DNA from: Natrinema sp. DC36
GTDB taxonomy: Archaea > Halobacteriota > Halobacteria > Halobacteriales > Natrialbaceae
DNA length: 64,000 nt
Direction of reading: 5' to 3'
NCBI RefSeq assembly: GCF_020405225.1
Contig: NZ_CP084472.1
Location: 1,364,001 to 1,428,000 of the forward strand
The notes below the pieces were generated by a model. The model was not told the origin of the DNA. It did no database searches and saw nothing but the letters and a program-made list of their open reading frames with translations. A program made the position numbers and the translations under genes. This document shows, in pieces, positions 1-64,000 of this stretch (within the stretch, counting starts at the first letter, position 1; every line of letters starts with the position of its first letter).

Positions 1-1
1 C

Positions 2-3000
2 GAGGATCGAGACCGAAAGCGATGGGGATCGGCGCTCGAGACGGAACGAGAACCCGAAACGGCCCTCGCGGCCGACCTTCGGGCCGCCTGCGACGGCGAC
101 GTGCGATTCGACGAGTACACGCGTGTCCTCTACGCGACGGACGGCAGCATCTACGGCGCACAGCCCGCGGGCGTCGTCTTCCCGCGAGACACTGCCGACG
201 TTCGCGCAGCGATGCGTGTTGCGGCCGACCACGACGCGCCAGTTCTGCCGCGCGGAGCCGGCTCGTCGCTCGCGGGGCAGGCCGTCGGCCCGGGCTGTGT
301 CGTCCTCGATCTGTCGCGACACATGGACGACGTCCGGCGTATCGACCCTGACGAGCGGACCGCCGTCGTCCAGCCCGGCGTCGTACAGGACGATCTCGAC
401 GCCGCGCTCGAGCCCCACGGCCTCAAATTCCCTCCGGATCCGGCCTCCTCGAACCGGGCCACGATCGGCGGCGGGATCGGAAACAACTCGACGGGCGCAC
501 ACTCGGTGCGCTACGGTATCACGGACGCCTCCGTCGAGGAGTGCGAAGTCGTCCTCGCCGACGGCTCCCTGATCCGGACTCGAGACGTCGTCCTCGACGG
601 ACCGAAGTGGGAGCGAATCGTCTCGAAAGACGACCGCGAGGCCGCGATCTACCGGACGGTACGAGCGCTCGTCGAGGACAACGCGGAGGAGATCGAGGCG
701 CGGTATCCGAAGCTCAAACGCAGCGTCAGCGGGTACAATTTGCAGAAAGTGATCCGCACCGAACCGGCGGGCGAGGCGGCCGTCGACGCCTCGGAAACCG
801 GAGCGAGCGACGCCCGCGAGGGGAGCGACAGGATCATCAACCTCTCTAAACTGCTCGTGGGGGCCGAAGGGACGCTCGGCGTCGTCGTCGAAGCGACGCT
901 GTCGCTGGTGACCCGACCGGATGAGACCGCGCTCACCGTCTGCTGTTACGACGATCTGCTCGAGGCGCTGGCTGCCGTTCCCGAAGCCCTCGAACGTCGG
1001 GCCAGCGCGGTGGAACTGATGGACCGGGAGGTGTTCCGGCTGGCCGCCGAGTCGGCGGAGTACGCAGAGTACGCCGAACCGATTCCCCAGGGGACCGAAG
1101 CGGCGCTGATGCTCGAGTTCGACTCCGAGGTCGTCGACGACCTCCCGAAAGCGATCGCTGGAGCGACGACCCGGCTTGTGAACGACGGAGCGGCGTTCGA
1201 CTCGCTCGAGGCGTTTGCCCCCGCGGAGCAGGACCGACTCTGGAAGCTTCGGAAGGCCGCGATTCCGCTGTTGATGAGCATGGAGGGCGATCCGAAGCCG
1301 TACCCCTTCGTCGAGGACGCGTCCGTCCCGCCCGAGGAACTCGCCGAGTACGTCGCGGGATTTCAGGAGATCCTCGAGGCCCACGACACCACGGCGGCGT
1401 ACTTCGCACACGCGGGAGTCGGCACGCTCCACATCCGGCCGGTCCTGAACCTCAAGGAGGGAAGCGACGTCGAGAAGATGCGCGCGATCGCCGACGACGT
1501 CACCGACCTCGTCTCCGAGCACAACGGTTCCTTTTCCGGGGAGCACGGCGACGGCCTCGCGCGGACGGAGTTCAACCCGAAGCTGTACGGCCCCGACCTC
1601 TGGACTGCCTTTCAGGACCTCAAGGCTGCCTTCGACCCGGACTGGCGAATGAACCCCGGCAAGGTCGTCTACCGGGAAGAGGATCCGACGGACATCCGCG
1701 AACACCTGCGATACGGCCCGGACTACGCCTCTCTCGAGCCGCGGACGACCCTCGACTTCGACGACGAAGGCGGCTTCTCGCACCTCGTCGAACTCTGTAA
1801 CGGCTGTGGCACCTGCCGGCAGACCGACGGCGACGTGATGTGTCCCACGTATCGGGCGACCGAGGAGGAGATCGCGACGACGCGCGGGCGGGCCAACCTG
1901 CTCCGGGCGGCCATCAGCGGCGAGATCGAGCCAGAGGAGCTGTACGGCGAGCGGTTCCAGGAGGAGGTGCTCGACCTCTGTATCGGCTGCAAGGGATGTC
2001 AGAGCGACTGTCCCACGGGTGTCGACCTCGCGAAGCTCAAGGCCGAAGTTAAACACCAGTACCACGACCGCGAGGGGACGAGCCACCGGGAGCGGCTGTT
2101 CGCGGATATCGACCGGCTGGCAGCGCTGGGGAGTACATTCGCGCCGCTGGCGAACCGCGCCACGAAACTGCCGGGTGCGCGGACGATACTCGAGAAGACG
2201 GCCAGGATCGCAGCCGACCGGACGCTACCGACGTTTCAGCGGGAGTCGCTGGTCGACTGGTTCGCGAAGCGAGGCCCCCGCGTCGATTCCGAGTCGGCTA
2301 CTGCGGGCGTCGTCCTCTTCCCCGACACGGACACCAACTACTCCAATCCGGCGCTCGGGAAGGCCGCCGTCGAGGTGCTGGAAGCCGCGAACATCCGCGT
2401 CGCGATTCCCGATCTCGGGCCGACTGGGCGCGCGGCGTACTCCACGGGGATGCTCGACGTCGCCGCGGAACAGGGTGAGACGCTACTCGAGGACCTCGAG
2501 CCCTATCTCGAGCGCGGCTGGTCGGTGCTGTTCGTCGAACCCTCCGACGCCGCGATGGTCGTCGACGAGTACCGCTCGCTGCTCGCGGATGACCGGGTCG
2601 ATACGCTCGCGGCGAACGCCTTCGGCGTCTGCGAGTACCTCGATCGGAACCGGCTGGACGAGGAGTTGTCGTTCGACCAGGCCGAGACTACAGCGGCGCA
2701 GTTGACGTTCCACGGCCACTGCCACCAGAAGGCTCGTGGCGCGGACCACCACGCTGTCGGTGTGCTTCGGCGCGCGGGCTACGCCGTCGATCCCGTCGAC
2801 TCCGGCTGCTGTGGTATGGCCGGCAGTTTCGGCTACGAAGCCGAACACTACGACCTCTCGAAGGCGATCGGCTCGTTACTGCGGGACCAACTCGAGGAGA
2901 GTCGGGACCGCGGCTCTACGCGCGATGGGGCAGAGACGGGCGAACGCGGCGGAACGACGGTCGTGGCTCCCGGAACCTCCTGCCGGACGCAGATCGGCGA

Positions 3001-3058
3001 CTTCGAGGGGTACGATCGGCCGGCACATCCCGTCGAACTGCTCGCTCGCGCCCTTTGA
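2..3058 (+). CDS. FAD-linked oxidase fused to Fe-S/CCG domain, D-lactate dehydrogenase or glycolate oxidase type (5' partial)
   Basis: The frame is open to the window edge. The first in-window start (GTG at 101) sits inside the usual N-terminal part of the family, so the true start is probably upstream. Counting from that GTG, residues about 45-65 hold the FAD-binding loop (PRGAGSSLAGQ), followed by an FAD-oxidase C domain to about 530. Two ferredoxin-type clusters follow (CNGCGTC near 566-572, then CIGCKGCQSDCP) and a C-terminal heterodisulfide-reductase-like CCG motif (DSGCCGMAGSFG near 900). This GlcD-GlcF fusion architecture oxidises 2-hydroxyacids such as D-lactate or glycolate and passes electrons through Fe-S centres to the respiratory chain, probably at the membrane face. 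The substrate cannot be decided from sequence. Confidence 0.9.
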   Translation, partial: EDRDRKRWGSALETEREPETALAADLRAACDGDVRFDEYTRVLYATDGSIYGAQPAGVVFPRDTADVRAAMRVAADHDAPVLPRGAGSSLAGQAVGPGCVVLDLSRHMDDVRRIDPDERTAVVQPGVVQDDLDAALEPHGLKFPPDPASSNRATIGGGIGNNSTGAHSVRYGITDASVEECEVVLADGSLIRTRDVVLDGPKWERIVSKDDREAAIYRTVRALVEDNAEEIEARYPKLKRSVSGYNLQKVIRTEPAGEAAVDASETGASDAREGSDRIINLSKLLVGAEGTLGVVVEATLSLVTRPDETALTVCCYDDLLEALAAVPEALERRASAVELMDREVFRLAAESAEYAEYAEPIPQGTEAALMLEFDSEVVDDLPKAIAGATTRLVNDGAAFDSLEAFAPAEQDRLWKLRKAAIPLLMSMEGDPKPYPFVEDASVPPEELAEYVAGFQEILEAHDTTAAYFAHAGVGTLHIRPVLNLKEGSDVEKMRAIADDVTDLVSEHNGSFSGEHGDGLARTEFNPKLYGPDLWTAFQDLKAAFDPDWRMNPGKVVYREEDPTDIREHLRYGPDYASLEPRTTLDFDDEGGFSHLVELCNGCGTCRQTDGDVMCPTYRATEEEIATTRGRANLLRAAISGEIEPEELYGERFQEEVLDLCIGCKGCQSDCPTGVDLAKLKAEVKHQYHDREGTSHRERLFADIDRLAALGSTFAPLANRATKLPGARTILEKTARIAADRTLPTFQRESLVDWFAKRGPRVDSESATAGVVLFPDTDTNYSNPALGKAAVEVLEAANIRVAIPDLGPTGRAAYSTGMLDVAAEQGETLLEDLEPYLERGWSVLFVEPSDAAMVVDEYRSLLADDRVDTLAANAFGVCEYLDRNRLDEELSFDQAETTAAQLTFHGHCHQKARGADHHAVGVLRRAGYAVDPVDSGCCGMAGSFGYEAEHYDLSKAIGSLLRDQLEESRDRGSTRDGAETGERGGTTVVAPGTSCRTQIGDFEGYDRPAHPVELLARAL

Positions 3059-3140
3059 CCGGAACGCCATTTGACTGGAACGATCGATCGGACACGTTAG
3101 AATCACAAGGTATTTGATCGGATCTTCGTTTCGTACCGTC

Positions 3141-3305
3141 ATGATCGGCGCTGCGCTCCAGCGGTTCGCGATACTGGTGATGCTGATGGGCGGCATTTTC
3201 GAGCTCAGCGTCGACGGAACCGGCGGTGCGATCATGGTCTTCGCGTTGCTCGTCGGCGCGGTCGGACTCGTTCTCGAACTTCGGCCGGAGCTGACCGACG
3301 CGTAG
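3141..3305 (+). CDS. Small two-helix membrane protein, 54 aa
   Basis: Encodes about 54 residues with two hydrophobic segments (around FAILVMLMGGIFEL and IMVFALLVGAVGLVLEL) joined by a short polar turn. I preferred ATG at 3141 over the in-frame TTG at 3114 because the extra residues are not typical coding sequence and the helix begins directly after this Met. Small membrane proteins of this layout are common in haloarchaea. Function unknown. Confidence 0.6.
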   Translation: MIGAALQRFAILVMLMGGIFELSVDGTGGAIMVFALLVGAVGLVLELRPELTDA

Positions 3306-3323
3306 CAGTTCCGGCGAACTCGA

Positions 3324-4085
3324 CTAGTGAACCGTCTCGAGCCCGAACTGCCGATCCACGGCCGCGCGAACTCGCTCGAGCACTCTCGGATCGTCGCTGG
3401 GTCGACCGACGCTGACCGCGTCGGCACCGTACTCGACGTACTCGCGGACGGTCTCGTCGTCGCGGACGCCGTTGTTGGCGATTACGAACAGGTCGGTCGC
3501 GTCGACCACGTCGGCGATTACCGATTCGCTGTCCATCGCGTCGACGTGGACGAAGTCGGCCCCCGCATGCTCGAGGTCTCGAGCCAGTGCCGGCAGGTCG
3601 ACGCCGGGAACCTCGGCGCGGACTTTCACGCCGACGGTCACGCCCGTCTCGGTCGCTCGGTCGACGTATCTCGCGAGCCGGTCGCCGTCCCGCAGGAGCG
3701 TCTCGCCGCAGCCGACGGCGCAGAGTTCGTCCTGTCGGCAGTGAGCGTTGATCTCGAGGAAGGCGTCCCGGTCCCGGCAGACGCGAGCGGCCGCCGCGAT
3801 CGGCTCGGCGGTCGCACTCCGGACGTTGAACGCCGGCTGGATCGGAACGTCGGCCAGCGCCTCGAGTTCGCGGTCGATGAACGCCAGCGGATCGTCCGGC
3901 AGGAACTCGTTCCGATCCCGGTCGACGAGGTCGCGCGCGGCCGCTCTCGAGTCGGCGTCGAGAGCGATCCCGCCGAGGAACGCGGCACCCGCGTCCGCCG
4001 CACCGGCCCGCGCCCAGTCGGCGTCGGCCTCACCGCTGAGGCTCGCGAGCGCGAGCGGCGGCGCGAACGAGGCATGTCCGGTCAT
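3324..4085 (-). CDS. Dihydrouridine synthase-like TIM-barrel flavoprotein
   Basis: About 253 residues with features of the Dus/dihydroorotate dehydrogenase superfamily: the INAHCRQ segment with the catalytic-type Cys, GVKVRAEVPG, a DFVHVDAM strand, and a C-terminal FMN phosphate-binding region (VIANNGV, then GADAVSVGRPS). The family reduces uridine in tRNA or a related pyrimidine substrate using FMN and NAD(P)H. It starts one base after the cofD stop and is transcribed with it. Archaeal proteins of this subgroup are usually annotated only as tRNA-dihydrouridine synthase-like, so the substrate remains open. Confidence 0.75.
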   Translation of the reverse strand: MTGHASFAPPLALASLSGEADADWARAGAADAGAAFLGGIALDADSRAAARDLVDRDRNEFLPDDPLAFIDRELEALADVPIQPAFNVRSATAEPIAAAARVCRDRDAFLEINAHCRQDELCAVGCGETLLRDGDRLARYVDRATETGVTVGVKVRAEVPGVDLPALARDLEHAGADFVHVDAMDSESVIADVVDATDLFVIANNGVRDDETVREYVEYGADAVSVGRPSDDPRVLERVRAAVDRQFGLETVH

Positions 4086-4086
4086 C

Positions 4087-5079
4087 TCAGCTCACGCGAT
4101 CGATCGCGTCGTCGACCGCCCGGATCACGCGCACGGCGTCCTCGCGGGAGTCGATTTTGATATCGGTTCGGATCGTCGGCCGGTCGAAGTCGGCGTCGTC
4201 CTCGGCGTCGACCACGAATGCGTCCGCGAACGGGTAGGCGGTCGCGAGTCCCTCGGTGCTCGGCTCCGCGTTGACGGCCGCCATGAGGTCGCCGGCGGGT
4301 CCGGAGAAGGCGTCGTCGCCGAGGAACGGCGAGACGGCGACGACCGTCGTCTGGGCGAGCGCGTCCGCCACGCCCGGCAACGAGAGCATCGGACCGATGC
4401 TGGTGACCGGGTTCGAGGGGCCGATGACGATGGTGTCGTCGAGCGACTCGAGCACGCCCGGCGCCGGCTCGGCCTTCGAGGAGCCGCGGAACTCGACGGT
4501 GTCGACGGTCGGCTCGCCCCGGTGGGCGACCCAGAACTCCTGAAAGTGCATGAGCCCCTCGTCAGTATGAACGAGGCTGGCGACCGGATCGTCGCTCATC
4601 GGGAGGAGATCGATCGTGAGTCCGAACGCGCTCGCGAGCCGCTCGGTCGCCTCGCTCAACGTCTTCCCCTCGTCGAGGAGACTCGTCCGCGTGATGTGAA
4701 CGGCCCGGTCGCGGTCGCCGATCGTCATGAACTCCGCGACCCCCGAAAAGCGCCGCCAGTTCGCGAGCCGTCGGCCGTCGGTCTGTTTCTCCTCGGAGAG
4801 GTATTGCGGTCCCTCCGGCAGTCCGGCGGCCGACGCGATGTCCAGCAGCGCCGAGTTCGTCCGATGCGTGTCGCCCTCGATTCCCCACCACGTCTCGCGG
4901 TCGAGGATCCCACCACCCTGGAACAGCAGCGTATCGACGTCCGGCGAGACGAAGAGCCCACCGAGCTCGATGTCGTCGCCCGTGTTGGCGACGACCGTGG
5001 TCTCCTCCGGCGAGAACGCGGCAGCGGCGCCGTCTAACAGCTTCGGCGTTCCGGTGCCCCCGGAGAGGAAGGTTACCAT
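4087..5079 (-). CDS. cofD: 2-phospho-L-lactate transferase, coenzyme F420 synthesis
   Basis: The N-terminus [16 protein letters not shown] and the later VVANTGDD and [15 protein letters not shown] segments are signatures of CofD. CofD transfers a phospholactate (or phosphoenolpyruvate-derived) moiety to the deazaflavin Fo to make F420-0. The protein is 330 aa from ATG 5079, a normal length. A GTG two codons upstream is the alternative start. It is the upstream member of a two-gene unit with the Dus-like gene, separated by one base, so translation is probably coupled. F420 is a known redox cofactor in haloarchaea. Confidence 0.92.
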
Positions 5080-5140
5080 ACGCACAACTCTCGAGCGAGG
5101 CTACTTAATCGCTTTCGGCCGCTCGCGGTGGCCGGTGCCG

Positions 5141-6574
5141 TCAGGCACCGGTCGTTCGCGGCGCGACGTTCGCGTTCGATCGGAACAGGTTCTCCGGGTC
5201 GTATGTCGTCTTGACCGCGACCAGTCGGTCGTAGTTATCGCCGTAGAGCAGTTTCACGGGGTCTTCGTTCATTCCCGGGAAGTTGCCGTAGCGGCCCGAG
5301 GCGATCGGCAGTGACTGCACGTCGGCGAACACCTCGCGGGCCCAGTTCACGTTCGCGTCGTCGTCATCGGGCTCCTCCCAGTTCGCCTCGACGGTGAGCA
5401 TGTACGGCTTGTCCCGGTGCCAGAACGCGGTCGCGTCCCGCGGAACGTCGGCGACCGCGTCGCCGAGATGCCAACAGTCGATCGTCGAGAGCCCCGACGG
5501 GGCCGAGTCGTTGTACCGGACCATGAGGTCGAACACCTCGTCGGTGAGTTCCTCGAGAAAGACGGACTTCCAGTAGTACCGCAGCCCGTCCGGGTAGTCC
5601 TCGTCGAGCATCGACTGAAGGTCGACGTAGGCTATCGTCCCGCTCATGTCGGCGATGGGCGTCGCGACCTCGCGGAGCGGGTCGTAGACGGCTGGCGCCT
5701 CCTCGAGGTCGCCGCGAGCGGAGCCGAGGAACGCGACCGCCGGCTCGCCCCACGTCCTCTCGGGGAACTCCTCGAGTTCGGGGACGTGGGCGGTAAAGGC
5801 GAGGACGCCCGCGTTCCGGGGCGCGGTCTCGGTCCACTCGCGGAAGGCCGCCAGCGCCGCGTCGGCGTCGTCGCCGTGGAACCAGACGAAGAACGCGTAC
5901 ACTTCCGGGCCGACCTCGTGGAGATCGTACTCGAACGCGCTGACGACGCCGAGGTTGCCGCCTCCGCCGCGGACCGCCCAGAACAGGTCTTCGTTCCGCT
6001 TTTCGCTGGCGGTTCGCACCTGTCCGTCGGCCGTCACGATATCGACGCTGACCAAATTATCCAGCGCCAGCCCGTGCTCGCGGCTCAGGTGGCCGTAGCC
6101 GCCGTTGAGCGTGAGCCCGGCGATCCCCGTCTGCGATACCGCGCCGAGGGCGGTCGCGAGGCCGAAGCGCTGCGTCTCCCGATCGACGTCGCCAAGCGTC
6201 GCCCCGCCTTCGGCGCGGACGGTCCCCTCCTCGCGGTCGACCCGGACGCCGTTCATCTCCGCGAGATCGACGACGACACCGCCGTCGCAGACGGCCGTCC
6301 CGGCGACGTTGTGCCCGCCGCCCCGCACCGCGAGGGGCAGGTCGTGGTCGCGGGCGAAGTTCACGGCCGCGACGACGTCGGCGACGCCGGCACAGCGCGC
6401 GACGAGCGCGGGATACCGATCGATCATGCCGTTCCAGACCGCTCGAGCGTCTTCGTAGCCCTCGTCGGACGGGCGCAGTACGTCACCGTGGAATCGCGTG
6501 ACGAGGGATCGAACAGCGTCGTCCGGAAGCGCCTCGAGCGCCACCTCGCCGCGGTGTTTGTGTAGTGAACCCAT
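5141..6574 (-). CDS. BBE-type FAD-dependent oxidoreductase
   Basis: A 477-aa protein of the PCMH/berberine-bridge-enzyme family. The FAD-binding domain has RGGGHNVAGTAV, whose His is the usual covalent FAD attachment site, and LNGGYGHLSREHGLALDNL. The C-terminal BBE motif is YGDNYDRLVAVKTTYDPENLF. At the place where bicovalent members have a Cys (GxxGxxC) this protein shows none, so mono-covalent flavin is likely. I chose ATG 6574. The reading frame extends to 6685, but those 37 residues are lower in GC, rich in aromatic and Cys residues, and look like promoter DNA. Such enzymes oxidise sugars, alcohols or secondary metabolites. Substrate unknown. Confidence 0.85.
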   Translation of the reverse strand: MGSLHKHRGEVALEALPDDAVRSLVTRFHGDVLRPSDEGYEDARAVWNGMIDRYPALVARCAGVADVVAAVNFARDHDLPLAVRGGGHNVAGTAVCDGGVVVDLAEMNGVRVDREEGTVRAEGGATLGDVDRETQRFGLATALGAVSQTGIAGLTLNGGYGHLSREHGLALDNLVSVDIVTADGQVRTASEKRNEDLFWAVRGGGGNLGVVSAFEYDLHEVGPEVYAFFVWFHGDDADAALAAFREWTETAPRNAGVLAFTAHVPELEEFPERTWGEPAVAFLGSARGDLEEAPAVYDPLREVATPIADMSGTIAYVDLQSMLDEDYPDGLRYYWKSVFLEELTDEVFDLMVRYNDSAPSGLSTIDCWHLGDAVADVPRDATAFWHRDKPYMLTVEANWEEPDDDDANVNWAREVFADVQSLPIASGRYGNFPGMNEDPVKLLYGDNYDRLVAVKTTYDPENLFRSNANVAPRTTGA

Positions 6575-6781
6575 ATAGCAACGTACGCGTTCGCCGGAGA
6601 TAAACCAGTAGTCAATCCAACACGACGATCCATCCGGCAGATATGTCGGAAGTTCACCGATTGAATCAGTCTCCGGAGTGGTCATCGAGGGAGAGATAGT
6701 TGTGAACTGGTCACTCTCGTTTCGGCAGTCGACGTACCGTCTCTCGAGTATATCCCGATCTTCATCATACCGTACTAGTCA

Positions 6782-6801
6782 GTTACACGTAATTATGTAA
6801 C
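6782..6801. promoter_or_regulatory. Inverted repeat in AT-rich DNA upstream of the BBE oxidase gene
   Basis: Six-base arms GTTACA and TGTAAC are separated by 8 bases in a locally AT-rich stretch (about 6755-6810). This lies between the oxidase (transcribed away from here on the minus strand) and the end of the GCS2 gene. It may be an operator or part of a minus-strand promoter. It lies about 210 bases from the chosen oxidase start, so the link is weak. Confidence 0.25.
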
Positions 6802-6831
6802 CGTTTCACGCATCACGTTGCTACTGACGCG

Positions 6832-8385
6832 TTAGTCGCCGATCCAGTCCGCGAAGCTCCCCTCGAGCAGCGTCTCCGACTGCCGAGCGACGTACCGCTG
6901 TTGCATTCCCTCGATGGCTCCGGCGAGGTCGTCACCGTCCTCGAGCGCCGCCTGCACCTGCTCGCGCTTCCAGCTGGCCGGCGTCACCCGCTGGCGGACG
7001 CGCCGCCGGAGCGGGTAGAGGTACTTCGCGGCCTCCTCCTCGCTCAGCCCGCGGTTGGTCAGCCCGTCCTCGGCGTGGGCCAGCAGGTCCTCGTAGAGCG
7101 CGAGGCAGTCGGTAGTCTCCTTGCCGTCGTTGGTGATCCAGTTCAGGTCGGCCGAGAGGCCGTCGACCATCGCATCGTAGAAGTTCTCGCGGGCGATCTG
7201 CCAGTCGAGTTCGACGACGGGGTGCTCGAGGCGGGTCAGGCTCTCCATCAGGCCGGCGAACGCGGCGAGGAAGGAGACCGAATCGCGGACCGTGGGCTGA
7301 GCCGGGATCGGCCGGAACTCGATGCGGGCGTTGGCGGCCGAGCGCGTCGGCCCGCCGAAAACCGGACGGACCCAGCGCCAGTAGGTGCCGTGTTTGCGGC
7401 TGAAGTGGGGGAACTGGTCGTCGAAGCGGTCGCCCGACCCGACAGGCATCGGGACGATCGTATCGTCGGCGGCGATCCGGTCGACCGCTTCGTCGACGTC
7501 CGCGAGATCGCGCGGGAAGCGGACCTTTCCCTCCCCCGTGGTGGGATCGTTGAGCACGGTTTCGAAGACGCTGATGCGGTGTTCCATCCAGCCGTCTCGG
7601 AGGACGTCTTCGGCGGTCGCATCCTCGTCGTACAGATCGGCAGGGAAGAACGGGGAGTTGACGCCGAGTGCGAGCAGCGGTCCCGCGACTCGGAGGGCGT
7701 AGTTGAAGTACTCGGGGAGGTCGGGAGCGTGTGAAACCTGGTAATGGGGCTGGATCGACGTGATGAGGCTCTCGGGCATGACGGTATTGTCCTGCAGCGA
7801 GACGTGTGGCGCGTCGATGCACATCCCCGCGGAGTCGGCCTGGGCCGTGTTGGCCATCGCGTGATAGCGGGCCGAATCGCTCATGTTCGTCGCGATGCGG
7901 ACGGTCCGTTTCGTCCCGTCCGGCGCGGTCGCCGTCCGTTCGACGCTGTCGGTGAGATAGGTACTCGCCGACTCGCCCTCCGGCGGGATCGTCCAGAGCG
8001 CGTCGCTCACCAGCCGCATCCGCTCGGACTGGGTCACGTCCAGCGCCGTCCGTAACCTGGACTTCACCTCCGATTCCTGGGCCGTCAGTCCGTGGGCGTT
8101 CAACGGCTGCGGGCTCGTCGTCATCTCGGCGTTGTGCAGCCCGAGCTCCTTCTCGAAGCCGATCAGCTCGAGCAGTCGGCGCGGGACTCGCCGTAGCGTA
8201 CAGTCGTCGGCCTTGACGGCGTAGAACTCGTATTCGAGGCCGACGATTGCCTGCGGGTTGTCGAACACACCCTCCTCGACGGCGTCTTTGATCACCTCGG
8301 CGTCCGCTTCGGCCCGCTCCCGGAAATCGTCGGGATCGACCCGCAGGACGTCAGCGACCCGTGCGGCGAGTTCCTCCTCTGGCAT
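6832..8385 (-). CDS. Glutamate-cysteine ligase family (GCS2) protein
   Basis: A 517-aa protein with the GCS2 core: GLEYEFYAVK near residue 49 (the family's metal/ATP Glu motif ExE), LHNAEMTTSPQP, YHAMANTAQ, CIDAPHVSLQDN, and an FRPIPAQPT segment matching the family's R-P pattern. GCS2 enzymes join the gamma-carboxyl of glutamate to an amine, classically cysteine. Haloarchaea use gamma-glutamylcysteine as their main low-molecular-weight thiol. The haloarchaeal GshA I know of is shorter, so this longer relative may be a paralogue with another amine acceptor. It is a single gene with its own minus-strand orientation, divergent from the DNA ligase gene. Confidence 0.75.
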   Translation of the reverse strand: MPEEELAARVADVLRVDPDDFRERAEADAEVIKDAVEEGVFDNPQAIVGLEYEFYAVKADDCTLRRVPRRLLELIGFEKELGLHNAEMTTSPQPLNAHGLTAQESEVKSRLRTALDVTQSERMRLVSDALWTIPPEGESASTYLTDSVERTATAPDGTKRTVRIATNMSDSARYHAMANTAQADSAGMCIDAPHVSLQDNTVMPESLITSIQPHYQVSHAPDLPEYFNYALRVAGPLLALGVNSPFFPADLYDEDATAEDVLRDGWMEHRISVFETVLNDPTTGEGKVRFPRDLADVDEAVDRIAADDTIVPMPVGSGDRFDDQFPHFSRKHGTYWRWVRPVFGGPTRSAANARIEFRPIPAQPTVRDSVSFLAAFAGLMESLTRLEHPVVELDWQIARENFYDAMVDGLSADLNWITNDGKETTDCLALYEDLLAHAEDGLTNRGLSEEEAAKYLYPLRRRVRQRVTPASWKREQVQAALEDGDDLAGAIEGMQQRYVARQSETLLEGSFADWIGD

Positions 8386-8488
8386 ACCTCGGGCTCTGCG
8401 CGCAAACGTCTTGAAAGCACGTTTCTCGAGTCGCGGTTCCGGCTCGGTCTCAGAACCGTTTTACTCCCCGCACCGGTACACACGGCCG

Positions 8489-10276
8489 ATGGAGTTCGCC
8501 ACGTTCGCCGACCGCGCCGGGACGATCGACGCCGAACCCGCCGACCTCGAGATCGTGGCCCACGTTCGGGAACTGCTTGTCGATGCCGGCGACAATTTGG
8601 AAATCGTCGCGCGCTTCGCACAGGGACGAGTGTTTCCGGCCTGGGACTCGACGACGCTCGATATCGGACCGCGTGCGTGTTACGAGGCGATCGCCCGCGC
8701 GGCGGGGACGAACGTGAGCAGCGACGACGTCGAGGATCGACTCGCGGAGATCGGCGAGATCGGCGACGTGGCGGCGAGCTACGAGTTCGGCGGCCAGCAG
8801 GGGTTGGGTGCGTTCACCGGCGGAGAAGCTGCCGATTCCAGCGGCGATAGTAGCGGTGGCCTCACCGTTCGCGAGGTCTCCGACACTCTCGAGGAACTGG
8901 CCGCCGCCGAAGGCTCGGGCAGTCAGGATCGCAAGGTCGATCTGCTCTTCGGGCTGTTCAATCGCTGCTCGAGCGAGGAGGCGCGCTACCTCGCCCGCAT
9001 CGTCCTCTCGGAAATGCGCATCGGCGTCGGCGAGGGGACGGTGCGAGACGCGATCTCGGAGGCCTTCGGCGTTCCCGAGGACCGAGTCGAGCGCGCGCTG
9101 CAGGTCTCGAATGACTACGGGCAGGTCGCCCGGATCGCCCGCGACGAGGGAGTCGAGGGGCTCGACGCGCTGGACCTCGCGGTCGGCCGGCCCGTTCAGG
9201 CGATGCTCGCCCAGGCGGGGACGGTGACCGACGCGCTCGAGGAGTGGGAGGAGGCCGGCGTGGAATGGAAGTACGACGGAGCGCGGGTTCAGTTGCACTA
9301 TGATCCCGCCGGTGCCGATCGGAACGGTGAGACGGAGACTCGCGTTTTCTCGCGGAACATGGAGGACGTGACGAACGCGCTTCCGGAAGTGGTCGAATTC
9401 GCGGAGTCACACCTCGAGGTGCCCGCAATCCTCGATGGCGAAGTCGTCGCGATCGACGACGACGGCTCTCCGCTGCCCTTCCAGGAGGTGCTCAAGCGGT
9501 TCCGGCGGAAACACGACGTGGCGAAGGCCCGCGAGGACGTGACGGTCCGGCCAGTGTTCTTCGACTGTCTGCACGCGGCGGGGGAGGACCTACTCGCAGA
9601 GCCGCTGACGACGCGCCACGACAGGCTTCGATCGGTGCTGGTGGACGCCGGTTCCGATTCCGACGCCGACCGCGTAGACGACGCTGACGTCGAGGGGCTC
9701 TCCCTGCTCTGGCGCACCGACGATCCCGACGAGATCGAGAGCATCGACGCCGACGCGCTCGAGGCGGGCCACGAGGGGATCATGCTCAAAAACCCCGACT
9801 CCACGTACTCGCCGGGCCGGCGCGGGAAGCACTGGCGCAAGCGCAAGCCCGACGTGGAGACGCTCGACTGCGTGGTGACTGGCGCGGAGTGGGGAGAGGG
9901 GCGCCGTGCCACGTTCCTCGGGACCTTCGAGCTGTCCGTTCGGTCCGGGGACGACAGCGAGGAACGGCGTTCCGCCGGCTCTACGGTGGAACCGCAGAAC
10001 CTCGAGACCGTCGGCAAGGTCGCGACCGGAATCACTGACGAGAAATTGGCGGAGCTAACGAAACTGCTCGAGCCCCACATCGCGGCCGAAGCGGGCCAGG
10101 AGGTGGACCTCGAGCCAGCGGTCGTCTTCGAGGTCGGCTACGAGGAGATCCAGTCCTCGCCGACCTACTCGTCGGGCTACGCGCTGCGATTCCCGCGATT
10201 CGTGGGTGTTCGCTCCGACAAGAGCCCGGGGGATGCGGATTCGCTCGAGCGCCTCGAGCGGTTGCAGGAACAGTGA
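8489..10276 (+). CDS. lig: ATP-dependent DNA ligase
   Basis: About 595 residues with archaeal DNA ligase architecture: an N-terminal DNA-binding domain (DRKVDLLFGLFNRCSSEEARYL), the adenylation motif I (EWKYDGARVQLH) carrying the nucleophilic Lys, motif III (VFSRNMEDVT), motif IV (AILDGEVVAID), motif V (EGIMLKNPDSTY) and an OB-fold ending in YALRFPRFVGVRSDK. It seals nicks in replication and repair. The frame is open upstream to 8258, but ATG 8489 begins the conserved MEFATFADR N-terminus and the upstream residues overlap the divergent gene. Confidence 0.95.
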   Translation: MEFATFADRAGTIDAEPADLEIVAHVRELLVDAGDNLEIVARFAQGRVFPAWDSTTLDIGPRACYEAIARAAGTNVSSDDVEDRLAEIGEIGDVAASYEFGGQQGLGAFTGGEAADSSGDSSGGLTVREVSDTLEELAAAEGSGSQDRKVDLLFGLFNRCSSEEARYLARIVLSEMRIGVGEGTVRDAISEAFGVPEDRVERALQVSNDYGQVARIARDEGVEGLDALDLAVGRPVQAMLAQAGTVTDALEEWEEAGVEWKYDGARVQLHYDPAGADRNGETETRVFSRNMEDVTNALPEVVEFAESHLEVPAILDGEVVAIDDDGSPLPFQEVLKRFRRKHDVAKAREDVTVRPVFFDCLHAAGEDLLAEPLTTRHDRLRSVLVDAGSDSDADRVDDADVEGLSLLWRTDDPDEIESIDADALEAGHEGIMLKNPDSTYSPGRRGKHWRKRKPDVETLDCVVTGAEWGEGRRATFLGTFELSVRSGDDSEERRSAGSTVEPQNLETVGKVATGITDEKLAELTKLLEPHIAAEAGQEVDLEPAVVFEVGYEEIQSSPTYSSGYALRFPRFVGVRSDKSPGDADSLERLERLQEQ

Positions 10277-10308
10277 TCGCGGCTCACGGAGCCTACCTGT
10301 TGGCGAGT

Positions 10309-10332
10309 GTTGAATATAAAATAATATAGCAG
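10309..10332 (+). promoter_or_regulatory. AT-rich promoter element before a small membrane gene
   Basis: A run of A/T (ATATAAAATAATATA, about 10314-10328) in an otherwise GC-rich genome sits about 30 bases before ATG 10355. This fits an archaeal TATA box with a short-leader or leaderless transcript. Confidence 0.45.
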
Positions 10333-10354
10333 ATGGGGATGATTATTACCGTGT

Positions 10355-10528
10355 ATGTCCTCCGCGTTCGACAGTCCAGCGATCCGCTACGGTATGGGCC
10401 TCAGCAGTGCCGCGATACTGACGGTCGTCGCCCTCGCCTTCCTCGACGGAACGATGCGATGGCTCGTGCTCGGTCTCGCAGTTCTCGAGATTACGGTCAT
10501 CCCGCAAATACTGAAACGGGCGGGCTAA
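10355..10528 (+). CDS. Small membrane protein, 57 aa
   Basis: A short gene of 58 codons including the stop, with strong GC3 bias and a TATA-like element at a sensible distance. The product begins MSSAFDSPAIRYGMGL and has one or two hydrophobic stretches (AAILTVVALAFL and WLVLGLAVLEITVI) before QILKRAG. A basic tail after the last helix suggests a small integral membrane protein. I do not recognise a named family. It lies between lig and the hisC operon. Confidence 0.6.
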   Translation: MSSAFDSPAIRYGMGLSSAAILTVVALAFLDGTMRWLVLGLAVLEITVIPQILKRAG

Positions 10529-10665
10529 CGCGGCCGCGAATCGACGCGACCGGGTGAGGGAATTGTCGTCGGACGAAAGCAAGCACGGTAGTTTGTGGAC
10601 AGTCAGTCGCTCGCGACTGACCACATGTAAGCACCCTTAAGAGCCACGGGAAACAGGATTCCCGT

Positions 10666-11820
10666 ATGCAACCGCGCGACCTGTCCGATCACGTCGCATA
10701 CGAGGCGGGTCGAGGCATCGAGGAGGTCGCCCGCGAGCTCGGGCGCGACCCCTCGGAGTTCGTCAAACTCGCCTCGAACGAGAACCCGCACGGCCCCTCG
10801 CCGGCCGCCGCCGTGGCCATCCGCGAGACGGCCTCGAGCGTGAGTTCCTACCCGAAGGCCGCTCACGCCGACCTCACGAGCGCCGTCGCCGACCGCTGGG
10901 ACGTCACCGACGAGCAAGTCTGGCTGGCCAACGGCGGCGACGGGGCGATCGATTACCTCCATCGGGCCGTCATCGAACCCGGCGACACCGTCCTCGTCCC
11001 CTCGCCCGGCTTCGCTTACTACGGGATGAGTTCTCGGTTCCACCACGGCGATGTCTCCGAGTACGAACTCTCGAGGGCCGACGACTTCGCCCAGAACGCT
11101 GAGACCGTTCTCGAGTCCTACGACGGTGATCGATTGCTCTTCGTCACCAGTCCACACAACCCGACCGGGTCGACGATGCCGCTCGAGGAAATCGACCGCC
11201 TCGCCGACGAAACCGACGACGAAACCCTGGTCGTCGTCGACGAGGCCTACGGCGAGTTCGCCGACCGGGACAGCGCCGTCGCCCTGGTCGAGGGCCGCGA
11301 CGGGTTCGACGCTCGCGACGACGTCGCCGTCCTGCGGACGTTCTCGAAGGCCTACGGGCTGGCCGGGGTCCGACTCGGCTACGCCGTCGTCCCCGACGAG
11401 TGGGGCGATGCCTACGCCCGCGTGAACACTCCCTTTGCGGCGAGCGAACTCGCCTGCCGAGCCGGTCTCGCCGCCGTCGACGACGAGGAACACGTCGAGC
11501 GAACCGTCGAGACGGCCCGCGAGTCGCGTGCATACATGCGAGACGCGATCGAAACCCACGTCTGGGAGAGCGAGGGTAACTTCGCGCTCGTCGACGTCGG
11601 CGACGCCTCGGCGGTCGCCGCGGAAATGCAGGAGCGCGGCGTCATCGTTCGCGACTGCTCGAGTTTCGGCCTTCCGGGCTGTATCCGGATCACCTGCGGC
11701 ACCGAGGAGGAGACCGAGCGGGCGGTCGCGACGCTCAACGACGTCCTCGCTGATCTCGGACTCGAGACGGACCCATCAGACGAGGCCCACGATCCGGACG
11801 CGGAGGTGGCCGATTCATGA
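10666..11820 (+). CDS. hisC: Histidinol-phosphate aminotransferase
   Basis: A 384-aa class I/II PLP aminotransferase. Visible features are KLASNENPHGPSP at the N-terminus (substrate phosphate contact), VTSPHNPTGSTM, VVVDEAYGEF (PLP pyridine contact) and LRTFSKAYGLAGVRLGY with the Schiff-base Lys, then an Arg-containing IRITCGTEEE. It converts imidazole-acetol phosphate to histidinol phosphate in histidine synthesis. It is first in a three-gene operon; its stop overlaps the kinase start by four bases (ATGA). A tail after the last motif ends in DPDAEVADS. Confidence 0.93.
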   Translation: MQPRDLSDHVAYEAGRGIEEVARELGRDPSEFVKLASNENPHGPSPAAAVAIRETASSVSSYPKAAHADLTSAVADRWDVTDEQVWLANGGDGAIDYLHRAVIEPGDTVLVPSPGFAYYGMSSRFHHGDVSEYELSRADDFAQNAETVLESYDGDRLLFVTSPHNPTGSTMPLEEIDRLADETDDETLVVVDEAYGEFADRDSAVALVEGRDGFDARDDVAVLRTFSKAYGLAGVRLGYAVVPDEWGDAYARVNTPFAASELACRAGLAAVDDEEHVERTVETARESRAYMRDAIETHVWESEGNFALVDVGDASAVAAEMQERGVIVRDCSSFGLPGCIRITCGTEEETERAVATLNDVLADLGLETDPSDEAHDPDAEVADS

Positions 11821-12371
11821 GAGTCGCCGTCACCGGCACTCCCGGGACCGGGAAGACGACCGCGACCGAGTTGCTCGAGTCCCGGCTGGCCGATTCCGAT
11901 GCCGCAGCGGACGACGCGTCGATGCCCGATCTCGAGGTGATCCACCTCAACCGAGTGCTCGAGGACGAAGAGCTCTACACCGAGGTCGACGCCGACCGCG
12001 AGAGCAAGGTCGCCGACCTCGAGGCGCTGAGCGAGTGGCTCGACGGTCGCGACGACGTCGTGATCGAATCGCATCTCTCCCACCACGTCGACGCCGATCG
12101 GGTCGCCGTGTTGCGGTGTGAACCAGCGACGCTCGAGGAGCGCCTGCTCGAGCGGGGAGAGACCGAGGCGAAGGCGGCGGAAAACGCCGAGAGCGAGGCT
12201 CTGGATGTCATCCTGTCCGAAGCCGTCGAGAAACACGGCCTCGAGTCGGTCTACGAGATCGACACGACCGAGCGCGATCCCGCCGGTGTCGCGGACGAAC
12301 TCGCAGCGGTCACAGAAGGGGAACGCGAACCAACTGCTGGCGAGGTCGACTACATGGGGTACCTGACATGA
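11817..12371 (+). CDS. AK6/Fap7-type adenylate kinase (P-loop NMP kinase)
   Basis: A 184-aa P-loop kinase beginning MRVAVTGTPGTGKTT (Walker A). HLNRVL and a Walker-B-like VVIESHL strand followed by HHVDAD match the archaeal homologue of human AK6/yeast Fap7. This family has adenylate kinase or ATPase activity and helps late small-subunit ribosome maturation. It overlaps hisC by four bases and the next gene by four, so translation is coupled. The C-terminal DYMGYLT resembles conserved tails in this family. Confidence 0.85.
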   Translation: MRVAVTGTPGTGKTTATELLESRLADSDAAADDASMPDLEVIHLNRVLEDEELYTEVDADRESKVADLEALSEWLDGRDDVVIESHLSHHVDADRVAVLRCEPATLEERLLERGETEAKAAENAESEALDVILSEAVEKHGLESVYEIDTTERDPAGVADELAAVTEGEREPTAGEVDYMGYLT

Positions 12372-12985
12372 CGCTCGACAAGTTCCGTCCGTACGTCTCT
12401 CGGTTCCTCGACCCGTTCGTCAAGGGGTTCGACCGCGTCGGAATGACACCCAACGGCGTGAGCGTGGTCGCGTTCGGGATGGCGATTCTTGCCGCGGTGG
12501 CGTTCGCACTCGGCGGGCTCGAGGATCCGATCTGGTACGCCGTCGCGGCGACGCTGGTCTTTCTGAACGGCTGGTTGGATATCATCGACGGCGCGCTCGC
12601 ACGCGAACAGGAGGTCGCCTCCGCCGGCGGCGACCTGCTGGATCACGTCCTCGATCGGTACGCGGATATCGTCGTCATCGCCGGATTGGCCGCAGGGCTC
12701 GAGGACTACCTGCTGGGCTTCGCCGCCGTCACGGGAGTCGTGATGACCTCCTACCTCGGAACGCAGGCACAGGCCGTCGGTCTCGATCGGGTCTACGGCG
12801 GACTCGTCGGTCGGGCCGACCGGCTGGCGATCATCGGCATCGCCGGCTTCCTCGCCTACCCGCTCTCCGGGCCGATCGTCGGCGATTTCACCCTCGTCGG
12901 CTTGCTGCTCGTCTTCCTCGCGGTCGTCGGCCACCTGACGGCGTTGCAGCGGTTTTACTACTCGTGGATCGCCCTCGAGCGATAG
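12368..12985 (+). CDS. CDP-alcohol phosphatidyltransferase, probable archaetidylinositol-phosphate synthase
   Basis: A 205-aa membrane protein with the complete CDP-alcohol phosphotransferase motif D71-x2-D74-G-x2-A-R79-x8-G88-x3-D92-x3-D96, which binds the CDP-lipid and catalytic metal. Several hydrophobic helices surround it. Archaeal relatives next to AK6-like kinases are annotated as archaetidylinositolphosphate synthases, making inositol-headgroup ether lipids. The exact headgroup here is inferred. It is the last gene of the hisC operon. Confidence 0.85.
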   Translation: MTLDKFRPYVSRFLDPFVKGFDRVGMTPNGVSVVAFGMAILAAVAFALGGLEDPIWYAVAATLVFLNGWLDIIDGALAREQEVASAGGDLLDHVLDRYADIVVIAGLAAGLEDYLLGFAAVTGVVMTSYLGTQAQAVGLDRVYGGLVGRADRLAIIGIAGFLAYPLSGPIVGDFTLVGLLLVFLAVVGHLTALQRFYYSWIALER

Positions 12986-13068
12986 CCGTTTCAACCCGCT
13001 GACCGGGGCGTCTGACTGAATGAAGCCGCGTCGCATCCTTTATCCCTTACCGCGATATAGGGACTGAC

Positions 13069-13611
13069 ATGGTTCAGTGCGAGATGTGTGGGGCCGAGAC
13101 GTCGTCCCCGAAAACCATCAAAGTCGAGGGCGCGAAGCTAGACGTGTGTTCGGACTGCACGGACTTCGGCACTGAAGTCAAACAGACCTCGAGTTCGGGT
13201 TCGTCGACGAAGTACTCGACCGACTCGAGTTCGTCCTCGTCGAGCGGTAGCCAGTCCACCGGTTCCAGCGCGAGTTCCTCGAGTTCGGGTGGCTCGAGTC
13301 AGCGCCGGTCGGACATGTTCGACGACATGGACGAACTGGCGACCGATTACGACGAGCGAGTCCGCAACGCTCGCGAAAGCAACGGACTGAGCCAGTCCGA
13401 TCTCGCGAACGAACTCAACGAGAAGGCCAGCCTGATTCGCAAGATCGAGCGCGGCGACACCCTCCCGAGCGATCGCGTCCAGTCGAAACTCGAGAACTTC
13501 CTCGAGATCGATCTGAACGCCGAGGGGAGTTCCGGAGAGGACTCGGAGTGGTCCGGCGGCTCCTCGACGGGGAGTTACACGCTGGGCGACGTGGTCAAGC
13601 GCAAGGACTGA
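13069..13611 (+). CDS. Multiprotein bridging factor 1 homologue (zinc ribbon + HTH)
   Basis: A 180-aa protein. An N-terminal zinc ribbon (CEMCGAE ... CSDCTDFG) is followed by a long Ser-rich linker (about residues 43-80) and a cro/XRE-type helix-turn-helix ([19 protein letters not shown]) with [13 protein letters not shown], the conserved MBF1 signature. MBF1 bridges regulators and TBP in eukaryotes. Archaeal MBF1 binds the translating ribosome and modulates stress responses. The Ser linker is unusually long and low in complexity. Confidence 0.92.
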
Positions 13612-13687
13612 AACGGGTTTTCGCTTCCGCTCTCGATACCGTCGCGGACTCGCAAGCTATTTCCTTCGGGCGGGTGGGGTTGCCGAT

Positions 13688-14332
13688 ATGTTCGTCCTCG
13701 TTAACCTGAAGACATATCCGTGCGATCCGATCGCCGTCGCAGAAGCCGTCCGTGACGTCGACGAGACCACTGACGCCCGACTCGCCGTCGCGCCACAGGC
13801 GACCCACCTCGAGCGGGTCGCGGAAACGGGCGCGGAGACGTGGGCCCAGCACGTCGGCTCGATCGAACACGGGAGCAACACCGGGCAGACGCTCGCCGAG
13901 AGCGTCGCCGACGCGGGCGCGGTCGGGACGCTGCTCAACCACTCCGAACGGCGACTGAAACTGGCCGATATCGACGGTGCCGTCCGGGCGGCCGAGCGGG
14001 CGGACCTCGAGACGATCGTCTGTGCGAACAACCCGGCCCAGATCGGCGCTGCCGCCGCGCTAGGGCCGGACGCGGTCGCCGTGGAGCCGCCAGCACTCAT
14101 TGGAACCGGAACACCGGTCAGTCAGGCCGATCCCGACGTCGTCGAGGACGCCGTCGCCGCCGCCGCGAACGTCGATCCCGACGTCTCGGTCCTCTGTGGC
14201 GCGGGCATCAGTACGGGCGACGACGTCGTCGCGGCGGGCGATCTCGGTGCCGGGGGCGTCCTCCTGGCCAGCGGCGTCGCGAAGGCCGACGATCCGAAGG
14301 CGGCCCTCGAGGACCTCGTCGCGCCGCTCTGA
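13688..14332 (+). CDS. tpiA: Triosephosphate isomerase
   Basis: A 214-aa archaeal-type TIM. The catalytic residues appear as NLKTYP (Asn-x-Lys), [10 protein letters not shown] (His electrophile) and [12 protein letters not shown] (catalytic Glu in loop 6), with GAGISTGDD and [14 protein letters not shown] forming the phosphate-binding loops. It interconverts dihydroxyacetone phosphate and glyceraldehyde-3-phosphate in the cytoplasm. It is short compared with bacterial enzymes (about 250 aa), as usual for archaea. Confidence 0.95.
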
Positions 14333-14410
14333 ATCGGATCGGGAACTGGAGACCGATCGACGAACGCACGTCGCCGACCGACTTTTCTCCCCGTCCGTCG
14401 TAGCGGGGGT

Positions 14411-14845
14411 ATGACCGACGACGGGTCCGAGTCCGTGGCTGATCCGGCGACCGGGGAGCGACCCGTAGCCGTCGCACTCGAGAATCGGTTGATGAGCCAC
14501 GGAATCTATGTGACTTCGTTCGCGTGGATGGACGCGAGCGAACCGCCAGCCGACGACGGGGCCGGGATCGAACTCGAGTACGAGACCGTGTCCGAATCGC
14601 CCGCGATCACGAGAGACGAAGTCGGCGCGGTGGTGCGGGCGCTGCTGACCATCGGCGACGAACGAGAGTGGACGCCGGGACGCCTCGAGGTCACGTCACT
14701 GACGACCGATGGGGAGACCCGCGGCTGGTGGTACGTCGAACGCGAGTGGTTCGAGCGCCTCGGCTCGGATCTTTCGCAACTCGAATTTTCCCAGCGCGTG
14801 CTGAAAACCATAAAAAATTACCGAAGCGAACACGACGGACGTTGA
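14411..14845 (+). CDS. Uncharacterised acidic haloarchaeal protein, 144 aa
   Basis: Soluble protein without Cys clusters or membrane segments. After a disordered acidic start, a mixed alpha/beta body contains HGIYVTSFAWMDAS and ETRGWWYVEREWFERL. Coding bias is normal for the window. It ends shortly before the TIR gene and has the same direction, but a TATA-like stretch between them (ATTAATAATG near 14862) suggests separate transcription. I do not recognise the family. Confidence 0.65.
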   Translation: MTDDGSESVADPATGERPVAVALENRLMSHGIYVTSFAWMDASEPPADDGAGIELEYETVSESPAITRDEVGAVVRALLTIGDEREWTPGRLEVTSLTTDGETRGWWYVEREWFERLGSDLSQLEFSQRVLKTIKNYRSEHDGR

Positions 14846-14903
14846 CCACATCGCGGAGATAGATTAATAATGATTCACGCGCCTTCTTGTCGTAGACGAT
14901 TCA

Positions 14904-15542
14904 ATGACCGGAGAACAGGTGTACGTTTCACACGCGCCAGGCAACCTCGAGCTCGTCCAGGACCTGTTCTCGACGGTCAAGAACTTCCCGTTCGGCGTCC
15001 ACCTCGCGCTCGAGGAGATCGAGTCCGGTCGATCACGAAAGCGACTCGAGGGGCGTCTCGCCAACAGCGACGTCGTCGTCGCGGTGCTGACCGAGAACGC
15101 GGCCGATACTACGTGGATCGATCAGGAAATCGGCTACGCGGTGGCCAAAGGGATCCCCGTCGTACCGCTTCGCGACGAGGGAGTCAGCCGTCGCGGATAC
15201 GTCGGCGACGTCGACGGACTGACGATCGATCGGGGAGACCTCTCGGTGACGATCTTCAACCTGCTTTCCCGGCTCCGGAGCGAACTCGCACCGCTGGGGG
15301 CGCTCTCGGTACCGAACTGGTACATCCGATTCCCGTGTACGATCCCCGACTGCGGCCACCCGGTCACGCTCGAACTCGAGCAGGGACAGACGAAACTCTG
15401 GAAACTCCACAGCCACGGGAAACACCTGACGACGTCGTGTGCGGTCTGTGAGTCGACGTACTACTTCAACCCGGCGACGATCGGGTTTCTGGGCCGCGAG
15501 GACGGAATCGAACGTCAATCGCCGTCCCGAAGCCGCTCGTAA
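14904..15542 (+). CDS. TIR-domain protein with C-terminal zinc-ribbon-like module
   Basis: 212 aa. Residues 1 to about 125 form a TIR-type flavodoxin-like fold: VYVSHAPGN (box 1-like strand and loop), NSDVVVAVLTENAADTTWIDQEIGYA with Glu75 at the position of the catalytic Glu of TIR NAD-hydrolases, and GIPVVPLRDEGVS. Residues about 140-190 carry Cys145, Cys150, Cys179 and Cys182 with nearby His, a probable zinc-binding module. TIR enzymes in prokaryotes degrade NAD or make signalling nucleotides in phage defence. No obvious defence partner is adjacent. The gene ends with a 28-base convergent overlap with the next gene. Confidence 0.75.
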   Translation: MTGEQVYVSHAPGNLELVQDLFSTVKNFPFGVHLALEEIESGRSRKRLEGRLANSDVVVAVLTENAADTTWIDQEIGYAVAKGIPVVPLRDEGVSRRGYVGDVDGLTIDRGDLSVTIFNLLSRLRSELAPLGALSVPNWYIRFPCTIPDCGHPVTLELEQGQTKLWKLHSHGKHLTTSCAVCESTYYFNPATIGFLGREDGIERQSPSRSRS

Positions 15543-16228
15543 GCGTCCGTGACGAGCTCGAAGGCGGATCGACTACCGCTCGAGCGGTCGGGATGGGCGC
15601 GTTTGACCTGTTCGTGATACGCATCGCGGAGCGTCTCGTCGCTCGCGCCGGCGTCCACGCCGAGAACCTCGCGAGCCCTCGTCTTTCGCATCTCGACGGC
15701 CGCGACGATGCCGCGCTCCTCGGCGTCGGACTTGCAGTCGGCACACAACCGTTCCGTGCGCTCGTCGATCGTGGTAACGCGAAAGCGTTCTGCGGAGACC
15801 TGTTCGCGACACTGACTACAGCGGCGTCGGTCCTCGTCCGGACCCGCTTCGGTGGAACGCTCGGAGTCGGTCACGGCTGTGGGTTCCTCCGTGGTCCCGT
15901 CAGCAGTGCCGTCAGTACCGGACGTTCCACCACCGTCGCGACTCGGGGCCTCGGCGACACACGACGGACAGCAGGTCACCACGGTTCCGTCGTCGAGCAC
16001 CACGTCCTCGAGTTCGGCCAGAAGGAACGTGCCGGTACAGCCGTCGCACGCGTCCCGACGCTGGTCGAGCGACCCGCCGTTTTCGGCGGCCGCTCTGGCG
16101 TGTGGCTCACAGCGCTGACAGCAGACGACCTGTTCGCCGTCCGGCATCGTCACTGTCGTTAGTTCCTCGAGCGGAACCGTTCGACCGCAGCCATCACAGC
16201 CGGCCGGTTCGTCGCCGACGACAGCCAT
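15515..16228 (-). CDS. Zinc-finger protein with C-terminal J-domain
   Basis: About 237 aa from ATG 16228; an in-frame extension to 16279 runs into promoter-like DNA. Three Cys-rich modules (CDGCGRT...CCQRC, CDGCTGT...CCPSC, CSQCREQ...CADC) look like treble-clef or zinc-ribbon fingers. They are followed by a J-domain (AREVLGVDAGASDETLRDAY, then the HPD tripeptide near residue 212). J-domains stimulate Hsp70/DnaK ATPase, so this may be a specialised co-chaperone or a nucleic-acid-binding regulator. It is convergent with, and overlaps by 28 bases, the TIR gene. Confidence 0.8.
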   Translation of the reverse strand: MAVVGDEPAGCDGCGRTVPLEELTTVTMPDGEQVVCCQRCEPHARAAAENGGSLDQRRDACDGCTGTFLLAELEDVVLDDGTVVTCCPSCVAEAPSRDGGGTSGTDGTADGTTEEPTAVTDSERSTEAGPDEDRRRCSQCREQVSAERFRVTTIDERTERLCADCKSDAEERGIVAAVEMRKTRAREVLGVDAGASDETLRDAYHEQVKRAHPDRSSGSRSAFELVTDAYERLRDGD

Positions 16229-16577
16229 TACGCCATCGATTCGCGTTCGTCCTTTATTAGTTCTTTTGCTGACAGTCACGATCGGCGTCGGTTCGCGGCG
16301 TCGTCTCAGGCGGACCCCCGTCGGAATCGGTCCGCGTAGCGACTAATTACTCGTGGCACCTCCCTCGGGCCGTCCGGCGACCGACCCTGAACGGGATCGA
16401 TAACAAAGTGGCCATCCGCCGATCGCTAGATCGTGCGAGGCACCCCTCGCACGGAGACGCTCCGTCCGTTGGACGGTACTCGGCGGCTCGCAGTCGCCGG
16501 GTTCCTCCTCTCCTGTCAGGTCCGTTCGCGCCGATCAGAATCGGGAAACCGATATGACTCCGATGCCGAGTACCGGT
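16229..16577. other. Intergenic region without a convincing gene
   Basis: About 350 bases between the divergent J-domain gene and the DUF3054 gene. ORFs crossing it (for example 16347-16697 on the minus strand) have Arg-rich shadow composition. The sequence near 16235-16270 (CTTTATTAG and TTTTGC) could hold the minus-strand promoter. I see nothing else. Confidence 0.5.
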
Positions 16578-16997
16578 ATGGACACGGCAGTTCAGACCGG
16601 CTCCCGGGACGGATCGATCGACCGCGAACGGGTCGGTATCGGCGTCGTCGACCTGGGTATCGTCGTCGGCCTCGTTCTCTTCGGGAACGTCGAACACGGC
16701 GGCAACCCGATCGCCGAACCGCTCGCATCGCTCGAGACGGTCGCCCCGTTCGTGATCGGGTGGGTTGCCGTCGCAGCGCTCGCAGGCGTGTACACGCGCG
16801 ACACTCTCACCGGGACCGACGGCGTTCGTCTGACGGCGATCGCGTGGATCGCGGCGGCGAACGTCGGGCTCATGCTTCGTGGGTCGCCGCTGTTCGAGGG
16901 CGGCACGACCTGGCCGTTTCCGGTCGTCATTACCGGTATCGTGCTCGTCGCCCTGCTCGGTTGGCGGCTCGGATACGCCTTCTTCCTCTCACGATAG
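16578..16997 (+). CDS. DUF3054 family membrane protein
   Basis: 139 aa from ATG 16578 (MDTAVQTGSR); an ATG at 16554 in frame is less likely because family members begin MDT. It has about four hydrophobic segments, the short motif NPIAEPLASLETVAPFVIGW, and a WIAAANVGLMLRGSPLF region that matches the DUF3054 pattern. It is an integral membrane protein of unknown role and a stand-alone gene. Confidence 0.7.
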   Translation: MDTAVQTGSRDGSIDRERVGIGVVDLGIVVGLVLFGNVEHGGNPIAEPLASLETVAPFVIGWVAVAALAGVYTRDTLTGTDGVRLTAIAWIAAANVGLMLRGSPLFEGGTTWPFPVVITGIVLVALLGWRLGYAFFLSR

Positions 16998-17299
16998 CGG
17001 TAAGTCACGCTCCTTCTAACTGAGTCACCGAAGCGGGCCGACGTAGAGTATTTGAACGTTCATGATTAACTGTCGATGCTGGCTGGTATTCCCGTTTTGG
17101 CGGCGAATATAGCGGCTTCAGATATGAAATGTCTTGCGTAGTAATTGGGTAGAGGCGTACTCGACGGAAAATGCAGGATTTATAACCAATCTATAAGTTA
17201 TTAGAATCCAATTCCATGGATATCGATTGGGAACGGATCCACCACGAGCTAATTATGGGAAACACTTATGTGGTAATTCCCCATACTACAGGATACATT
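16998..17299. promoter_or_regulatory. AT-rich intergenic region with a 10-bp palindrome and promoter-like elements
   Basis: About 300 bases of clearly lower GC. It contains the perfect palindrome TGAACGTTCA (17053-17062), TTTATAAC (about 17177), and GAAACACTTATG (about 17259-17270). The last resembles a BRE followed by a TATA-like box about 30 bases before ATG 17300. I see no gene; the frame from ATG 17216 has atypical composition. Confidence 0.4.
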
Positions 17300-17512
17300 A
17301 TGACTGGATATTACGACATTGTTCTCGGCCTCATCCCAGTCGCACTGCTCGGTATTACCGCAGCCCTGACCGTCGTGGGAATCTCGTTGACTGCGGCGGT
17401 GCCGATCGGGTCGCTCGTCGCGATGACGATCATCGGGCACGCGATGTTCGTCAACACGCCGGCCGAGGTCGCCGACGAGCCCCGGTCTGCGCGTCCCCCG
17501 CACGCGGACTAA
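17300..17512 (+). CDS. Small membrane protein, 70 aa
   Basis: Starts MTGYYDIVLGLIPVALLG and has two long hydrophobic segments (residues about 6-27 and 31-55), then a polar tail with a disordered ARPPHAD end. I preferred ATG 17300 over ATG 17216 because the first 28 codons are AT-rich and the hydrophobic protein begins naturally here, with a BRE/TATA-like sequence about 30 bases upstream. Similar YDIVLGLIP small proteins are frequent in haloarchaea. Function unknown. Confidence 0.6.
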   Translation: MTGYYDIVLGLIPVALLGITAALTVVGISLTAAVPIGSLVAMTIIGHAMFVNTPAEVADEPRSARPPHAD

Positions 17513-17597
17513 CGAATTCCGGTCGTCTTCCTTCTCTCGTTTTCCCTCTATACCCGCTTCCGGTTCCTTTTCGTCGCTTCGTTCCCTCGTATCGGTC

Positions 17598-18596
17598 ATG
17601 ACAGAGACCCTGTTTCTGACCAGCGATGCCGTCGCAGACCTCGCGACTCCGACCGAATACGTCGACGCCGTTCGCGACGGCTATCGACAGCGCGGAAACG
17701 GCGCAGCGGCACAGCCGCGATCGAAGTTCTTCCGCGGCGACCCGGACGGGATGTTCACGAGTTACGCCGCCATCCTTCCGGAGACGGGAGCGATGGGCGG
17801 GTACATGTACAGTGCCGGGTTCGGTGCCACCGACGCCTGGTTCATGACACCGCTGTTTGACGCCGACAGCGGTGCGCCCCTCGCCCTGCTCGACGGTGCC
17901 AGCATGAACCCGTTCAAAACCGGTGCGGCCGGTGCCGTCGGTGTCGACGAACTCGCCCGCGCAGACGCCGAGACGCTCGCGGTCATCGGCAGCGGTGCCC
18001 AGGCACGCGGACAGCTCCGCGCGACCGCCACGGTTCGCGACTTCGACGAGGTCCGCGTCTATTCGCCGACGCCCGACAACCGCGAGGCCTTCGCGGCCGA
18101 CTTCGATGACGACCTCGAGGCCTCGGTCGATGCGGTCGACTCGAGCGAGGCCGCCGTCACCGGCGCGGACGTAGTCATCACCGCGACGCGGGCCAGCGAG
18201 CCAGTCTTCGACGGCGACGACCTCGAGTCCGGCACGCACGTCACCGCGATGGGGCAGTACTCGCCGGACAAGCGCGAACTGGACACGACGACGATCGAGC
18301 GCGCGACCTACGTCCCGGACCTCCGCGAGCGGGCGACGTTCGACGCCGGATCGTTCATACAGGCGCTCGAGGAGGGAGCCGTCACGGAGGATCACATTCA
18401 CGCGGAACTGGGCGAGATCGTCGCCGGGAACGCGCCCGGTCGAACGAGCGACGACGAGATCACGGTCTTCGATAGCGGTGGAACGGGTATCGAGACGGTC
18501 GCGGCGGCGTACCTGCTCTACGAGCGAGCACGGGAGGAAGGACTCGGCACCGAAATCGAGTTTTCGCCGGCGAGCGAGGCCTTGACTGGGAACTGA
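17598..18596 (+). CDS. Ornithine cyclodeaminase / mu-crystallin family dehydrogenase
   Basis: 332 aa. The family core is clear: PRSKFFRGDPDGMF (substrate Arg/Lys region), GYMYSAGF, FKTGAAGAVGVDELA, the Rossmann loop VIGSGAQARGQLRA (GxGxxA, residues about 131-136), then VVITATRASEPVF and ITVFDSGGTGIETVAAA. Members catalyse NAD(H)-dependent ornithine cyclodeamination, alanine dehydrogenation or imine reduction. The archaeal group includes an alanine dehydrogenase, so the substrate is uncertain. Single gene. Confidence 0.85.
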   Translation: MTETLFLTSDAVADLATPTEYVDAVRDGYRQRGNGAAAQPRSKFFRGDPDGMFTSYAAILPETGAMGGYMYSAGFGATDAWFMTPLFDADSGAPLALLDGASMNPFKTGAAGAVGVDELARADAETLAVIGSGAQARGQLRATATVRDFDEVRVYSPTPDNREAFAADFDDDLEASVDAVDSSEAAVTGADVVITATRASEPVFDGDDLESGTHVTAMGQYSPDKRELDTTTIERATYVPDLRERATFDAGSFIQALEEGAVTEDHIHAELGEIVAGNAPGRTSDDEITVFDSGGTGIETVAAAYLLYERAREEGLGTEIEFSPASEALTGN

Positions 18597-18722
18597 GCGC
18601 TCGAGAGTCGATCGGGACGGTCGGTGTGCCTGGCGCAGAGGGAAGACGGTTCGACCGGTTACTCAAATCCGTATTTCAGCTTGTGTGACATTTACTGCGC
18701 CTCGCCGAATTAGGAGTAGATG

Positions 18723-19379
18723 ATGCGACGACGATCATACATGACAGGTTTCGGCGGTGCCATCGCAGTCGGTCTCGCCCACGTCGTACCGTTCGGTCGC
18801 GGCGACCCGAACGATGGAACGGACCAGCGAAACGAATCCGACGACTCGGAACCGGCTTCGGGAATCACGCAGCCGACGCCGTCCCCGGCGTGTCTGCAAA
18901 ACCCGTCGTTCGAGGAATACCTCGACGGGTGGAGCGTCGGCACGGATCTCCCGACGGTTCCCGGGGAATCGACCGATCCGGTCGACCATTCCGTCGCGAT
19001 CACCTCCGAACGCGCGGCGGACGGCGACCGCTCGATGGCGCTGTTCATCGACGGCGTCGCCGATGACGGAACGATCTGGGTCGAACAGCCGGTGAACATC
19101 ACGCCCGTCGACGCGGTGACCGTCGACGTCTACAGTCGACAGAAGTCGTTCAACCGCATGTCGCAGGTGGCATTTTTCGCCGGGAAGAAGCCACGCGACG
19201 GGCTCTCGGAGGGAGACTTCAACCGCGAGAAGGACATCGAAGACCACGCGGGATGGAAGACGTACTCGTATTCGGTGAGCGATCTCGAGGGGGTCGTGAC
19301 GCTCGCCGTCGGCATGAACGTCGTCTGGGAGACCGGTATTCGACGGTTCTTCGACGACGTTCGACTCGTCGCGGAGTAG
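18723..19379 (+). CDS. Exported protein with possible carbohydrate-binding (jelly-roll) fold
   Basis: About 218 aa from the second ATG (18723; ATG 18720 is directly before it). The N-terminus MRRRSYMTGFGGAIAVGLAH resembles a Tat-type or membrane-anchored signal with an Arg cluster and short hydrophobic core. After a disordered acidic linker, LQNPSFEEYLDGWSVG starts a beta-rich domain typical of family 4/9 carbohydrate-binding-like modules (NPSFE...GW), ending FFDDVRLVAE, a common closing strand of such modules. Probably extracellular. Ligand unknown. Confidence 0.6.
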   Translation: MRRRSYMTGFGGAIAVGLAHVVPFGRGDPNDGTDQRNESDDSEPASGITQPTPSPACLQNPSFEEYLDGWSVGTDLPTVPGESTDPVDHSVAITSERAADGDRSMALFIDGVADDGTIWVEQPVNITPVDAVTVDVYSRQKSFNRMSQVAFFAGKKPRDGLSEGDFNREKDIEDHAGWKTYSYSVSDLEGVVTLAVGMNVVWETGIRRFFDDVRLVAE

Positions 19380-19520
19380 GCTCCGCACTGAAACGGACGG
19401 CGAATTTTTCACGGGGCGTCGACTGCCAGCTGCAAGGTGAGCTGCAACTCCCACCACGGAACGTCGACGACCCGCATATCGCGGGTGTATCCCCCTCAAA
19501 CCGACTGTAGATCGAGGTCG

Positions 19521-20993
19521 CTACTCGCCCGCGGGCCGGATCTTGAACCCGTACCGGGTGACGCCTTCCTGCGTGTAGATCCGGCGGATCGTCGTCTCGA
19601 TTCGGTCGCCGACCGAGAAGTCGGCTGGATCGGCGTCGGTCCCCATCGCCGGGGCGCTGACGGTCTCGTCGCCGCTGTCGACGGCTTCACCGTCTTTTCG
19701 TTGCGTCTCCGACGCAACGCTCGTTTCGAGCGCGACGATCGCGGCCGCGTAGTCGCCCGAGCGGGCCTGCTGTTCGGCGAACTCCGGCGGCGCGCCGCCC
19801 TGCGAGATGGTCGTCACGGCTTCGATCGTTCCCTCGCCGGCGAGTTCGACCGGCTCGTACTCGGCGAGCGCGCCGCAGTCGTTACAGGCCCCTTCCGGCG
19901 GGAAGGAAAGGGCACCGCACTCCGAACAGCGACCGGCCTCGAGCCGATAGCGCTGGGGAATCGAGCGCCGCCAGGAGGGGACGCTGACGTACGCGCCGCC
20001 GCCCGACGGCGGCCCCGTGGTCACGATGCCGCGCTGGCGGAGGTACTCGGCGTACGTGAGCGGATCGTCGCCCTCGAGCGCGGTCACGGCCGGCACGTCA
20101 CCCGCGGCCTCGACGGTGAACGCGTCCGCGCCCGCGCCGCTACCGTGGGAGACCGACAGGACCGATTCGTAGCCGTCCTCGAGTGCCCGCGCGAGCGACA
20201 TCGGGACGCTCGCGGCACCGAGGTCGCCCAGTTCGTGGACCGTCGCGGCGGCCTGAATCTCGTCCGTGCTGACGCCGGCCGCGCCCGCTGCGCGGTAGGG
20301 AAGCTTTCCGTCGGGGGCCTGAATCGCGGCCGCTTCGGGGTCCGGCTCGACCTCGAGGGCGCCGACGGCACCGCCGATCGTCTCGGTGAACGCCTGCCGG
20401 TCGTACTGGGTGATACCCAGTCCCTGCGTCTCGTCTTCGCCGCTGTTGCGGAATCGGGTGCCCGGATACGGCGCGGAGTACTCGGCGCGGTCGGTGATCT
20501 CGGCCGGCCCGTCGCGCTCGAGGACGAACGCAGCACTGCCGGCTCCGGCGGCGTGATCCATCCCGTCGTCGGGGTCGCCCTTCGGCGCGTCGGCTGCGAC
20601 GACGAGTGCGGTCGTCGAGTCGGCCTCGAGCGCGTCCATGCCGGCCCAGAGCGCGCGGGTGCCGGAACGGGTGCTGCCGGTGAAGAGCTGCCCGGTCGCC
20701 GACTCGGGGAGGGCCACCATCGCCCCGAGCCGGACGGTCAGGTCCTCCTCTGCCGCCGGCGGTCGCGAGGACGCGACGCCCAGCCAGTCGATGTCGGCGG
20801 GGTCGGTCGCCGCCGCCTCGAGCGCTCGCGTCGCGGCCTCGTAGGCCATCGTCAAGGCGTCCTCGTCGGCCGAGGGGACGGCCTTCTCGGTGACGCCGGC
20901 GGCGTGGAACTGGCCCCACGCCTCCTCGAAGGCCTCGCTGCTGATGCGGAACCGCGGCGCGTACGCGCCGACACCGGTGATTGCGGCCGCCAT
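19521..20993 (-). CDS. HMG-CoA-synthase-like domain fused to DUF35 zinc ribbon/OB fold, catalytic Cys absent
   Basis: About 490 aa. The first 340 residues follow archaeal HMG-CoA synthase (ITGVGAYAPRFRISSEA, the VPSADEDALTMA region, DHAAGAGSAAFVLE, SHGSGAGADAF). The active-site strand that normally carries the acylated Cys reads GSTRSGTRAL, and there is no Cys at all before the zinc ribbon. The C-terminal part is a DUF35 module: CSECGALSFPPEGACNDCG, then an OB-fold. The upstream thiolase stop overlaps this start (TGATG), so the two are translationally coupled and probably form a thiolase/DUF35-type complex. A GTG at 20996 is the alternative start. Confidence 0.8.
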   Translation of the reverse strand: MAAAITGVGAYAPRFRISSEAFEEAWGQFHAAGVTEKAVPSADEDALTMAYEAATRALEAAATDPADIDWLGVASSRPPAAEEDLTVRLGAMVALPESATGQLFTGSTRSGTRALWAGMDALEADSTTALVVAADAPKGDPDDGMDHAAGAGSAAFVLERDGPAEITDRAEYSAPYPGTRFRNSGEDETQGLGITQYDRQAFTETIGGAVGALEVEPDPEAAAIQAPDGKLPYRAAGAAGVSTDEIQAAATVHELGDLGAASVPMSLARALEDGYESVLSVSHGSGAGADAFTVEAAGDVPAVTALEGDDPLTYAEYLRQRGIVTTGPPSGGGAYVSVPSWRRSIPQRYRLEAGRCSECGALSFPPEGACNDCGALAEYEPVELAGEGTIEAVTTISQGGAPPEFAEQQARSGDYAAAIVALETSVASETQRKDGEAVDSGDETVSAPAMGTDADPADFSVGDRIETTIRRIYTQEGVTRYGFKIRPAGE

Positions 20994-22171
20994 CACGCGC
21001 TCACCTCCCGTTCCTTCTCGAAGATGTGAATCACGGACGCACCGCCGCTGCCGCCGACGTTGTGAGTCAGCCCGCGTGCGGGGTTTTCGACCTGTCGCTC
21101 GCCGGCCGTGCCGGAGAGCTGTTTGTAGGCCTCGACGACCTGGCCGGCACCGGTCGCGCCGATGGGATGGCCCTTCGACTTGAGGCCGCCCGAGGTGTTG
21201 ACCGGCAACTCGCCGCCGAGTTCGGTCGCGCCGGACTCGATGAGCTGTCCGGCCTCGCCTTTCTCACAGAATCCGAGATCCTCGTAGGCCAGCAGTTCGG
21301 CGATCGCAAAGCAGTCGTGGACCTCCGCGAAGTCGAGCTCGTCGGGCTCGACGTCGGCCATCTCGTAGGCCGATTCGGCCGCCCGCTGGCTCGCCGGCAC
21401 GCCGGTGTACGTATCTCGCTGAAAGAGGCCGACGGTGTCGCTGCCGGCGCCGACGCCGGCGACCCGGATCGGGTCGTCCGTGTAGTCGTCGACGACGTCC
21501 TCGCTGACAATCAGCGCACAGGCCGCGCCGTCCGAAGTCGGACAGCAGTGATAGAGGTTGAGCGGGTCCGCAACGACCGGCGCGGACTGGGCGTCCTCGA
21601 GCGAGCACTCGAATCCCAACTGGGCGTGGGGATTCTTCGCGCCGTTCGAGTGGTTCTTGACGGCGACCCGGGAGAGGTGTTCGCGCGTGGTCCCGTACCG
21701 TTCCATGTGGACGCTGGCCATCTGGGCGTAGACGCCGGAGAACGTGGTGCCGGAGAGGCGTTCCCACTCGGTCTCACCCGAGACGCCGAGCCAGTACTTC
21801 GTCGCGTCCGAGCTCATATCCGACATGATCTCGAAGCCGCCCGCGAGGACGACGTCCGCCATTCCCGATTTGACGGCCTGGACGGCCTGTCGGACCGCAA
21901 AGCCGCTGGCCGCGCAGGCGTTCTCGACCCGGGTACAGGGGACGCCGTCGAGGCCGACGTGTTCGGTTACCGCGGGTCCGGAGAGGCCGAGCTGGCGGCC
22001 GCCGACGCCGAGGTTACCGACGAACGCCTCGTCGACGTCGTCGGCCTCGAGTCCCTTCGGTACGCTGTCCGTCGCCGCATCGAACGCCGTCCGGAACAGT
22101 GATCGGTAGCTTTCCGATGGGAAAGCCCCGTAATCCGACTGCCCCGCACCGACGAGGTACGCGTCTCGCAT
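20993..22171 (-). CDS. Thiolase family protein (acetyl-CoA acyltransferase, SCP-x type)
   Basis: 392 aa from ATG 22171 (MRDAYLVGAGQSDYGAF); the frame extends to 22327 but the family starts here. The nucleophile is Cys86 in VENACAASG; the second-site residues appear as EVHDCFAIAE and GGLKSKGHPIGATG (catalytic His). It condenses or cleaves acyl-CoA thioesters in the cytoplasm. It lies directly upstream of, and coupled to, the HMGCS-like/DUF35 gene, which in archaea suggests a channelling complex for acetoacetyl-CoA or beta-oxidation intermediates. Confidence 0.88.
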   Translation of the reverse strand: MRDAYLVGAGQSDYGAFPSESYRSLFRTAFDAATDSVPKGLEADDVDEAFVGNLGVGGRQLGLSGPAVTEHVGLDGVPCTRVENACAASGFAVRQAVQAVKSGMADVVLAGGFEIMSDMSSDATKYWLGVSGETEWERLSGTTFSGVYAQMASVHMERYGTTREHLSRVAVKNHSNGAKNPHAQLGFECSLEDAQSAPVVADPLNLYHCCPTSDGAACALIVSEDVVDDYTDDPIRVAGVGAGSDTVGLFQRDTYTGVPASQRAAESAYEMADVEPDELDFAEVHDCFAIAELLAYEDLGFCEKGEAGQLIESGATELGGELPVNTSGGLKSKGHPIGATGAGQVVEAYKQLSGTAGERQVENPARGLTHNVGGSGGASVIHIFEKEREVSA

Positions 22172-22320
22172 ACTCGTTCTTCGGGCGCCCGGTGTGAAAT
22201 AACTGTACGCTTTGTGACGATCGATGATCACGAATACGCATTCGCACCTCGAGCCGGCGGCCAGTCGTACTCCGTGAGACTCGACGCGGGATTCAAGCGT
22301 CTCGTCACCGTATCTCCGGT

Positions 22321-23319
22321 ATGTCACGCGCGGCCGAGCTCGTGTCCGTCCTCGAGGCGACGGACTCGCTGGCGATCGTCTGTCACGACAATCCGGATCC
22401 GGACTGTCTCGCCAGCGCGCTCGCGCTCGAAGCGATCGCGCGAGATCACGACGTCGAGGAGGTGACGATCACCTACGGCGGCGAGATCTCCCACCAGCAA
22501 AACCGCGCGTTCGTCAACCTCCTCGAGATCAGTCTCCAGACGCTTTCGAGGACCGCGATCGAGGAGTACGACAGCGTGAGCTTCGTCGACCACACCAGAC
22601 CGGGGGCGAACACCGAAGTGCCGGCGGATGTCACTCCCGACGTCGTCGTCGATCACCATCCGGGCGAGTCGGCCGGCGCAGCGTTCGAGGACGTTCGTGA
22701 CGAATACGGTGCGACCGCGACCATCTTCATCGAGTATCTGCAGGAACTCGAGGTCGACCTGACGACGCGGCTCGCCTCCGCGCTCCTCTTCGCGCTCCAC
22801 CGCGAGCGGCTGGATTTCGTCCGCGAACCCACTCGACGCGAGTACGAGGCCGCGCTCGCCGTCTATCCCGACGCCGACCTCGAGATCCTCGACCAGCTGT
22901 ACGGCAGCGCGTTCTCTCCGGGGACGCTCGACGCGATCGGTCGGGCGATCGCCAGCCGAGAGCGTCGGGGCTCGTCCCTCGTCGCGAGCGTCGGCAAGAC
23001 CGGCGAGACCGACGCGCTTCCGCAGGCGGCGGACTACCTGCTCAACCTCGAAGGAGTGGACACCGTGTTGGTCTACGGCGTCGTCGGCGACGCGATTCGG
23101 TTGAGCGGCCGCTCGATCGATCCGCGAGTTAACATGGGCGAGACGCTGGAGGAGGGGTTCGACGAACTCGGTGCGGTCGGCGGCCACCACGACATGGCCG
23201 GCGGCCGGATCGAACTCGGGCTCTTCGCTGACGAGGACGATGACGACAGAGCACTCCTCGAGTTCGTCGGCGGGCGGCTCACCCGTCGGTTCTTCGACGC
23301 GTTGAACCTCGACGATTGA
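22321..23319 (+). CDS. DHH/DHHA1 family phosphoesterase
   Basis: 332 aa. DHH motifs are visible: VCHDNPDPDCLASALAL (metal-binding Asp/His), VSFVDHTRPG, VVDHHPGES (the DHH triad), and the C-terminal DHHA1 signature GGHHDMAGGRI. Such proteins hydrolyse phosphodiester bonds in short oligonucleotides, cyclic dinucleotides or single-stranded DNA (RecJ/NrnA superfamily). The length suits a nanoRNase or c-di-AMP phosphodiesterase-like enzyme rather than full RecJ. It has no N-terminal sensor domain. Confidence 0.85.
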   Translation: MSRAAELVSVLEATDSLAIVCHDNPDPDCLASALALEAIARDHDVEEVTITYGGEISHQQNRAFVNLLEISLQTLSRTAIEEYDSVSFVDHTRPGANTEVPADVTPDVVVDHHPGESAGAAFEDVRDEYGATATIFIEYLQELEVDLTTRLASALLFALHRERLDFVREPTRREYEAALAVYPDADLEILDQLYGSAFSPGTLDAIGRAIASRERRGSSLVASVGKTGETDALPQAADYLLNLEGVDTVLVYGVVGDAIRLSGRSIDPRVNMGETLEEGFDELGAVGGHHDMAGGRIELGLFADEDDDDRALLEFVGGRLTRRFFDALNLDD

Positions 23320-23406
23320 TGCCGAAACCGACGAACGGCCCGGCTCGTCGACTTGGCGTCCGATCGACGCACGAATGGTCAGTGGGCTGCTGTACAGCAG
23401 TCCGTT

Positions 23407-23871
23407 TCAGTCGATGTCGATCGAGTGCGCCTCCTCGTCCGCCTCGCGCTTTGGCAGCCGCACCGTCAGGATGCCGTTGTTGACGCTGGCCTGAACGGCG
23501 TCGGCGTCGACCGGTTCGGGAATCCGAATCTGCCGACTGAACGATTCGGTCTTCCGTTCTCGACGGATGTAATTCTCTTCGTCGCCGCCCATCTCCTGAC
23601 TGTGTTCTCGCTGCCCGGAGACGGCCAGCGACTCGCCGGAGAGGCGCAACTCGAGGTCGTCGCTCTCGTAGCCGGGGACGTCGACGGTGACGACGAACTC
23701 GTCGCCCTCGTCGGCGAGGTCCAGACTCGTCGTCGAGCCGCCCGTCGAGAGGTCGAGCTTGCTCCGGTTGTCGACCTGCGTTTCCCACGAGCGCGCCGCC
23801 GTCTCGATCTGGCGGTTCAGTCGGCGGAGCAGGTCGTCGATACCGTCGAACGGACGCGGTCGATCTGCCAT
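23407..23871 (-). CDS. Small heat-shock protein Hsp20
   Basis: 154 aa from ATG 23871 (MADRPRPFDG); the frame upstream to 23916 is in the intergenic spacer with the divergent gene. The alpha-crystallin domain spans about residues 60-145: FVVTVDVPGYESDDLELRL, IRRERKTESFSRQIRIPEPV, and NGILTVRLPK (the conserved G-x-L). Hsp20 proteins hold unfolding proteins in the cytoplasm. The C-terminal I-x-I motif appears as HSIDID. It is convergent with the DHH gene. Confidence 0.9.
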   Translation of the reverse strand: MADRPRPFDGIDDLLRRLNRQIETAARSWETQVDNRSKLDLSTGGSTTSLDLADEGDEFVVTVDVPGYESDDLELRLSGESLAVSGQREHSQEMGGDEENYIRRERKTESFSRQIRIPEPVDADAVQASVNNGILTVRLPKREADEEAHSIDID

Positions 23872-24020
23872 GGTGTCACCTATCGAACGTAGACGATCGA
23901 CGGCGAAAAAGGCCACCCTCGGTCGGAGTGATTGTCTCCTCGACGAACGTGTTTGCAGGGATTGCGGCAGAACCGAGGGGTGGGCTGGCCGTTTTTACGC
24001 TGCCCGTCCTAGGGACGGAT

Positions 24021-24698
24021 ATGACGGACGCACTATTCGTCGTCAGCGAAGAAGGGTACTGGGGAGAGGAATGCGTCGAGCCCCTCGAGACGCTCACCGA
24101 GGCGGGCGTCGAGATCACGGTGGCAACGCCGTCGGGCGATCCGCCGGTCGTCGACGAGCGATCGCTCGATCCGGAACAGGTCGGCGAGGAGACCGCCGAG
24201 CACGTCCGCGAGGTCGCCGAGACCGACGAGCGGCTGAACGATCCGATCCCGGTCGCACAGGCCGACGCCGAGGGGTACGACGCCGTCGTCTTCCCCGGCG
24301 GCCACGGCACCGAGTGGGACATCAATCAGGACAAACACGCCCGCGAGCTCCTCCGTGACATCGTCGAGGGCGACGGCAAGGCGCTGGTCGTCTGCCACGC
24401 CGTCGGCATGCTCGGCTTCGCTCGCGACAGCCACGGTGCGTTCATCGTCAACGGTCGCGACGTGACCGGCTTTCCCAACGAGTGGGAGGAGGGCATCGTC
24501 GACGAGGCCGATCGCATGCCCGACGGCCGTAAGCTACCCTACTGGGTCGAGGACGAAGTAAAAGAAGCGGGCGGCAACTGGGACGCCGAACTCGATTCCG
24601 AGACGAGCGTCACCGTCGACGGCGACCTCGTCACCGCCCGCGGCCCCGGCTCCTCGAGCGCCGCGGCCGAGACCCTGCTCGAGGAACTGAGCGTCTGA
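24021..24698 (+). CDS. DJ-1/PfpI family protein
   Basis: 225 aa from ATG 24021; residues before this Met in the open frame are spacer. It shows the flavodoxin-like DJ-1/PfpI core: a VVFPGGHGTEWD loop and the nucleophile elbow LVVCHAVGML with Cys125, with an acidic residue (Glu16/Glu17 in YWGEE) placed to activate it. The GTEWDIN region resembles the Hsp31/HchA subgroup of deglycases and chaperones. Probably acts in the cytoplasm in stress protection; it stands next to hsp20. Substrate not determined. Confidence 0.82.
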   Translation: MTDALFVVSEEGYWGEECVEPLETLTEAGVEITVATPSGDPPVVDERSLDPEQVGEETAEHVREVAETDERLNDPIPVAQADAEGYDAVVFPGGHGTEWDINQDKHARELLRDIVEGDGKALVVCHAVGMLGFARDSHGAFIVNGRDVTGFPNEWEEGIVDEADRMPDGRKLPYWVEDEVKEAGGNWDAELDSETSVTVDGDLVTARGPGSSSAAAETLLEELSV

Positions 24699-24758
24699 TC
24701 GGATTCGGCGGCCCGCTCGATCCGAGTCCGTTATACGCGCGCCGTCCCAGGGGCACCT

Positions 24759-24935
24759 GTGGTTCCCGCTGAATCGAATACCGCTGTACAGACCGGGCCG
24801 GTACGAAGTCGCAGCTACCGCATCACCGTCGATAACGGCCGGGAGTCGTTTTTCGCGCTCAGTATCGAACGCGTCGACAGCGAGGACGCGTGGCTCATGT
24901 CGGACACCGCCGTCGCGCTCGAAAACGTTCGGTAA
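24759..24935 (+). CDS. Small haloarchaeal protein, 58 aa (DUF7331-like)
   Basis: Short GTG-start gene with no in-frame ATG upstream. The body reads RSRSYRITVDNGRESFFALS, then a DSEDAWLMSDTAVAL stretch, ending in ENVR. The YR-x-T-x-D-x-GRESFFA plus WLMSD pattern matches a small haloarchaeal family I recall as DUF7331. Likely a compact soluble beta-rich protein. Function unknown. It sits alone between the DJ-1 gene and the exported deacylase. Confidence 0.55.
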   Translation: MVPAESNTAVQTGPVRSRSYRITVDNGRESFFALSIERVDSEDAWLMSDTAVALENVR

Positions 24936-25029
24936 GTGACGACCGCCCTGTACTGACCTGAGACCGCAGTGACACTGTTCGCGTCACGAATGAGAAGGGG
25001 CTTTAGCTCGTCCGTGCTTCTCCCATCCA

Positions 25030-25842
25030 ATGAGACGTCGGACGTATCTGGCCGGCGGTGCGAGCGTGCTCGCGTCGATTGCCGTGTCAGGAATCGTGAG
25101 TCAGCCAGCTGGTAACGAGCGCCTGCTCGAGGCGGCTCGCGAGTCTCCCGATACCGGTGAAGTCAATTCGAACACGGAACCGATCCTTTCGGGAACCGAC
25201 CACGAGACGCCGCTGTACGAAATCGACGCGCCGAACGACGGCCCGACCGCGATGATTTTCGGCGGTGTCCACGGCGACGAACGGAGCGGGATCGAGGCCG
25301 CTCGCGAAATCTCCGACTGGCGTCCCGACGCGGGGACGCTCGTCGTCGTTCCCGAGACCAATCGCGTGGCCGTCGAAAACAACGAGCGTCGCGGCGTCGA
25401 CGGCGATCTGAATCGACAGTTTCCGGCCGATCGCGAGCCCCAGAGCGAACTCGCAGCGGGCATCTGGGACGCCGTCGAGGCCCACCAGCCGGACGTCGTG
25501 CTCGACCTCCATCGGTCGCTCGGAATCTACGGCCTTCATCAGGAGTTCGTCGGACAGGCGATCTTCCACTCGCCCGACGCCCACGGCGAGCGGCTCGCCG
25601 ACCGCCTCGACGAGGACGCCGTCCCGTGGTATCTGCCGTTCCACAAATTCACGGCCGGGGAGACCTCCCTCACCGGACCGTTGCTCTTCCAGCACGCCGC
25701 GCGCGAACTCGATGCGACCGCCTACCTCTTCGAGACCACCGAGTTCCTGCTCGATCACTCCACGATGGTCGAAATGTCGCGACTGGCGGCCGCACACGTC
25801 CTCGAGCTACACGGCTTGCTCGAGGTCGGAGGTGGCGCATGA
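25030..25842 (+). CDS. Exported AstE/AspA-like zinc deacylase or carboxypeptidase
   Basis: 270 aa. An N-terminal signal (MRRRTYLAGGASVLASIAVS) with an Arg-rich start suggests export, possibly by Tat. The catalytic domain has the M14-like zinc site GGVHGDERSG (His81, Glu84) and VLDLHRSLG (His161), the substrate-carboxylate motif DLNRQFP, and a C-terminal YLFETTEFL with a likely catalytic Glu. This matches succinylglutamate desuccinylase/aspartoacylase-like proteins, which cleave N-acyl amino acids or small peptides. The stop overlaps the next gene's start by four bases. Confidence 0.8.
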   Translation: MRRRTYLAGGASVLASIAVSGIVSQPAGNERLLEAARESPDTGEVNSNTEPILSGTDHETPLYEIDAPNDGPTAMIFGGVHGDERSGIEAAREISDWRPDAGTLVVVPETNRVAVENNERRGVDGDLNRQFPADREPQSELAAGIWDAVEAHQPDVVLDLHRSLGIYGLHQEFVGQAIFHSPDAHGERLADRLDEDAVPWYLPFHKFTAGETSLTGPLLFQHAARELDATAYLFETTEFLLDHSTMVEMSRLAAAHVLELHGLLEVGGGA

Positions 25843-26189
25843 CTGGCGAAACTCCACGTGCGGGCAGCGACGGTGAGCACAGCGGTCTATTGCCCGTGTC
25901 GCTCCGTCGGATCGCGACGAGTCCGGTGACGCTCGTCACGTTCACGCTCCTGGTCGTTCCGTTCGGACTGGGCGCGCTCGAGACGCGGCTCTTCTCGCCG
26001 CTCGCACTGCCGGGCTACCTGATTTTCACCATCGGAACTGCGATCGGCAACGTCATCGCGCCGCGCCTCGATTTCTGGGTCTACTGGGTGCCGTTCCTCG
26101 GCGGTACCGCCGGCATCGCCGCCGTCGTCGGCTCCGGCTACGAGTGGTGGCGCGATCGGAGGGATGGTGACTCGAGCGAGCGATTGTAA
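25839..26189 (+). CDS. Small multi-pass membrane protein, 116 aa
   Basis: Starts at ATG 25839 inside the deacylase stop (ATGA). It has about three hydrophobic segments (ATSPVTLVTFTLLVVPFGLG; ALPGYLIFTIGTAIGNVI; VPFLGGTAGIAAVVGSGY) and a charged C-terminus (EWWRDRRDGDSSERL). The coupling suggests a membrane partner or anchor for the exported enzyme. Family not recognised. Confidence 0.7.
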   Translation: MTGETPRAGSDGEHSGLLPVSLRRIATSPVTLVTFTLLVVPFGLGALETRLFSPLALPGYLIFTIGTAIGNVIAPRLDFWVYWVPFLGGTAGIAAVVGSGYEWWRDRRDGDSSERL

Positions 26190-26319
26190 CGGACGGGTTT
26201 CGACCGCAATCGATCTGAAACGGAGGGCGTTTCGACCGCGAGAGATGGACGGTCGCGCGTGACGGTTCCTGTTGCAACGAATCAGTCCCTTTTTACACGC
26301 AGACGGGGAATCACCACCT

Positions 26320-26520
26320 ATGAGCTTCGAGGAAGACGACCGCGTGGTCCTCCACGACGAGCACAGCGAGTTCGACGGCGAAACCGGCACCGTCTCCCAG
26401 ACGATGGAATCGATGTTCGGCGACGTTACCTACACTATCAGCTTCGACGACGGCCAGGAGGCCGGCGTCCCCGAAGACGACCTCGAGAAAGCCGACGACG
26501 TCGACGAAGACGAAGAATAA
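26320..26520 (+). CDS. Small acidic SH3-like protein, 66 aa
   Basis: Starts at ATG 26320 (MSFEEDDRVVLHDEHSEFDG). The pattern DRVVLHD...GETGTV...YTISFDDGQEAGVPEDDLE is typical of small SH3/KOW-like beta barrels (DUF1918-type) that bind nucleic acids or proteins. The tail is highly acidic. The alternative start at 26272 would add 16 atypical residues. Confidence 0.75.
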   Translation: MSFEEDDRVVLHDEHSEFDGETGTVSQTMESMFGDVTYTISFDDGQEAGVPEDDLEKADDVDEDEE

Positions 26521-26619
26521 CTACCACTCGCGGGCCGGTTCTCCCCTCGAGTCTACTCGCCGACTGTCACGCCACTGACGACACCGCGCCCGCAGACCAC
26601 ACCACACTTCGAATCGCAG

Positions 26620-27069
26620 ATGCCACAGATCCCGCTTCACTACGTCGATTTACGGACGTTTTGCTACGCCACCGAGGACGAAAAACGCGTCGAGGAGGCG
26701 CTCCGAACGTTCCTCCCCGACGGCGACGACGAGCCGTTCGAGATCGAACGCGCCGAGAGCGAGGGTCACTACGGCGACCGCATCCTCGTCCTCTCGGCAC
26801 GCGTCGAGAGAGCAGACGAGGTCCGCCACGTTCTCTCGCGGCTGGCCGACCTCGAGTCCTTCGACGCGCTGATCGACGAACTCGACGAGCGGGTTACCGA
26901 GAACACCGAACTGTTTCTCCGACTCGACAAGCAAGCGGCCTTCGCGGGCGACGTCCGCCTCGGAGAGGGAATCACCTTCCGCGGAAAGGTCGAGGCCTAC
27001 CCGGCGAAGAAGGAACGGGCCGTCGAAAACGCCGAGGAAGTCCTCGAGCGGCTGCGCGAACGGGAGTAA
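26620..27069 (+). CDS. Archaeal RNA-binding protein (COG1325, predicted exosome-associated)
   Basis: 149 aa. It begins IPLHYVDLRTFCYATEDEKRVEEAL and includes EGHYGDRILVLSARVE and LFLRLDKQAAF, the arrangement of the archaeal COG1325 family, predicted from gene neighbourhood to work with the RNA exosome. It is probably a cytoplasmic RNA-binding protein in RNA processing or decay. Single gene, normal haloarchaeal composition. Confidence 0.75.
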   Translation: MPQIPLHYVDLRTFCYATEDEKRVEEALRTFLPDGDDEPFEIERAESEGHYGDRILVLSARVERADEVRHVLSRLADLESFDALIDELDERVTENTELFLRLDKQAAFAGDVRLGEGITFRGKVEAYPAKKERAVENAEEVLERLRERE

Positions 27070-27268
27070 CCGTTCTCGCTGTCGGTCGCTGACCTCTTAG
27101 TATCAGACGCTGTTTTCGGCCGGTTGCTACCGTTCAGCGGCGGCAGCCGGCCTGCCGTGTCCCGTCGCACTCATCCGCCAGCGGAACGCGCCGATCCGAC
27201 CGAACGCGATCCGTCGGGCACGACTCATCGATCCGGCCGAACGCGGTTCACCGGGTACGAAGGACTTT

Positions 27269-27282
27269 TGACTGGCCAGTCA
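27269..27282. promoter_or_regulatory. Perfect 14-bp palindrome TGACTGGCCAGTCA, candidate TetR operator
   Basis: A perfect palindrome ends 21 bases before the tetR ATG at 27304, where the TATA/BRE region of a leaderless promoter would lie. TetR-family dimers bind palindromes of this size, so autorepression of the tetR-MATE operon is the natural reading. Confidence 0.65.
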
Positions 27283-27303
27283 GTAAGTTTCGATACGCAC
27301 TGA

Positions 27304-27936
27304 ATGACTGACGAGACGATCGACGATATTATGGAGGCGACGTATCGAGCGCTCTGTACGCACGGCTACGCGGAGCTGACGATGCAGGATATCGCCGAGG
27401 ATTCGACCAAAAGCAAGGGGACACTCCACTATCACTTCGAGGGCAAGCAGGACCTCCTCGAGTCGTTTCTGGAGTTTCTCCTGAACCGGTTCGAGGAGCG
27501 AACCGAGATGATTCCGGGCGAGACGCCGGCCGAACGACTCCACGAATTCCTCGAGGAACTGCTGACGACGACGGACGAGGAGTCCGCCGAGGAGTTCCGG
27601 ACGGCGATCCTCGAGATCAAGGCGCAAGCGCCGTACAACGAGGTTTATCGGGAGAAACTGAGTGCGTTCGACCGCGCGCTCCAGGCGCGCATCGCGACCC
27701 TCGTCGCGGACGGCCTCGAGGCGGGGGAGTTCCGTGCGGATATCGATCCGGACGAAACGGCCGACTTCCTCGTCACGCTGTTTCACGGCGCACAGACGCG
27801 AGCGGCCGCGGTCGATCGCCCACCCGAACGGACGCGCCAGTACGTCCACGAGTACATCGACGAAACCCTGCGGCTGGACGAGGCCACCGAGCGAGACGCG
27901 GCGACGACTGACGAGGACGGAGAGGCCGGCGAATGA
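27304..27936 (+). CDS. TetR/AcrR family transcriptional regulator
   Basis: 210 aa. The N-terminal HTH is clear: IMEATYRALCTHGYAELTMQ, then DIAEDSTKSKGTLHYHFEGKQDLLE, with the family's YHF motif. The C-terminal ligand-binding part (LEFLLNRFEERTEMIPGET onward) is of AcrR type, ending in an acidic tail. It overlaps the MATE gene by four bases and has a perfect palindrome over its promoter, so it most likely represses its own efflux operon until an inducer binds. Confidence 0.92.
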   Translation: MTDETIDDIMEATYRALCTHGYAELTMQDIAEDSTKSKGTLHYHFEGKQDLLESFLEFLLNRFEERTEMIPGETPAERLHEFLEELLTTTDEESAEEFRTAILEIKAQAPYNEVYREKLSAFDRALQARIATLVADGLEAGEFRADIDPDETADFLVTLFHGAQTRAAAVDRPPERTRQYVHEYIDETLRLDEATERDAATTDEDGEAGE

Positions 27937-29420
27937 GCCTCATCGATCGCCTCGTGGGCTGGCTCTCGAGCCGTCTCGATCGACTCTCCGGACTGTTCAA
28001 GGGCCGCGACGAGTTCGATCTGACCTCGGGCGATATCGCTGGTCCGCTGTTCTACCTCTCGTTGCCGATCATCGTCACCAACCTGTTGCAGACGGCCTAC
28101 AACCTCATCGACACGTTCTGGCTCGGTCAGTATAGCACCGACGCGCTCGCGGCGATCAGCTTCGCGTTCCCGATGGTCTTCCTGCTCATCTCCGTCGGCA
28201 TGGGGCTGTCCGTCGCCGGGAGCGTGCTCGTCGCCCAGCACATCGGCGCGGACGAGGAGAGCGAGGCGGAGTACGCCGCCTCGCAGACCGTCGCCCTGTC
28301 GTTGCTCGGTGCGATGGCCCTCGGACTGATCGGCTACGTCTTCGTCGACGGACTGCTCGGACTCCTCGGTGCGTCGCCGGACGTGTTGCCGCTGGCGACC
28401 GACTACATGGAGGTCATCTCGCTCGGGATGCCCTTCATGTTCGGATTCTTCGTCTTCATCGCGCTGATGCGGGGCTACGGCGACACGATCACGCCGATGC
28501 TGGTGATGCTCGGCTCCGTTCTTCTCAACGTCGTCCTCGACCCGTTCCTGATCTTCGGCTGGGGGCCGTTCCCCGAACTCGGCATCGAGGGTGCGGCGAT
28601 CGCCACGGTCTTCTCCCGCGCCCTCGCGCTCGTCGTCGGACTGGCGATCATGTTCCGCGGGGCGCGCGGCGTCCGAATTCGACTCCGCCAGATGCGTCCG
28701 GACCTCTCCTTCGCCAAGAAGCTCGTCGGAATCGGATTTCCGGCGTCGATCGAGGGCATGGGCAGAGCCCTGTCGATCAACCTCCTGCTGGTGATCGTCG
28801 GCCTGTTCCCAACTTACGTCGTCGCGGCCTACGGCATCGGTACCCGCGTGTTCTCGGTCATCTTCCTGCCGGCGATTGCAGTCGCCCGCGGCGTCGAGAC
28901 GATGACCGGACAGAACGTCGGAGCGGGCAAACCCGAGCGTGCGGAAGCGGCCGCCGACTTCGCCGCCAAAACCATGTTCGTTATTCTCGGCGCGCTCGGC
29001 GTCGTGGCGTGGCTCGGCGCACGGCCCATCACCGCCGTGTTCACCGACGATCCCGCGGTCATCGAGGTCGGGGTCACGTTCCTCCGGTACGTCGCGCCGT
29101 CGTTCGGCTTCATCGGCGTGATGCGAGCCTACAACGGAAGCTTCCGCGGCACCGGGAAGACGCTCACCGCCGCGGCGATCGTTCTCGTGACCTACGCGGT
29201 CATCCGACTCCCGATCGCCTACGTCCTCTCGCAAACGACGATGGAGTACCGCGGAATCTGGCTCGCCTTCGCCGCCTCGAACGCCGTCGGTGCCGGCCTC
29301 GCCTACGGCTGGTACCGCAGAGGAACTTGGCGCGACGCCGACGTGACCGACGGGCCGCCGGCTCCCGGTCTCGGCGACGACCTCGAGGTCGGTGAGACGG
29401 ACGCGAGCACGAACGACTAG
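27933..29420 (+). CDS. MATE family multidrug/toxin efflux transporter
   Basis: 495 aa, about 12 hydrophobic helices. MATE features: LFYLSLPIIVTNLLQTAYNL at the start, DTFWLGQYSTDALAA, and internal pseudo-symmetry with GIGFPASIEGMGRALS opening the second half and AIAVARGVETMTGQNVGAGK. MATE proteins export cationic or hydrophobic compounds in exchange for sodium or protons. The gene is translationally coupled to tetR, so expression should respond to its substrate. Confidence 0.93.
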   Translation: MSLIDRLVGWLSSRLDRLSGLFKGRDEFDLTSGDIAGPLFYLSLPIIVTNLLQTAYNLIDTFWLGQYSTDALAAISFAFPMVFLLISVGMGLSVAGSVLVAQHIGADEESEAEYAASQTVALSLLGAMALGLIGYVFVDGLLGLLGASPDVLPLATDYMEVISLGMPFMFGFFVFIALMRGYGDTITPMLVMLGSVLLNVVLDPFLIFGWGPFPELGIEGAAIATVFSRALALVVGLAIMFRGARGVRIRLRQMRPDLSFAKKLVGIGFPASIEGMGRALSINLLLVIVGLFPTYVVAAYGIGTRVFSVIFLPAIAVARGVETMTGQNVGAGKPERAEAAADFAAKTMFVILGALGVVAWLGARPITAVFTDDPAVIEVGVTFLRYVAPSFGFIGVMRAYNGSFRGTGKTLTAAAIVLVTYAVIRLPIAYVLSQTTMEYRGIWLAFAASNAVGAGLAYGWYRRGTWRDADVTDGPPAPGLGDDLEVGETDASTND

Positions 29421-29568
29421 CGGGCCACCCCATTCAGTGAAGTGCCCGTGAGGTGACGAACTCACGAGCCGAATCACTATGCGATTCCCCCTCGATAGTT
29501 CGTACTGGCGGCTCGACGACCGAGCACAGCGAGCGAACCGCTCGAGTCGCGCTGCGCGGAGGTAGCCG

Positions 29569-30807
29569 ATGGTCGAGACCGTCAGTATCGACATTCTGAG
29601 CCTCCTGCTCGTCCTGTCGGTCGCGTGGGTGTTCGGCGCGCTCGCCGAGCGCCTCGGCTACCCGACGATGATGGGGGAGCTGTTCGCCGGCATCGCTTTC
29701 GGTCCCGCCCTACTCGGTCTCTTGCATCCCTCCGAACTGCTGTCGGTCCTATCGGAGCTCGGCGTCTTCCTCCTCATGGTCTACGTCGGGATGGAGGTCG
29801 ACCTCCGCGAACTGTTCGGGCTCGGTCCCCAGTCGCTGCTGATCGCCTTCGGCGCGTTCGTCATCCCGTTCGGACTCGGCTACGCGGCCGGCGTCTGGCT
29901 CGGGATCTCCGTTGGCGCGGCGCTCTTCCTCGGACTCGCCATGGCCGCCACGTCGCTCGCGACGAAGTCCCGAATCCTCGCCGACCTCGAGCTACTGGAC
30001 ACTCGGATCGCGAACGTGTTGCTCGGCGGCGCGCTCGCCTCCGACGTTGGCGTGCTCATCGCGTACGCGGGCGTCGATAGCTACGTCACCGCCGGCGGAC
30101 TCGATCCGAACGAGATCGGCGTGATCCTCCTGCAGGCGTTCGGATTCTTCGCAGTGACGCTACTGATCGGCTATCGGTTCCTGCCGATCGCGTGGCGGTA
30201 TATCGAGCGTCAGCGCGAGCGGTACGGGTTCGTCGATCGGACGACGGCGTTCACGTTCGCGCTGCTCGTCTCCTTGCTGTTCGCACAGCTCGCGACGCTC
30301 GCGGATCTGCACATGATCATCGGCGGCTTCATGGCGGGAATGTTCCTCCGGCAGTCCGACGTCGAACCGGCCCTGTACGAGCACATGCACACGGTCATGT
30401 ACGACCTCGCGATGGGGTTGTTCGCACCGGTCTTCTTCGTCACGGTCGGCTTCCAGATCACGTTCGACGTCTTCTTCGACTCGTTCGCCGTGCTCGCCGT
30501 ACTGGTCGCCATCGCGTTCCTCGGGAAGATCATCGGATCCTGGCTGTTCTCGCTCCCGACGTCGCTCACCTCACGCGAGGGGCTGGTCGTCGGCTTCGGC
30601 ATGAACGGTCGCGGGACCGTCGAGATCATCATCGCACAGGTCGCCTACGAGGCCGGCGTTATCGACGCGGAACTGTTCTCGATTCTCGTCTTTATCGCGG
30701 TCTTCACGACCGCGCTCGTCCCCGTGACCGTCACCTGGGGCGTGCGCCTGCTCGAGTCGGCGGACGAACTGGTCTACGTCGATTCGGCGCTCGCGACCGA
30801 GGACTGA
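29569..30807 (+). CDS. CPA2-family cation/proton antiporter
   Basis: 412 aa, about 12 transmembrane segments. Features are LAERLGYPTMMGELFAGIAF, VFLLMVYVGMEVD, and the core MAATSLATKSRILADLELLDT followed by GGALASDVGVLIAY, whose Asp sits in the discontinuous helix that carries ions in this superfamily. FGMNGRGTVEIIIA closes the core. It lacks the TrkA-N/C regulatory domains found in KefB/C, so it resembles NapA/GerN-like Na+/H+ exchangers. Likely in the cytoplasmic membrane for pH and Na+ homeostasis. Confidence 0.88.
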   Translation: MVETVSIDILSLLLVLSVAWVFGALAERLGYPTMMGELFAGIAFGPALLGLLHPSELLSVLSELGVFLLMVYVGMEVDLRELFGLGPQSLLIAFGAFVIPFGLGYAAGVWLGISVGAALFLGLAMAATSLATKSRILADLELLDTRIANVLLGGALASDVGVLIAYAGVDSYVTAGGLDPNEIGVILLQAFGFFAVTLLIGYRFLPIAWRYIERQRERYGFVDRTTAFTFALLVSLLFAQLATLADLHMIIGGFMAGMFLRQSDVEPALYEHMHTVMYDLAMGLFAPVFFVTVGFQITFDVFFDSFAVLAVLVAIAFLGKIIGSWLFSLPTSLTSREGLVVGFGMNGRGTVEIIIAQVAYEAGVIDAELFSILVFIAVFTTALVPVTVTWGVRLLESADELVYVDSALATED

Positions 30808-30978
30808 ATCGGACCCCCGTCAGTCAACTCTTTCCGGCGCATCAGCGACCCGCCATGCGGATACGCCGGGACACAGTGATAGCAGCCCGTCCGAACCGCG
30901 TTCGAGAGAGCTACTCGAGCATCGCCACGGCAACTCTCGAGCGGGGCGTTTTTGCCGCCCGCGCCAACAGGGAGAGGT

Positions 30979-32742
30979 ATGCAAGTTCACGTCGTGGGTG
31001 ACGATCCCGTTCGCGAGGCGGTCGTCGCCGCGCTCGATGACGTCGATATCGGCGTCCGTGACGCCGAGCCGTCGTCCCTCACCGATGCCCGCTTCGCCGT
31101 CGTCAGCGACGTCGCCGGCTCGGCGACGTTCGATCGGGCGAACGAGGCCGCCCGTTCGGGCGGAACACCCTGGATCGCCGTCGAGATCGGCGGGATCGGC
31201 GGCCACCCGATTCCGGCTGTCGACGCCGCTATTTCGGGGTTCGCTCCCGCCACCGGCTGTTTCGACTGTCTCCGCACGCGGGTTGCGTCGAATCTCGAGG
31301 AGCGAGCCGACGCCCCGCAAGCCGATCGCGCTGGGGCACGATTGGCCGGTGCGATCGCCGGTCGGGAGTGCGTTCGCGTCCTCTCGGGCGACGAGCGCTC
31401 GATCATCGGACGGGTTCGCGAAGTGCCTCACGCCCGCCGGGAGTTCCTGCCCGTTCCGGGCTGTGTGTGCGCCGATGCGGATCGGGATCGATCGCTCGAG
31501 CGCGACGCCGAAACGCTCGCCCTCGACGAAGCGGTCGAACGCGCCGAACGGGCGATCGACGACCGGGTCGGCCCCGTCTCGAGTATCGCCGAGGTGGAGT
31601 CGTTCCCGGCCCCCTACTATCTGGCGACCGTGGCGGAGACGACCGCCTACAGCGACGCGAGCGCGCCCCGGCAGGCCGCCGGCGTCGCCGACGACTGGAA
31701 CGGCGCGCTGATGAAAGCGGTCGGCGAGGGCCTCGAGCGATACTGCGCCGGCGTCTATCGCGACTCGGAGTTCGTCCACGCGAGCGAGGACGACCTCGAG
31801 AACGCTGTCGCGCCGACGGCCCTCGTGCGGCCGGCCGACGCACCGGCGTACGACTCCGGCGAGGAACACCGCTGGGTGCCGGGCGAGGCCCTCGAGACCG
31901 GCGACCCGACGCACCTGCCCGCCGCGGCGGTCCAGTTCCCCCAGCCGGGCGAGTCGCTGGTCCCGGCGATCACGACCGGGCTGGGGCTGGGCTCCTCGAC
32001 GGTCGACGCGCTCGTGTCCGGGCTGACCGAGGTGATCGAACGCGACGCGACGATGCTCGCCTGGTACTCGACGTTCGAGCCGCTCGGGCTGTCGGTCGAG
32101 ACGGACGCCTTCGCGACGCTCGAGCGCCGCGCCCGGAGCGAGGGGCTGTCGGTGACGCCGCTGCTCGTCACGCAGGACATCGACGTGCCCGTCGTCACCG
32201 TGGCCGTCCATCGCGAGCCGGACGCGCTCGAGGGCGACGAGCCGATTTCAGCGACTGACGACGCGTGGCCGGACTTCGCGGTCGGCTCGGCGGCCGGCCT
32301 CGACGCCGCGGCGGCCGCGACCGCGGCGCTCGAGGAGGCGCTACAGAACTGGATGGAACTGCGCAGTCTCGGCCCCGACGAGGCGGCCGATGCCGGCGGC
32401 GCGATCGGGGAGTACGCGTCGTTCCCCAAGCGCGCGCGAGAGTTCGTCGACGCCGACCGGACGATTCCCGTAGCAAGCGTCGGTCCCGACTCCGTCCCGA
32501 CCGGTCTCGACCGCCTCGAGACGCTGTGTTCGCGGACGGCCGACGCGGGGCTGACGCCGTTTGCGGCGCGCCTGACGACGCGCGACGTCGAATCGATCGG
32601 CTTCGAGGCGGTCCGAGTCGTCGTCCCCGGTGCCCAGCCGCTGTTCACCGACGAGCCGTTCTTCGGCGAGCGCGCGCGGACGATACCGGACGAACTGGGC
32701 TTCGAACCGCGCCTCGAGCGGGCGTTTCATCCGTATCCCTGA
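30979..32742 (+). CDS. YcaO-domain protein with N-terminal Cys-rich partner domain
   Basis: 587 aa. A strong ribosome site (GGAGAGG) sits just before ATG 30979. Residues 1 to about 190 resemble the E1-like/TOMM partner domain, with CFDC (94-97) and CVC (162-164) pairs likely binding zinc. The YcaO domain follows, with the ATP-binding signature Sx3ExxER satisfied by Ser347, Glu351, Glu354, Arg355, a related EGLERYC at 250, and EEALQNWMELR later. There is no PxPxP tail; it ends FHPYP. YcaO enzymes use ATP to activate amide oxygens for azoline or thioamide formation. No precursor peptide, TfuA or dehydrogenase gene is adjacent, so the substrate is unknown and could be a protein or tRNA. Confidence 0.85.
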   Translation: MQVHVVGDDPVREAVVAALDDVDIGVRDAEPSSLTDARFAVVSDVAGSATFDRANEAARSGGTPWIAVEIGGIGGHPIPAVDAAISGFAPATGCFDCLRTRVASNLEERADAPQADRAGARLAGAIAGRECVRVLSGDERSIIGRVREVPHARREFLPVPGCVCADADRDRSLERDAETLALDEAVERAERAIDDRVGPVSSIAEVESFPAPYYLATVAETTAYSDASAPRQAAGVADDWNGALMKAVGEGLERYCAGVYRDSEFVHASEDDLENAVAPTALVRPADAPAYDSGEEHRWVPGEALETGDPTHLPAAAVQFPQPGESLVPAITTGLGLGSSTVDALVSGLTEVIERDATMLAWYSTFEPLGLSVETDAFATLERRARSEGLSVTPLLVTQDIDVPVVTVAVHREPDALEGDEPISATDDAWPDFAVGSAAGLDAAAAATAALEEALQNWMELRSLGPDEAADAGGAIGEYASFPKRAREFVDADRTIPVASVGPDSVPTGLDRLETLCSRTADAGLTPFAARLTTRDVESIGFEAVRVVVPGAQPLFTDEPFFGERARTIPDELGFEPRLERAFHPYP

Positions 32743-32814
32743 TCGCGGAGCGGTCGCTCGTCGGCGTCGAATGTCGAATCGCGTTTTTCGTCGGTATCCG
32801 CCGCAGAATCAGTC

Positions 32815-33357
32815 TTATTCGTCGGTGTCCGCCGCGGAGTCCGTCTCGTTCGGTCCGCCGTCGCTCCGCGCGGAGTCGTTCGGTTCGGAAGCACTCGTCT
32901 CCGGTTCATCCGTCCCGGGACCGTCCGTTCCGGGTTCAGCGGCCGGCCCGGACGATTCGCCGTCGTCGCGGGTGATTTCTAGTATCAGATCGTCGTCGGT
33001 GATCCTGACGATCACCGACTTGGTGTTCGGCGTGATCGTCGCCTCCTCGGTGGTCTGTTCCTCGCTCTGCCGTTCGAACTTGGTCACGCGGAGGTGTTGC
33101 TCGGTCGCCTCGAGATGCGGCGGCGTGGCCGACTGGTTGGCCGTGATCGTATAACTCTCGTCGTAGGTCTGGCGGTTCGTTCCCGGCTTGTACGCCTCGA
33201 GCGTGACATCGTAGTGACTCTCGGCTTCGCTGTGGATCTCGATCGGGACCAGGCCCTGGAACGTGCCCTCGTAGTGCTCCTGGAGCGCGTCGGCACAGCC
33301 TGAGAGTCCGATCGTCGCGGCCACCCCAGCGGTTCGAAGTACCGTCCGGCGGTTCAC
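32815..33357 (-). CDS. Tat-exported lipoprotein, 180 aa
   Basis: The signal MNRRTVLRTAGVAATIGLSG is followed at once by Cys, giving an RR motif and a lipobox (LSGC), so it is a lipid-anchored surface protein. The mature part is a beta-rich domain (IEIHSEAESHYDVTLEAYK; SYTITANQSATPPHLEATEQ) and an IVRITDDDLILEITRDD strand pair, then a disordered acidic Gly/Ser/Asp tail. Similar small haloarchaeal lipoproteins exist; ligand unknown. It is convergent with the YcaO gene. Confidence 0.85.
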   Translation of the reverse strand: MNRRTVLRTAGVAATIGLSGCADALQEHYEGTFQGLVPIEIHSEAESHYDVTLEAYKPGTNRQTYDESYTITANQSATPPHLEATEQHLRVTKFERQSEEQTTEEATITPNTKSVIVRITDDDLILEITRDDGESSGPAAEPGTDGPGTDEPETSASEPNDSARSDGGPNETDSAADTDE

Positions 33358-33509
33358 GTGTACTCGTCAGTGTCGAACGACCGTATGCGTTACTCTTCGG
33401 TCGCCCCGGTGCACCGCTGACTCGGCGGCCAATCGATCGGACCAGGGGACCGGCCTCGGTAGAGATCATCATCCACGGGATTTTTGCATCCCGAACCGAA
33501 CGACGAGGC

Positions 33510-34019
33510 ATGGAGAAAGTCGCTATCGACGACGTCGACATCGAAACCAACCCGATGGATGTTCACTCGATCAGACGGCCGGTTTCGGACGCGCTCGGAT
33601 TTTCGGACTTCGCGATGAACTACTTCGAACTCGAGCCGGGAGAGTCCTTTTCGGGCGGCCTACACACCCATCACGATCAGGAGGAGGTCTTCTACGTCCA
33701 GCAGGGGACCGCGACGTTCGAGACGCGCGCGTCGCAACGCGACGCGGCCGACGCGAGCGGGGACGAGGAGGTGACGGTGGCCGAGGACGAGGTGATTCGG
33801 TTCGCGCCCGGTGACTTCCAGCACGGCTACAACGACACCGACGAGCGGGTCGTCGGCTTCGCCTTCGGTGCGCCCAAGTCGAAACACGACTGGGACCAGA
33901 TCGAGTCGATAATCTACTGTCAGGACTGCGAGGACGAGCTCGGGCACGGCCTCGAACTGACGGACGACGGTGACTTCCGGCTGACGTGTACCGAGTGTGG
34001 CAACTCGTTTACGCCCTGA
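33510..34019 (+). CDS. Cupin-domain protein with C-terminal zinc ribbon
   Basis: 169 aa. The cupin barrel shows GGLHTHHDQEEVFYVQQG (metal ligands His-x-His and Glu) and, later, FAPGDFQHGYND with the fourth His. Residues about 135-165 hold CQDCEDE ... CTECGNSF, a zinc ribbon. Cupins bind small ligands or act as isomerases or dioxygenases; the ribbon suggests a sensor or nucleic-acid-linked role. It is followed by the kinase-like gene with about 130 bases between. Confidence 0.82.
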   Translation: MEKVAIDDVDIETNPMDVHSIRRPVSDALGFSDFAMNYFELEPGESFSGGLHTHHDQEEVFYVQQGTATFETRASQRDAADASGDEEVTVAEDEVIRFAPGDFQHGYNDTDERVVGFAFGAPKSKHDWDQIESIIYCQDCEDELGHGLELTDDGDFRLTCTECGNSFTP

Positions 34020-34147
34020 TACCGGAGGGACGGACCCGAGGAGTCCGAACGCGACCCGCGTCCGCCGCCGAGCTATCGTTCCCGCGAGCGACGATCGGAT
34101 TCGATCGCGGCCGGAACCTTTTCAGGGGGGACCGAGTGGATCAACGT

Positions 34148-34759
34148 ATGGCCACAGCAGACGGTTCGAACGCGGAGATCGACACGAGACTGTTCATCAC
34201 CGTTTCCGGGCCGCCGGGCTGCGGGGCGACGACGCTCTGTCAACGCCTCGCCGACGCGATGGGCTGTCCCTACGTCTCCGGCGGCGACATCTTCCGCGAA
34301 CTCGCCGACGACCGCGATATGAGTCTCAACCAGCTCACCGCGGAGGCCGACGGCTCCGCCGACATCGACCGCGCGCTCGACCGACGGCTCCAGCAGATCG
34401 CCGAGAAGTGGGGGATGGCCAACAAACCGTTTATCCTCGAGTCCCGGCTCGCGGGCTGGCTGGCCGGCGAGCGCGCCGACCTGCGGATCTGGCTCGACGC
34501 GCCCGAAGACGTCCGCCTCGAGCGGATCGACGAACGCGGCGAAACCGACGCCGAGATGCTCGTCCGCGAGGTGAGCGAAGCCGGCCGCTATCAGTCCTAC
34601 TACGAGATCGATATCGGCAATCAGACGTTCTACGACCTCCACATCAACACCGCCCGCTGGAGCAAGCAAGGCGTGTTCTCGCTCGTCCGAACGGCCATCG
34701 AGGAGTACGATCCCGAAACGGACGAGGGTGCGTTCACGACTCCCGAACTCGATCCCTGA
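34148..34759 (+). CDS. Cytidylate-kinase-like P-loop protein with altered Walker A
   Basis: 203 aa from ATG 34148; the open frame from 33986 overlaps the cupin gene. The overall pattern is archaeal Cmk: LFITVSGPPGCG, YVSGGDIFRELA, FILESRLAGWLAGE, LRIWLDAPEDVRLERI, YYEIDIGNQTFYDLHINTARW. The Walker A reads GPPGCGATT, with Ala27 where Cmk has the catalytic Lys (GSGKS/T). Canonical CMP phosphorylation is therefore doubtful. It could be a regulatory pseudokinase or use another residue. A canonical cmk should exist elsewhere in the genome. Confidence 0.78.
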   Translation: MATADGSNAEIDTRLFITVSGPPGCGATTLCQRLADAMGCPYVSGGDIFRELADDRDMSLNQLTAEADGSADIDRALDRRLQQIAEKWGMANKPFILESRLAGWLAGERADLRIWLDAPEDVRLERIDERGETDAEMLVREVSEAGRYQSYYEIDIGNQTFYDLHINTARWSKQGVFSLVRTAIEEYDPETDEGAFTTPELDP

Positions 34760-35380
34760 GCGGCCGGGATCGACCGGACGTCCCGTCGAGCACGGACGCA
34801 CGATCGGCCCGCTCCGGCATCCCTCGTCGGCGGCGTCATAACGTGTCGATTTCGCCGAACGAACCGGGCGGCGTAGCGAGAAGTCGTTCTCACTCGCTCG
34901 CGACACCCGATTCTTCGAGTAGATGTCGGTGGACGCGTCCGAGATGGAAGGATCTGGTCTAACTGCAGTAACCGATCACCGTTCAGATCGGAGCGTTTCT
35001 CTCGCCGCCTCGACTCTCGGGAGCAGAGGGGTGACCGGACTCGACCTCACCGACGATGGCCGGTCCGAACGCACCGAGTGTGGGACCTCGTTTTCGCTCT
35101 CGTAGTCCCGCCGCGCCTCGATCGGTTCGACGGCGGATCGGTCGGTGTCGGTCGGTCGCACGTTCCGCCCGCGCATCGTCGGCGTCGACTCGCGGCGGAC
35201 CACGTCTCGCAGAGAACGGTGCGTCGAGCGTTGACGAGGAGGCTCGTTGTTCGGCTTTCGGAAAACATTCCCGCGGAGTAACACGACAATATTGCGGAAT
35301 GTATCGGCCATCTTAACGGTTAATATCGATATATTAACCGAAATCTTTTCTTTTTACGTAACATGGTACCATCTCACACG
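34760..35380. other. Long intergenic region, no convincing gene
   Basis: About 620 bases between the Cmk-like gene and the symporter cluster. ORFs present (for example ATG 34923) have weak GC3 and no recognisable features. The last 100 bases are AT-rich and carry an inverted repeat and a KpnI-like palindrome (ATGGTACCAT, 35363-35372) next to a TTTTTAC element, which is probably the promoter of the following cluster. Confidence 0.5.
35317..35340. promoter_or_regulatory. 24-bp inverted repeat upstream of the symporter cluster
   Basis: Perfect 10-base arms CGGTTAATAT and ATATTAACCG flank a 4-base centre. It lies just upstream of CTTTTTACGTAA and 40 bases before the first ORF of the cluster. It looks like a dimeric regulator operator; a terminator is less likely because no gene ends nearby. 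Confidence 0.5.
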
Positions 35381-35515
35381 ATGGGCGACATCACCAAGCG
35401 CCATCACCGTGGACCGGTCGTCGACGAACCAAACGGAAACCGCCCGGACGGTACAGGGTCTGTAGACCTCGAAGACGCACACCGGAAGCAATTTGGCCAC
35501 AACCATGTCGCGTAA
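35381..35515 (+). CDS. Tiny acidic ORF, 44 aa, overlapping the DUF3311-like gene
   Basis: Starts ATG 35381 immediately after the TATA-like region (leaderless position). The product begins MGDITKRHHRGPVVDEPNGN and ends in EDAHRKQFGHNHVA: polar, His-rich and without hydrophobic segments. Its stop overlaps the start of the next gene by 11 bases, which suggests translational coupling. It could instead be a leader ORF. I do not recognise the family. Confidence 0.45.
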   Translation: MGDITKRHHRGPVVDEPNGNRPDGTGSVDLEDAHRKQFGHNHVA

Positions 35516-36005
35516 CACGATCATGATCGCGATCGGCGTGCTCAGTCTCGCCGCCTTGATCGCGGCCGCGCTCGAACTGTACCGTCCGTTCTCGTACCTG
35601 GCGGCGGGCATCATCCTCGCCGTCATCGCCGCCGCGGCGACCGAACAGAACGAACGCGAACTCTCCCTGGAACCGTACACGGGTATCGTCGCTGGAATGG
35701 GAGTCCTCTTCCTAATCGGTCTGACCGGAGTCTGGCTGACGTGGGATCCGACGGTCACCGAGTACGAGTACGTCCTCGGTCTGCCGGTCCCCACGCTGCT
35801 CTACTTCACCTTCATCTGGTTCCTCCCGCTGGGAATCGCGATCTACTACTCGCTGATCTTCGATCGGATCGGCAGCGAAGAGATCGTCGAGGAGATCGTT
35901 CGCGACGCGCGGCGGCAGCAGGAGGAGCGGGTGTATCCGCTGGCGCCGAACCAGTCCGATCGAGAGACGAGTGACTCCGATCTCGTGGAGGTGAGCGATG
36001 AGTAG
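35505..36005 (+). CDS. DUF3311-like membrane protein, symporter partner
   Basis: 166 aa from ATG 35505. It has about four transmembrane segments, two N-terminal, one near residue 65 and one near 105, around the YVLGLPVPTLLYFTFIWFLP segment that resembles DUF3311 proteins, which usually precede SSS symporters. A charged, partly helical cytoplasmic tail follows (EEIVEEIVRDARRQQEER). Its end overlaps the symporter start by 8 bases, so the two are translated together and probably form one transporter unit. Confidence 0.75.
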   Translation: MSRNTIMIAIGVLSLAALIAAALELYRPFSYLAAGIILAVIAAAATEQNERELSLEPYTGIVAGMGVLFLIGLTGVWLTWDPTVTEYEYVLGLPVPTLLYFTFIWFLPLGIAIYYSLIFDRIGSEEIVEEIVRDARRQQEERVYPLAPNQSDRETSDSDLVEVSDE

Positions 36006-37596
36006 CGTCGCCCTCCTCGCGACCCTCGCAGTGCTCGCGCCGCTACAGGGGGGGATACCGGTCGCGAACGAACCGATCATCGTCGCCTTCGGTGGGGTGT
36101 ATCTGCTGCTCGTCGTCGCGATCGGCGTCTGGGGCTGGCGACAGACGAACACGACCGACGACTTCCTGATCACCGGCAAGAGCATCGGCACGTGGGTGCT
36201 CGCGATGACCGCCTTCTCGGTGATTCAGTCGGGGTTCGGATTCGTCGGCGGTCCCGAACTCGTCTACGCCTTCGGGACGACTTCGCTGTGGATCTTTTTC
36301 TCGGCACCCATCGGGTTCCTGCTCACGTGGGTGGTGCTCGCGAAGCGACTCCGCGTGCTCGCCGACGTGCGCAACGTCCTGACCCTGCCCGACGCGATGT
36401 TCGTTCGCTACGAGAGCGAGTGGGTCCGGGGACTCGGCGGCCTGGCGGTCTTCCTCGGCGTGATCGCGTACCTTGCGGTGAACCTGGCCGCACTCCAGTT
36501 CGTCATGCGCGCCATCTTCGGGATTCCCCTCTTCTGGGGCCTGGTCGGGGGCGCGTTCATCCTGCTGCTCTACAGCATGCTCGGCGGAATGATCGCCGGC
36601 GTCTGGACAGACTTCGTCCAGGCGATCACCATGATCACCGGTGCGGTGTTCGTCTTCGTCTACGCGATGTCCTTCGGCGGCGGTATGGAGAACATCTCTC
36701 GCAACCTAGCGAGCGCCGATCCCGCGCTGATCTCGCCGTTCGGCGCGCTGGGCGGCGCGGAGACCGCCATCCTCGTCGGCCTCGCCTGGTGGATCCTCTT
36801 CTCGGTCGGGTCGGCCGGCCAGCCCCACCTCATCACGAAGTTCTACATGAGTCGGAACCTCACGATCCTCAAATGGGGCGCCCCGATCGCGGCCATCTCC
36901 TACGCCATCTCGAGCATGATCGCCTTCTCAGCCGGCCTCTCGATGCGCGCGATGGTCGAGGCCGGCGAGATCGAGGAGACGTTCAGCGCGAGTGAGGTCG
37001 GCCCGGTGTTCGTCCTCGAGCACACGCCGGACGTTCTGGCCGGGTTGATCCTGGCGGCGCTGTTGGCGGCGATCATGTCCACCAGCGACTCGTTCCTCAA
37101 CATCGGTGCGGCCGCCGTCTCCCGAGACATCCCGCGGGCGCTCGGTCGTCCGATCACGGACGACAAGACGGAACTTCGCGTCACCCAGGCGGCGCTGGCG
37201 ACGATCACCGTCCTCTCGACGGTCGTCGTCTTCTACTCTGACGCGCTGGTGGGCATCCTCGGGGCAATCAGTTGGGGCTTCTTCGCCGCGGCGTTCGTCC
37301 CCGTCGTGGTGCTCGGGATGAACTGGAAGGGCGCGACGAAGTGGGGTGCGATCGCTTCACTGGTCCTCGGGATGGGGTTGAACATCGTGTACAACGTGAT
37401 CCCGGAGGCCGCGTCCGTCACGGGCGACGAGTGGCTCGTCGAACTGATCTCGGGAACGCTCTACCCCTACCCGCCGGAGGTCCCGGCCGAGGCGATCATC
37501 CTGCTGGTCGTGATGGTCGTCTTCGTCTTCGTCTCCGTCGCGACCCAGGACGGCGAGCGGTTCCCCGCCGACCTCAACACGCTGTTCGAACGATGA
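35998..37596 (+). CDS. Sodium:solute symporter (SSS family)
   Basis: 532 aa with about 13 hydrophobic segments. SSS features: TTDDFLITGKSIGTWVLAMT at the first helix pair, SVIQSGFGFVGGPELVYAFG, LYSMLGGMIAGVWTDFVQ, and the Na2-site-like AALLAAIMSTSDSFLNIGAA followed by SRDIPRA. SSS proteins import small organic solutes with Na+. The downstream acyl-CoA synthetase suggests a short-chain carboxylate substrate such as acetate, propionate or lactate. Confidence 0.92.
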   Translation: MSSVALLATLAVLAPLQGGIPVANEPIIVAFGGVYLLLVVAIGVWGWRQTNTTDDFLITGKSIGTWVLAMTAFSVIQSGFGFVGGPELVYAFGTTSLWIFFSAPIGFLLTWVVLAKRLRVLADVRNVLTLPDAMFVRYESEWVRGLGGLAVFLGVIAYLAVNLAALQFVMRAIFGIPLFWGLVGGAFILLLYSMLGGMIAGVWTDFVQAITMITGAVFVFVYAMSFGGGMENISRNLASADPALISPFGALGGAETAILVGLAWWILFSVGSAGQPHLITKFYMSRNLTILKWGAPIAAISYAISSMIAFSAGLSMRAMVEAGEIEETFSASEVGPVFVLEHTPDVLAGLILAALLAAIMSTSDSFLNIGAAAVSRDIPRALGRPITDDKTELRVTQAALATITVLSTVVVFYSDALVGILGAISWGFFAAAFVPVVVLGMNWKGATKWGAIASLVLGMGLNIVYNVIPEAASVTGDEWLVELISGTLYPYPPEVPAEAIILLVVMVVFVFVSVATQDGERFPADLNTLFER

Positions 37597-38072
37597 TGAC
37601 GAGCGCCGAGAAACAGGTCGCCCGCTTCACGCGGTGGCTCCGCCAGCGACCGAACTCGATCGAGTTCTGGGAACTGGTGCTCACCGACGAGCGCCTCGTC
37701 TGGTGTTACGTCGGCCAGTCCTACCGATCCATGCTCCTGCGGGCGGACATGGGCGAACGCGACCGCGCCCTCGTCGACGACCGGCCGCTCGAGGACCTCC
37801 TCTCGCTCGCCGAGGTGAACTTCGCCGTCCCGCTTTCGGACCTCGAGGAGATCAGCCTGCTCGAGGGGACGCGGTTTCGGCGGGCGCAACTCGACCTGCG
37901 CTGGCGAGCGGGCGGCGAGCACGGCGACGCGGACCGCTACGGCGGCGAGATGACCCTCGTCGCGACCGGAGACGCCGCGTCCCACGCAGACCTCGTCGCG
38001 GAGCTCGCCGAGGATCCCCGACTCGACCACGTCGACGTCTCCGTCGAATCGCGGGGGTGGCCGTTTCGCTGA
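37593..38072 (+). CDS. Uncharacterised protein in the symporter cluster, 159 aa
   Basis: Starts at ATG 37593 within the symporter stop (ATGATGA; a second ATG follows at once). Soluble, mixed charge: FTRWLRQRPNSIEFWELVLT, YVGQSYRSMLLRADMGERDR, PLSDLEEISLLEGTRFRRAQ. The body reads like a PH/GRAM-like beta structure that could sit on the membrane or a partner. No family recognised. Its position between transporter and CoA ligase suggests a regulatory or accessory role. Confidence 0.7.
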   Translation: MMTSAEKQVARFTRWLRQRPNSIEFWELVLTDERLVWCYVGQSYRSMLLRADMGERDRALVDDRPLEDLLSLAEVNFAVPLSDLEEISLLEGTRFRRAQLDLRWRAGGEHGDADRYGGEMTLVATGDAASHADLVAELAEDPRLDHVDVSVESRGWPFR

Positions 38073-38145
38073 CAGCCGTCACCCTGAATCCGGCCCCGAC
38101 TTCGAATACCCCTCCCGTCGTGCACCACGATACGGGCACGGACCC

Positions 38146-39822
38146 ATGACCTGGCACATCACCCTCGACCACGACTCGTACGACGACGCCCGAGAATCGT
38201 TCGCGTGGGACGTCCCCGATGCGTTCAACGCCGCGGCCGACCTCGTCTCGAAACACGAGGGCGGCGACCGGGTCGCGCTCTATCAAGCGCACTCGGACGG
38301 CCGCCGCGAGCGGTACACCTTCGACGACCTCGACGAAAGATCGAACGCGGTCGCGGCCGCCCTCGCGTCCCGCGGCGTCGAGCGCGGCGACCGCGTCGCG
38401 GTCGTCGTCCCGCAGAAACCGGCGAACGTTCTGACCCACCTCGCCTGCTGGAAGCTGGGTGCGACCTCGCTACCGCTGTCGGTGCTGTTCGGCGACGACG
38501 CGCTCAGGTACCGGCTCACGGATAGCGGCGCCCGCGTCGCCGTCGTGGACGACTCCCAGCGCGAGACGATCCGCGCCGTCGCGCCCGATTGCCCCGACCT
38601 CGAGCACGTGCTCGTGGTCGACGGCGACACCGAGACGGACGAGATGGGCGAGGCGACCGCGGGGCGCTTCGACGACGCGATCGACTGGGGGATCACCGAC
38701 TACGACCGCGCCGAGACGGATGTCGACACGCCGGCGATCGTCATGTACACGAGCGGATCGACGGGGTCGCCGAAGGGCGTCCTCCACACCCACGGCGTCT
38801 GGCTCGGCCACTGTCCGGCGTTCCAGATGTACTTCGAGCGGGATATCCGTGACGACGACGCCGTCTTCTGGACGCCCGCCGACTGGGCCTGGATCGGGGC
38901 GCTGGGCGACCTCGTCTTCCCCGCGTGGCACTACGGCCGGCCCGTCGTCGGCTATCCCATGGGCTCGTTCGACGCCGACAGCGCCTTCGAGATCATGGCG
39001 GAGTTCGACGTCACCCACGCGTTCCTCCCGCCGACGGCGATCCGGATGCTGATGGAGGTCGACGACCCGACCGAGGCGTACGACCTCTCGCTGCGCGCCA
39101 TCTGCTCGGGCGGCGAACCCCTCACCGCCGAAATCCTCGAGTGGGCCGACGCGGAACTCGAGGGAACGGTCGTCAACGAACTCTACGGCCAGACGGAGGC
39201 GAACCTGCTCGTGACGAACTGCCGGGAGTGGTTCCCCGCCAAGGCCGGCAGCATGGGAAAGCCCGTGCCCGGCCACGACGTGGCGGTCCTCGATTCGGAG
39301 ACGGGCGAGCGCGTCGAGTCTGGCGAGATCGGCGAGGTCGCCGTCCGCCGGGGGGACGACCCCGTCGTCTTCGAGGAGTACTGGAACGCCCCGGAGAAGA
39401 CCGAGTCAGTTACGCTCGAAGTCGACGGCGAGCGCTGGCATCTCACGGGCGACCTCGCCGAGCGCGACGAGGAGGGCTACTGCTGGTTCGTCTCCCGGGA
39501 CGACGACCTCATCATCACCAGCGGCTACCGCGTCGGCCCGCGCGAGGTCGAGGAGGCGATCTTGGAACACGAGGCGGTCGCCCAGGTGGGCGTCGTTGGC
39601 GTACCGGACCAGACGCGAGGTGAGCTCATCAAAGCGGTCGTCGAACCAGCGGACGGCGCGATCTCCGCCGAGGACGACGCCGACGGACTACGCGCGGATA
39701 TACGCGATCTCGTCCGAGACCGACTCGCCGAGTACGAGTATCCCCGGGTAATCGAGTTCCGCGACGAACTCCCCCAGACGACGACCGGGAAGATCCGGCG
39801 AACGGAGTTGAAAGCGGAGTGA
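38146..39822 (+). CDS. AMP-forming acyl-CoA synthetase
   Basis: 558 aa of the ANL superfamily. Visible motifs: P-loop YTSGSTGSPKGVLHTHG, TPADWAWIGAL, NELYGQTEANLLV (adenine region), HLTGDLAERDEEGYCWFVSRDDD with the hinge, and the C-terminal TTTGKIRRTEL with the catalytic Lys. It activates a carboxylate with ATP and CoA. The W-containing TPADWAWIGAL is typical of acetyl/propionyl/medium-chain members. It follows the symporter and probably traps the imported acid as its CoA ester. Confidence 0.9.
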   Translation: MTWHITLDHDSYDDARESFAWDVPDAFNAAADLVSKHEGGDRVALYQAHSDGRRERYTFDDLDERSNAVAAALASRGVERGDRVAVVVPQKPANVLTHLACWKLGATSLPLSVLFGDDALRYRLTDSGARVAVVDDSQRETIRAVAPDCPDLEHVLVVDGDTETDEMGEATAGRFDDAIDWGITDYDRAETDVDTPAIVMYTSGSTGSPKGVLHTHGVWLGHCPAFQMYFERDIRDDDAVFWTPADWAWIGALGDLVFPAWHYGRPVVGYPMGSFDADSAFEIMAEFDVTHAFLPPTAIRMLMEVDDPTEAYDLSLRAICSGGEPLTAEILEWADAELEGTVVNELYGQTEANLLVTNCREWFPAKAGSMGKPVPGHDVAVLDSETGERVESGEIGEVAVRRGDDPVVFEEYWNAPEKTESVTLEVDGERWHLTGDLAERDEEGYCWFVSRDDDLIITSGYRVGPREVEEAILEHEAVAQVGVVGVPDQTRGELIKAVVEPADGAISAEDDADGLRADIRDLVRDRLAEYEYPRVIEFRDELPQTTTGKIRRTELKAE

Positions 39823-40039
39823 CGGAGACGGACCGGTGGTCCGTGGCGGACACCGCTCGTCGCACGGTCTCCTCCGACTCGTCCGGTTCGAGGGACCGTG
39901 CGCGTTTCGAAACGCTCTCGAAGGGGCACTCTCGCCTACTACCGAAATCGGGGAAAAGAACGCCGATCTGCCGAAAATCCGTTCGATCCGACACCGCGAG
40001 CGCGGGGGTCGACGTCCGAACGACGGAGCTTCGTCCGGG

Positions 40040-41542
40040 CTACTCGCCGTCGGGCGAGTAGTTCGGCGCCTCGTCGGTGATGACGACGTCGTGAGCGTGG
40101 CTCTCGGCCTGTCCGGCCGCGGAGACGCGGACGAACTCCGAGCGCTCCTTGAATTCGGGGACGGTTTCCGCGCCGACGTAGCCCATGCCCGACTGCATGC
40201 CGCCGGCGAGCTGGTGGAGTTCGGACTTGAGCGTCCCCTTGTACGGCGTCGCGGCCTCGACGCCCTCCGGAACGTACTCGTCGTCCTCGTCGGGTTCGTC
40301 CTTGAGGTATCGGTCGCTGTCGCCGGACTTCATCGCGCCGACGGAGCCCATGCCGCGGTACTGCTTGTACTTCTTCCCGTTCATCGTCACGACGCGGCCC
40401 GGCGCCTCGTCGGTGCCGGCGAAGTAGGAGCCGAGCATGACCGCATCAGCGCCGGCGGCAACCGCCTTGATCGCGTCGCCGGAGTAGCGGATGCCGCCGT
40501 CGGCGATCACCGGTACGTCGTGGTCGTTCGCGACGTCTGCAACCTGGGCGACGGCCGTGATCTGGGGCATGCCGGACCCGGAGACGACGCGGGTGGTACA
40601 GATGGATCCCGGGCCGATGCCGACCTTGAGGCCGTCCGCGAAGCCGACCAGATCCTCGGCCGCCTCGCGGGTGCCGATGTTCCCCACGACGACGTCCGCG
40701 TCGACGGATTCTTTGATGTCTCGAGCGCCCTCGACGACGTTCAGGTTGTGTGCGTGCGCGGTGTCGATGAAGAGGACATCGGCACCGGCCTCGTCGGCGG
40801 CCGTCGCGCGGTCGTGCTCGAACGGGCTGACGGCGACGCCACAGCGGAGGCGACCGTCCTCGTCGCGGACGGCCTCCTTGTACTCGCGGCGCTGGAGGAT
40901 TCCCTGCATCGTCACGAGGCCGACGAGGAGGTTCTCGTCGTCGACGACCGGGACCCGCTCGATCTTGTGCTCGTACATCATCTCGAAGGCCTCGCGGGAG
41001 TCGATGTCCTCGTGGGCCGTGATGACCTCGTCGGTCATCGCCTCCGTGACCGGGTCGTCCTCGTTGACCTCGAGGTGGGGTCGGATGTCCGTACTCGAGA
41101 TGATCCCCAGGACTTCGCCGTTGGTGTTGACGACGGGCGCGCCGCCGACGCCCTGACGGGCCATTCGCTCGTCGACCTCGCGCACGGACATTTCGGGATC
41201 GGCGGTGACGACCGAGTCGAGGGGGATGATGAGTTCGTCGGCGCTCTTGACGCGGTCTATCTCCTCGACCATCTCGTCGATGTTCATGTTGCGGTGGAGG
41301 ACGCCGAGGCCGCCGTGGCGGGCCATCGAGATCGCCATCCCGCTTTCGGTGACGGTGTCCATCGCCGCCGAGAGGATCGGGACCGAGACCTCGACGTTTT
41401 TCGAGACGTTGGACGTGAGGTCCGCGTCGTCGGGTTCGACGCGGCTCTCCTTCGGGCGGAGAAGGACATCGTCGAACGTTAGCGCTTCCGGTACCTGCAG
41501 TTTCGAAGAATAGGGCTCTTGCTCTGGAACGTCGTTCGCCAT
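40040..41542 (-). CDS. guaB: IMP dehydrogenase
   Basis: 500 aa. The N-terminus reads ALTFDDVLLRPKES. Two CBS domains lie at about residues 105-225. The catalytic loop IGPGSICTTRVVSGSGMPQ carries the Cys, and GGIRYSGDAIKAVAAGADAVMLGS and the MGSVGAM flap follow, with VPEGVEAATPYKG near the end. It oxidises IMP to XMP with NAD in GMP synthesis. The CBS pair probably binds adenine nucleotides. Confidence 0.97.
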   Translation of the reverse strand: MANDVPEQEPYSSKLQVPEALTFDDVLLRPKESRVEPDDADLTSNVSKNVEVSVPILSAAMDTVTESGMAISMARHGGLGVLHRNMNIDEMVEEIDRVKSADELIIPLDSVVTADPEMSVREVDERMARQGVGGAPVVNTNGEVLGIISSTDIRPHLEVNEDDPVTEAMTDEVITAHEDIDSREAFEMMYEHKIERVPVVDDENLLVGLVTMQGILQRREYKEAVRDEDGRLRCGVAVSPFEHDRATAADEAGADVLFIDTAHAHNLNVVEGARDIKESVDADVVVGNIGTREAAEDLVGFADGLKVGIGPGSICTTRVVSGSGMPQITAVAQVADVANDHDVPVIADGGIRYSGDAIKAVAAGADAVMLGSYFAGTDEAPGRVVTMNGKKYKQYRGMGSVGAMKSGDSDRYLKDEPDEDDEYVPEGVEAATPYKGTLKSELHQLAGGMQSGMGYVGAETVPEFKERSEFVRVSAAGQAESHAHDVVITDEAPNYSPDGE

Positions 41543-42104
41543 GTAAACCGTCCGGACCCCCGAGCAAAAAGAGTTGCGAGATTTATTCGGGTGCGAACGG
41601 TTGACGGAGGCCTCAGTGGGCGAATCGTCCGGCCGGTCAGACGTTCGTCAGGCGACGCCTCGCTCTCCGTTCGAGCCGTCCCCTCCCGTCCTCGAGTCGT
41701 CGGGTTCTTGTCCGAACTTTTTGGCGGCGCGAGAGTCGTGGTCAGTGTCACAAATCGCGGCGATTCCAGCGACGAGTGCCTACATCCGTACCAGATCTGT
41801 GCGTTTCCGTACGGATCTGGCCGCTACTGCTGAAACACTGCCGAATCGTGAAATGCAGTCCCACACAACGTTTATTGACAGTCCGCTCGTGTCATCGGGT
41901 ATGTACGCTGTGAGTGCAGCCGCCGCCCGAACCGATGGCCGGACGAGTTCCGACTTCGTCGCCGCCCAGTTCGGGAATTTTACACCGAAACTCACAGCAC
42001 GAGGCCCCAATCCTAATGCGATCGACTGGTGTGCGGACCGGTCGGTACGGGATCGCCCGTCATATCGCCCACAGGCCTCGGGTCACGGCCATCGGCCCTG
42101 ACCG
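41543..42104. other. Intergenic region, no convincing gene
   Basis: About 560 bases between the divergent guaB and DUF5794-type genes. It must carry both promoters. CGTTTATTGAC near 41867 sits about 30 bases before an ATG at 41902, but the 66-residue frame from there is not acidic and looks non-coding. No clear repeats. Confidence 0.45.
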
Positions 42105-43016
42105 ATGAGTACGTCACAACACCCAGTCGCGCTCCAGATGGAGCGCATCGTCGGGGGTGACGCGAGGCTCCTCGCGCTGGTGATGATGCTGCCGTTAGTC
42201 GACGGCGTCTTCCCCGCGTTGATCCTGGCCGGCGCGCTCGACGAGCCGCTGGGCGCGTTCCAGGTCGGCCTGCTGATTTTCGGCGGGAGCGCCACCGTCG
42301 CCGTGATCCTGGCGGAGATGGACGGCACGCCTCGAGAGCAGGCGACCGTCGTCTTGCTCGTTGGGATCCCGCTGATACTGCTCGCGGCGGTCCAGGCCGC
42401 ACTCGCGCCGGCGATCGAGAGCGTGCTCGACATCGTCATCTTCGAGCGGTTCGCGGCACTGGTGATCGCCGCCATCGCGGCGAAGACCGCCAGCGCGACC
42501 ATCGGAGACTACCTCCCCAACCCGATCGTCGTGATCGGGCTGGGGCTGGTCGCGAGCATCGACCCCTCGGGGGCGACGTTCGTCGTGATGACCGATCCCG
42601 TCCTCGTCGTCCACGCGACGCTGGCGGCGGCCGTCGGCGTGGCGTTCGCGCTGACCATCGCCCTCACCGGACCGTACCTGCGGGAGTACATGGACATCGA
42701 CCGGTTCCGCTTCGGGAGCGCGGTCGCGCTCGGATTGCTGCCGCTGTCCCTGCTCGGGATGGCCTTCGGACAGGCCCCGCTGGCTGCGTTGCTCGTCGCC
42801 GCCCTGTTCGCCGTCGACATTCCGTGGGGCGGCTCCGACGCGGACTCGAGTTCGGGTGCCGATTCGGGCTCTGCGGCCGCCCAGATGGGTGCGGTGGCCG
42901 ACGGCGGGGACGTCGAGGACTCGAGCGAGCCGCCGGTCGAGGAGAGCGAGGAGGAGTCGAACGCGTATCCGGGCGACGACGGGACGGACACCGCGGGACG
43001 GGCTCCGTGGCTGTAG
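42105..43016 (+). CDS. DUF5794-type multi-pass membrane protein
   Basis: 303 aa. It begins MSTSQHPVALQMERIVGGDA and has about seven hydrophobic segments, including LPLVDGVFPALILAGALDEP and FGGSATVAVILAEMDGTPRE, then a long disordered acidic tail ending GRAPWL. This matches the haloarchaeal DUF5794 family as I remember it. Its function is unknown. It ends 58 bases before the tRNA gene. Confidence 0.75.
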   Translation: MSTSQHPVALQMERIVGGDARLLALVMMLPLVDGVFPALILAGALDEPLGAFQVGLLIFGGSATVAVILAEMDGTPREQATVVLLVGIPLILLAAVQAALAPAIESVLDIVIFERFAALVIAAIAAKTASATIGDYLPNPIVVIGLGLVASIDPSGATFVVMTDPVLVVHATLAAAVGVAFALTIALTGPYLREYMDIDRFRFGSAVALGLLPLSLLGMAFGQAPLAALLVAALFAVDIPWGGSDADSSSGADSGSAAAQMGAVADGGDVEDSSEPPVEESEEESNAYPGDDGTDTAGRAPWL

Positions 43017-43074
43017 TGCGGTTTCAGTACCGAATCGAAACCACTTTAGGGTGGATCGCCCAACGAAGACTCGA

Positions 43075-43249
43075 GGGGTCGTGGCCAAGCCAGGCATGGC
43101 GGCTGACTCCAGAGGCAACGCGCCCGGGACGACACTCCAGACTGATATACTGATCGGACACCTGATCAGTGTCCGTGTGATGACCCTCTGGAGTTCCGAG
43201 GCGCACCGGAGATATCAGTAGATCGGGGGTTCAAATCCCTCCGACCCCA
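43075..43249 (+). tRNA. tRNA-Trp (CCA anticodon) with intron
   Basis: Acceptor arm GGGGTCG (43075-43081) pairs with CGACCCC (43242-43248), and A43249 is the discriminator; CCA is not encoded. D arm GCCA/TGGC, anticodon stem GCTGA with the 3' partner TCAGT after the intron, anticodon CCA at 43109-43111, T arm GGGGG-TTCAAAT-CCCTC. A roughly 101-base intron interrupts the anticodon loop after position 37, the canonical site in haloarchaeal tRNA-Trp. Exact splice points need the bulge-helix-bulge check. Confidence 0.95.
43113..43213 (+). ncRNA. tRNA-Trp intron carrying box C/D guide elements
   Basis: The intron contains box C GTGATGA (43177-43183), several CTGA boxes (43142, 43150, 43162), and a 7-bp hairpin CGGACAC/GTGTCCG. 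After box C lies CTCTGGAG, complementary to the anticodon loop CTCCAGAG. ACTGATAT (43141-43148) is complementary to the 3' exon ATATCAGT. In Haloferax this intron is known to guide 2'-O-methylation of C34 and U39; the same logic is visible here. Confidence 0.85.
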
Positions 43250-43291
43250 TCCTCGCCGCTCGCAAACTCGCGAGCGGCAGGTATGCAAGAG

Positions 43292-43343
43292 GAGGGATTT
43301 GAATCAGGGAGCAACTTCGCTGCGACCGTGGTTCAAATCCCTC
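43292..43343. repeat. T-arm-like inverted and direct repeats next to tRNA-Trp
   Basis: GAGGGATTTGAA (43292-43303) and TTCAAATCCCTC (43332-43343) form perfect 12-base inverted arms. The right arm also repeats the tRNA T-arm GTTCAAATCCCTC (43229-43241) 102 bases downstream. Another hairpin, GCCGCTCGC/GCGAGCGGC, lies at about 43255-43278. The pattern suggests remnants of integration events at the tRNA 3' end. Confidence 0.6.
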
Positions 43344-43416
43344 TCTGATTCGATTGTGCGTTCTTCTGGCACCGAACTCGTGTGCAGTCTCTCGGTAGTC
43401 GGAGATCCGAGTTCGG

Positions 43417-43500
43417 TATAGTAGCCACTGAAAGTCACTGCACACTCGATCGCACGACGGCTGCGCGATCGATGTGTGAACCGTTTCAGTTGGAACTATA
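43417..43500. repeat. 84-bp imperfect palindrome ending TATAGT/ACTATA
   Basis: Left and right halves match in blocks: TATAGT with ACTATA, ACTGAAA with TTTCAGT, CACAC with GTGTG, CGATCGC with GCGATCG, around an 11-base centre. It codes for nothing I can see. A T-run (TCTTTTTTC, near 43565) 65 bases downstream could end a transcript. It is either a MITE-like repeat or a structured small RNA; only one copy is in this window. Confidence 0.6.
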
Positions 43501-43584
43501 TTCCGACCGGCGTGGGAAACTGAAACACCCGCTTCGGCCGGTACACGGGCGTATTGATCAGATGTCTTTTTTCTAAGAATCCAC

Positions 43585-43608
43585 TACCAGTTCTAATCGC
43601 AACTGGTA
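43585..43608. promoter_or_regulatory. Inverted repeat TACCAGTT-N8-AACTGGTA
   Basis: Perfect 8-base arms with an 8-base spacer in AT-rich DNA 54 bases before ATG 43663. The geometry fits a dimeric regulator operator for the small zinc-knuckle gene, or a hairpin following the T-run at about 43565. Confidence 0.4.
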
Positions 43609-43662
43609 ATTTAGATGTTGTTAGAATACAATTATTAGGCTGTCATCTGTATAGACGGTACA

Positions 43663-43899
43663 ATGAGGTGTTATTGGCCCGAGCCGAACCCGCCTTGCAA
43701 GCCGAAGGCATGCCTCGAGTGTGAGACGCGTATCGATGGCGATGAAACTGAGGGATACTGGTTGGAGCGCGAAAACTGGCAAAACCCGAATTCGTATCAT
43801 CTGTTTTGTCTAGATTGTTGTGCCGAAAAGATGACCGAGTGGCCAAACCACCCCGATGTAGATGGTGCAGACGCTGCGAAAGCGGTTCTGTACGAGTGA
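43663..43899 (+). CDS. Small Cys-rich protein, 78 aa, probable zinc binder
   Basis: It starts MRCYWPEPNPPCKPKACLEC and has CLEC (17-20) and CLDCC (49-53) pairs with nearby His, a treble-clef-like zinc site. Composition is less acidic and lower in GC than neighbours, with more Lys and Asn, suggesting acquired DNA. No family recognised. Confidence 0.6.
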   Translation: MRCYWPEPNPPCKPKACLECETRIDGDETEGYWLERENWQNPNSYHLFCLDCCAEKMTEWPNHPDVDGADAAKAVLYE

Positions 43900-44139
43900 C
43901 TTCCCGTCGGAGCCGGCAGCGTGATACCGACGCTGCCTGTACTCGTCTCGAGTTTTGCGAGTGCTCCGACTACCGAACCCACGGTACTATCGGCTGCTAT
44001 TCTCGAGGCCGACGGCCAGAGCGAACCCCGAGGAACGCGGATCGATTCTCTCCCGGCTGAAGCCGGACCAGTTCGAGACAAGCCGGACGCTCGCGAGGGA
44101 GGCCCTCGAGAAGCGGTCACGACGTAATTCGTGTTTCAG

Positions 44140-44403
44140 TTAGCGACTGTCCGGCTCGAGCTCGTCCGCATCAAGTTCCCCATTGAGATACTGCTCCCCG
44201 AGAGCAGTGATAACGTAGTATCCCTCATCGACTCGAGCCACGAGACCATACTCAACCAACACGGAGAGCCGTCGACTGACGCCAGTCCGGTCACGATCGA
44301 TGTTTCTCCCGATCGTCGTCGGACCAAGCTCTAACCCGGTATTCAGCACCTCCAGAATCCGCTCGTCTGTCGGATTCTGCATCCAATCACCGGGTTTCCT
44401 CAT
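44140..44403 (-). CDS. Winged-helix regulator, phiH1-repressor-like
   Basis: 87 aa. It reads DWMQNPTDERILEVLNTGLE, then GPTTIGRNIDRDRTGVSRRL as the recognition helix, and YGLVARVDEGYYVITALGEQ as the wing. This is the pattern of small haloarchaeal phage phiH1-repressor-type winged helices. It is divergent from the regulator at 44636 across a region holding a perfect palindrome. Confidence 0.75.
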   Translation of the reverse strand: MRKPGDWMQNPTDERILEVLNTGLELGPTTIGRNIDRDRTGVSRRLSVLVEYGLVARVDEGYYVITALGEQYLNGELDADELEPDSR

Positions 44404-44478
44404 CAGTTACGCGTTTCTGACCGGCTTCTTACATCGTTCGAAACGCTCGAGTGGTTAGACGATACTGTGGATAAAATC

Positions 44479-44492
44479 CTACGATATCGTAG
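44479..44492. promoter_or_regulatory. Perfect 14-bp palindrome CTACGATATCGTAG between divergent regulators
   Basis: It lies directly beside ATAAAAT (44471-44477), a TATA-like box readable on the minus strand, and upstream of CTTATTG on the plus strand. In the intergenic space between two winged-helix genes, this is a strong candidate operator controlling one or both. Confidence 0.6.
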
Positions 44493-44635
44493 AAGGGCTT
44501 ATTGTGATAGACGCGGGAGTAAGCAAATACGAGCATCGCAGTGGCTCACTACCTGTTGAGTCCAAATCGAAAATCCAACCCGGTACTTCAGACACCGGCT
44601 CCACCACAAGCTCCCGAAACCACCCTCCGAAACCC

Positions 44636-45070
44636 ATGCACGACGAAACCCCACAGAACCATGACCGGCCCGCTCGAGCGACCGAACCACCCCGAAACTA
44701 CCCCGCGCCCGACGGCCGAACCGCGTGGATCGAACTCACCGCCTTCCAGCGCGACTGTCTCGAGGCCGTCACCCGCCTCGAGCGAACCCACATCCCCGCC
44801 CGCGAACCCGCGATCATCGACGAACTCGAGCGCGCCTACCCCAGCGTCACCCGCACCAGACTCGATCCGAACCTGCACGTGCTCGTGGGTCACGGCCTGC
44901 TCGAGAAGCGGCGACTCGGGGCCCATCGGTACGTGTATCCCCTCACCGACGACGGGCGCGCCCTCCTCATCCAGCGCGCCGAACGCCTCGCGCTCGCCTG
45001 CGAGATCGGCGCGACCGATTCCGACGCGGTCGACGCGAGCGCTCGCGAGCGCGGCGAGGGGAACGGATGA
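44636..45070 (+). CDS. Winged-helix DNA-binding regulator (PadR-like), 144 aa
   Basis: From ATG 44636 (MHDETPQNHDRP) because upstream residues are Ser/Pro-rich non-coding-like sequence. The core WIELTAFQRDCLEAVTRLER, then DELERAYPSVTRTRLDPNLH and a wing HGLLEKRRLGAHRYVYPLTD, is a PadR/MarR-like winged helix. Its stop overlaps the start of the following 46-aa zinc protein by four bases (ATGA). Confidence 0.75.
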   Translation: MHDETPQNHDRPARATEPPRNYPAPDGRTAWIELTAFQRDCLEAVTRLERTHIPAREPAIIDELERAYPSVTRTRLDPNLHVLVGHGLLEKRRLGAHRYVYPLTDDGRALLIQRAERLALACEIGATDSDAVDASARERGEGNG

Positions 45071-45207
45071 CCGACTCGAGCGACGGGGCTCCGACGCGGT
45101 GCCCGAACTGCGACGCGGCGATTCCCGAACGCGATCCGCTGGTGGGCTGGTGGCTCTGTGACGACTGCGCGATCGCGGTCACCGATGCCGGCGAACGGAT
45201 GACGTGA
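45067..45207 (+). CDS. 46-aa zinc-ribbon micro-protein
   Basis: Starts inside the stop of the upstream regulator. CPNC (12-15) and CDDC (31-34) separated by about 15 residues with a WW pair between them make a minimal zinc ribbon. Strong haloarchaeal codon bias and coupling support a real gene. It may act as a partner of the regulator. Confidence 0.55.
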   Translation: MTDSSDGAPTRCPNCDAAIPERDPLVGWWLCDDCAIAVTDAGERMT

Positions 45208-45304
45208 CTCGAGCCGATGGTGAGACCGCCCCCTCGAGCCAGCGCAGAAAGGTACGCCGCAGAGACAGAGCGGAAACTCACGCCACGGAAACCCCCTTCG
45301 CCGG

Positions 45305-45772
45305 TCACTCCTCGCCGTCGGTTTTGATGATCGCGAACCAGAAGTCCTCGATCGACTGGACGAACTCGACGAACTCGTCGGTCTCGACCGGTTTTTGGAT
45401 GTACTCGTCGGCCTCGAGGTCGTGGGATCGCACGATGTCTTCGCCCATCTTCGAACTCGTGAGGACGACGACGGGAATCTCGCTCAACACCGGTTCGCCC
45501 TTCAGTTCCGCGAGCACCTCCATCCCGCTCTTGCCGGGGAGCTGGGGCTCGAGCAGGATCAGATCCGGCTGCGGGACATCCGCGTAGTCACCGCGTTGAT
45601 GCACGAACTCGAGCGCCGCCTCGCCGTCGGAGACCGTGTGAACGGCGTTCGCGATTTTCCCCTCCTCGAAGTTCTCCTCGAAGAGCCGCACGTCGCCGTG
45701 ATTCGGCTCGACCAGTAAAATGTCGACCACCTCCCCCAGATCAGTTTCGCCGGTTTCGTCTGCCGAAGCCAT
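45305..45772 (-). CDS. Response-regulator receiver-like protein, phospho-acceptor Asp replaced by Glu
   Basis: 155 aa, a single receiver-type domain. It has VDILLVEPNHGDVRL (acidic pocket with Glu-Pro instead of Asp-Asp), DLILLEPQLPGKSGMEVL where the acceptor position is Glu75, VVVLTSSKMGED (conserved Thr) and YIQKPVETDEF (conserved Lys). It has no output domain. In typical haloarchaeal receivers this place is LLDLNLPG. Either a constitutive phosphomimic or a pseudo-receiver acting as an adaptor. No kinase is directly coupled to it; the nearest is at 47193. Confidence 0.85.
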   Translation of the reverse strand: MASADETGETDLGEVVDILLVEPNHGDVRLFEENFEEGKIANAVHTVSDGEAALEFVHQRGDYADVPQPDLILLEPQLPGKSGMEVLAELKGEPVLSEIPVVVLTSSKMGEDIVRSHDLEADEYIQKPVETDEFVEFVQSIEDFWFAIIKTDGEE

Positions 45773-45912
45773 ACGTGGCTATACAACCGCAAGAATAAAA
45801 CTGCAACTCTCTGGCCCGATTACTGTCAAGTAGTCGTTTCAGCGTCTCTCAGGGCTGCGTCCCCCGTTCGGCGGACCAGCCGCCCGCCGCCAACTGCGGG
45901 AACGCGGAATCG

Positions 45913-46950
45913 CTACTCGCGGCCGCCGGCTCCCGTCACTCGCTCGACGACCAGCCGCTCGAGGCGCTCGATCCGCCGCTCGGTGCTCGGATGGGTCCGA
46001 AACGGGCCCGGCGACGCGACCGCCGCCTCGCGCGGGAGAATATCCAGCGCGCTCGCCGACTTCGCCCAGGTACGCTTGTCCTCGCTCGGCCGCGAGCGGT
46101 CGTCCGAGAGCGTCTCGAGCGCGCTGGCGAGGTCGCTCGGCGCGCCCGTCAGTTCCGCGGCCCCCCTGTCGGCCGCGAACTCCCGACCGCGCGAGAGGAC
46201 GGCGATCCCGAACTGACAGCACAGTCGCTGTCCCGTCGTGACGACCGTCAGGAGCGCCCACAGGACGAGCCGGGCCAGATAGGCCAGGGGCTGAGAGACC
46301 AACAGTTTCCGGGACGGCGGATCGTCCGACCCCACGTGTTCGGCGACCAGCATCGGAACGAGCACGAGATTCATGATGCGGCTGTCGCCGTTCGCGAGGT
46401 GGCTGATCTCGTGTGCGAGCACCGCCTCCAGTTCCCCCGTCGAGAGCCGATTTACGAGCCCCGTGGTGACGATGACGGTCCCGCTCGAGCGGCCGCCGAC
46501 GGCGTACGACGCCGGCCGTCGGCGATCGGCGACGTAGACATCCGGCTCCGGAACGTCTCCCTGCTGGGCGAGCCGACGGGCCATCGCCGCCAGTTCGGGA
46601 TGGGTTTCGGACGCCGGCGCGCCCGCTTTCCCGAGTTCCGCCTGGAACTCCCGGATTTCGTCCCGGACCGGCCAGTAGTAGAGGACCGGGAGCAGGGGAA
46701 TCCCGCTCGCGACCGCGACGCGGAGGGGATGCGTGAACGTCCACTGCACCACTCCGACGTAGCCCCCGGAAAACGGCAGGAGCAGCGTCTCGAGCACGTA
46801 GAGGACGAGGAGGATCCCGAGCCACGCGAGCGAGCCGCCGACGACGATCGCCGTCGCGGCGATGAGTATCGAGACGACCGTCAGTACGGCCAGAGCGACG
46901 ACCATCCGCCAGAGCAGTGACGCTCGAATCCGGGCACCTGATGTCATCAT
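45913..46950 (-). CDS. HtpX-like M48 zinc metalloprotease
   Basis: 345 aa. The zinc motif HEISH (His180, Glu181, His184) is preceded by ELEAVLAH. The third ligand region is RGREFAADRGAAELTG. There are two N-terminal hydrophobic helices and further hydrophobic segments around residues 195-240. HtpX-type proteases degrade misfolded membrane proteins. Residue 345 is preceded by a basic tail. The start may be either of two adjacent ATGs. Confidence 0.9.
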   Translation of the reverse strand: MMTSGARIRASLLWRMVVALAVLTVVSILIAATAIVVGGSLAWLGILLVLYVLETLLLPFSGGYVGVVQWTFTHPLRVAVASGIPLLPVLYYWPVRDEIREFQAELGKAGAPASETHPELAAMARRLAQQGDVPEPDVYVADRRRPASYAVGGRSSGTVIVTTGLVNRLSTGELEAVLAHEISHLANGDSRIMNLVLVPMLVAEHVGSDDPPSRKLLVSQPLAYLARLVLWALLTVVTTGQRLCCQFGIAVLSRGREFAADRGAAELTGAPSDLASALETLSDDRSRPSEDKRTWAKSASALDILPREAAVASPGPFRTHPSTERRIERLERLVVERVTGAGGRE

Positions 46951-47192
46951 ATTGCCACCTCTACACGAGATGCACGGTCACCGTCGGTCATTAGTGTTCC
47001 GCATCTGACTGATAGAACGAACGTCACCGACGCTCGAGGACGCCGGACGACCTGCCGAGTACGCTGTGACTTCTCGGAATGATCCCTCGGTCCCCCTACG
47101 AGGAAGCGAGCGTTCAGCCGCGGTACCCGACGGGTCTGACGGTTAATCGTCCGGGGAAGCTCTTATCCTCTGCCCCACGAAATGTACCACGA

Positions 47193-49601
47193 ATGACTTC
47201 ATCTCCTCGAGCGGATCTCGATCCCTCGACACGAGCCCGCATCCGCCAACAGGAGGCCGTCGCCGAACTCGGACAGCGCGCCCTCGAGATCGACGATCTC
47301 ACGCGTTTGCTTCGAGAGGCGACAGCGACGATCGCCGAGACGCTCGAGACCGAGTTCGTGGCGGTGCTCGAGTCGCTGCCGGCGACTGACGAGTGCGTCC
47401 TTCGGCAGGGCGTGGGCTGGCGCGACGGGTGCGTCGGGACCGCGACGGTGTCGGCGACTCCCGACTCGCAGGCCGGCCGCGCGCTGCGCGCCGACGGGCC
47501 GGTCGTCGTGGACGATCTGCGAACCGACGAGCGGTTTTCCGATCCCGACCTCTTCACCGATCACGGCATCGTCAGCGGGATCAGCGTCAGTATCGGCTCG
47601 GGCGAGGAGCCGTGGGGCGTCCTGGCAGCCCACCCGACCGAACGGCGGGAGTTCGCGGAACACGACGCGAATTTCATCCGGAGCGTGTCGAACATCCTCG
47701 CGATGGCCGTCGAGAACGAACGGACGGAGCGTCGGTTCGAGGCGGTTTTCGACGACCCGAACATCCTCGTCGGCCTGCTCGAGCCGGACGGGACGGTGCT
47801 GGATATCAACCGGACGGCGATGGACTACATCGACGCCGACCTCGCGGACGTGATCGACGAGCCCTTCTGGGAGACGCCGTGGTGGGGGGACGGAGAGGGC
47901 GTTCAGTCCGACGTGAAAGAGTGGACCGAGCGAGCGGCGGCCGGCGAGTACGTCGAGTTCGAGACCGATATCGTCGGACGAAATGCGCAGCAATTCACGG
48001 TCAGCGGCGTCTTCAGACCCGTCACGAACGACGAGGGAGACGTCGTGTCGATCATCGTCTCCGATCGCGATATCACCGAACGCAAGGAGCACGAACGGTA
48101 CCTTCGCGACGCGAAGGCACAGTTCGAGGCCGCGACCGAAGCCGGTGCGGTCGGGACGTGGGAATGGAAGATTCCCGAAGATCAGATGACCGTCGGAGCG
48201 TCGTTCGCCAAAACGTTCGGTATCGACCCTGACGACGCTCGCGACGGCGTTCCACTCGGACGGTTCACTGCTGCGATCCACGAGGACGATCGCGACCGCG
48301 TCGAAGCGCAAGTCGAGGACGCCGTCGAACGCTGCAGTGAGTACGAGGCGGAGTATCGCGTCTGGAATGCGGACGACGAACTCCGGTGGGTCGTCGCCCG
48401 CGGCCACGTCGAGAGCGACGAGGACGGCGATCCCGTCACGTTCCCCGGCGCGCTCACGGACATCACGGACCGAAAGCGGGCCGAACTCGAGGTCGAACGG
48501 CAGCGAAAGGAACTCGAGACGCTCTTCCAGGTGTTACCCGTCGGTGCGGTCGTGGCGAACGCGGACGGATCGCTGCTCAGAGCGAACGAGACGGCGAAGG
48601 AGATCTGGGGCGGCGACGTCTTCGACGCGGAGTCGGTCGCGGACTACGAGAAGTATTCGGCGGTGTGGGCGGAGCGCGGCGAACCGGTCGGACCCGATGA
48701 TTGGACGATGGCGCAGGTACTGCAGGGCGAGGAAGTCGCGGAGCCGAACGTCTACGAGATCGAGCCGTTCGAGGGGGACCGACGAATCATCATGGAACAC
48801 GGGATGCCGGTCCGGGACGATGACGGGAACGTTAGTCGCGCCCTCGTCACGCTTACGGACATCACCGAACGGCGCGAGTCACAGCGGAAACTCGAAGAGA
48901 CGGTCGAGAAGCTCGAGGCGTCGAACGAGCGACTCGAGCAGTTCGCCTACGCCGCCTCGCACGACCTCCAGGAGCCCCTTCGCATGGTCACGAGCTACCT
49001 CCAGTTGCTCGACACCCGGTACGGTGACGCCTTCGACGAGGACGGGCGGGAGTTCCTCGAGTTTGCGGTCGACGGCGCGAACCGCATGAGCGAGATGATC
49101 GACGGCCTGCTCGAATACTCCCGCGTCGAGACGCGGGGCGATCCGCTCGAACCGATCGATCTCGACGCCGTGCTCGAGGACGTGATCGACGATCTCCAGT
49201 TACAGATCGAAGAGGCCGACGCCGAGATCGCGGTCGGCGATCTTCCCGTCGTCGAAGGCGACGCGAGTCAGTTGCGGCAGGTCTTCCAGAACCTCCTCGA
49301 TAACGCGCTGACGTATCACGCGGACGGCCCGCCGCGGGTGGACGTCACCGCCGAGCGCCGAGACCGAGAGTGGGTTCTCTCGGTTCGCGACGAGGGGATC
49401 GGCATCGATCCGGATAAGCAGGATCGCGTGTTCACGGTCTTCGATCGCCTGCACAGCCGCGAGGAGTACGAGGGGACGGGAATCGGGCTGGCGCTCTGTC
49501 GACGGATCGTCGAACGCCACGGCGGAGCGATCTGGGTCGACTCCGAGCCCGGCGAGGGAACGACGTTCTCGTTGACGCTTCCGGCAGCGACTGAACCGTG
49601 A
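47193..49601 (+). CDS. Multi-domain GAF/PAS sensor histidine kinase
   Basis: 802 aa from ATG 47193 (MTSSPRADLDPS). Domain order: a GAF domain (about 40-170; VVVDDLRTDERF, ISVSIGSGEEPWGVLAAH), PAS domains at about 185-300, 305-425 and 430-555 (with PAC motifs such as DRDITERKEHERY, TDITDRKRAEL and TDITERRESQ), HisKA with His590 in AYAASHDLQEPLRMV, and a C-terminal HATPase_c (FQNLLDNALTYHAD; DEGIGIDPDKQDRVFTVFDR; GTGIGLALCRRIVERHGG). Soluble sensor, no membrane helices. Signal unknown; probably cytoplasmic redox or light. Confidence 0.93.
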   Translation: MTSSPRADLDPSTRARIRQQEAVAELGQRALEIDDLTRLLREATATIAETLETEFVAVLESLPATDECVLRQGVGWRDGCVGTATVSATPDSQAGRALRADGPVVVDDLRTDERFSDPDLFTDHGIVSGISVSIGSGEEPWGVLAAHPTERREFAEHDANFIRSVSNILAMAVENERTERRFEAVFDDPNILVGLLEPDGTVLDINRTAMDYIDADLADVIDEPFWETPWWGDGEGVQSDVKEWTERAAAGEYVEFETDIVGRNAQQFTVSGVFRPVTNDEGDVVSIIVSDRDITERKEHERYLRDAKAQFEAATEAGAVGTWEWKIPEDQMTVGASFAKTFGIDPDDARDGVPLGRFTAAIHEDDRDRVEAQVEDAVERCSEYEAEYRVWNADDELRWVVARGHVESDEDGDPVTFPGALTDITDRKRAELEVERQRKELETLFQVLPVGAVVANADGSLLRANETAKEIWGGDVFDAESVADYEKYSAVWAERGEPVGPDDWTMAQVLQGEEVAEPNVYEIEPFEGDRRIIMEHGMPVRDDDGNVSRALVTLTDITERRESQRKLEETVEKLEASNERLEQFAYAASHDLQEPLRMVTSYLQLLDTRYGDAFDEDGREFLEFAVDGANRMSEMIDGLLEYSRVETRGDPLEPIDLDAVLEDVIDDLQLQIEEADAEIAVGDLPVVEGDASQLRQVFQNLLDNALTYHADGPPRVDVTAERRDREWVLSVRDEGIGIDPDKQDRVFTVFDRLHSREEYEGTGIGLALCRRIVERHGGAIWVDSEPGEGTTFSLTLPAATEP

Positions 49602-49846
49602 ACGGCTTCGGGGAGATTCAGTCGTTGGCGGTCGATCGCCGAACGGCGTCGCATTCCGGCGGGACGACGGGTCGGCGGAATATCAGCTGAACGGGAAGAC
49701 ACCGATTCCACGGCCGTCGTCCGATCGGGTCCGTGCTGACTATCGCTTCCCCGCTCGTTCGACGGATCCACTCATCAACTACAGTTACTTATCAGCTCAA
49801 ATATATTATCGGTGCCCTCAAATACGAAGCTCACGTTGCATTGCAT

Positions 49847-50242
49847 ATGAGCCAAACGCGATCCGCGGACGACTCGTCGGTACTGGTCGAACGAACGGCC
49901 GGATTAACGGCGGTACTCGGTGCGTTCATCATGGCATCGACGGTCGTCTTCACGATCACGGGCAACATGGGGATCCACAACGTCCTCGTGGGCGCTGTGA
50001 CCGCACTCGTCGCCTCGGTACACGCGTACCGAACCGGCGAAAGCCGTACCCAGAGCATCGCCCTCGCCGCGGTCCTCGTGGTGCTCGGAATCTGGATCGC
50101 GGCGTCGCCGTTCGTTTTCGGAATCGAGCGAGAACTGGTGGTCGGAATCAATAGCCTCGGTGGGACGATCATCGCGATTCTCTCGCTCGTCGGTGTGTAC
50201 GGAAGCGTCCGAACGACGGACACGACCGCGACGACCGCCTGA
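49847..50242 (+). CDS. SPW-repeat membrane protein
   Basis: 131 aa from ATG 49847. Four hydrophobic segments; the second half contains IWIAASPFVFGIERE, a match for the SPW repeat (SP[WF]xxG). A TATATTATC element (about 49802) precedes it. SPW proteins are widespread small membrane proteins of unknown role. Confidence 0.75.
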   Translation: MSQTRSADDSSVLVERTAGLTAVLGAFIMASTVVFTITGNMGIHNVLVGAVTALVASVHAYRTGESRTQSIALAAVLVVLGIWIAASPFVFGIERELVVGINSLGGTIIAILSLVGVYGSVRTTDTTATTA

Positions 50243-50508
50243 CTCGAATGTACCCGTTTCGCGGCTGTCCGTTCTACTACGCTCGAGTGACAACGAAGCT
50301 GCCAGTCGCGAGCGGTTCGGCATGATCTTCCGCTCGAAGGAGTACGAGAGTACAACATCGAACCTGATCGCATGAGAACGATGCAATCAGCGCGTAAATC
50401 GGTCCTGTGCTACGATGGCCGTCACATGATGGGCGTCGTTCCGACCGAATCGTGTCAAAAACGGTCACGTTCGGGCGGCTTTTCCCGCTTCCGGTCGTCC
50501 GAATAGGC

Positions 50509-51102
50509 ATGAGCGACAGCGATGTCCACATAGCAGCGCTCTGTGGCAGTCTCCGCGAGGAAAGTCACACACGGACCGCACTCGAAGCCACCCTCTCGGC
50601 CGCCGAACGGGCCGGCGCGACGACCGAGTTACTCGACCTCCGGGAGTACGACCTCCCGATATTCGACGCCGACCGGGACCGCGAGGACGCGGGCGATGCC
50701 GAAGCGCTGGCAACCCGGGTTCGCGACGCCGATACGATCATTCTCGGCTCGCCGATGTATCACGGATCGTACGCCTCGCCGCTGAAGACCGCGATCGACT
50801 ACTGCGGGTTCGACGAGTTCGCGGACAAGACCGTCGGACTCCTCGCCGTTTCGGGCGGTGCCTTTCCCGTGACGACCCTGGAGCACATGCGATCGGTCTG
50901 CCGGGCGCTGAACGCGTGGGTGATCCCCCACGAGTCGGCGATTCCGAACGCGAGCGCCGCCTTCGAGGACGGCGAGTTCGTCGATCCGAAACTCGAGAAG
51001 CGGGTCACGACACTGGGTCGGCGGGCGGTGCAGTACGCGGCGATCGAGCCGGATCCGGACTCCTTCGAGAGCGATCAGAACGTGGGTGCAGCGGGGAAGT
51101 AA
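50509..51102 (+). CDS. NAD(P)H-dependent FMN reductase
   Basis: 197 aa from ATG 50509 (MSDSDVHIAALCGSLREESH). The flavodoxin-like fold has CGSLREESHTR (phosphate loop of FMN), ILGSPMYHGSYASPLKTAID (the family's P-x-Y-x-x-S-x-P motif), and LLAVSGGAFPVTTLEHMR. It reduces FMN, quinones or azo compounds. The start was chosen because the longer frame has a non-coding N-terminus. Confidence 0.88.
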   Translation: MSDSDVHIAALCGSLREESHTRTALEATLSAAERAGATTELLDLREYDLPIFDADRDREDAGDAEALATRVRDADTIILGSPMYHGSYASPLKTAIDYCGFDEFADKTVGLLAVSGGAFPVTTLEHMRSVCRALNAWVIPHESAIPNASAAFEDGEFVDPKLEKRVTTLGRRAVQYAAIEPDPDSFESDQNVGAAGK

Positions 51103-51215
51103 GCGGGATTCCCGCTCGAGGCGCACGCGTCACACGGACTACTGTCGGTCAGTCAGTTCTGGCGCACCCCCGATCCGCCATGCGGTGGGCCCGGACACGG
51201 TTACAACAGACCGTC

Positions 51216-51860
51216 TCAGGGGTCGAGAACCCGCTGGAATCGGTACTGGTGGGCGAGAAACGCGAACAGTCCGAAAACGAGCACACCGACGTGAAGCGCC
51301 TCGATCTCGAGAACGACCGTCGTGACCCCGAGCGAGATCGGTGGTGAGGAGAGGGCCCAGTCCGTAAACCAGGCGGTCGCGAGTAGCGCCGACGCGCCGA
51401 CGGCCATCAGGAGTCCCGGGACCACCGGCGTGAACGTCACGCGCGTTGACGCGTGTCGTCTGAAGACGCGTCGCTCGAGGAGGAACTGCCCGGTGAGGAT
51501 CCCGGTGAGGACGACGGTCGCGACGACGACGCCGGGAACGGCTCCGATCAGTTCGGCCACGAGCAGCCAGACGATCCACCCGGTCGTGAGCACGACCGTC
51601 ACGCCGAGTCGCCGCGGTTGCAGGAGGTCGTCGATATCGCTGACCGTCGCGCCGAAGACGCCCGCCCTGAGCAGTGACCCGCAAAAGAGCACCCCGAGCC
51701 CCGCGAGTGCTGTCAACGTCGTTCGCGAATCGACGACGAGGACGAACCAGGACCCGACCGCGAGCATTTCGACGGCCGCGGCCGAGAGCGCCGCGGTGAC
51801 GCCCACCACGCGTCGCCGCGTCGATCGGCCGAGAACCCCGGGCTGGCGGAAAACGCTCAT
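51216..51860 (-). CDS. Multi-pass membrane protein of unknown family, 214 aa
   Basis: About six hydrophobic helices with Arg-rich cytoplasmic loops (for example QPRRLG, ERRVFRRHAS). Neither transporter nor enzyme motifs seen. The ATG (51860) is preceded by an AT-containing region. Stand-alone gene. Confidence 0.65.
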   Translation of the reverse strand: MSVFRQPGVLGRSTRRRVVGVTAALSAAAVEMLAVGSWFVLVVDSRTTLTALAGLGVLFCGSLLRAGVFGATVSDIDDLLQPRRLGVTVVLTTGWIVWLLVAELIGAVPGVVVATVVLTGILTGQFLLERRVFRRHASTRVTFTPVVPGLLMAVGASALLATAWFTDWALSSPPISLGVTTVVLEIEALHVGVLVFGLFAFLAHQYRFQRVLDP

Positions 51861-52339
51861 ACCCAGATCCGTTTCGAGCGAATCCCTTTCGTTATGGAAG
51901 GCGTTCTACACCTCCTTTCGCCCTCGTCGCGCCGATGAAACCTTATAGCACGGGAAGCAGTCGGTTTCTCGATCGACGGCGCGATCCGAGCGGCGGGCGG
52001 AGTCCTCGCGTCGCCCGTCGATCGAAGGCCTACTCGGCAGCCGTCAGCGCACGCGCGACCGACACGTGCTCAAGGCCCGCCGAAAGCGAACGTAGGAAGC
52101 GATTTCCCCGACGAAATCCCGCATATATCGGCTCTCGGGCCGGTTCTGTCGACCGTGATGCGAATCCAAGTCGACAGCGACCGACCGCGATGGCCGGTGA
52201 GCAGTCGGTCGCCAAGCCGGTAAACAACTAATTAAACAGTTTGTCTTTCGAAATCGGTCCCTGAAACGAGCGGGACCGGTGGGTCCGACGACGGAAACGG
52301 TGAACAGAACTATGTACGGTGGTGTGGTCGGAGCGAATT
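51861..52339. other. Intergenic region, no convincing gene
   Basis: About 480 bases between divergent genes. A TTATAGC-like element near 51942 and an AATTAAAC stretch near 52230 may be promoter parts. Short frames have Arg-rich shadow composition. Confidence 0.45.
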
Positions 52340-52864
52340 ATGCCCGAGATGGAACAACAAGACAAAACGTTGTCCGAGCTCATCGTCAAGGAAGCAATCA
52401 ACAAAGGAATGGACTCGCCGATGCGCGAGTCGATTCTCGAAGCTGTCGAAGAGTCTGAAGGATCGCGATCGGGCGGACGGCTACCGCTCGCGGGGGCCCT
52501 GTTCGGCCTCGGCGCAGCTGTGGGCTTTCTCGTGGGTCGTCAATCGCCCGAATTCGAGGGGTCACCGATCGAGGACCTCGAGGAGCCGGAGATCATCGAG
52601 GACGTCATGGAGTCGACCGAAATGACCGACGAGACGGAGGAGGAATCGGGTACCGGCTCGACATCGCGGCTCCCCCGACTGCTGCTCGCCGTGGGCGTGC
52701 TCGCCGGGGCCGCGTTCCTCCGTCGCCGCCTCGCCTCGGACGAGGAAGAGGAGTGGGAGCCGATCGAGGAGTTCGAACCGGCGACAAGCGGCGATTCGGA
52801 CGATGAGTCGGAAGAGATGGAGGAGGCCGAGGCCGAGGAGACCGGCGAGGAAGGCGAGGAATAG
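52340..52864 (+). CDS. Acidic protein with two hydrophobic segments, 174 aa
   Basis: From ATG 52340 (MPEMEQQDKTLSELIVKEAI). An N-terminal helix is followed by a Gly-rich transmembrane segment (LPLAGALFGLGAAVGFLVGR), an acidic linker, a second segment (LPRLLLAVGVLAGAAFLRRR) and a very acidic Glu tail. The two segments suggest a hairpin membrane protein with both termini on one side. I cannot name the family. The stop is TAG, and the frame stays open beyond it to 53143. Confidence 0.75.
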   Translation: MPEMEQQDKTLSELIVKEAINKGMDSPMRESILEAVEESEGSRSGGRLPLAGALFGLGAAVGFLVGRQSPEFEGSPIEDLEEPEIIEDVMESTEMTDETEEESGTGSTSRLPRLLLAVGVLAGAAFLRRRLASDEEEEWEPIEEFEPATSGDSDDESEEMEEAEAEETGEEGEE

Positions 52865-53111
52865 GGTGAGGAAAGCGAAATAAGCGAAGTGTCGCGAGCC
52901 GCTCGAACGACCGAGTTCGTGGATTCGAACCGCCGCTCTTCGATCCGAACAGGCCCCGCCGATCTAAACAGCGTCTCTCCGAGTCGAACGACGCCCCTCC
53001 GGTTCGGCCAGTGCTCCGCTGAGCCGACCGGTGGCTCGGACCAGTTTTTTCGAATCCGTGTCGTCGCCCTGACGAAGGAGCTAAGGGACCGACGCAGACA
53101 GTATACGGTCA

Positions 53112-54164
53112 ATGGAGACGACCCACCGCGTTTTCGCCGGTGATTCGCGCGATCTCTCGCGCGTGGCGGACGAGTCGGTCGAACTCGTCGTCACGTCGCC
53201 GCCGTATCCGATGATCGAGATGTGGGACGACCTCTTTACCGACCTCGATCCCGCGATCGGCGACGCGCTGGACGACGGCGACGGCCGGGCCGCCTTCGAC
53301 GGGATGCACGATCAACTCGAGGCAGTCTGGGACGAACTCGAGCGGGTGCTCGTCGACGGCGGCATCGCCTGCATCAACGTGGGCGATGCGACCCGATCGG
53401 TCGACGGGAGCTTTCGGGTCTATCCGAACCACGCTCGCGTGCTCGCGGCGTTCGAGGAACGGGGATTCGATCCGTTGCCGGACGTGCTCTGGCGCAAACC
53501 AGCGAACAGCGCGGCCAAGTTCATGGGTAGCGGGATGATCCCGCCGAACGCTTACGTGACGCTGGAACACGAGTACATCCTAGTCTTCCGAAAGGGAGAC
53601 CAGCGCCGCGCGTTCGAGCCGGGAGCCGACCGGCGCTACGAGGCCGCGTTCTTCTGGGAGGAGCGCAACCGCTGGTTCTCGGACGTCTGGACGGACGTCA
53701 CGGGGGAGTTGCAGTCCCTCGAGGAGGCCGACGACGAACTCCGCCAGCGGTCGGCGGCCTACCCGCTGGTGATTCCCTACCGGCTGATCTGTATGTACTC
53801 CGCCTACGGCGACACCGTTCTCGATCCCTTCTGGGGCACCGGTACGACCTCGCTCGCGGCGATCTGTGCCGGCCGCAACTCGATCGGGTTCGAACTCGAG
53901 GACGCCTTCCTCGAGGTGTTCGACGACCGGATCGACGACGTGCCGGCGCTGTCGCGGTCGGTCGGCCGCGCTCGCCTCGAGCGTCACCGCGCGTTTGTCG
54001 AGCGCCGTCGCGAGGAGGGTGGGGCGTTCGAGTACGAGGCGGACTACTACGAGACGCCGGTCATGACCGATATGGAACGGGGAATCCGACTCCGAGAAGC
54101 CCGTGCTATCGATGAACGCAACGACGGGTACCTGGTCGATCACGGCCCGCTCGTCCTCGAGTAG
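53112..54164 (+). CDS. zim: Orphan DNA methyltransferase, Zim/CTAG type
   Basis: 350 aa, beta-class order: TSPPYPMIEMWDD (catalytic motif IV, TSPPY, typical of N4-cytosine methylases) at residues 29-33, then the SAM motif I LDPFWGTGTTSLAAI near 240, and an EYILVFRKG segment. There is no adjacent restriction nuclease or specificity gene. The architecture matches the haloarchaeal orphan methylase (Haloferax HVO_0794) known to modify CTAG. The symbol follows that annotation and should be checked. Confidence 0.78.
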   Translation: METTHRVFAGDSRDLSRVADESVELVVTSPPYPMIEMWDDLFTDLDPAIGDALDDGDGRAAFDGMHDQLEAVWDELERVLVDGGIACINVGDATRSVDGSFRVYPNHARVLAAFEERGFDPLPDVLWRKPANSAAKFMGSGMIPPNAYVTLEHEYILVFRKGDQRRAFEPGADRRYEAAFFWEERNRWFSDVWTDVTGELQSLEEADDELRQRSAAYPLVIPYRLICMYSAYGDTVLDPFWGTGTTSLAAICAGRNSIGFELEDAFLEVFDDRIDDVPALSRSVGRARLERHRAFVERRREEGGAFEYEADYYETPVMTDMERGIRLREARAIDERNDGYLVDHGPLVLE

Positions 54165-54224
54165 GCCGCCTCTCGGAGCCGGAATCGACGCGAGCTTTTT
54201 CCCTCCTCCGCCCCCAGCAGGGGT

Positions 54225-57200
54225 ATGGTTCGAAGTCTCGAGGAATCCGAGACGACGCCCGTCCACGCCCTTTCCGTCGGCTCGTCCGAGTGGATCCGGA
54301 CGGCGACGGCGGGGCTCGCGGACGAAGCGGTGGCCGTCGCGGAATCCGTTCCGAACGCGTCCGACCTCACGGACGACCGGCTCGAGACGGTCGATTGCGT
54401 CCTGACCGACGACCGGGACGTCCTCGCGGCCGTCGACGGCTCGTGTCCGGTCGTCTACGCGGTCGATCCGGCCGCGAACGAGTCGATCGACCGACTCCGA
54501 GACGAGGGTGCGGCCGAAATCGTCGCCAAGACGACCATCCAGGAGCCGCCGTTGCTGACCCACCGGCTCCGGCGGACGGTGGAGTTCACCGCGATGGAGC
54601 GATCGGCCGACCGGCGGGTGGAATTGTATCGGACGTTGATCGAACAGTCGTCAGATCTGTTGATCGTCCTCGACGAAGAGGGAGCGGTCACCGACGTGAG
54701 TCCGGCAGTCGAACGCGTCGGGGGATTCACCTCGGATGAAATGTCCGGGACGAACATGCTCGACTTCGTCCACTCCGACGATGTGCAGACAGTCAAAGAC
54801 GAGTTCGACGCCGTTTGCGAGGGGGAACTCGGCACCACGCGGACCGTCGAATACACGTGCAAACACGCGGACGGGTGCTGGTACGTCCACGAGGCCGTTC
54901 TCACGAACCGACTCGACGACAACACCATCGACGGCATCATCGCGTCGGTACGGGACATCACGGAGTTCCACCGCATCGAACGGGAGTTGAGCGAGTCGTT
55001 CAAACGCGTCACCGACTCGTTCTACGCCCTCGACGCGGACTGGCGGTTTACCTACGTCAACGACCGCGCGCTCGAAGTACTCGATCTCGAGCGATCCGAC
55101 CTGGTCGGGAACCCCATCCTCGATGTCTTCCCGGAGATAGCGGGGACCCCGTTTCAGGACGCCGCCATCGAGGCGATGGAAACGCAGGAGGCGCGGACGG
55201 TCGAAGCCTACCTGGAGCCCTACGACGCGTGGATCGAGTCTCGGATTTACCCATCGCCGTCCGGAATCTCCGTCTACTGGCGGAACGTGACCGAGCGCGT
55301 CGAGCGCAAACGGGATTTGACTGAGTGGACGGAGCGATTACAGACGCTGGTCGAGAACGCGCCCGTCGTGTTGTTCGTCCTCGACGACGACGGGACCTTT
55401 ACGCTCTCGGAAGGGCAGGGGCTCGCGAACCTCGGCTTCGAATCCGACGAAGTCGTCGGCCGATCGTTCTTCGACCTGCTCGAGGACTACCCCGCGGCCC
55501 GCGCCGACGCGAGAGACGCGCTCGATGGGGTGGCAGTCAACACGCGGAGACGGCTCGGAGACCGTATTTTCGAGACATCCCTCCGCCCGGTCGCGGATGA
55601 CGGTTCCGTCGATCGCGTCATCGGTGTCGCCAACGATATCACCGAACGGGTCCAGTATCAGGAGGCGCTCAACGCGCTCCACGAGGCGACCAGTCACCTG
55701 TTGACGGTCGACTCGAAGGGGGGCGCCTGCGAGTACATCGTCGACATCGCGACCGAAGTGCTCGACCTCGAAACCGTCGTCTACCGATTCGACGAGGAAA
55801 CGAACGAACTGCTGCCAGCGGCGTACTCGCCGGCCATCGAGTCGACGTTCGGTTCGCCACACCCGCTCCAGCCCGACGCCGGCGATCCGTGGCAGGCGTT
55901 CGTCGCCGGCGAACCGACGGTCCACGACGACGGAGCGGCCCGGATCGTCCGCGGTGAGGCGCCGGACGTTCGAAGCGGCCTCTCCGTTCCGCTCGGCGAA
56001 CACGGCGTTCTCGTCGCGCTGTCGACCGAACCGGACGCGTACACTGACGAGACCGTCGAACTCGCCGAACTGTTCGCGACGACGGCGGAAGCCGCCCTCG
56101 ACCGGATCGGCCGGAGCCGCCGGCTCCGCGAACGCGAACGCGAACTCAAGAAGCAGAACCGACACCTCGAGCGGCTCAACGCCGCCAACGAGGTGCGCCA
56201 AGAGGCCGAACAGCTCCTCTTGATGGCCGACTCTCGGAGCGAGATCGAACGTGGGGTCCCCGAGTGTCTGGCCGAACTCGAGTCGTGTTCGCTGGCCTGG
56301 TTCGGCGAACCCGACCCGAGCGGGAACAGCCTCGAGTCGCGATACCACGCCGGATTCGAACGGGGATATCTCGACGCGGTACCGATAACGACGGTGGACG
56401 AATCGGCCGCCGAACCGGCTGGTCGAGCGGCTCGAACGCGGAGCCCGGTCCACGTCGAGAACGTCGCTGAATCGGTTCACGACGGCGAATGGCGGGGTGA
56501 AGCGCTCTCGCGAAACTTCCAGTCCGCGTACGCGATCCCGCTGGTCTACGACGGATTTCTCTACGGCGTCCTCTCGATCTACGGGGAGCAACGGGGCGCG
56601 TTCGACGAGACGCTACGGTCGACGCTCGCGGAACTCGGCGAAACGATTGCGTACGCGATCGACGCCGTCAAACGGAAGAACGCGCTGTTCGGTGACGGTC
56701 TCACCGAAGTGGAACTCGAGGTCGCGGCGGACGCGACGCTGTGTCGGCTCGCCGAGTACCTTGGCGGGCCCGTGACGTACGAGGGTGCGACGGCGCGAGC
56801 CGACGGCGCCCAGTTCGTGTTCGCGGCCGTCGAAGAGCCGGTCGACGAATCGCTCACGGCTGCCGAATACACTGCTATCGAGGGAATCAGCGAGATCACC
56901 ACGATCGCCGACCACGAGGACGAGACGTTGCTTCAGCTCCGGGTCACCGATTCCTTCCTGGGTTCGATCACCGATACCCACGGCGCGCGGTTGCGCGAGT
57001 TCGTGGCCAACGCGTCGGGCGGCCGCGCGATCGTCGACGTGCCGGATGCCGTCGAGATTCGCGACGTGTTGTCCGGTATCAGCCGAAGCGGGCCCTCGGT
57101 GTCGATGGTGGCCCGACGCGAGGGGGAAACCGACGACCGATCCACGGTCAGCGGTCCAGCGCGGAGCGCGCTTCTCGAGACGTTCACCGACCGCCAACGC

Positions 57201-57380
57201 GAGGTAGTCCAGACGGCCTATCACGGCGGCTTCTTCGAGTGGCCCCGCCGAGCGAACGGCGAGGAGATCGCCGGCTCGCTGGACATCTCCTCGCCCGCCT
57301 TTCATAAGCACATTCGATCCGCCGAACGAAAGCTGTTCGCGGCCCTGTTCGAGGGGGCGACCGCTTCCGAGGTTAATTGA
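54225..57380 (+). CDS. Bat-like multi-sensor regulator: receiver-like, PAS, GAF, HTH-10
   Basis: 1051 aa. Residues 1 to about 115 look like a degenerate receiver (VDCVLTDDRDVLAAVDG). PAS domains follow at about 130-240, 250-360 and 365-475 (ADWRFTYVNDRALEVLDLER; VFPEIAGTPFQDAAIEAM). GAF-type domains lie at about 490-620 and 655-800, linked by a helical segment. The bacterio-opsin-activator C-terminal region ends with HTH-10 (LLETFTDRQREVVQTAYHGG, FEWPRRANGEEIAGSLDIS, PAFHKHIRSAERKLFAAL). It probably senses redox or light and activates transcription. Targets unknown; a HalOD1 gene follows. Confidence 0.92.
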   Translation: MVRSLEESETTPVHALSVGSSEWIRTATAGLADEAVAVAESVPNASDLTDDRLETVDCVLTDDRDVLAAVDGSCPVVYAVDPAANESIDRLRDEGAAEIVAKTTIQEPPLLTHRLRRTVEFTAMERSADRRVELYRTLIEQSSDLLIVLDEEGAVTDVSPAVERVGGFTSDEMSGTNMLDFVHSDDVQTVKDEFDAVCEGELGTTRTVEYTCKHADGCWYVHEAVLTNRLDDNTIDGIIASVRDITEFHRIERELSESFKRVTDSFYALDADWRFTYVNDRALEVLDLERSDLVGNPILDVFPEIAGTPFQDAAIEAMETQEARTVEAYLEPYDAWIESRIYPSPSGISVYWRNVTERVERKRDLTEWTERLQTLVENAPVVLFVLDDDGTFTLSEGQGLANLGFESDEVVGRSFFDLLEDYPAARADARDALDGVAVNTRRRLGDRIFETSLRPVADDGSVDRVIGVANDITERVQYQEALNALHEATSHLLTVDSKGGACEYIVDIATEVLDLETVVYRFDEETNELLPAAYSPAIESTFGSPHPLQPDAGDPWQAFVAGEPTVHDDGAARIVRGEAPDVRSGLSVPLGEHGVLVALSTEPDAYTDETVELAELFATTAEAALDRIGRSRRLRERERELKKQNRHLERLNAANEVRQEAEQLLLMADSRSEIERGVPECLAELESCSLAWFGEPDPSGNSLESRYHAGFERGYLDAVPITTVDESAAEPAGRAARTRSPVHVENVAESVHDGEWRGEALSRNFQSAYAIPLVYDGFLYGVLSIYGEQRGAFDETLRSTLAELGETIAYAIDAVKRKNALFGDGLTEVELEVAADATLCRLAEYLGGPVTYEGATARADGAQFVFAAVEEPVDESLTAAEYTAIEGISEITTIADHEDETLLQLRVTDSFLGSITDTHGARLREFVANASGGRAIVDVPDAVEIRDVLSGISRSGPSVSMVARREGETDDRSTVSGPARSALLETFTDRQREVVQTAYHGGFFEWPRRANGEEIAGSLDISSPAFHKHIRSAERKLFAALFEGATASEVN

Positions 57381-57490
57381 TTAACCGTCGGTCGGAGGGA
57401 GCGTTACACAGTTAACGATCAGGCTCTTTGCAACGACTCGTGAACCAAGGGACGACTTCCCACCTGCGTACTGGGGGTACGTACTAATCC

Positions 57491-57790
57491 ATGACCGAGA
57501 TGAGTTCACGATCACCGTCGACCGCGATGGGAGATCACTATTCCGTGCAATACGATAGACTCGACGACGAACCGCTCAGCGTTGCCGTGGCGGATGCCGT
57601 CGCAACATTCCAGAACGAGGACGTGACCGAACTCGAACCGCTCCATTACTCGATCAACGCCGACGCGCTCGAGCGACTGTTCGAACCCCGTGCGGACGGG
57701 CTTCGGTCCGGCGGATCGGTAACGTTCGAGTACAGCGATTGCCTGGTGACCGTCACCGCTGACGGTGAGATTCGCATCGACTCCAGCTAG
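57491..57790 (+). CDS. HalOD1 output-domain protein, 99 aa
   Basis: The HalOD1 family core is seen in YSVQYDRLDDEPLSVAVADA and LEPLHYSINADALERLFEPR, closing with SVTFEYSDCLVTVTADGEIR. It is a small beta/alpha haloarchaeal domain frequently found near sensor proteins. It lies about 110 bases after the Bat-like gene and may be controlled by it. Molecular role unproven. Confidence 0.82.
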   Translation: MTEMSSRSPSTAMGDHYSVQYDRLDDEPLSVAVADAVATFQNEDVTELEPLHYSINADALERLFEPRADGLRSGGSVTFEYSDCLVTVTADGEIRIDSS

Positions 57791-58198
57791 CCGCTCGACT
57801 TGGGGTGGGGGATCGGCGTGATCCCGCATTCGTTCTTCGACTACTGAGGCCGAGCGCGAGCACCTCGCTCGTCGCTCTGACTCCGCTACGGATAGATACA
57901 GTAGCACGCTTTCTTTATTCAGAATCGTTCCTGAAACTGAATGAGGAGTTTCGGCAACTACAGATGCCAACATTTTGCTCTGCGCTCCCTCGCTAGCGCT
58001 CGGTCGCTCGGCAAAATGTTGATTAAAAGCACTCCTCCCTCCCCTACGGGTCGGTCGTCGGCCCGCTCGCTCACTCGGTTCGCTCGCGGTGAGTGTACAC
58101 TTCTCCGCCTATACTGAGCGCGAGTTTCGCGGCCAACTCTAAATAAAGAGACCATACTACCAACAACTGATAAGCGGATCCGTCCCGAACGCTCGGCC
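57791..58198. other. Intergenic region with structured repeats
   Basis: About 400 bases without a gene. It has an inverted repeat with 11-base arms (57968-58021), a GC-rich hairpin cluster near 58050-58095, and AT-rich DNA (TCTTTATTC near 57912, AAATAAAG near 58141) that may hold promoter elements for uspA. Confidence 0.5.
57968..58021. repeat. Inverted repeat with perfect arms CAACATTTTGC / GCAAAATGTTG
   Basis: Eleven-base perfect arms flank a 32-base centre rich in CGCTCGC-type runs, including GCTAGC. Downstream stands GATTAAAAGCACTCCTCCC. This looks like a repeat or mobile-element footprint rather than a simple terminator, because the nearest upstream stop is 180 bases away. Confidence 0.5.
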
Positions 58199-59074
58199 AT
58201 GTCCACTCGTATCCTCGTCCCGACCGACGGGAGCGATTCCGCGACGGCCGCCCTCGAGCACGTACTCGACGTCGCCGCCGATCGGGAGGCGACCGTTCAC
58301 CTGCTCAACGTCGCCGACACGAACGAACCGAGCCTCACGCGCCTCGGCGACGACATCGTCGACGTGCTCGAGGGAGAGGGAAACGACATCCTTTCTGATG
58401 CCGCGGCGATGGCAGAGGACCGCGGCGTATCCGTGGTGGCGAACGTCGTTCAGGGCGATCCGCGAAAAGTGATCGTCGAGCGCGCCACCGCCGACGAGTT
58501 CGATCTCGTCGCGATGGGGGCCCACGGACGGCGCGGACTGGGGGAGTACGTCCTCGGGAGCGTCACGGATCACGTCGTGAACAGGAGCACCGTTCCGGTG
58601 TTGACCGTCCGCGCCGCCGACGAGGTGTCCCCGACGTTTCCCTACACGGACGTTCTCGTACCGACCGACGGGAGCGATCACGCGACGGCAGCGCTCGAAC
58701 TAGCGTCGACGGTCGCCGAGCGACACGGCGCGCGACTCCACCTACTGTCCGTCGTCGACGAACTCCCGGAGGTGATCGACGCGGAGTCGGCCGAACTTCC
58801 CGAGCAGCTCGAGGAAAACGTCCAGGCGGTCCTGGACGACGCGGCGACGACCGCTACGCAAGCGGGCGTCGACGACATCACGACTACTATCGCCGCGGGG
58901 TCGGTGTCCCGAGAGATCACGACCTACGCCGACGAGCAGGATATCGATCTCGTCGTGATGGGAACGCACGGCCACACCGGCCTCGACCGGCACCTGCTCG
59001 GGAGCTTCACCGAGCGCGTGATCCGTACCTCGCCGGTTCCCGTCCTCACCACGCAGGCCCACGATGACGCGTGA
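58199..59074 (+). CDS. Tandem universal stress protein (UspA)
   Basis: 291 aa with two Usp domains (about 1-140 and 150-288). Each begins ILVPTDGSDSATAALE or VLVPTDGSDHATAALE and ends with the ATP-binding signature GxHGRxGL...LGSV (GAHGRRGLGEYVLGSV; GTHGHTGLDRHLLGSF). It binds ATP in the stress response. The fused double form acts as an internal pseudo-dimer. Confidence 0.93.
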   Translation: MSTRILVPTDGSDSATAALEHVLDVAADREATVHLLNVADTNEPSLTRLGDDIVDVLEGEGNDILSDAAAMAEDRGVSVVANVVQGDPRKVIVERATADEFDLVAMGAHGRRGLGEYVLGSVTDHVVNRSTVPVLTVRAADEVSPTFPYTDVLVPTDGSDHATAALELASTVAERHGARLHLLSVVDELPEVIDAESAELPEQLEENVQAVLDDAATTATQAGVDDITTTIAAGSVSREITTYADEQDIDLVVMGTHGHTGLDRHLLGSFTERVIRTSPVPVLTTQAHDDA

Positions 59075-59271
59075 CCCACAGACCAGTGAGCCGAATCGGT
59101 CGTCCGAGCCGGCCCTCGGCCTGTCTCGTCCGGCGTTTCCCTCGCTCAGCGCGACCGTGCGATCGGGTCCTCGAGGCGCGGTCCGGTTAGAAAAAGTACT
59201 AGTACCTCGATTCGGAAACGAAGGACGATGGTTCCCCAACCGGCGCTCCGAAACGAGATGGTGACCGTACC

Positions 59272-60687
59272 GTGACCGACCGATCGCTCCCCTCGCTCGA
59301 GCGCGTCCGTTCGGAGATCACGAGAAATAGACTCCGGGCCGCGTTCGCCGTGCTTATCCTCGTCTCGGCCGCCGTCGTCGCCAGCGCGGCTGCCTCGGGC
59401 GGGATTTCGACGGCGTCGAAAGAAGACGTTCCGGACGCGCCGGAGACGGATAATCACACCGTCGTCACCGAATCGGGCCGCGCGGGGACGATTACGGCCT
59501 ACCAGCCCAACGGCGAGGTCCTCTACTACAACAACTCGCGGACCAAGTACTTCGACGCTGACCCTGTCGAGGGTGACCCGCTGACCGTCGAGTACGCCGC
59601 GACGGACACGATTCACACGGAAGGCTCCAACTGCGGCGCGCCGCCGTGTACCCGCAACGTCATCGAGCGAGCCGACCTCGAGACCGGCGAGGTCGAGGTC
59701 CTCTACGAGCGATACGACTACAAGGAGTACGCCGGCGAGTGGCACGACGTCGATCGCATCAACGAGACCCACTTCGTCGTCGCCGACATGGTCGCTGACC
59801 AGGTGTTCATCGTCAACACCGAGACGGAGGTCGTCAACTGGCTCTGGGACGCCCAGAGCGACTTCCCGCTCGAGGGCGGTCACTCCTGGCCCCGCGACTG
59901 GGCCCACATCAACGACGTCGAGTACATCGAGGAGGGCCAGATGGAAGGCCGAATCATGGCCAGTCTGCGCAATCAGGACCAGGTCGTCTTCCTCGATCGG
60001 GAGGAGGGGCTGCTCGAGGACTGGACGCTCGGGAGCGAAAACGAGCACGACGTCCTCCACGAACAGCACAACCCCGATTTCATTCCCGAGAGTCAGGGCG
60101 GCCCGGCCATCCTCGTCGCTGACTCCGAGAACGCTCAGATCAAAGAGTTCCAGCGCGAGGACGGCGAGTGGACCCAGACCTGGCTCTGGGAAGACGATCA
60201 GATCCAGTGGCCCCGGGACGCCGACCGACTTCCGAACGGGAACACGCTGATCTCCGACACCCACGGCAACCGGGTCATTGAGGTCAATCAGTCCGGCGAG
60301 ATCGTCTGGGAGGTCGGTTCCAGCCTCCCCTACGAATCCGAGCGCCTCGAGACCGGTGACGAAAGCGAGGGCGGCCAGAGCGCCCAGGCACTCGGCCTCG
60401 AAAACCGAACTGAAGCCGAGAGCAGCGGTGGCGGCGGCGGTGGCGGAGGGGGCTTCAGCTTCAGCCCGCTCGGATTCCTCGGTGATCTCATCGAGTCGAT
60501 CCTCCCACACCGGATCTACAACGCCCTCCTCTTCGTCAGTCCGGTCTGGATGGGGTCCTCGGAGTTCGCCGCCATCGGCGTCGCGCTCCTGACCGGCCTG
60601 ACGTGGATCGGCACCGAGACCAGGTGGCAGCTCCGCGACAGAGGCGTCAGGTTCCGCATCCCGGTCTACCGACAGGGCGGAAACTGA
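59272..60687 (+). CDS. Arylsulfotransferase-like membrane-anchored beta-propeller protein
   Basis: 471 aa from GTG 59272. It has an N-terminal hydrophobic helix (residues about 22-42), then a large extracellular domain with ASST-like repeats (WHDVDRINETHFVVADM; GGHSWPRDWAHINDVEYIE; ENEHDVLHEQHNPDFI; WPRDADRLPNGNTLISDTHG; GEIVWEVGS). A poly-Gly linker (about 384-393) and C-terminal transmembrane segments follow (PVWMGSSEFAAIGVALLTGL). ASST enzymes move sulfuryl groups between phenolic or sugar acceptors. The His and Arg residues in HxxRDW repeats are plausible active-site elements. A palindrome GTACTAGTAC stands upstream at 59196. Confidence 0.8.
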   Translation: MTDRSLPSLERVRSEITRNRLRAAFAVLILVSAAVVASAAASGGISTASKEDVPDAPETDNHTVVTESGRAGTITAYQPNGEVLYYNNSRTKYFDADPVEGDPLTVEYAATDTIHTEGSNCGAPPCTRNVIERADLETGEVEVLYERYDYKEYAGEWHDVDRINETHFVVADMVADQVFIVNTETEVVNWLWDAQSDFPLEGGHSWPRDWAHINDVEYIEEGQMEGRIMASLRNQDQVVFLDREEGLLEDWTLGSENEHDVLHEQHNPDFIPESQGGPAILVADSENAQIKEFQREDGEWTQTWLWEDDQIQWPRDADRLPNGNTLISDTHGNRVIEVNQSGEIVWEVGSSLPYESERLETGDESEGGQSAQALGLENRTEAESSGGGGGGGGGFSFSPLGFLGDLIESILPHRIYNALLFVSPVWMGSSEFAAIGVALLTGLTWIGTETRWQLRDRGVRFRIPVYRQGGN

Positions 60688-60786
60688 GCCGTCGCGAAAG
60701 CGATTTTCGATTTTGCGGTTCGGTAAATCAGGAACGCGAAACTGTACTGAGAAGCACCGTCTACGGGGGCCGAATCCGTCGCTCGG

Positions 60787-61308
60787 TCACGCCAACAGAT
60801 GGCCGCCGGCGAGGTAGAGGGTCGCGAGGATCGTCTGGAAGGACAGCGAACCGATCGCCGACAGCGCGACGAACGAGCGGCCGTCCATCTCCGAGAGCCC
60901 GGCGGGGATCGTCAGCAGTCCGCGAACGAATAGCATCGTATTGCTCACGGGAACGGCCAGGCCGCCCCACCGATCGAACCAGCCGTCGAAGCGCTCGAGT
61001 CGCGATTCGGTGATGGGAAACCATCGCTTTTGCAGGACGTACTCCCGACCGGCGCGACGGACGAGACAGAAGAGACAGAACTGGCCGACCGTCGTTCCGA
61101 CGACCGCGATGGCGACGATCACGATCACCTCCGGGATCGACGACCCGATCAGTGCCAGCGCGGCCGGGACGACGAGTTCGCTCGGCATAAACCGCAGGAG
61201 CATCGCTCCCTCGAGAACGCAGATACCGAAGAACACCGCTAACGCGAGCTCCGACGTGAACATCGACTCGAGCCAGGGCGGTAGTCCCTCGGTTTGCAAC
61301 GGATCCAT
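60787..61308 (-). CDS. DedA/VTT-domain membrane protein
   Basis: 173 aa from ATG 61308 (MDPLQTEGLPPWL); an in-frame start at 61401 would add a low-complexity N-terminus. It carries the SNARE-associated (VTT) pattern: LRFMPSELVVPAALALIGSS, VGTTVGQFCLFCLVRRAGRE, and FVRGLLTIPAGLSEMDGRSF. DedA proteins are lipid scramblases or small-solute flippases; some recycle undecaprenyl-type carriers. Its placement beside surface-sugar genes supports a lipid-carrier role. Confidence 0.8.
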   Translation of the reverse strand: MDPLQTEGLPPWLESMFTSELALAVFFGICVLEGAMLLRFMPSELVVPAALALIGSSIPEVIVIVAIAVVGTTVGQFCLFCLVRRAGREYVLQKRWFPITESRLERFDGWFDRWGGLAVPVSNTMLFVRGLLTIPAGLSEMDGRSFVALSAIGSLSFQTILATLYLAGGHLLA

Positions 61309-61436
61309 GCCCGGTTCGTATTCGGTCCTGAATGTAAGCACTGTTGATTCGCCAGCAGCCTCGACCGCGTTCGTCCGAGTCCATTCGGCGACCGAAACCA
61401 TAAGTTACGTGGTGGGATCGATCGAACCCGTACGCG

Positions 61437-61913
61437 ATGGAACTCGAACGCGGATTGTTTCTCGCGGGCGCGTTCGCGACTCACGCGTTCGTCGGTTACG
61501 CCCTCGTCCGCGGACTCACCGACGAAGACCCGCGGATCGGGCTCATCTTCGGCCTTCTCCCTGACGCTGACTTTCTCTTTCCCGCGGGATGGGGATGGCC
61601 GTTCGTCCACCGCGGCGTAACCCACACGCCACTGTTCGCGCTCACAATCGTCATCGGCGGCTACGCGGTCGGCCGACGGCTGAATCGAGAGGACTGGCGC
61701 GGCCGGGGTCTGGCGGTCGCCGTCGGGCTGGCGATCGGCTCGCACCTCGCGATCGACTCGCTCTCGCCGAAGGGGATCGACTGGCTGTTCCCCCTCCGGA
61801 CGAGCTGGAGCCCCGGACTGGCGGTTCATAGTCCAACCGCGACGGTACTGCTCTGGGCCGCATCGATCGGTATCCTCGCGTGGGGCGCGGACGAACTCCC
61901 GTCGATTCGGTGA
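61437..61913 (+). CDS. DUF457 membrane metal-dependent hydrolase, copy 1
   Basis: 158 aa with four to five hydrophobic segments. The metal site is seen as GLLPDADFLFP (Asp-x-Asp), HRGVTHTPLF (His...His) and SHLAIDSLSPKGIDWL (His, Asp). This is the YdjM/DUF457 family of membrane phosphatase-like proteins. It is convergent with copy 2. Confidence 0.85.
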   Translation: MELERGLFLAGAFATHAFVGYALVRGLTDEDPRIGLIFGLLPDADFLFPAGWGWPFVHRGVTHTPLFALTIVIGGYAVGRRLNREDWRGRGLAVAVGLAIGSHLAIDSLSPKGIDWLFPLRTSWSPGLAVHSPTATVLLWAASIGILAWGADELPSIR

Positions 61914-61971
61914 GGCCTCGAGTCGGAGACGCGACGCGCGGCAGCCGTGACCACAGGAGCTGTGCGGTCGG

Positions 61972-62490
61972 TTACCCCGTCGGAACCGCCGCTATCGGCA
62001 GCCACACCGTTAGAAGCAGTGACGTGAACAGGGCGGCCGAACCGGCGAGCAGGAACGCGCGATTGATCCGGCCGTTCTTTGATTTGAACCAGTCGAGCGT
62101 GACGTGAACCCGCCAGACGGGGGCGAACGGACTGATTCCCATCGGCGTCACGACGTCACCGGCGAGGTGGGCGAGGATACCGCCGGTGCCGACGACGAAC
62201 CCGAACGCGAACGCGTCCGGCGTCGAGGGGACCGCGATGGCGGTCCCGACGCCGGCGATCAGCCCGACGAGGACGGCGAACCAGACAGTGTGCGTCGGCC
62301 CGCGGTGTCGGAGCCACGGCAGCGGCTCATCCATATCCGGGAGGTTGGCCACGCCGACGGCCACGAGCGCCCCGACCAGCGCTAGCTCGAGCGACCAGAC
62401 GCGGCTCACCAGGGGCAGAAACGGCGCGTACAGCAGGGCGTTGAATCCGGCGTGTCCGTCTCGGTACATACCGACCGACCGACCGTTCAT
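61972..62490 (-). CDS. DUF457 membrane metal-dependent hydrolase, copy 2
   Basis: 172 aa, the same family: ANLPDMDEPLPWLRHRGPTH (Asp-x-Asp and His) and LAHLAGDVVTPMGISPFAPV, with a DWFKSKNGRINRAFLLAG C-terminus. The two copies are tail to tail with 58 bases between, diverged but sharing the HRGPTHT/HRGVTHT site. Probably membrane lipid or phosphate ester hydrolases. Substrate unknown. Confidence 0.85.
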   Translation of the reverse strand: MNGRSVGMYRDGHAGFNALLYAPFLPLVSRVWSLELALVGALVAVGVANLPDMDEPLPWLRHRGPTHTVWFAVLVGLIAGVGTAIAVPSTPDAFAFGFVVGTGGILAHLAGDVVTPMGISPFAPVWRVHVTLDWFKSKNGRINRAFLLAGSAALFTSLLLTVWLPIAAVPTG

Positions 62491-62571
62491 CGGAGCCGGA
62501 CGGAAATTAACTGCTCGGTCGCTCCGGCGGGCAGGGAGTCGCTACAACGTCCGATCGTCCGCTGTTCGGAG

Positions 62572-63591
62572 TCACCGCACCGCCCGGACGCCGAACGCCG
62601 ACACGGCCAGGCCGCCGATCAGGATCGGCATCCAGTAGATCGCACCGCGGAAGATGAGGACGGCCGCGGTGATGACCGATGCCTGGATTCCGGTCGTCGG
62701 AACGAGCAGCGTGACGAACGCGGCCTCGATCCCGCCGAGTCCCCCCGGAAGGGGCGCAGCGCCGGCGAGGTTCGCCAGCGGGATGACGAAGAGCAGGACG
62801 TACGGCGGGACGGGGGAGCCCAGCGCGGCGAACGCGGCCATGAGCGCGGCGACCTGAAAGAGCCAGCCACAGAGCGACAGTCCGATGACGGCGGACAGTC
62901 GCCACCGGTCCGTCGCCACGCGTTCGATGTTCTCGAAGAATCGCCCCAGTCGGTCGGCGATGTCCTCCTCGAGCGTCTCGGACTCGAAGCGCTCGAGCCC
63001 CAGCCGGTTGAGTCGGGGGGCGACGATCCCGGGGAGCCGGTCGACGATCGCCTGGTGGTACCGCCAGACGAGCCCCATGCCGATGACGATTCCCGCGATC
63101 AGCACGACCGCCGACCCGACCGCCGTCACGAGGCGATCGCCGAGCGCGGCGGTGGTCGCGTAGTAGCCGACGCCGACGAGGATGAGCGAGACCGAGGGAA
63201 CGACGTTGAGGACGTCGACGCTCGCGATGCCGACGAGGCTGGTCTCGTAGCGGGCGTCGGAGGTTTTCGAGATGAGCAGCGCCGCGACCGGTTCGCCGCC
63301 GGCCTGTCCGAACGGGGTGACGTTGTTGGCGAAGACGGCACCGGCGTAGATGAAAAACGACTTCCCGACCGGGATTCCGATGCCGAGCGCGGCGAGGACG
63401 GTCCGGAGCATCAGGCTCCAGGCGGCCAGCCAGCAGAGCGCGAGCGCGAACGTCGCGGCGACCAGCGACGGCTCGGCCGACAGCAACGAATCGAGGATGT
63501 CGCGCGCGCCGACGACGAAAAAGAGGACGGCAAAGACCGCGATCGTGCCGATGGCCCCGATGATGAACGCCCGCCGATTTCGCTCGTCCAT
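62572..63591 (-). CDS. AglD/LPG-synthase-type flippase-like membrane protein
   Basis: 339 aa with about eight hydrophobic helices. The lysylphosphatidylglycerol synthase TM (UPF0104) signature is recognisable: NNVTPFGQAGGEPVAALLIS, VASVDVLNVVPSVSLILV-like region, and PLANLAGAAPLPGGLGGIEA with ALLVP-type loop. In archaea this fold occurs at the C-terminus of AglD and in glycosylation loci. It may flip a lipid-linked sugar. Confidence 0.8.
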   Translation of the reverse strand: MDERNRRAFIIGAIGTIAVFAVLFFVVGARDILDSLLSAEPSLVAATFALALCWLAAWSLMLRTVLAALGIGIPVGKSFFIYAGAVFANNVTPFGQAGGEPVAALLISKTSDARYETSLVGIASVDVLNVVPSVSLILVGVGYYATTAALGDRLVTAVGSAVVLIAGIVIGMGLVWRYHQAIVDRLPGIVAPRLNRLGLERFESETLEEDIADRLGRFFENIERVATDRWRLSAVIGLSLCGWLFQVAALMAAFAALGSPVPPYVLLFVIPLANLAGAAPLPGGLGGIEAAFVTLLVPTTGIQASVITAAVLIFRGAIYWMPILIGGLAVSAFGVRAVR

Positions 63592-63715
63592 GGCTGGTAT
63601 GAATCGTCAGTTACCTTGAAACATCTGATCATCGCTGACCGGAGAGCGCGGCCGTGACGGGTGGCCGTTCGTCCCTTCAATCGTTTTATTGGCATGGAGA
63701 AAAGTGAGGCCAGTA

Positions 63716-64000
63716 ATGGATAGGACACCGCAATCGAACGTCCTCTTCGTCGTTCTGGATACGGTCCGGAAGGATCGTCTCGAGCCCTACGGGTACGAGC
63801 GGGAGACCACGCCCGAGCTGTCCCGGTTCGCCGAGGAGGCGACCGTCTTCGAATCGGCGGTCGCGCCCGCACCGTGGACGCTTCCGGTTCACGCCTCGCT
63901 GTTTACCGGTCGGTATCCGAGCCAGCACGGGGCCGACCAGGGGAGTCCGTATCTCGACGACGAGACGACCCTCGCGTCGATCCTCTCGACGGCCGGCTAC
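63716..64000 (+). CDS. Sulfatase/alkaline-phosphatase superfamily protein (3' truncated by window)
   Basis: 95 codons visible from ATG 63716. It has VLFVVLDTVRKDRLEPYGYE (metal Asp, the V-L-D-T-V-R pattern) and APAPWTLPVHASLFTGRYPS, where the catalytic-residue position is Thr and no Cys is seen, as in other archaeal sulfatase-like proteins. A TTTTATTG element (about 63684) lies about 28 bases before the ATG, fitting a leaderless promoter. It probably desulfates or hydrolyses surface polysaccharide or lipid-linked esters. Confidence 0.85.
   Translation, partial: MDRTPQSNVLFVVLDTVRKDRLEPYGYERETTPELSRFAEEATVFESAVAPAPWTLPVHASLFTGRYPSQHGADQGSPYLDDETTLASILSTAGY

Follow-up and report, generated by a model that had tools for sequence, protein, structure and literature searches.

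An 84-bp palindromic repeat dispersed among haloarchaeal genomes is a probable IS630-type MITE

The 84-base imperfect palindrome at positions 43417-43500 of the window, the whole stretch of 64,000 nucleotides from Natrinema sp. DC36 analyzed here, is very probably a non-coding copy of a MITE of the IS630/Tc1-mariner type, presumably moved in trans. That the element is a mobile repeat is close to certain, that its movement is of the IS630 type is likely, and that it functions as an RNA is unlikely. The family is dispersed and its ends are fixed, recent copies lie at unrelated sites, and occupied and empty alleles differ by the element plus 2 bp. Additionally, the ends resemble those found in a clade of haloarchaeal IS630 elements and the C/G context is shared with that clade, which supports an assignment to the IS630-type MITEs. 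In the proposed mechanism, an IS630-family transposase encoded elsewhere would bind the ends (~17-24 bp) and cut out the 80-bp element, which would insert at TA, preferably within CTAG, and duplicate the TA; the cut-and-paste chemistry and the mobilization in trans are both modeled on the known behavior of IS630 and ISY100. A literature search turned up no description of the repeat, and to the extent of the searches made, this IS630-type MITE is new as a family. A repeat that is absent from Rfam and that many haloarchaeal genomes carry dozens of times can now be accounted for and tied to an IS630 clade through its target context and its ends.

The palindrome, with its TATAGT and ACTATA ends, spans exactly 43417-43500. 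It is real, and the boundaries given for it in a first-pass annotation made from sequence are those of the true repeat unit, as 173 of 185 distinct full copies of the family are exactly 84 bp long with the same ends. No long open reading frame in the ORF list runs over it, in agreement with the earlier view that it has no coding role, and it carries no transposase. Its strand is defined by the asymmetric internal loop (GTCACTG in the left arm), and its parts are as follows.

43417..43500, + strand: whole repeat unit, an 80-bp MITE with a TA on each side (100% self match)
43417..43418, no strand: left TA, presumed target-site duplication (the relative's empty sites hold 2 bp)
43499..43500, no strand: right TA, presumed target-site duplication (the relative's empty sites hold 2 bp)
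43417..43433, + strand: left terminal inverted repeat TATAGTAGCCACTGAAA, TA included (perfect consensus, 173 copies)
43484..43500, - strand: right terminal inverted repeat, TA included (consensus of 173 copies)
43434..43440, + strand: left side of the internal loop, GTCACTG (conserved column-wise; non-complementary to the other arm)
43479..43483, + strand: right side of the internal loop, AACCG (consensus AATCG; column conservation)
43441..43455, + strand: left arm of the inner stem (fold; co-variation with 43463-43478)
43463..43478, + strand: right arm of the inner stem (fold; co-variation with 43441-43455)

The family, whose consensus is TATAGTAGCCACTGAAAGTCAATGCACACCTGATCGCACGACGGCTGTGCGATCAGTGTGTAAATCGTTTCAGTTGTTACTATA, is built of 17-bp terminal repeats, an internal loop and an inner stem. 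The terminal repeats are conserved in the 173 copies, and the internal loop, which differs between the arms (GTCANTG versus AATCG), is conserved on each. Compared directly with the best-preserved subfamily sequence, the window copy has 8 changes over its 84 positions, among them the compensating pair C30T/G56A; its right terminal repeat, TTTCAGTTGGAACTATA on the + strand, has two changes relative to the subfamily form TTTCAGTTGTTACTATA. Variants with a different or longer center are also present. In the DC36 genome, longer members of ~198-214 bp (L029 1501-1697, L054 1501-1710 and L055 1304-1517) have in common an inserted center of GAGCGAAC-type repeats. L299 (2348-2459) combines a different center with ends, TATAGTAGTCGTTGAAA, that are nearer to those of IS630. 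Draft contigs of N. thermotolerans (L195, L199 and L221) contain head-to-tail copies 85-89 bp apart; since these are separated by N in the draft, such tandem arrays may be assembly artefacts. Closely spaced copies of the palindrome occur in other genomes too.

In the genome of origin (5.1 Mb), BLAST matches fall at 54 places, about 40 of them distinct. In a class-wide sample of 391 genomes from 86 genera, 128 genomes and 34 genera had matches, the strongest of them in the family of the host. Named records with matches (Natrinema, Natronorubrum, Natrialba, Haloterrigena, Natronococcus, Haloarcula, Halomicrobium and Halostella, among others) all belong to Halobacteria, and none of the phage records matched. 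A pattern scan of viral contigs gave 67 matches, which are taken as chance because none of them scored with the family profile. The element is thus neither single-copy nor unconserved, and the spread over 34 genera bears out the mention, in the first-pass annotation, of similar intergenic elements in haloarchaea. It might be supposed that a functional DNA site, such as a protein-binding palindrome or a replication or segregation site, has been spread by selection and not as a transposon, and the element is indeed palindromic, intergenic and kept in many genera. However, copy number is highly variable between genomes in the class-wide sample, with many genomes lacking the element altogether, and the precise occupied and empty alleles with their 2-bp differences, together with transposon-like ends, leave this explanation barely credible.

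One identical 84-mer is found at seven unrelated places in N. mahii. The joined flanks of copies in a close relative (G395) were searched in the Natrinema sp. DC36 genome, and eight sites occupied in the relative but empty in DC36 were aligned. In seven of the eight, as read from the aligned flanks, the empty allele consists of the two flanks plus exactly 2 bp, so the mobile unit is an 80-bp sequence between two TA dinucleotides; the eighth (L166) is not clean. The 2-bp residue reads TA, TA, TG, TG, CA, TC and AA at the seven clean sites, with exact TA in two and a sequence one base off TA in five, which fits duplication of a TA target. The simplest reading is that TA was duplicated and later underwent point changes, or that target choice is slightly relaxed; in vitro, ISY100 sometimes duplicates AA/TT (PMC2170065). 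Duplication of TATA was rejected, as the empty sites hold 2 bp and not 4, and target duplications outside the TATA were tested for and are absent. For sites occupied in DC36, the relatives' empty alleles are less clear. The alignment of the closest relative stops ~33 bp before the window copy.

The flanks of the copies are near random, except that position -1 is C in 72% and position +1 is G in 76%. Around the TA, these bases make CTAG, matching the known target preference of IS630: members of the family insert at TA and duplicate it (PMC2170065), and IS630 itself prefers CTAG according to Tenzen and Ohtsubo (1991), as cited in PMC2170065. In loci L181-L260, CTAG occurs 243 times versus 2140 expected from base composition, and is the inferred insertion target of the element despite this roughly nine-fold depletion.

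Elements with comparable ends are present in the same class of hosts. Among the DDE_3 (IS630-type) loci of Natrinema are elements 1055-1059 bp long that carry two overlapping ORFs, and the transposase of the ~1059-bp haloarchaeal elements matches NF033545. Their ends, each preceded by an outer C, read TATAGTAACCGTTAGAACTTTCTA (5') and TATAGTAGACGTTAGAAATAATTG (3'), and like the small element they have a TATAGTA start, terminal TA and an outer C..G, the last in 17 of 23 IS copies. The left terminal repeat (43417..43433) resembles the 3' end of these elements and the right one (43484..43500) the 5' end. Over 24 positions, the left end agrees at 16 with the IS 3' end (14 with the other) and the right end at 16 with the IS 5' end (13 with the other), with a shuffle p of about 1e-4 for each 16/24 match. 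Much of this signal is the common TATAGTA, as positions 8-24 alone give p about 0.02 for each end. Read directly against the small element, L307, the closest IS copy, is identical to it at 20 of 26 positions. The IS elements differ in encoding a transposase in their two overlapping ORFs, in being 12 times longer, in reading CRTTAGAA where the small element has CACTGAAA, and in their unrelated interior.

Among the IS ends read, no autonomous element has the exact end TATAGTAGYCACTGAAA. In a class-wide pattern search for an IS with this exact end, and in a search for one with a hybrid end, every match listed was a copy of the small element. DDE_3 matches are missing, at the threshold used, from 11 of the 29 Natrinema genomes. 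The sole DDE_3/IS630 copy in the DC36 genome (L285, G000:C4:120950-121366) keeps both ends, and its first ORF is broken by a frame change. In Haloquadratum, too, MITEs lacking a functional helper are on record (PMC3119063). The lack of an exact-end IS, the five of seven empty sites that depart from TA, the DDE_3-free Natrinema genomes, the broken ORF in the genome of origin and the preserved inner stem all weigh against the IS630-type MITE assignment.

Some of the same points would suit a mobile repeat moved by another or unknown system, for instance as a Haloquadratum-type SMR or through single-strand machinery of the IS200/IS605/RAYT type that works on hairpins. The MITEs, PATEs and SMRs of Haloquadratum are, like the element, haloarchaeal, transposase-free and present in tens of copies (PMC3119063), and SMRs are similar to it in size and number (about 80-110 bp, with terminal inverted repeats and an unknown helper; PMC3119063). 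The absence of an exact match to the full terminal repeat among the IS ends read and the five empty sites that are not exactly TA also favor such a system. However, SMRs, compared here by description, reportedly lack a target duplication and prefer other mobile elements as targets (PMC3119063), whereas the empty sites of the element are flanks plus 2 bp; its ends also set it apart from SMRs, which are defined by ends unrelated to any transposon. IS200/IS605-derived PATEs, again compared by description, have near-terminal palindromes and no terminal inverted repeats (PMC3119063), whereas the terminal repeats of the element extend to its very ends. The common TATAGTA start, the C..G context and the end-specific matches indicate IS630, and movement by another system is improbable. 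The general features of MITEs are all found, the element being short and non-coding with terminal inverted repeats and many dispersed, polymorphic copies with unrelated flanks. Of those of an IS630-type MITE, a duplicated TA target (with five of seven sites one base off TA) and a CTAG preference are found as well, and the terminal repeats are partly similar to those of an autonomous element, at 16 of 24 positions for each end.

The first-pass annotation had left the choice between a MITE-like repeat and a conserved structured small RNA. For the latter, it may be that a small RNA, attenuator or terminator-like hairpin was kept for its function as RNA and dispersed by duplication. The 84-base element folds strongly as RNA, at -33.9 kcal/mol versus a shuffle mean of -20.2 (z -4.3; 1 of 200 shuffles equally good), its asymmetric loop is conserved, and both stems co-vary through compensatory changes above shuffles and slid controls, in counts that relatedness inflates. 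Yet Rfam contains no matching family, and half-changed pairs on the element + strand are equally often G-U (192) and A-C (203), so neither strand is preferred. The copies avoid genes, with 130 of 135 classifiable copies intergenic (genes being called by a simple codon score). Their shares of tandem, divergent and convergent gaps follow the background, and their orientation relative to genes is unbiased (39 versus 33). The lack of strand preference and the background gene context argue against a strand-specific RNA, an attenuator or a terminator, and the unrelated flanks and empty alleles are marks of a mobile unit. A terminator role was rejected on the gap proportions, the lack of orientation bias and a scan that found no terminator-like site at the element. 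The T-run noted earlier as lying about 65 bases downstream does exist (43567-43572, six T, 67 bp beyond the element), and is too distant to form a hairpin terminator. A structured RNA is thus very unlikely, and it is the MITE half of the earlier interpretation that stands, on about 40 places in the genome of origin, 34 of 86 genera and insertion-site polymorphism. Annotators should not read the hairpins of this element as small RNAs or terminators.

Under the IS630-type MITE assignment, the preservation of the inner stem is not accounted for by transposase binding at the ends. The inner stem may be kept by correction of one arm of the palindrome by the other, or by a role for a DNA hairpin. 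The active subfamilies keep their stems paired by compensatory changes and retain the asymmetric loop, so the full-length hairpin could be under constraint; that folded DNA (single-strand or cruciform) aids movement, in-place inversion or arm-to-arm correction is conceivable, if doubtful. An orthologous copy lies in opposite orientation in two close species (L003 1501-1584 versus L138, G395:C1, about 1332397-1332464). This arrangement, which would fit the folded-DNA reading, may have come about through inversion in place or through two independent insertion events at a single site. Both the maintenance of the palindrome over its full length and the use of a site as rare as CTAG for insertion raise testable questions on MITE biology in archaea.

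Comparable repeats are known outside the archaea. The RUP elements of Streptococcus pneumoniae are non-coding MITEs of about 107 bp derived from IS630-Spn1, are present in many copies, and are presumably moved in trans by an IS630 transposase with TA duplication. They differ from the element in host domain and sequence, and their helper has near-identical ends, whereas only partial similarity is seen here. Correia elements of Neisseria and ERIC elements of enterobacteria are short palindromic repeats that lie between genes and duplicate a TA target, and Correia ends begin with TATAG, as do those of the element; hosts and lengths differ, and the likeness is one of general description. The Stowaway MITEs of plants, cited in PMC2170065, are similarly hairpin-like, duplicate TA and are moved by mariner-type transposases, and differ in being eukaryotic and in their ends.

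A tRNA with an intron (43075-43249) lies 167 bp upstream of the window copy, which also adjoins a small Cys-pair-rich ORF of ~78 aa on the + strand (43663-43900), shorter than the cut-off of the ORF list. The tRNA, which has a long insertion, was detected by Rfam and missed by ARAGORN; it is probably a tRNA-Trp with an intron, as its anticodon is read as CCA. Downstream of it, at about 43290-43352, two sequences resembling tRNA T-arms form an inverted pair, and similarity to most relatives stops at this region. A diverged copy of the tRNA-downstream stretch is present at G000:C1:2293787-2293912. The end of similarity and this second copy suggest that the region downstream of the tRNA is an integration site. 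Elsewhere, the right flank of L007 (about 1700-1750) contains a second, unrelated dispersed high-copy repeat of the CCCTCCCCAACCGATTCGC type, which has dozens of matches in every Natrinema genome searched.
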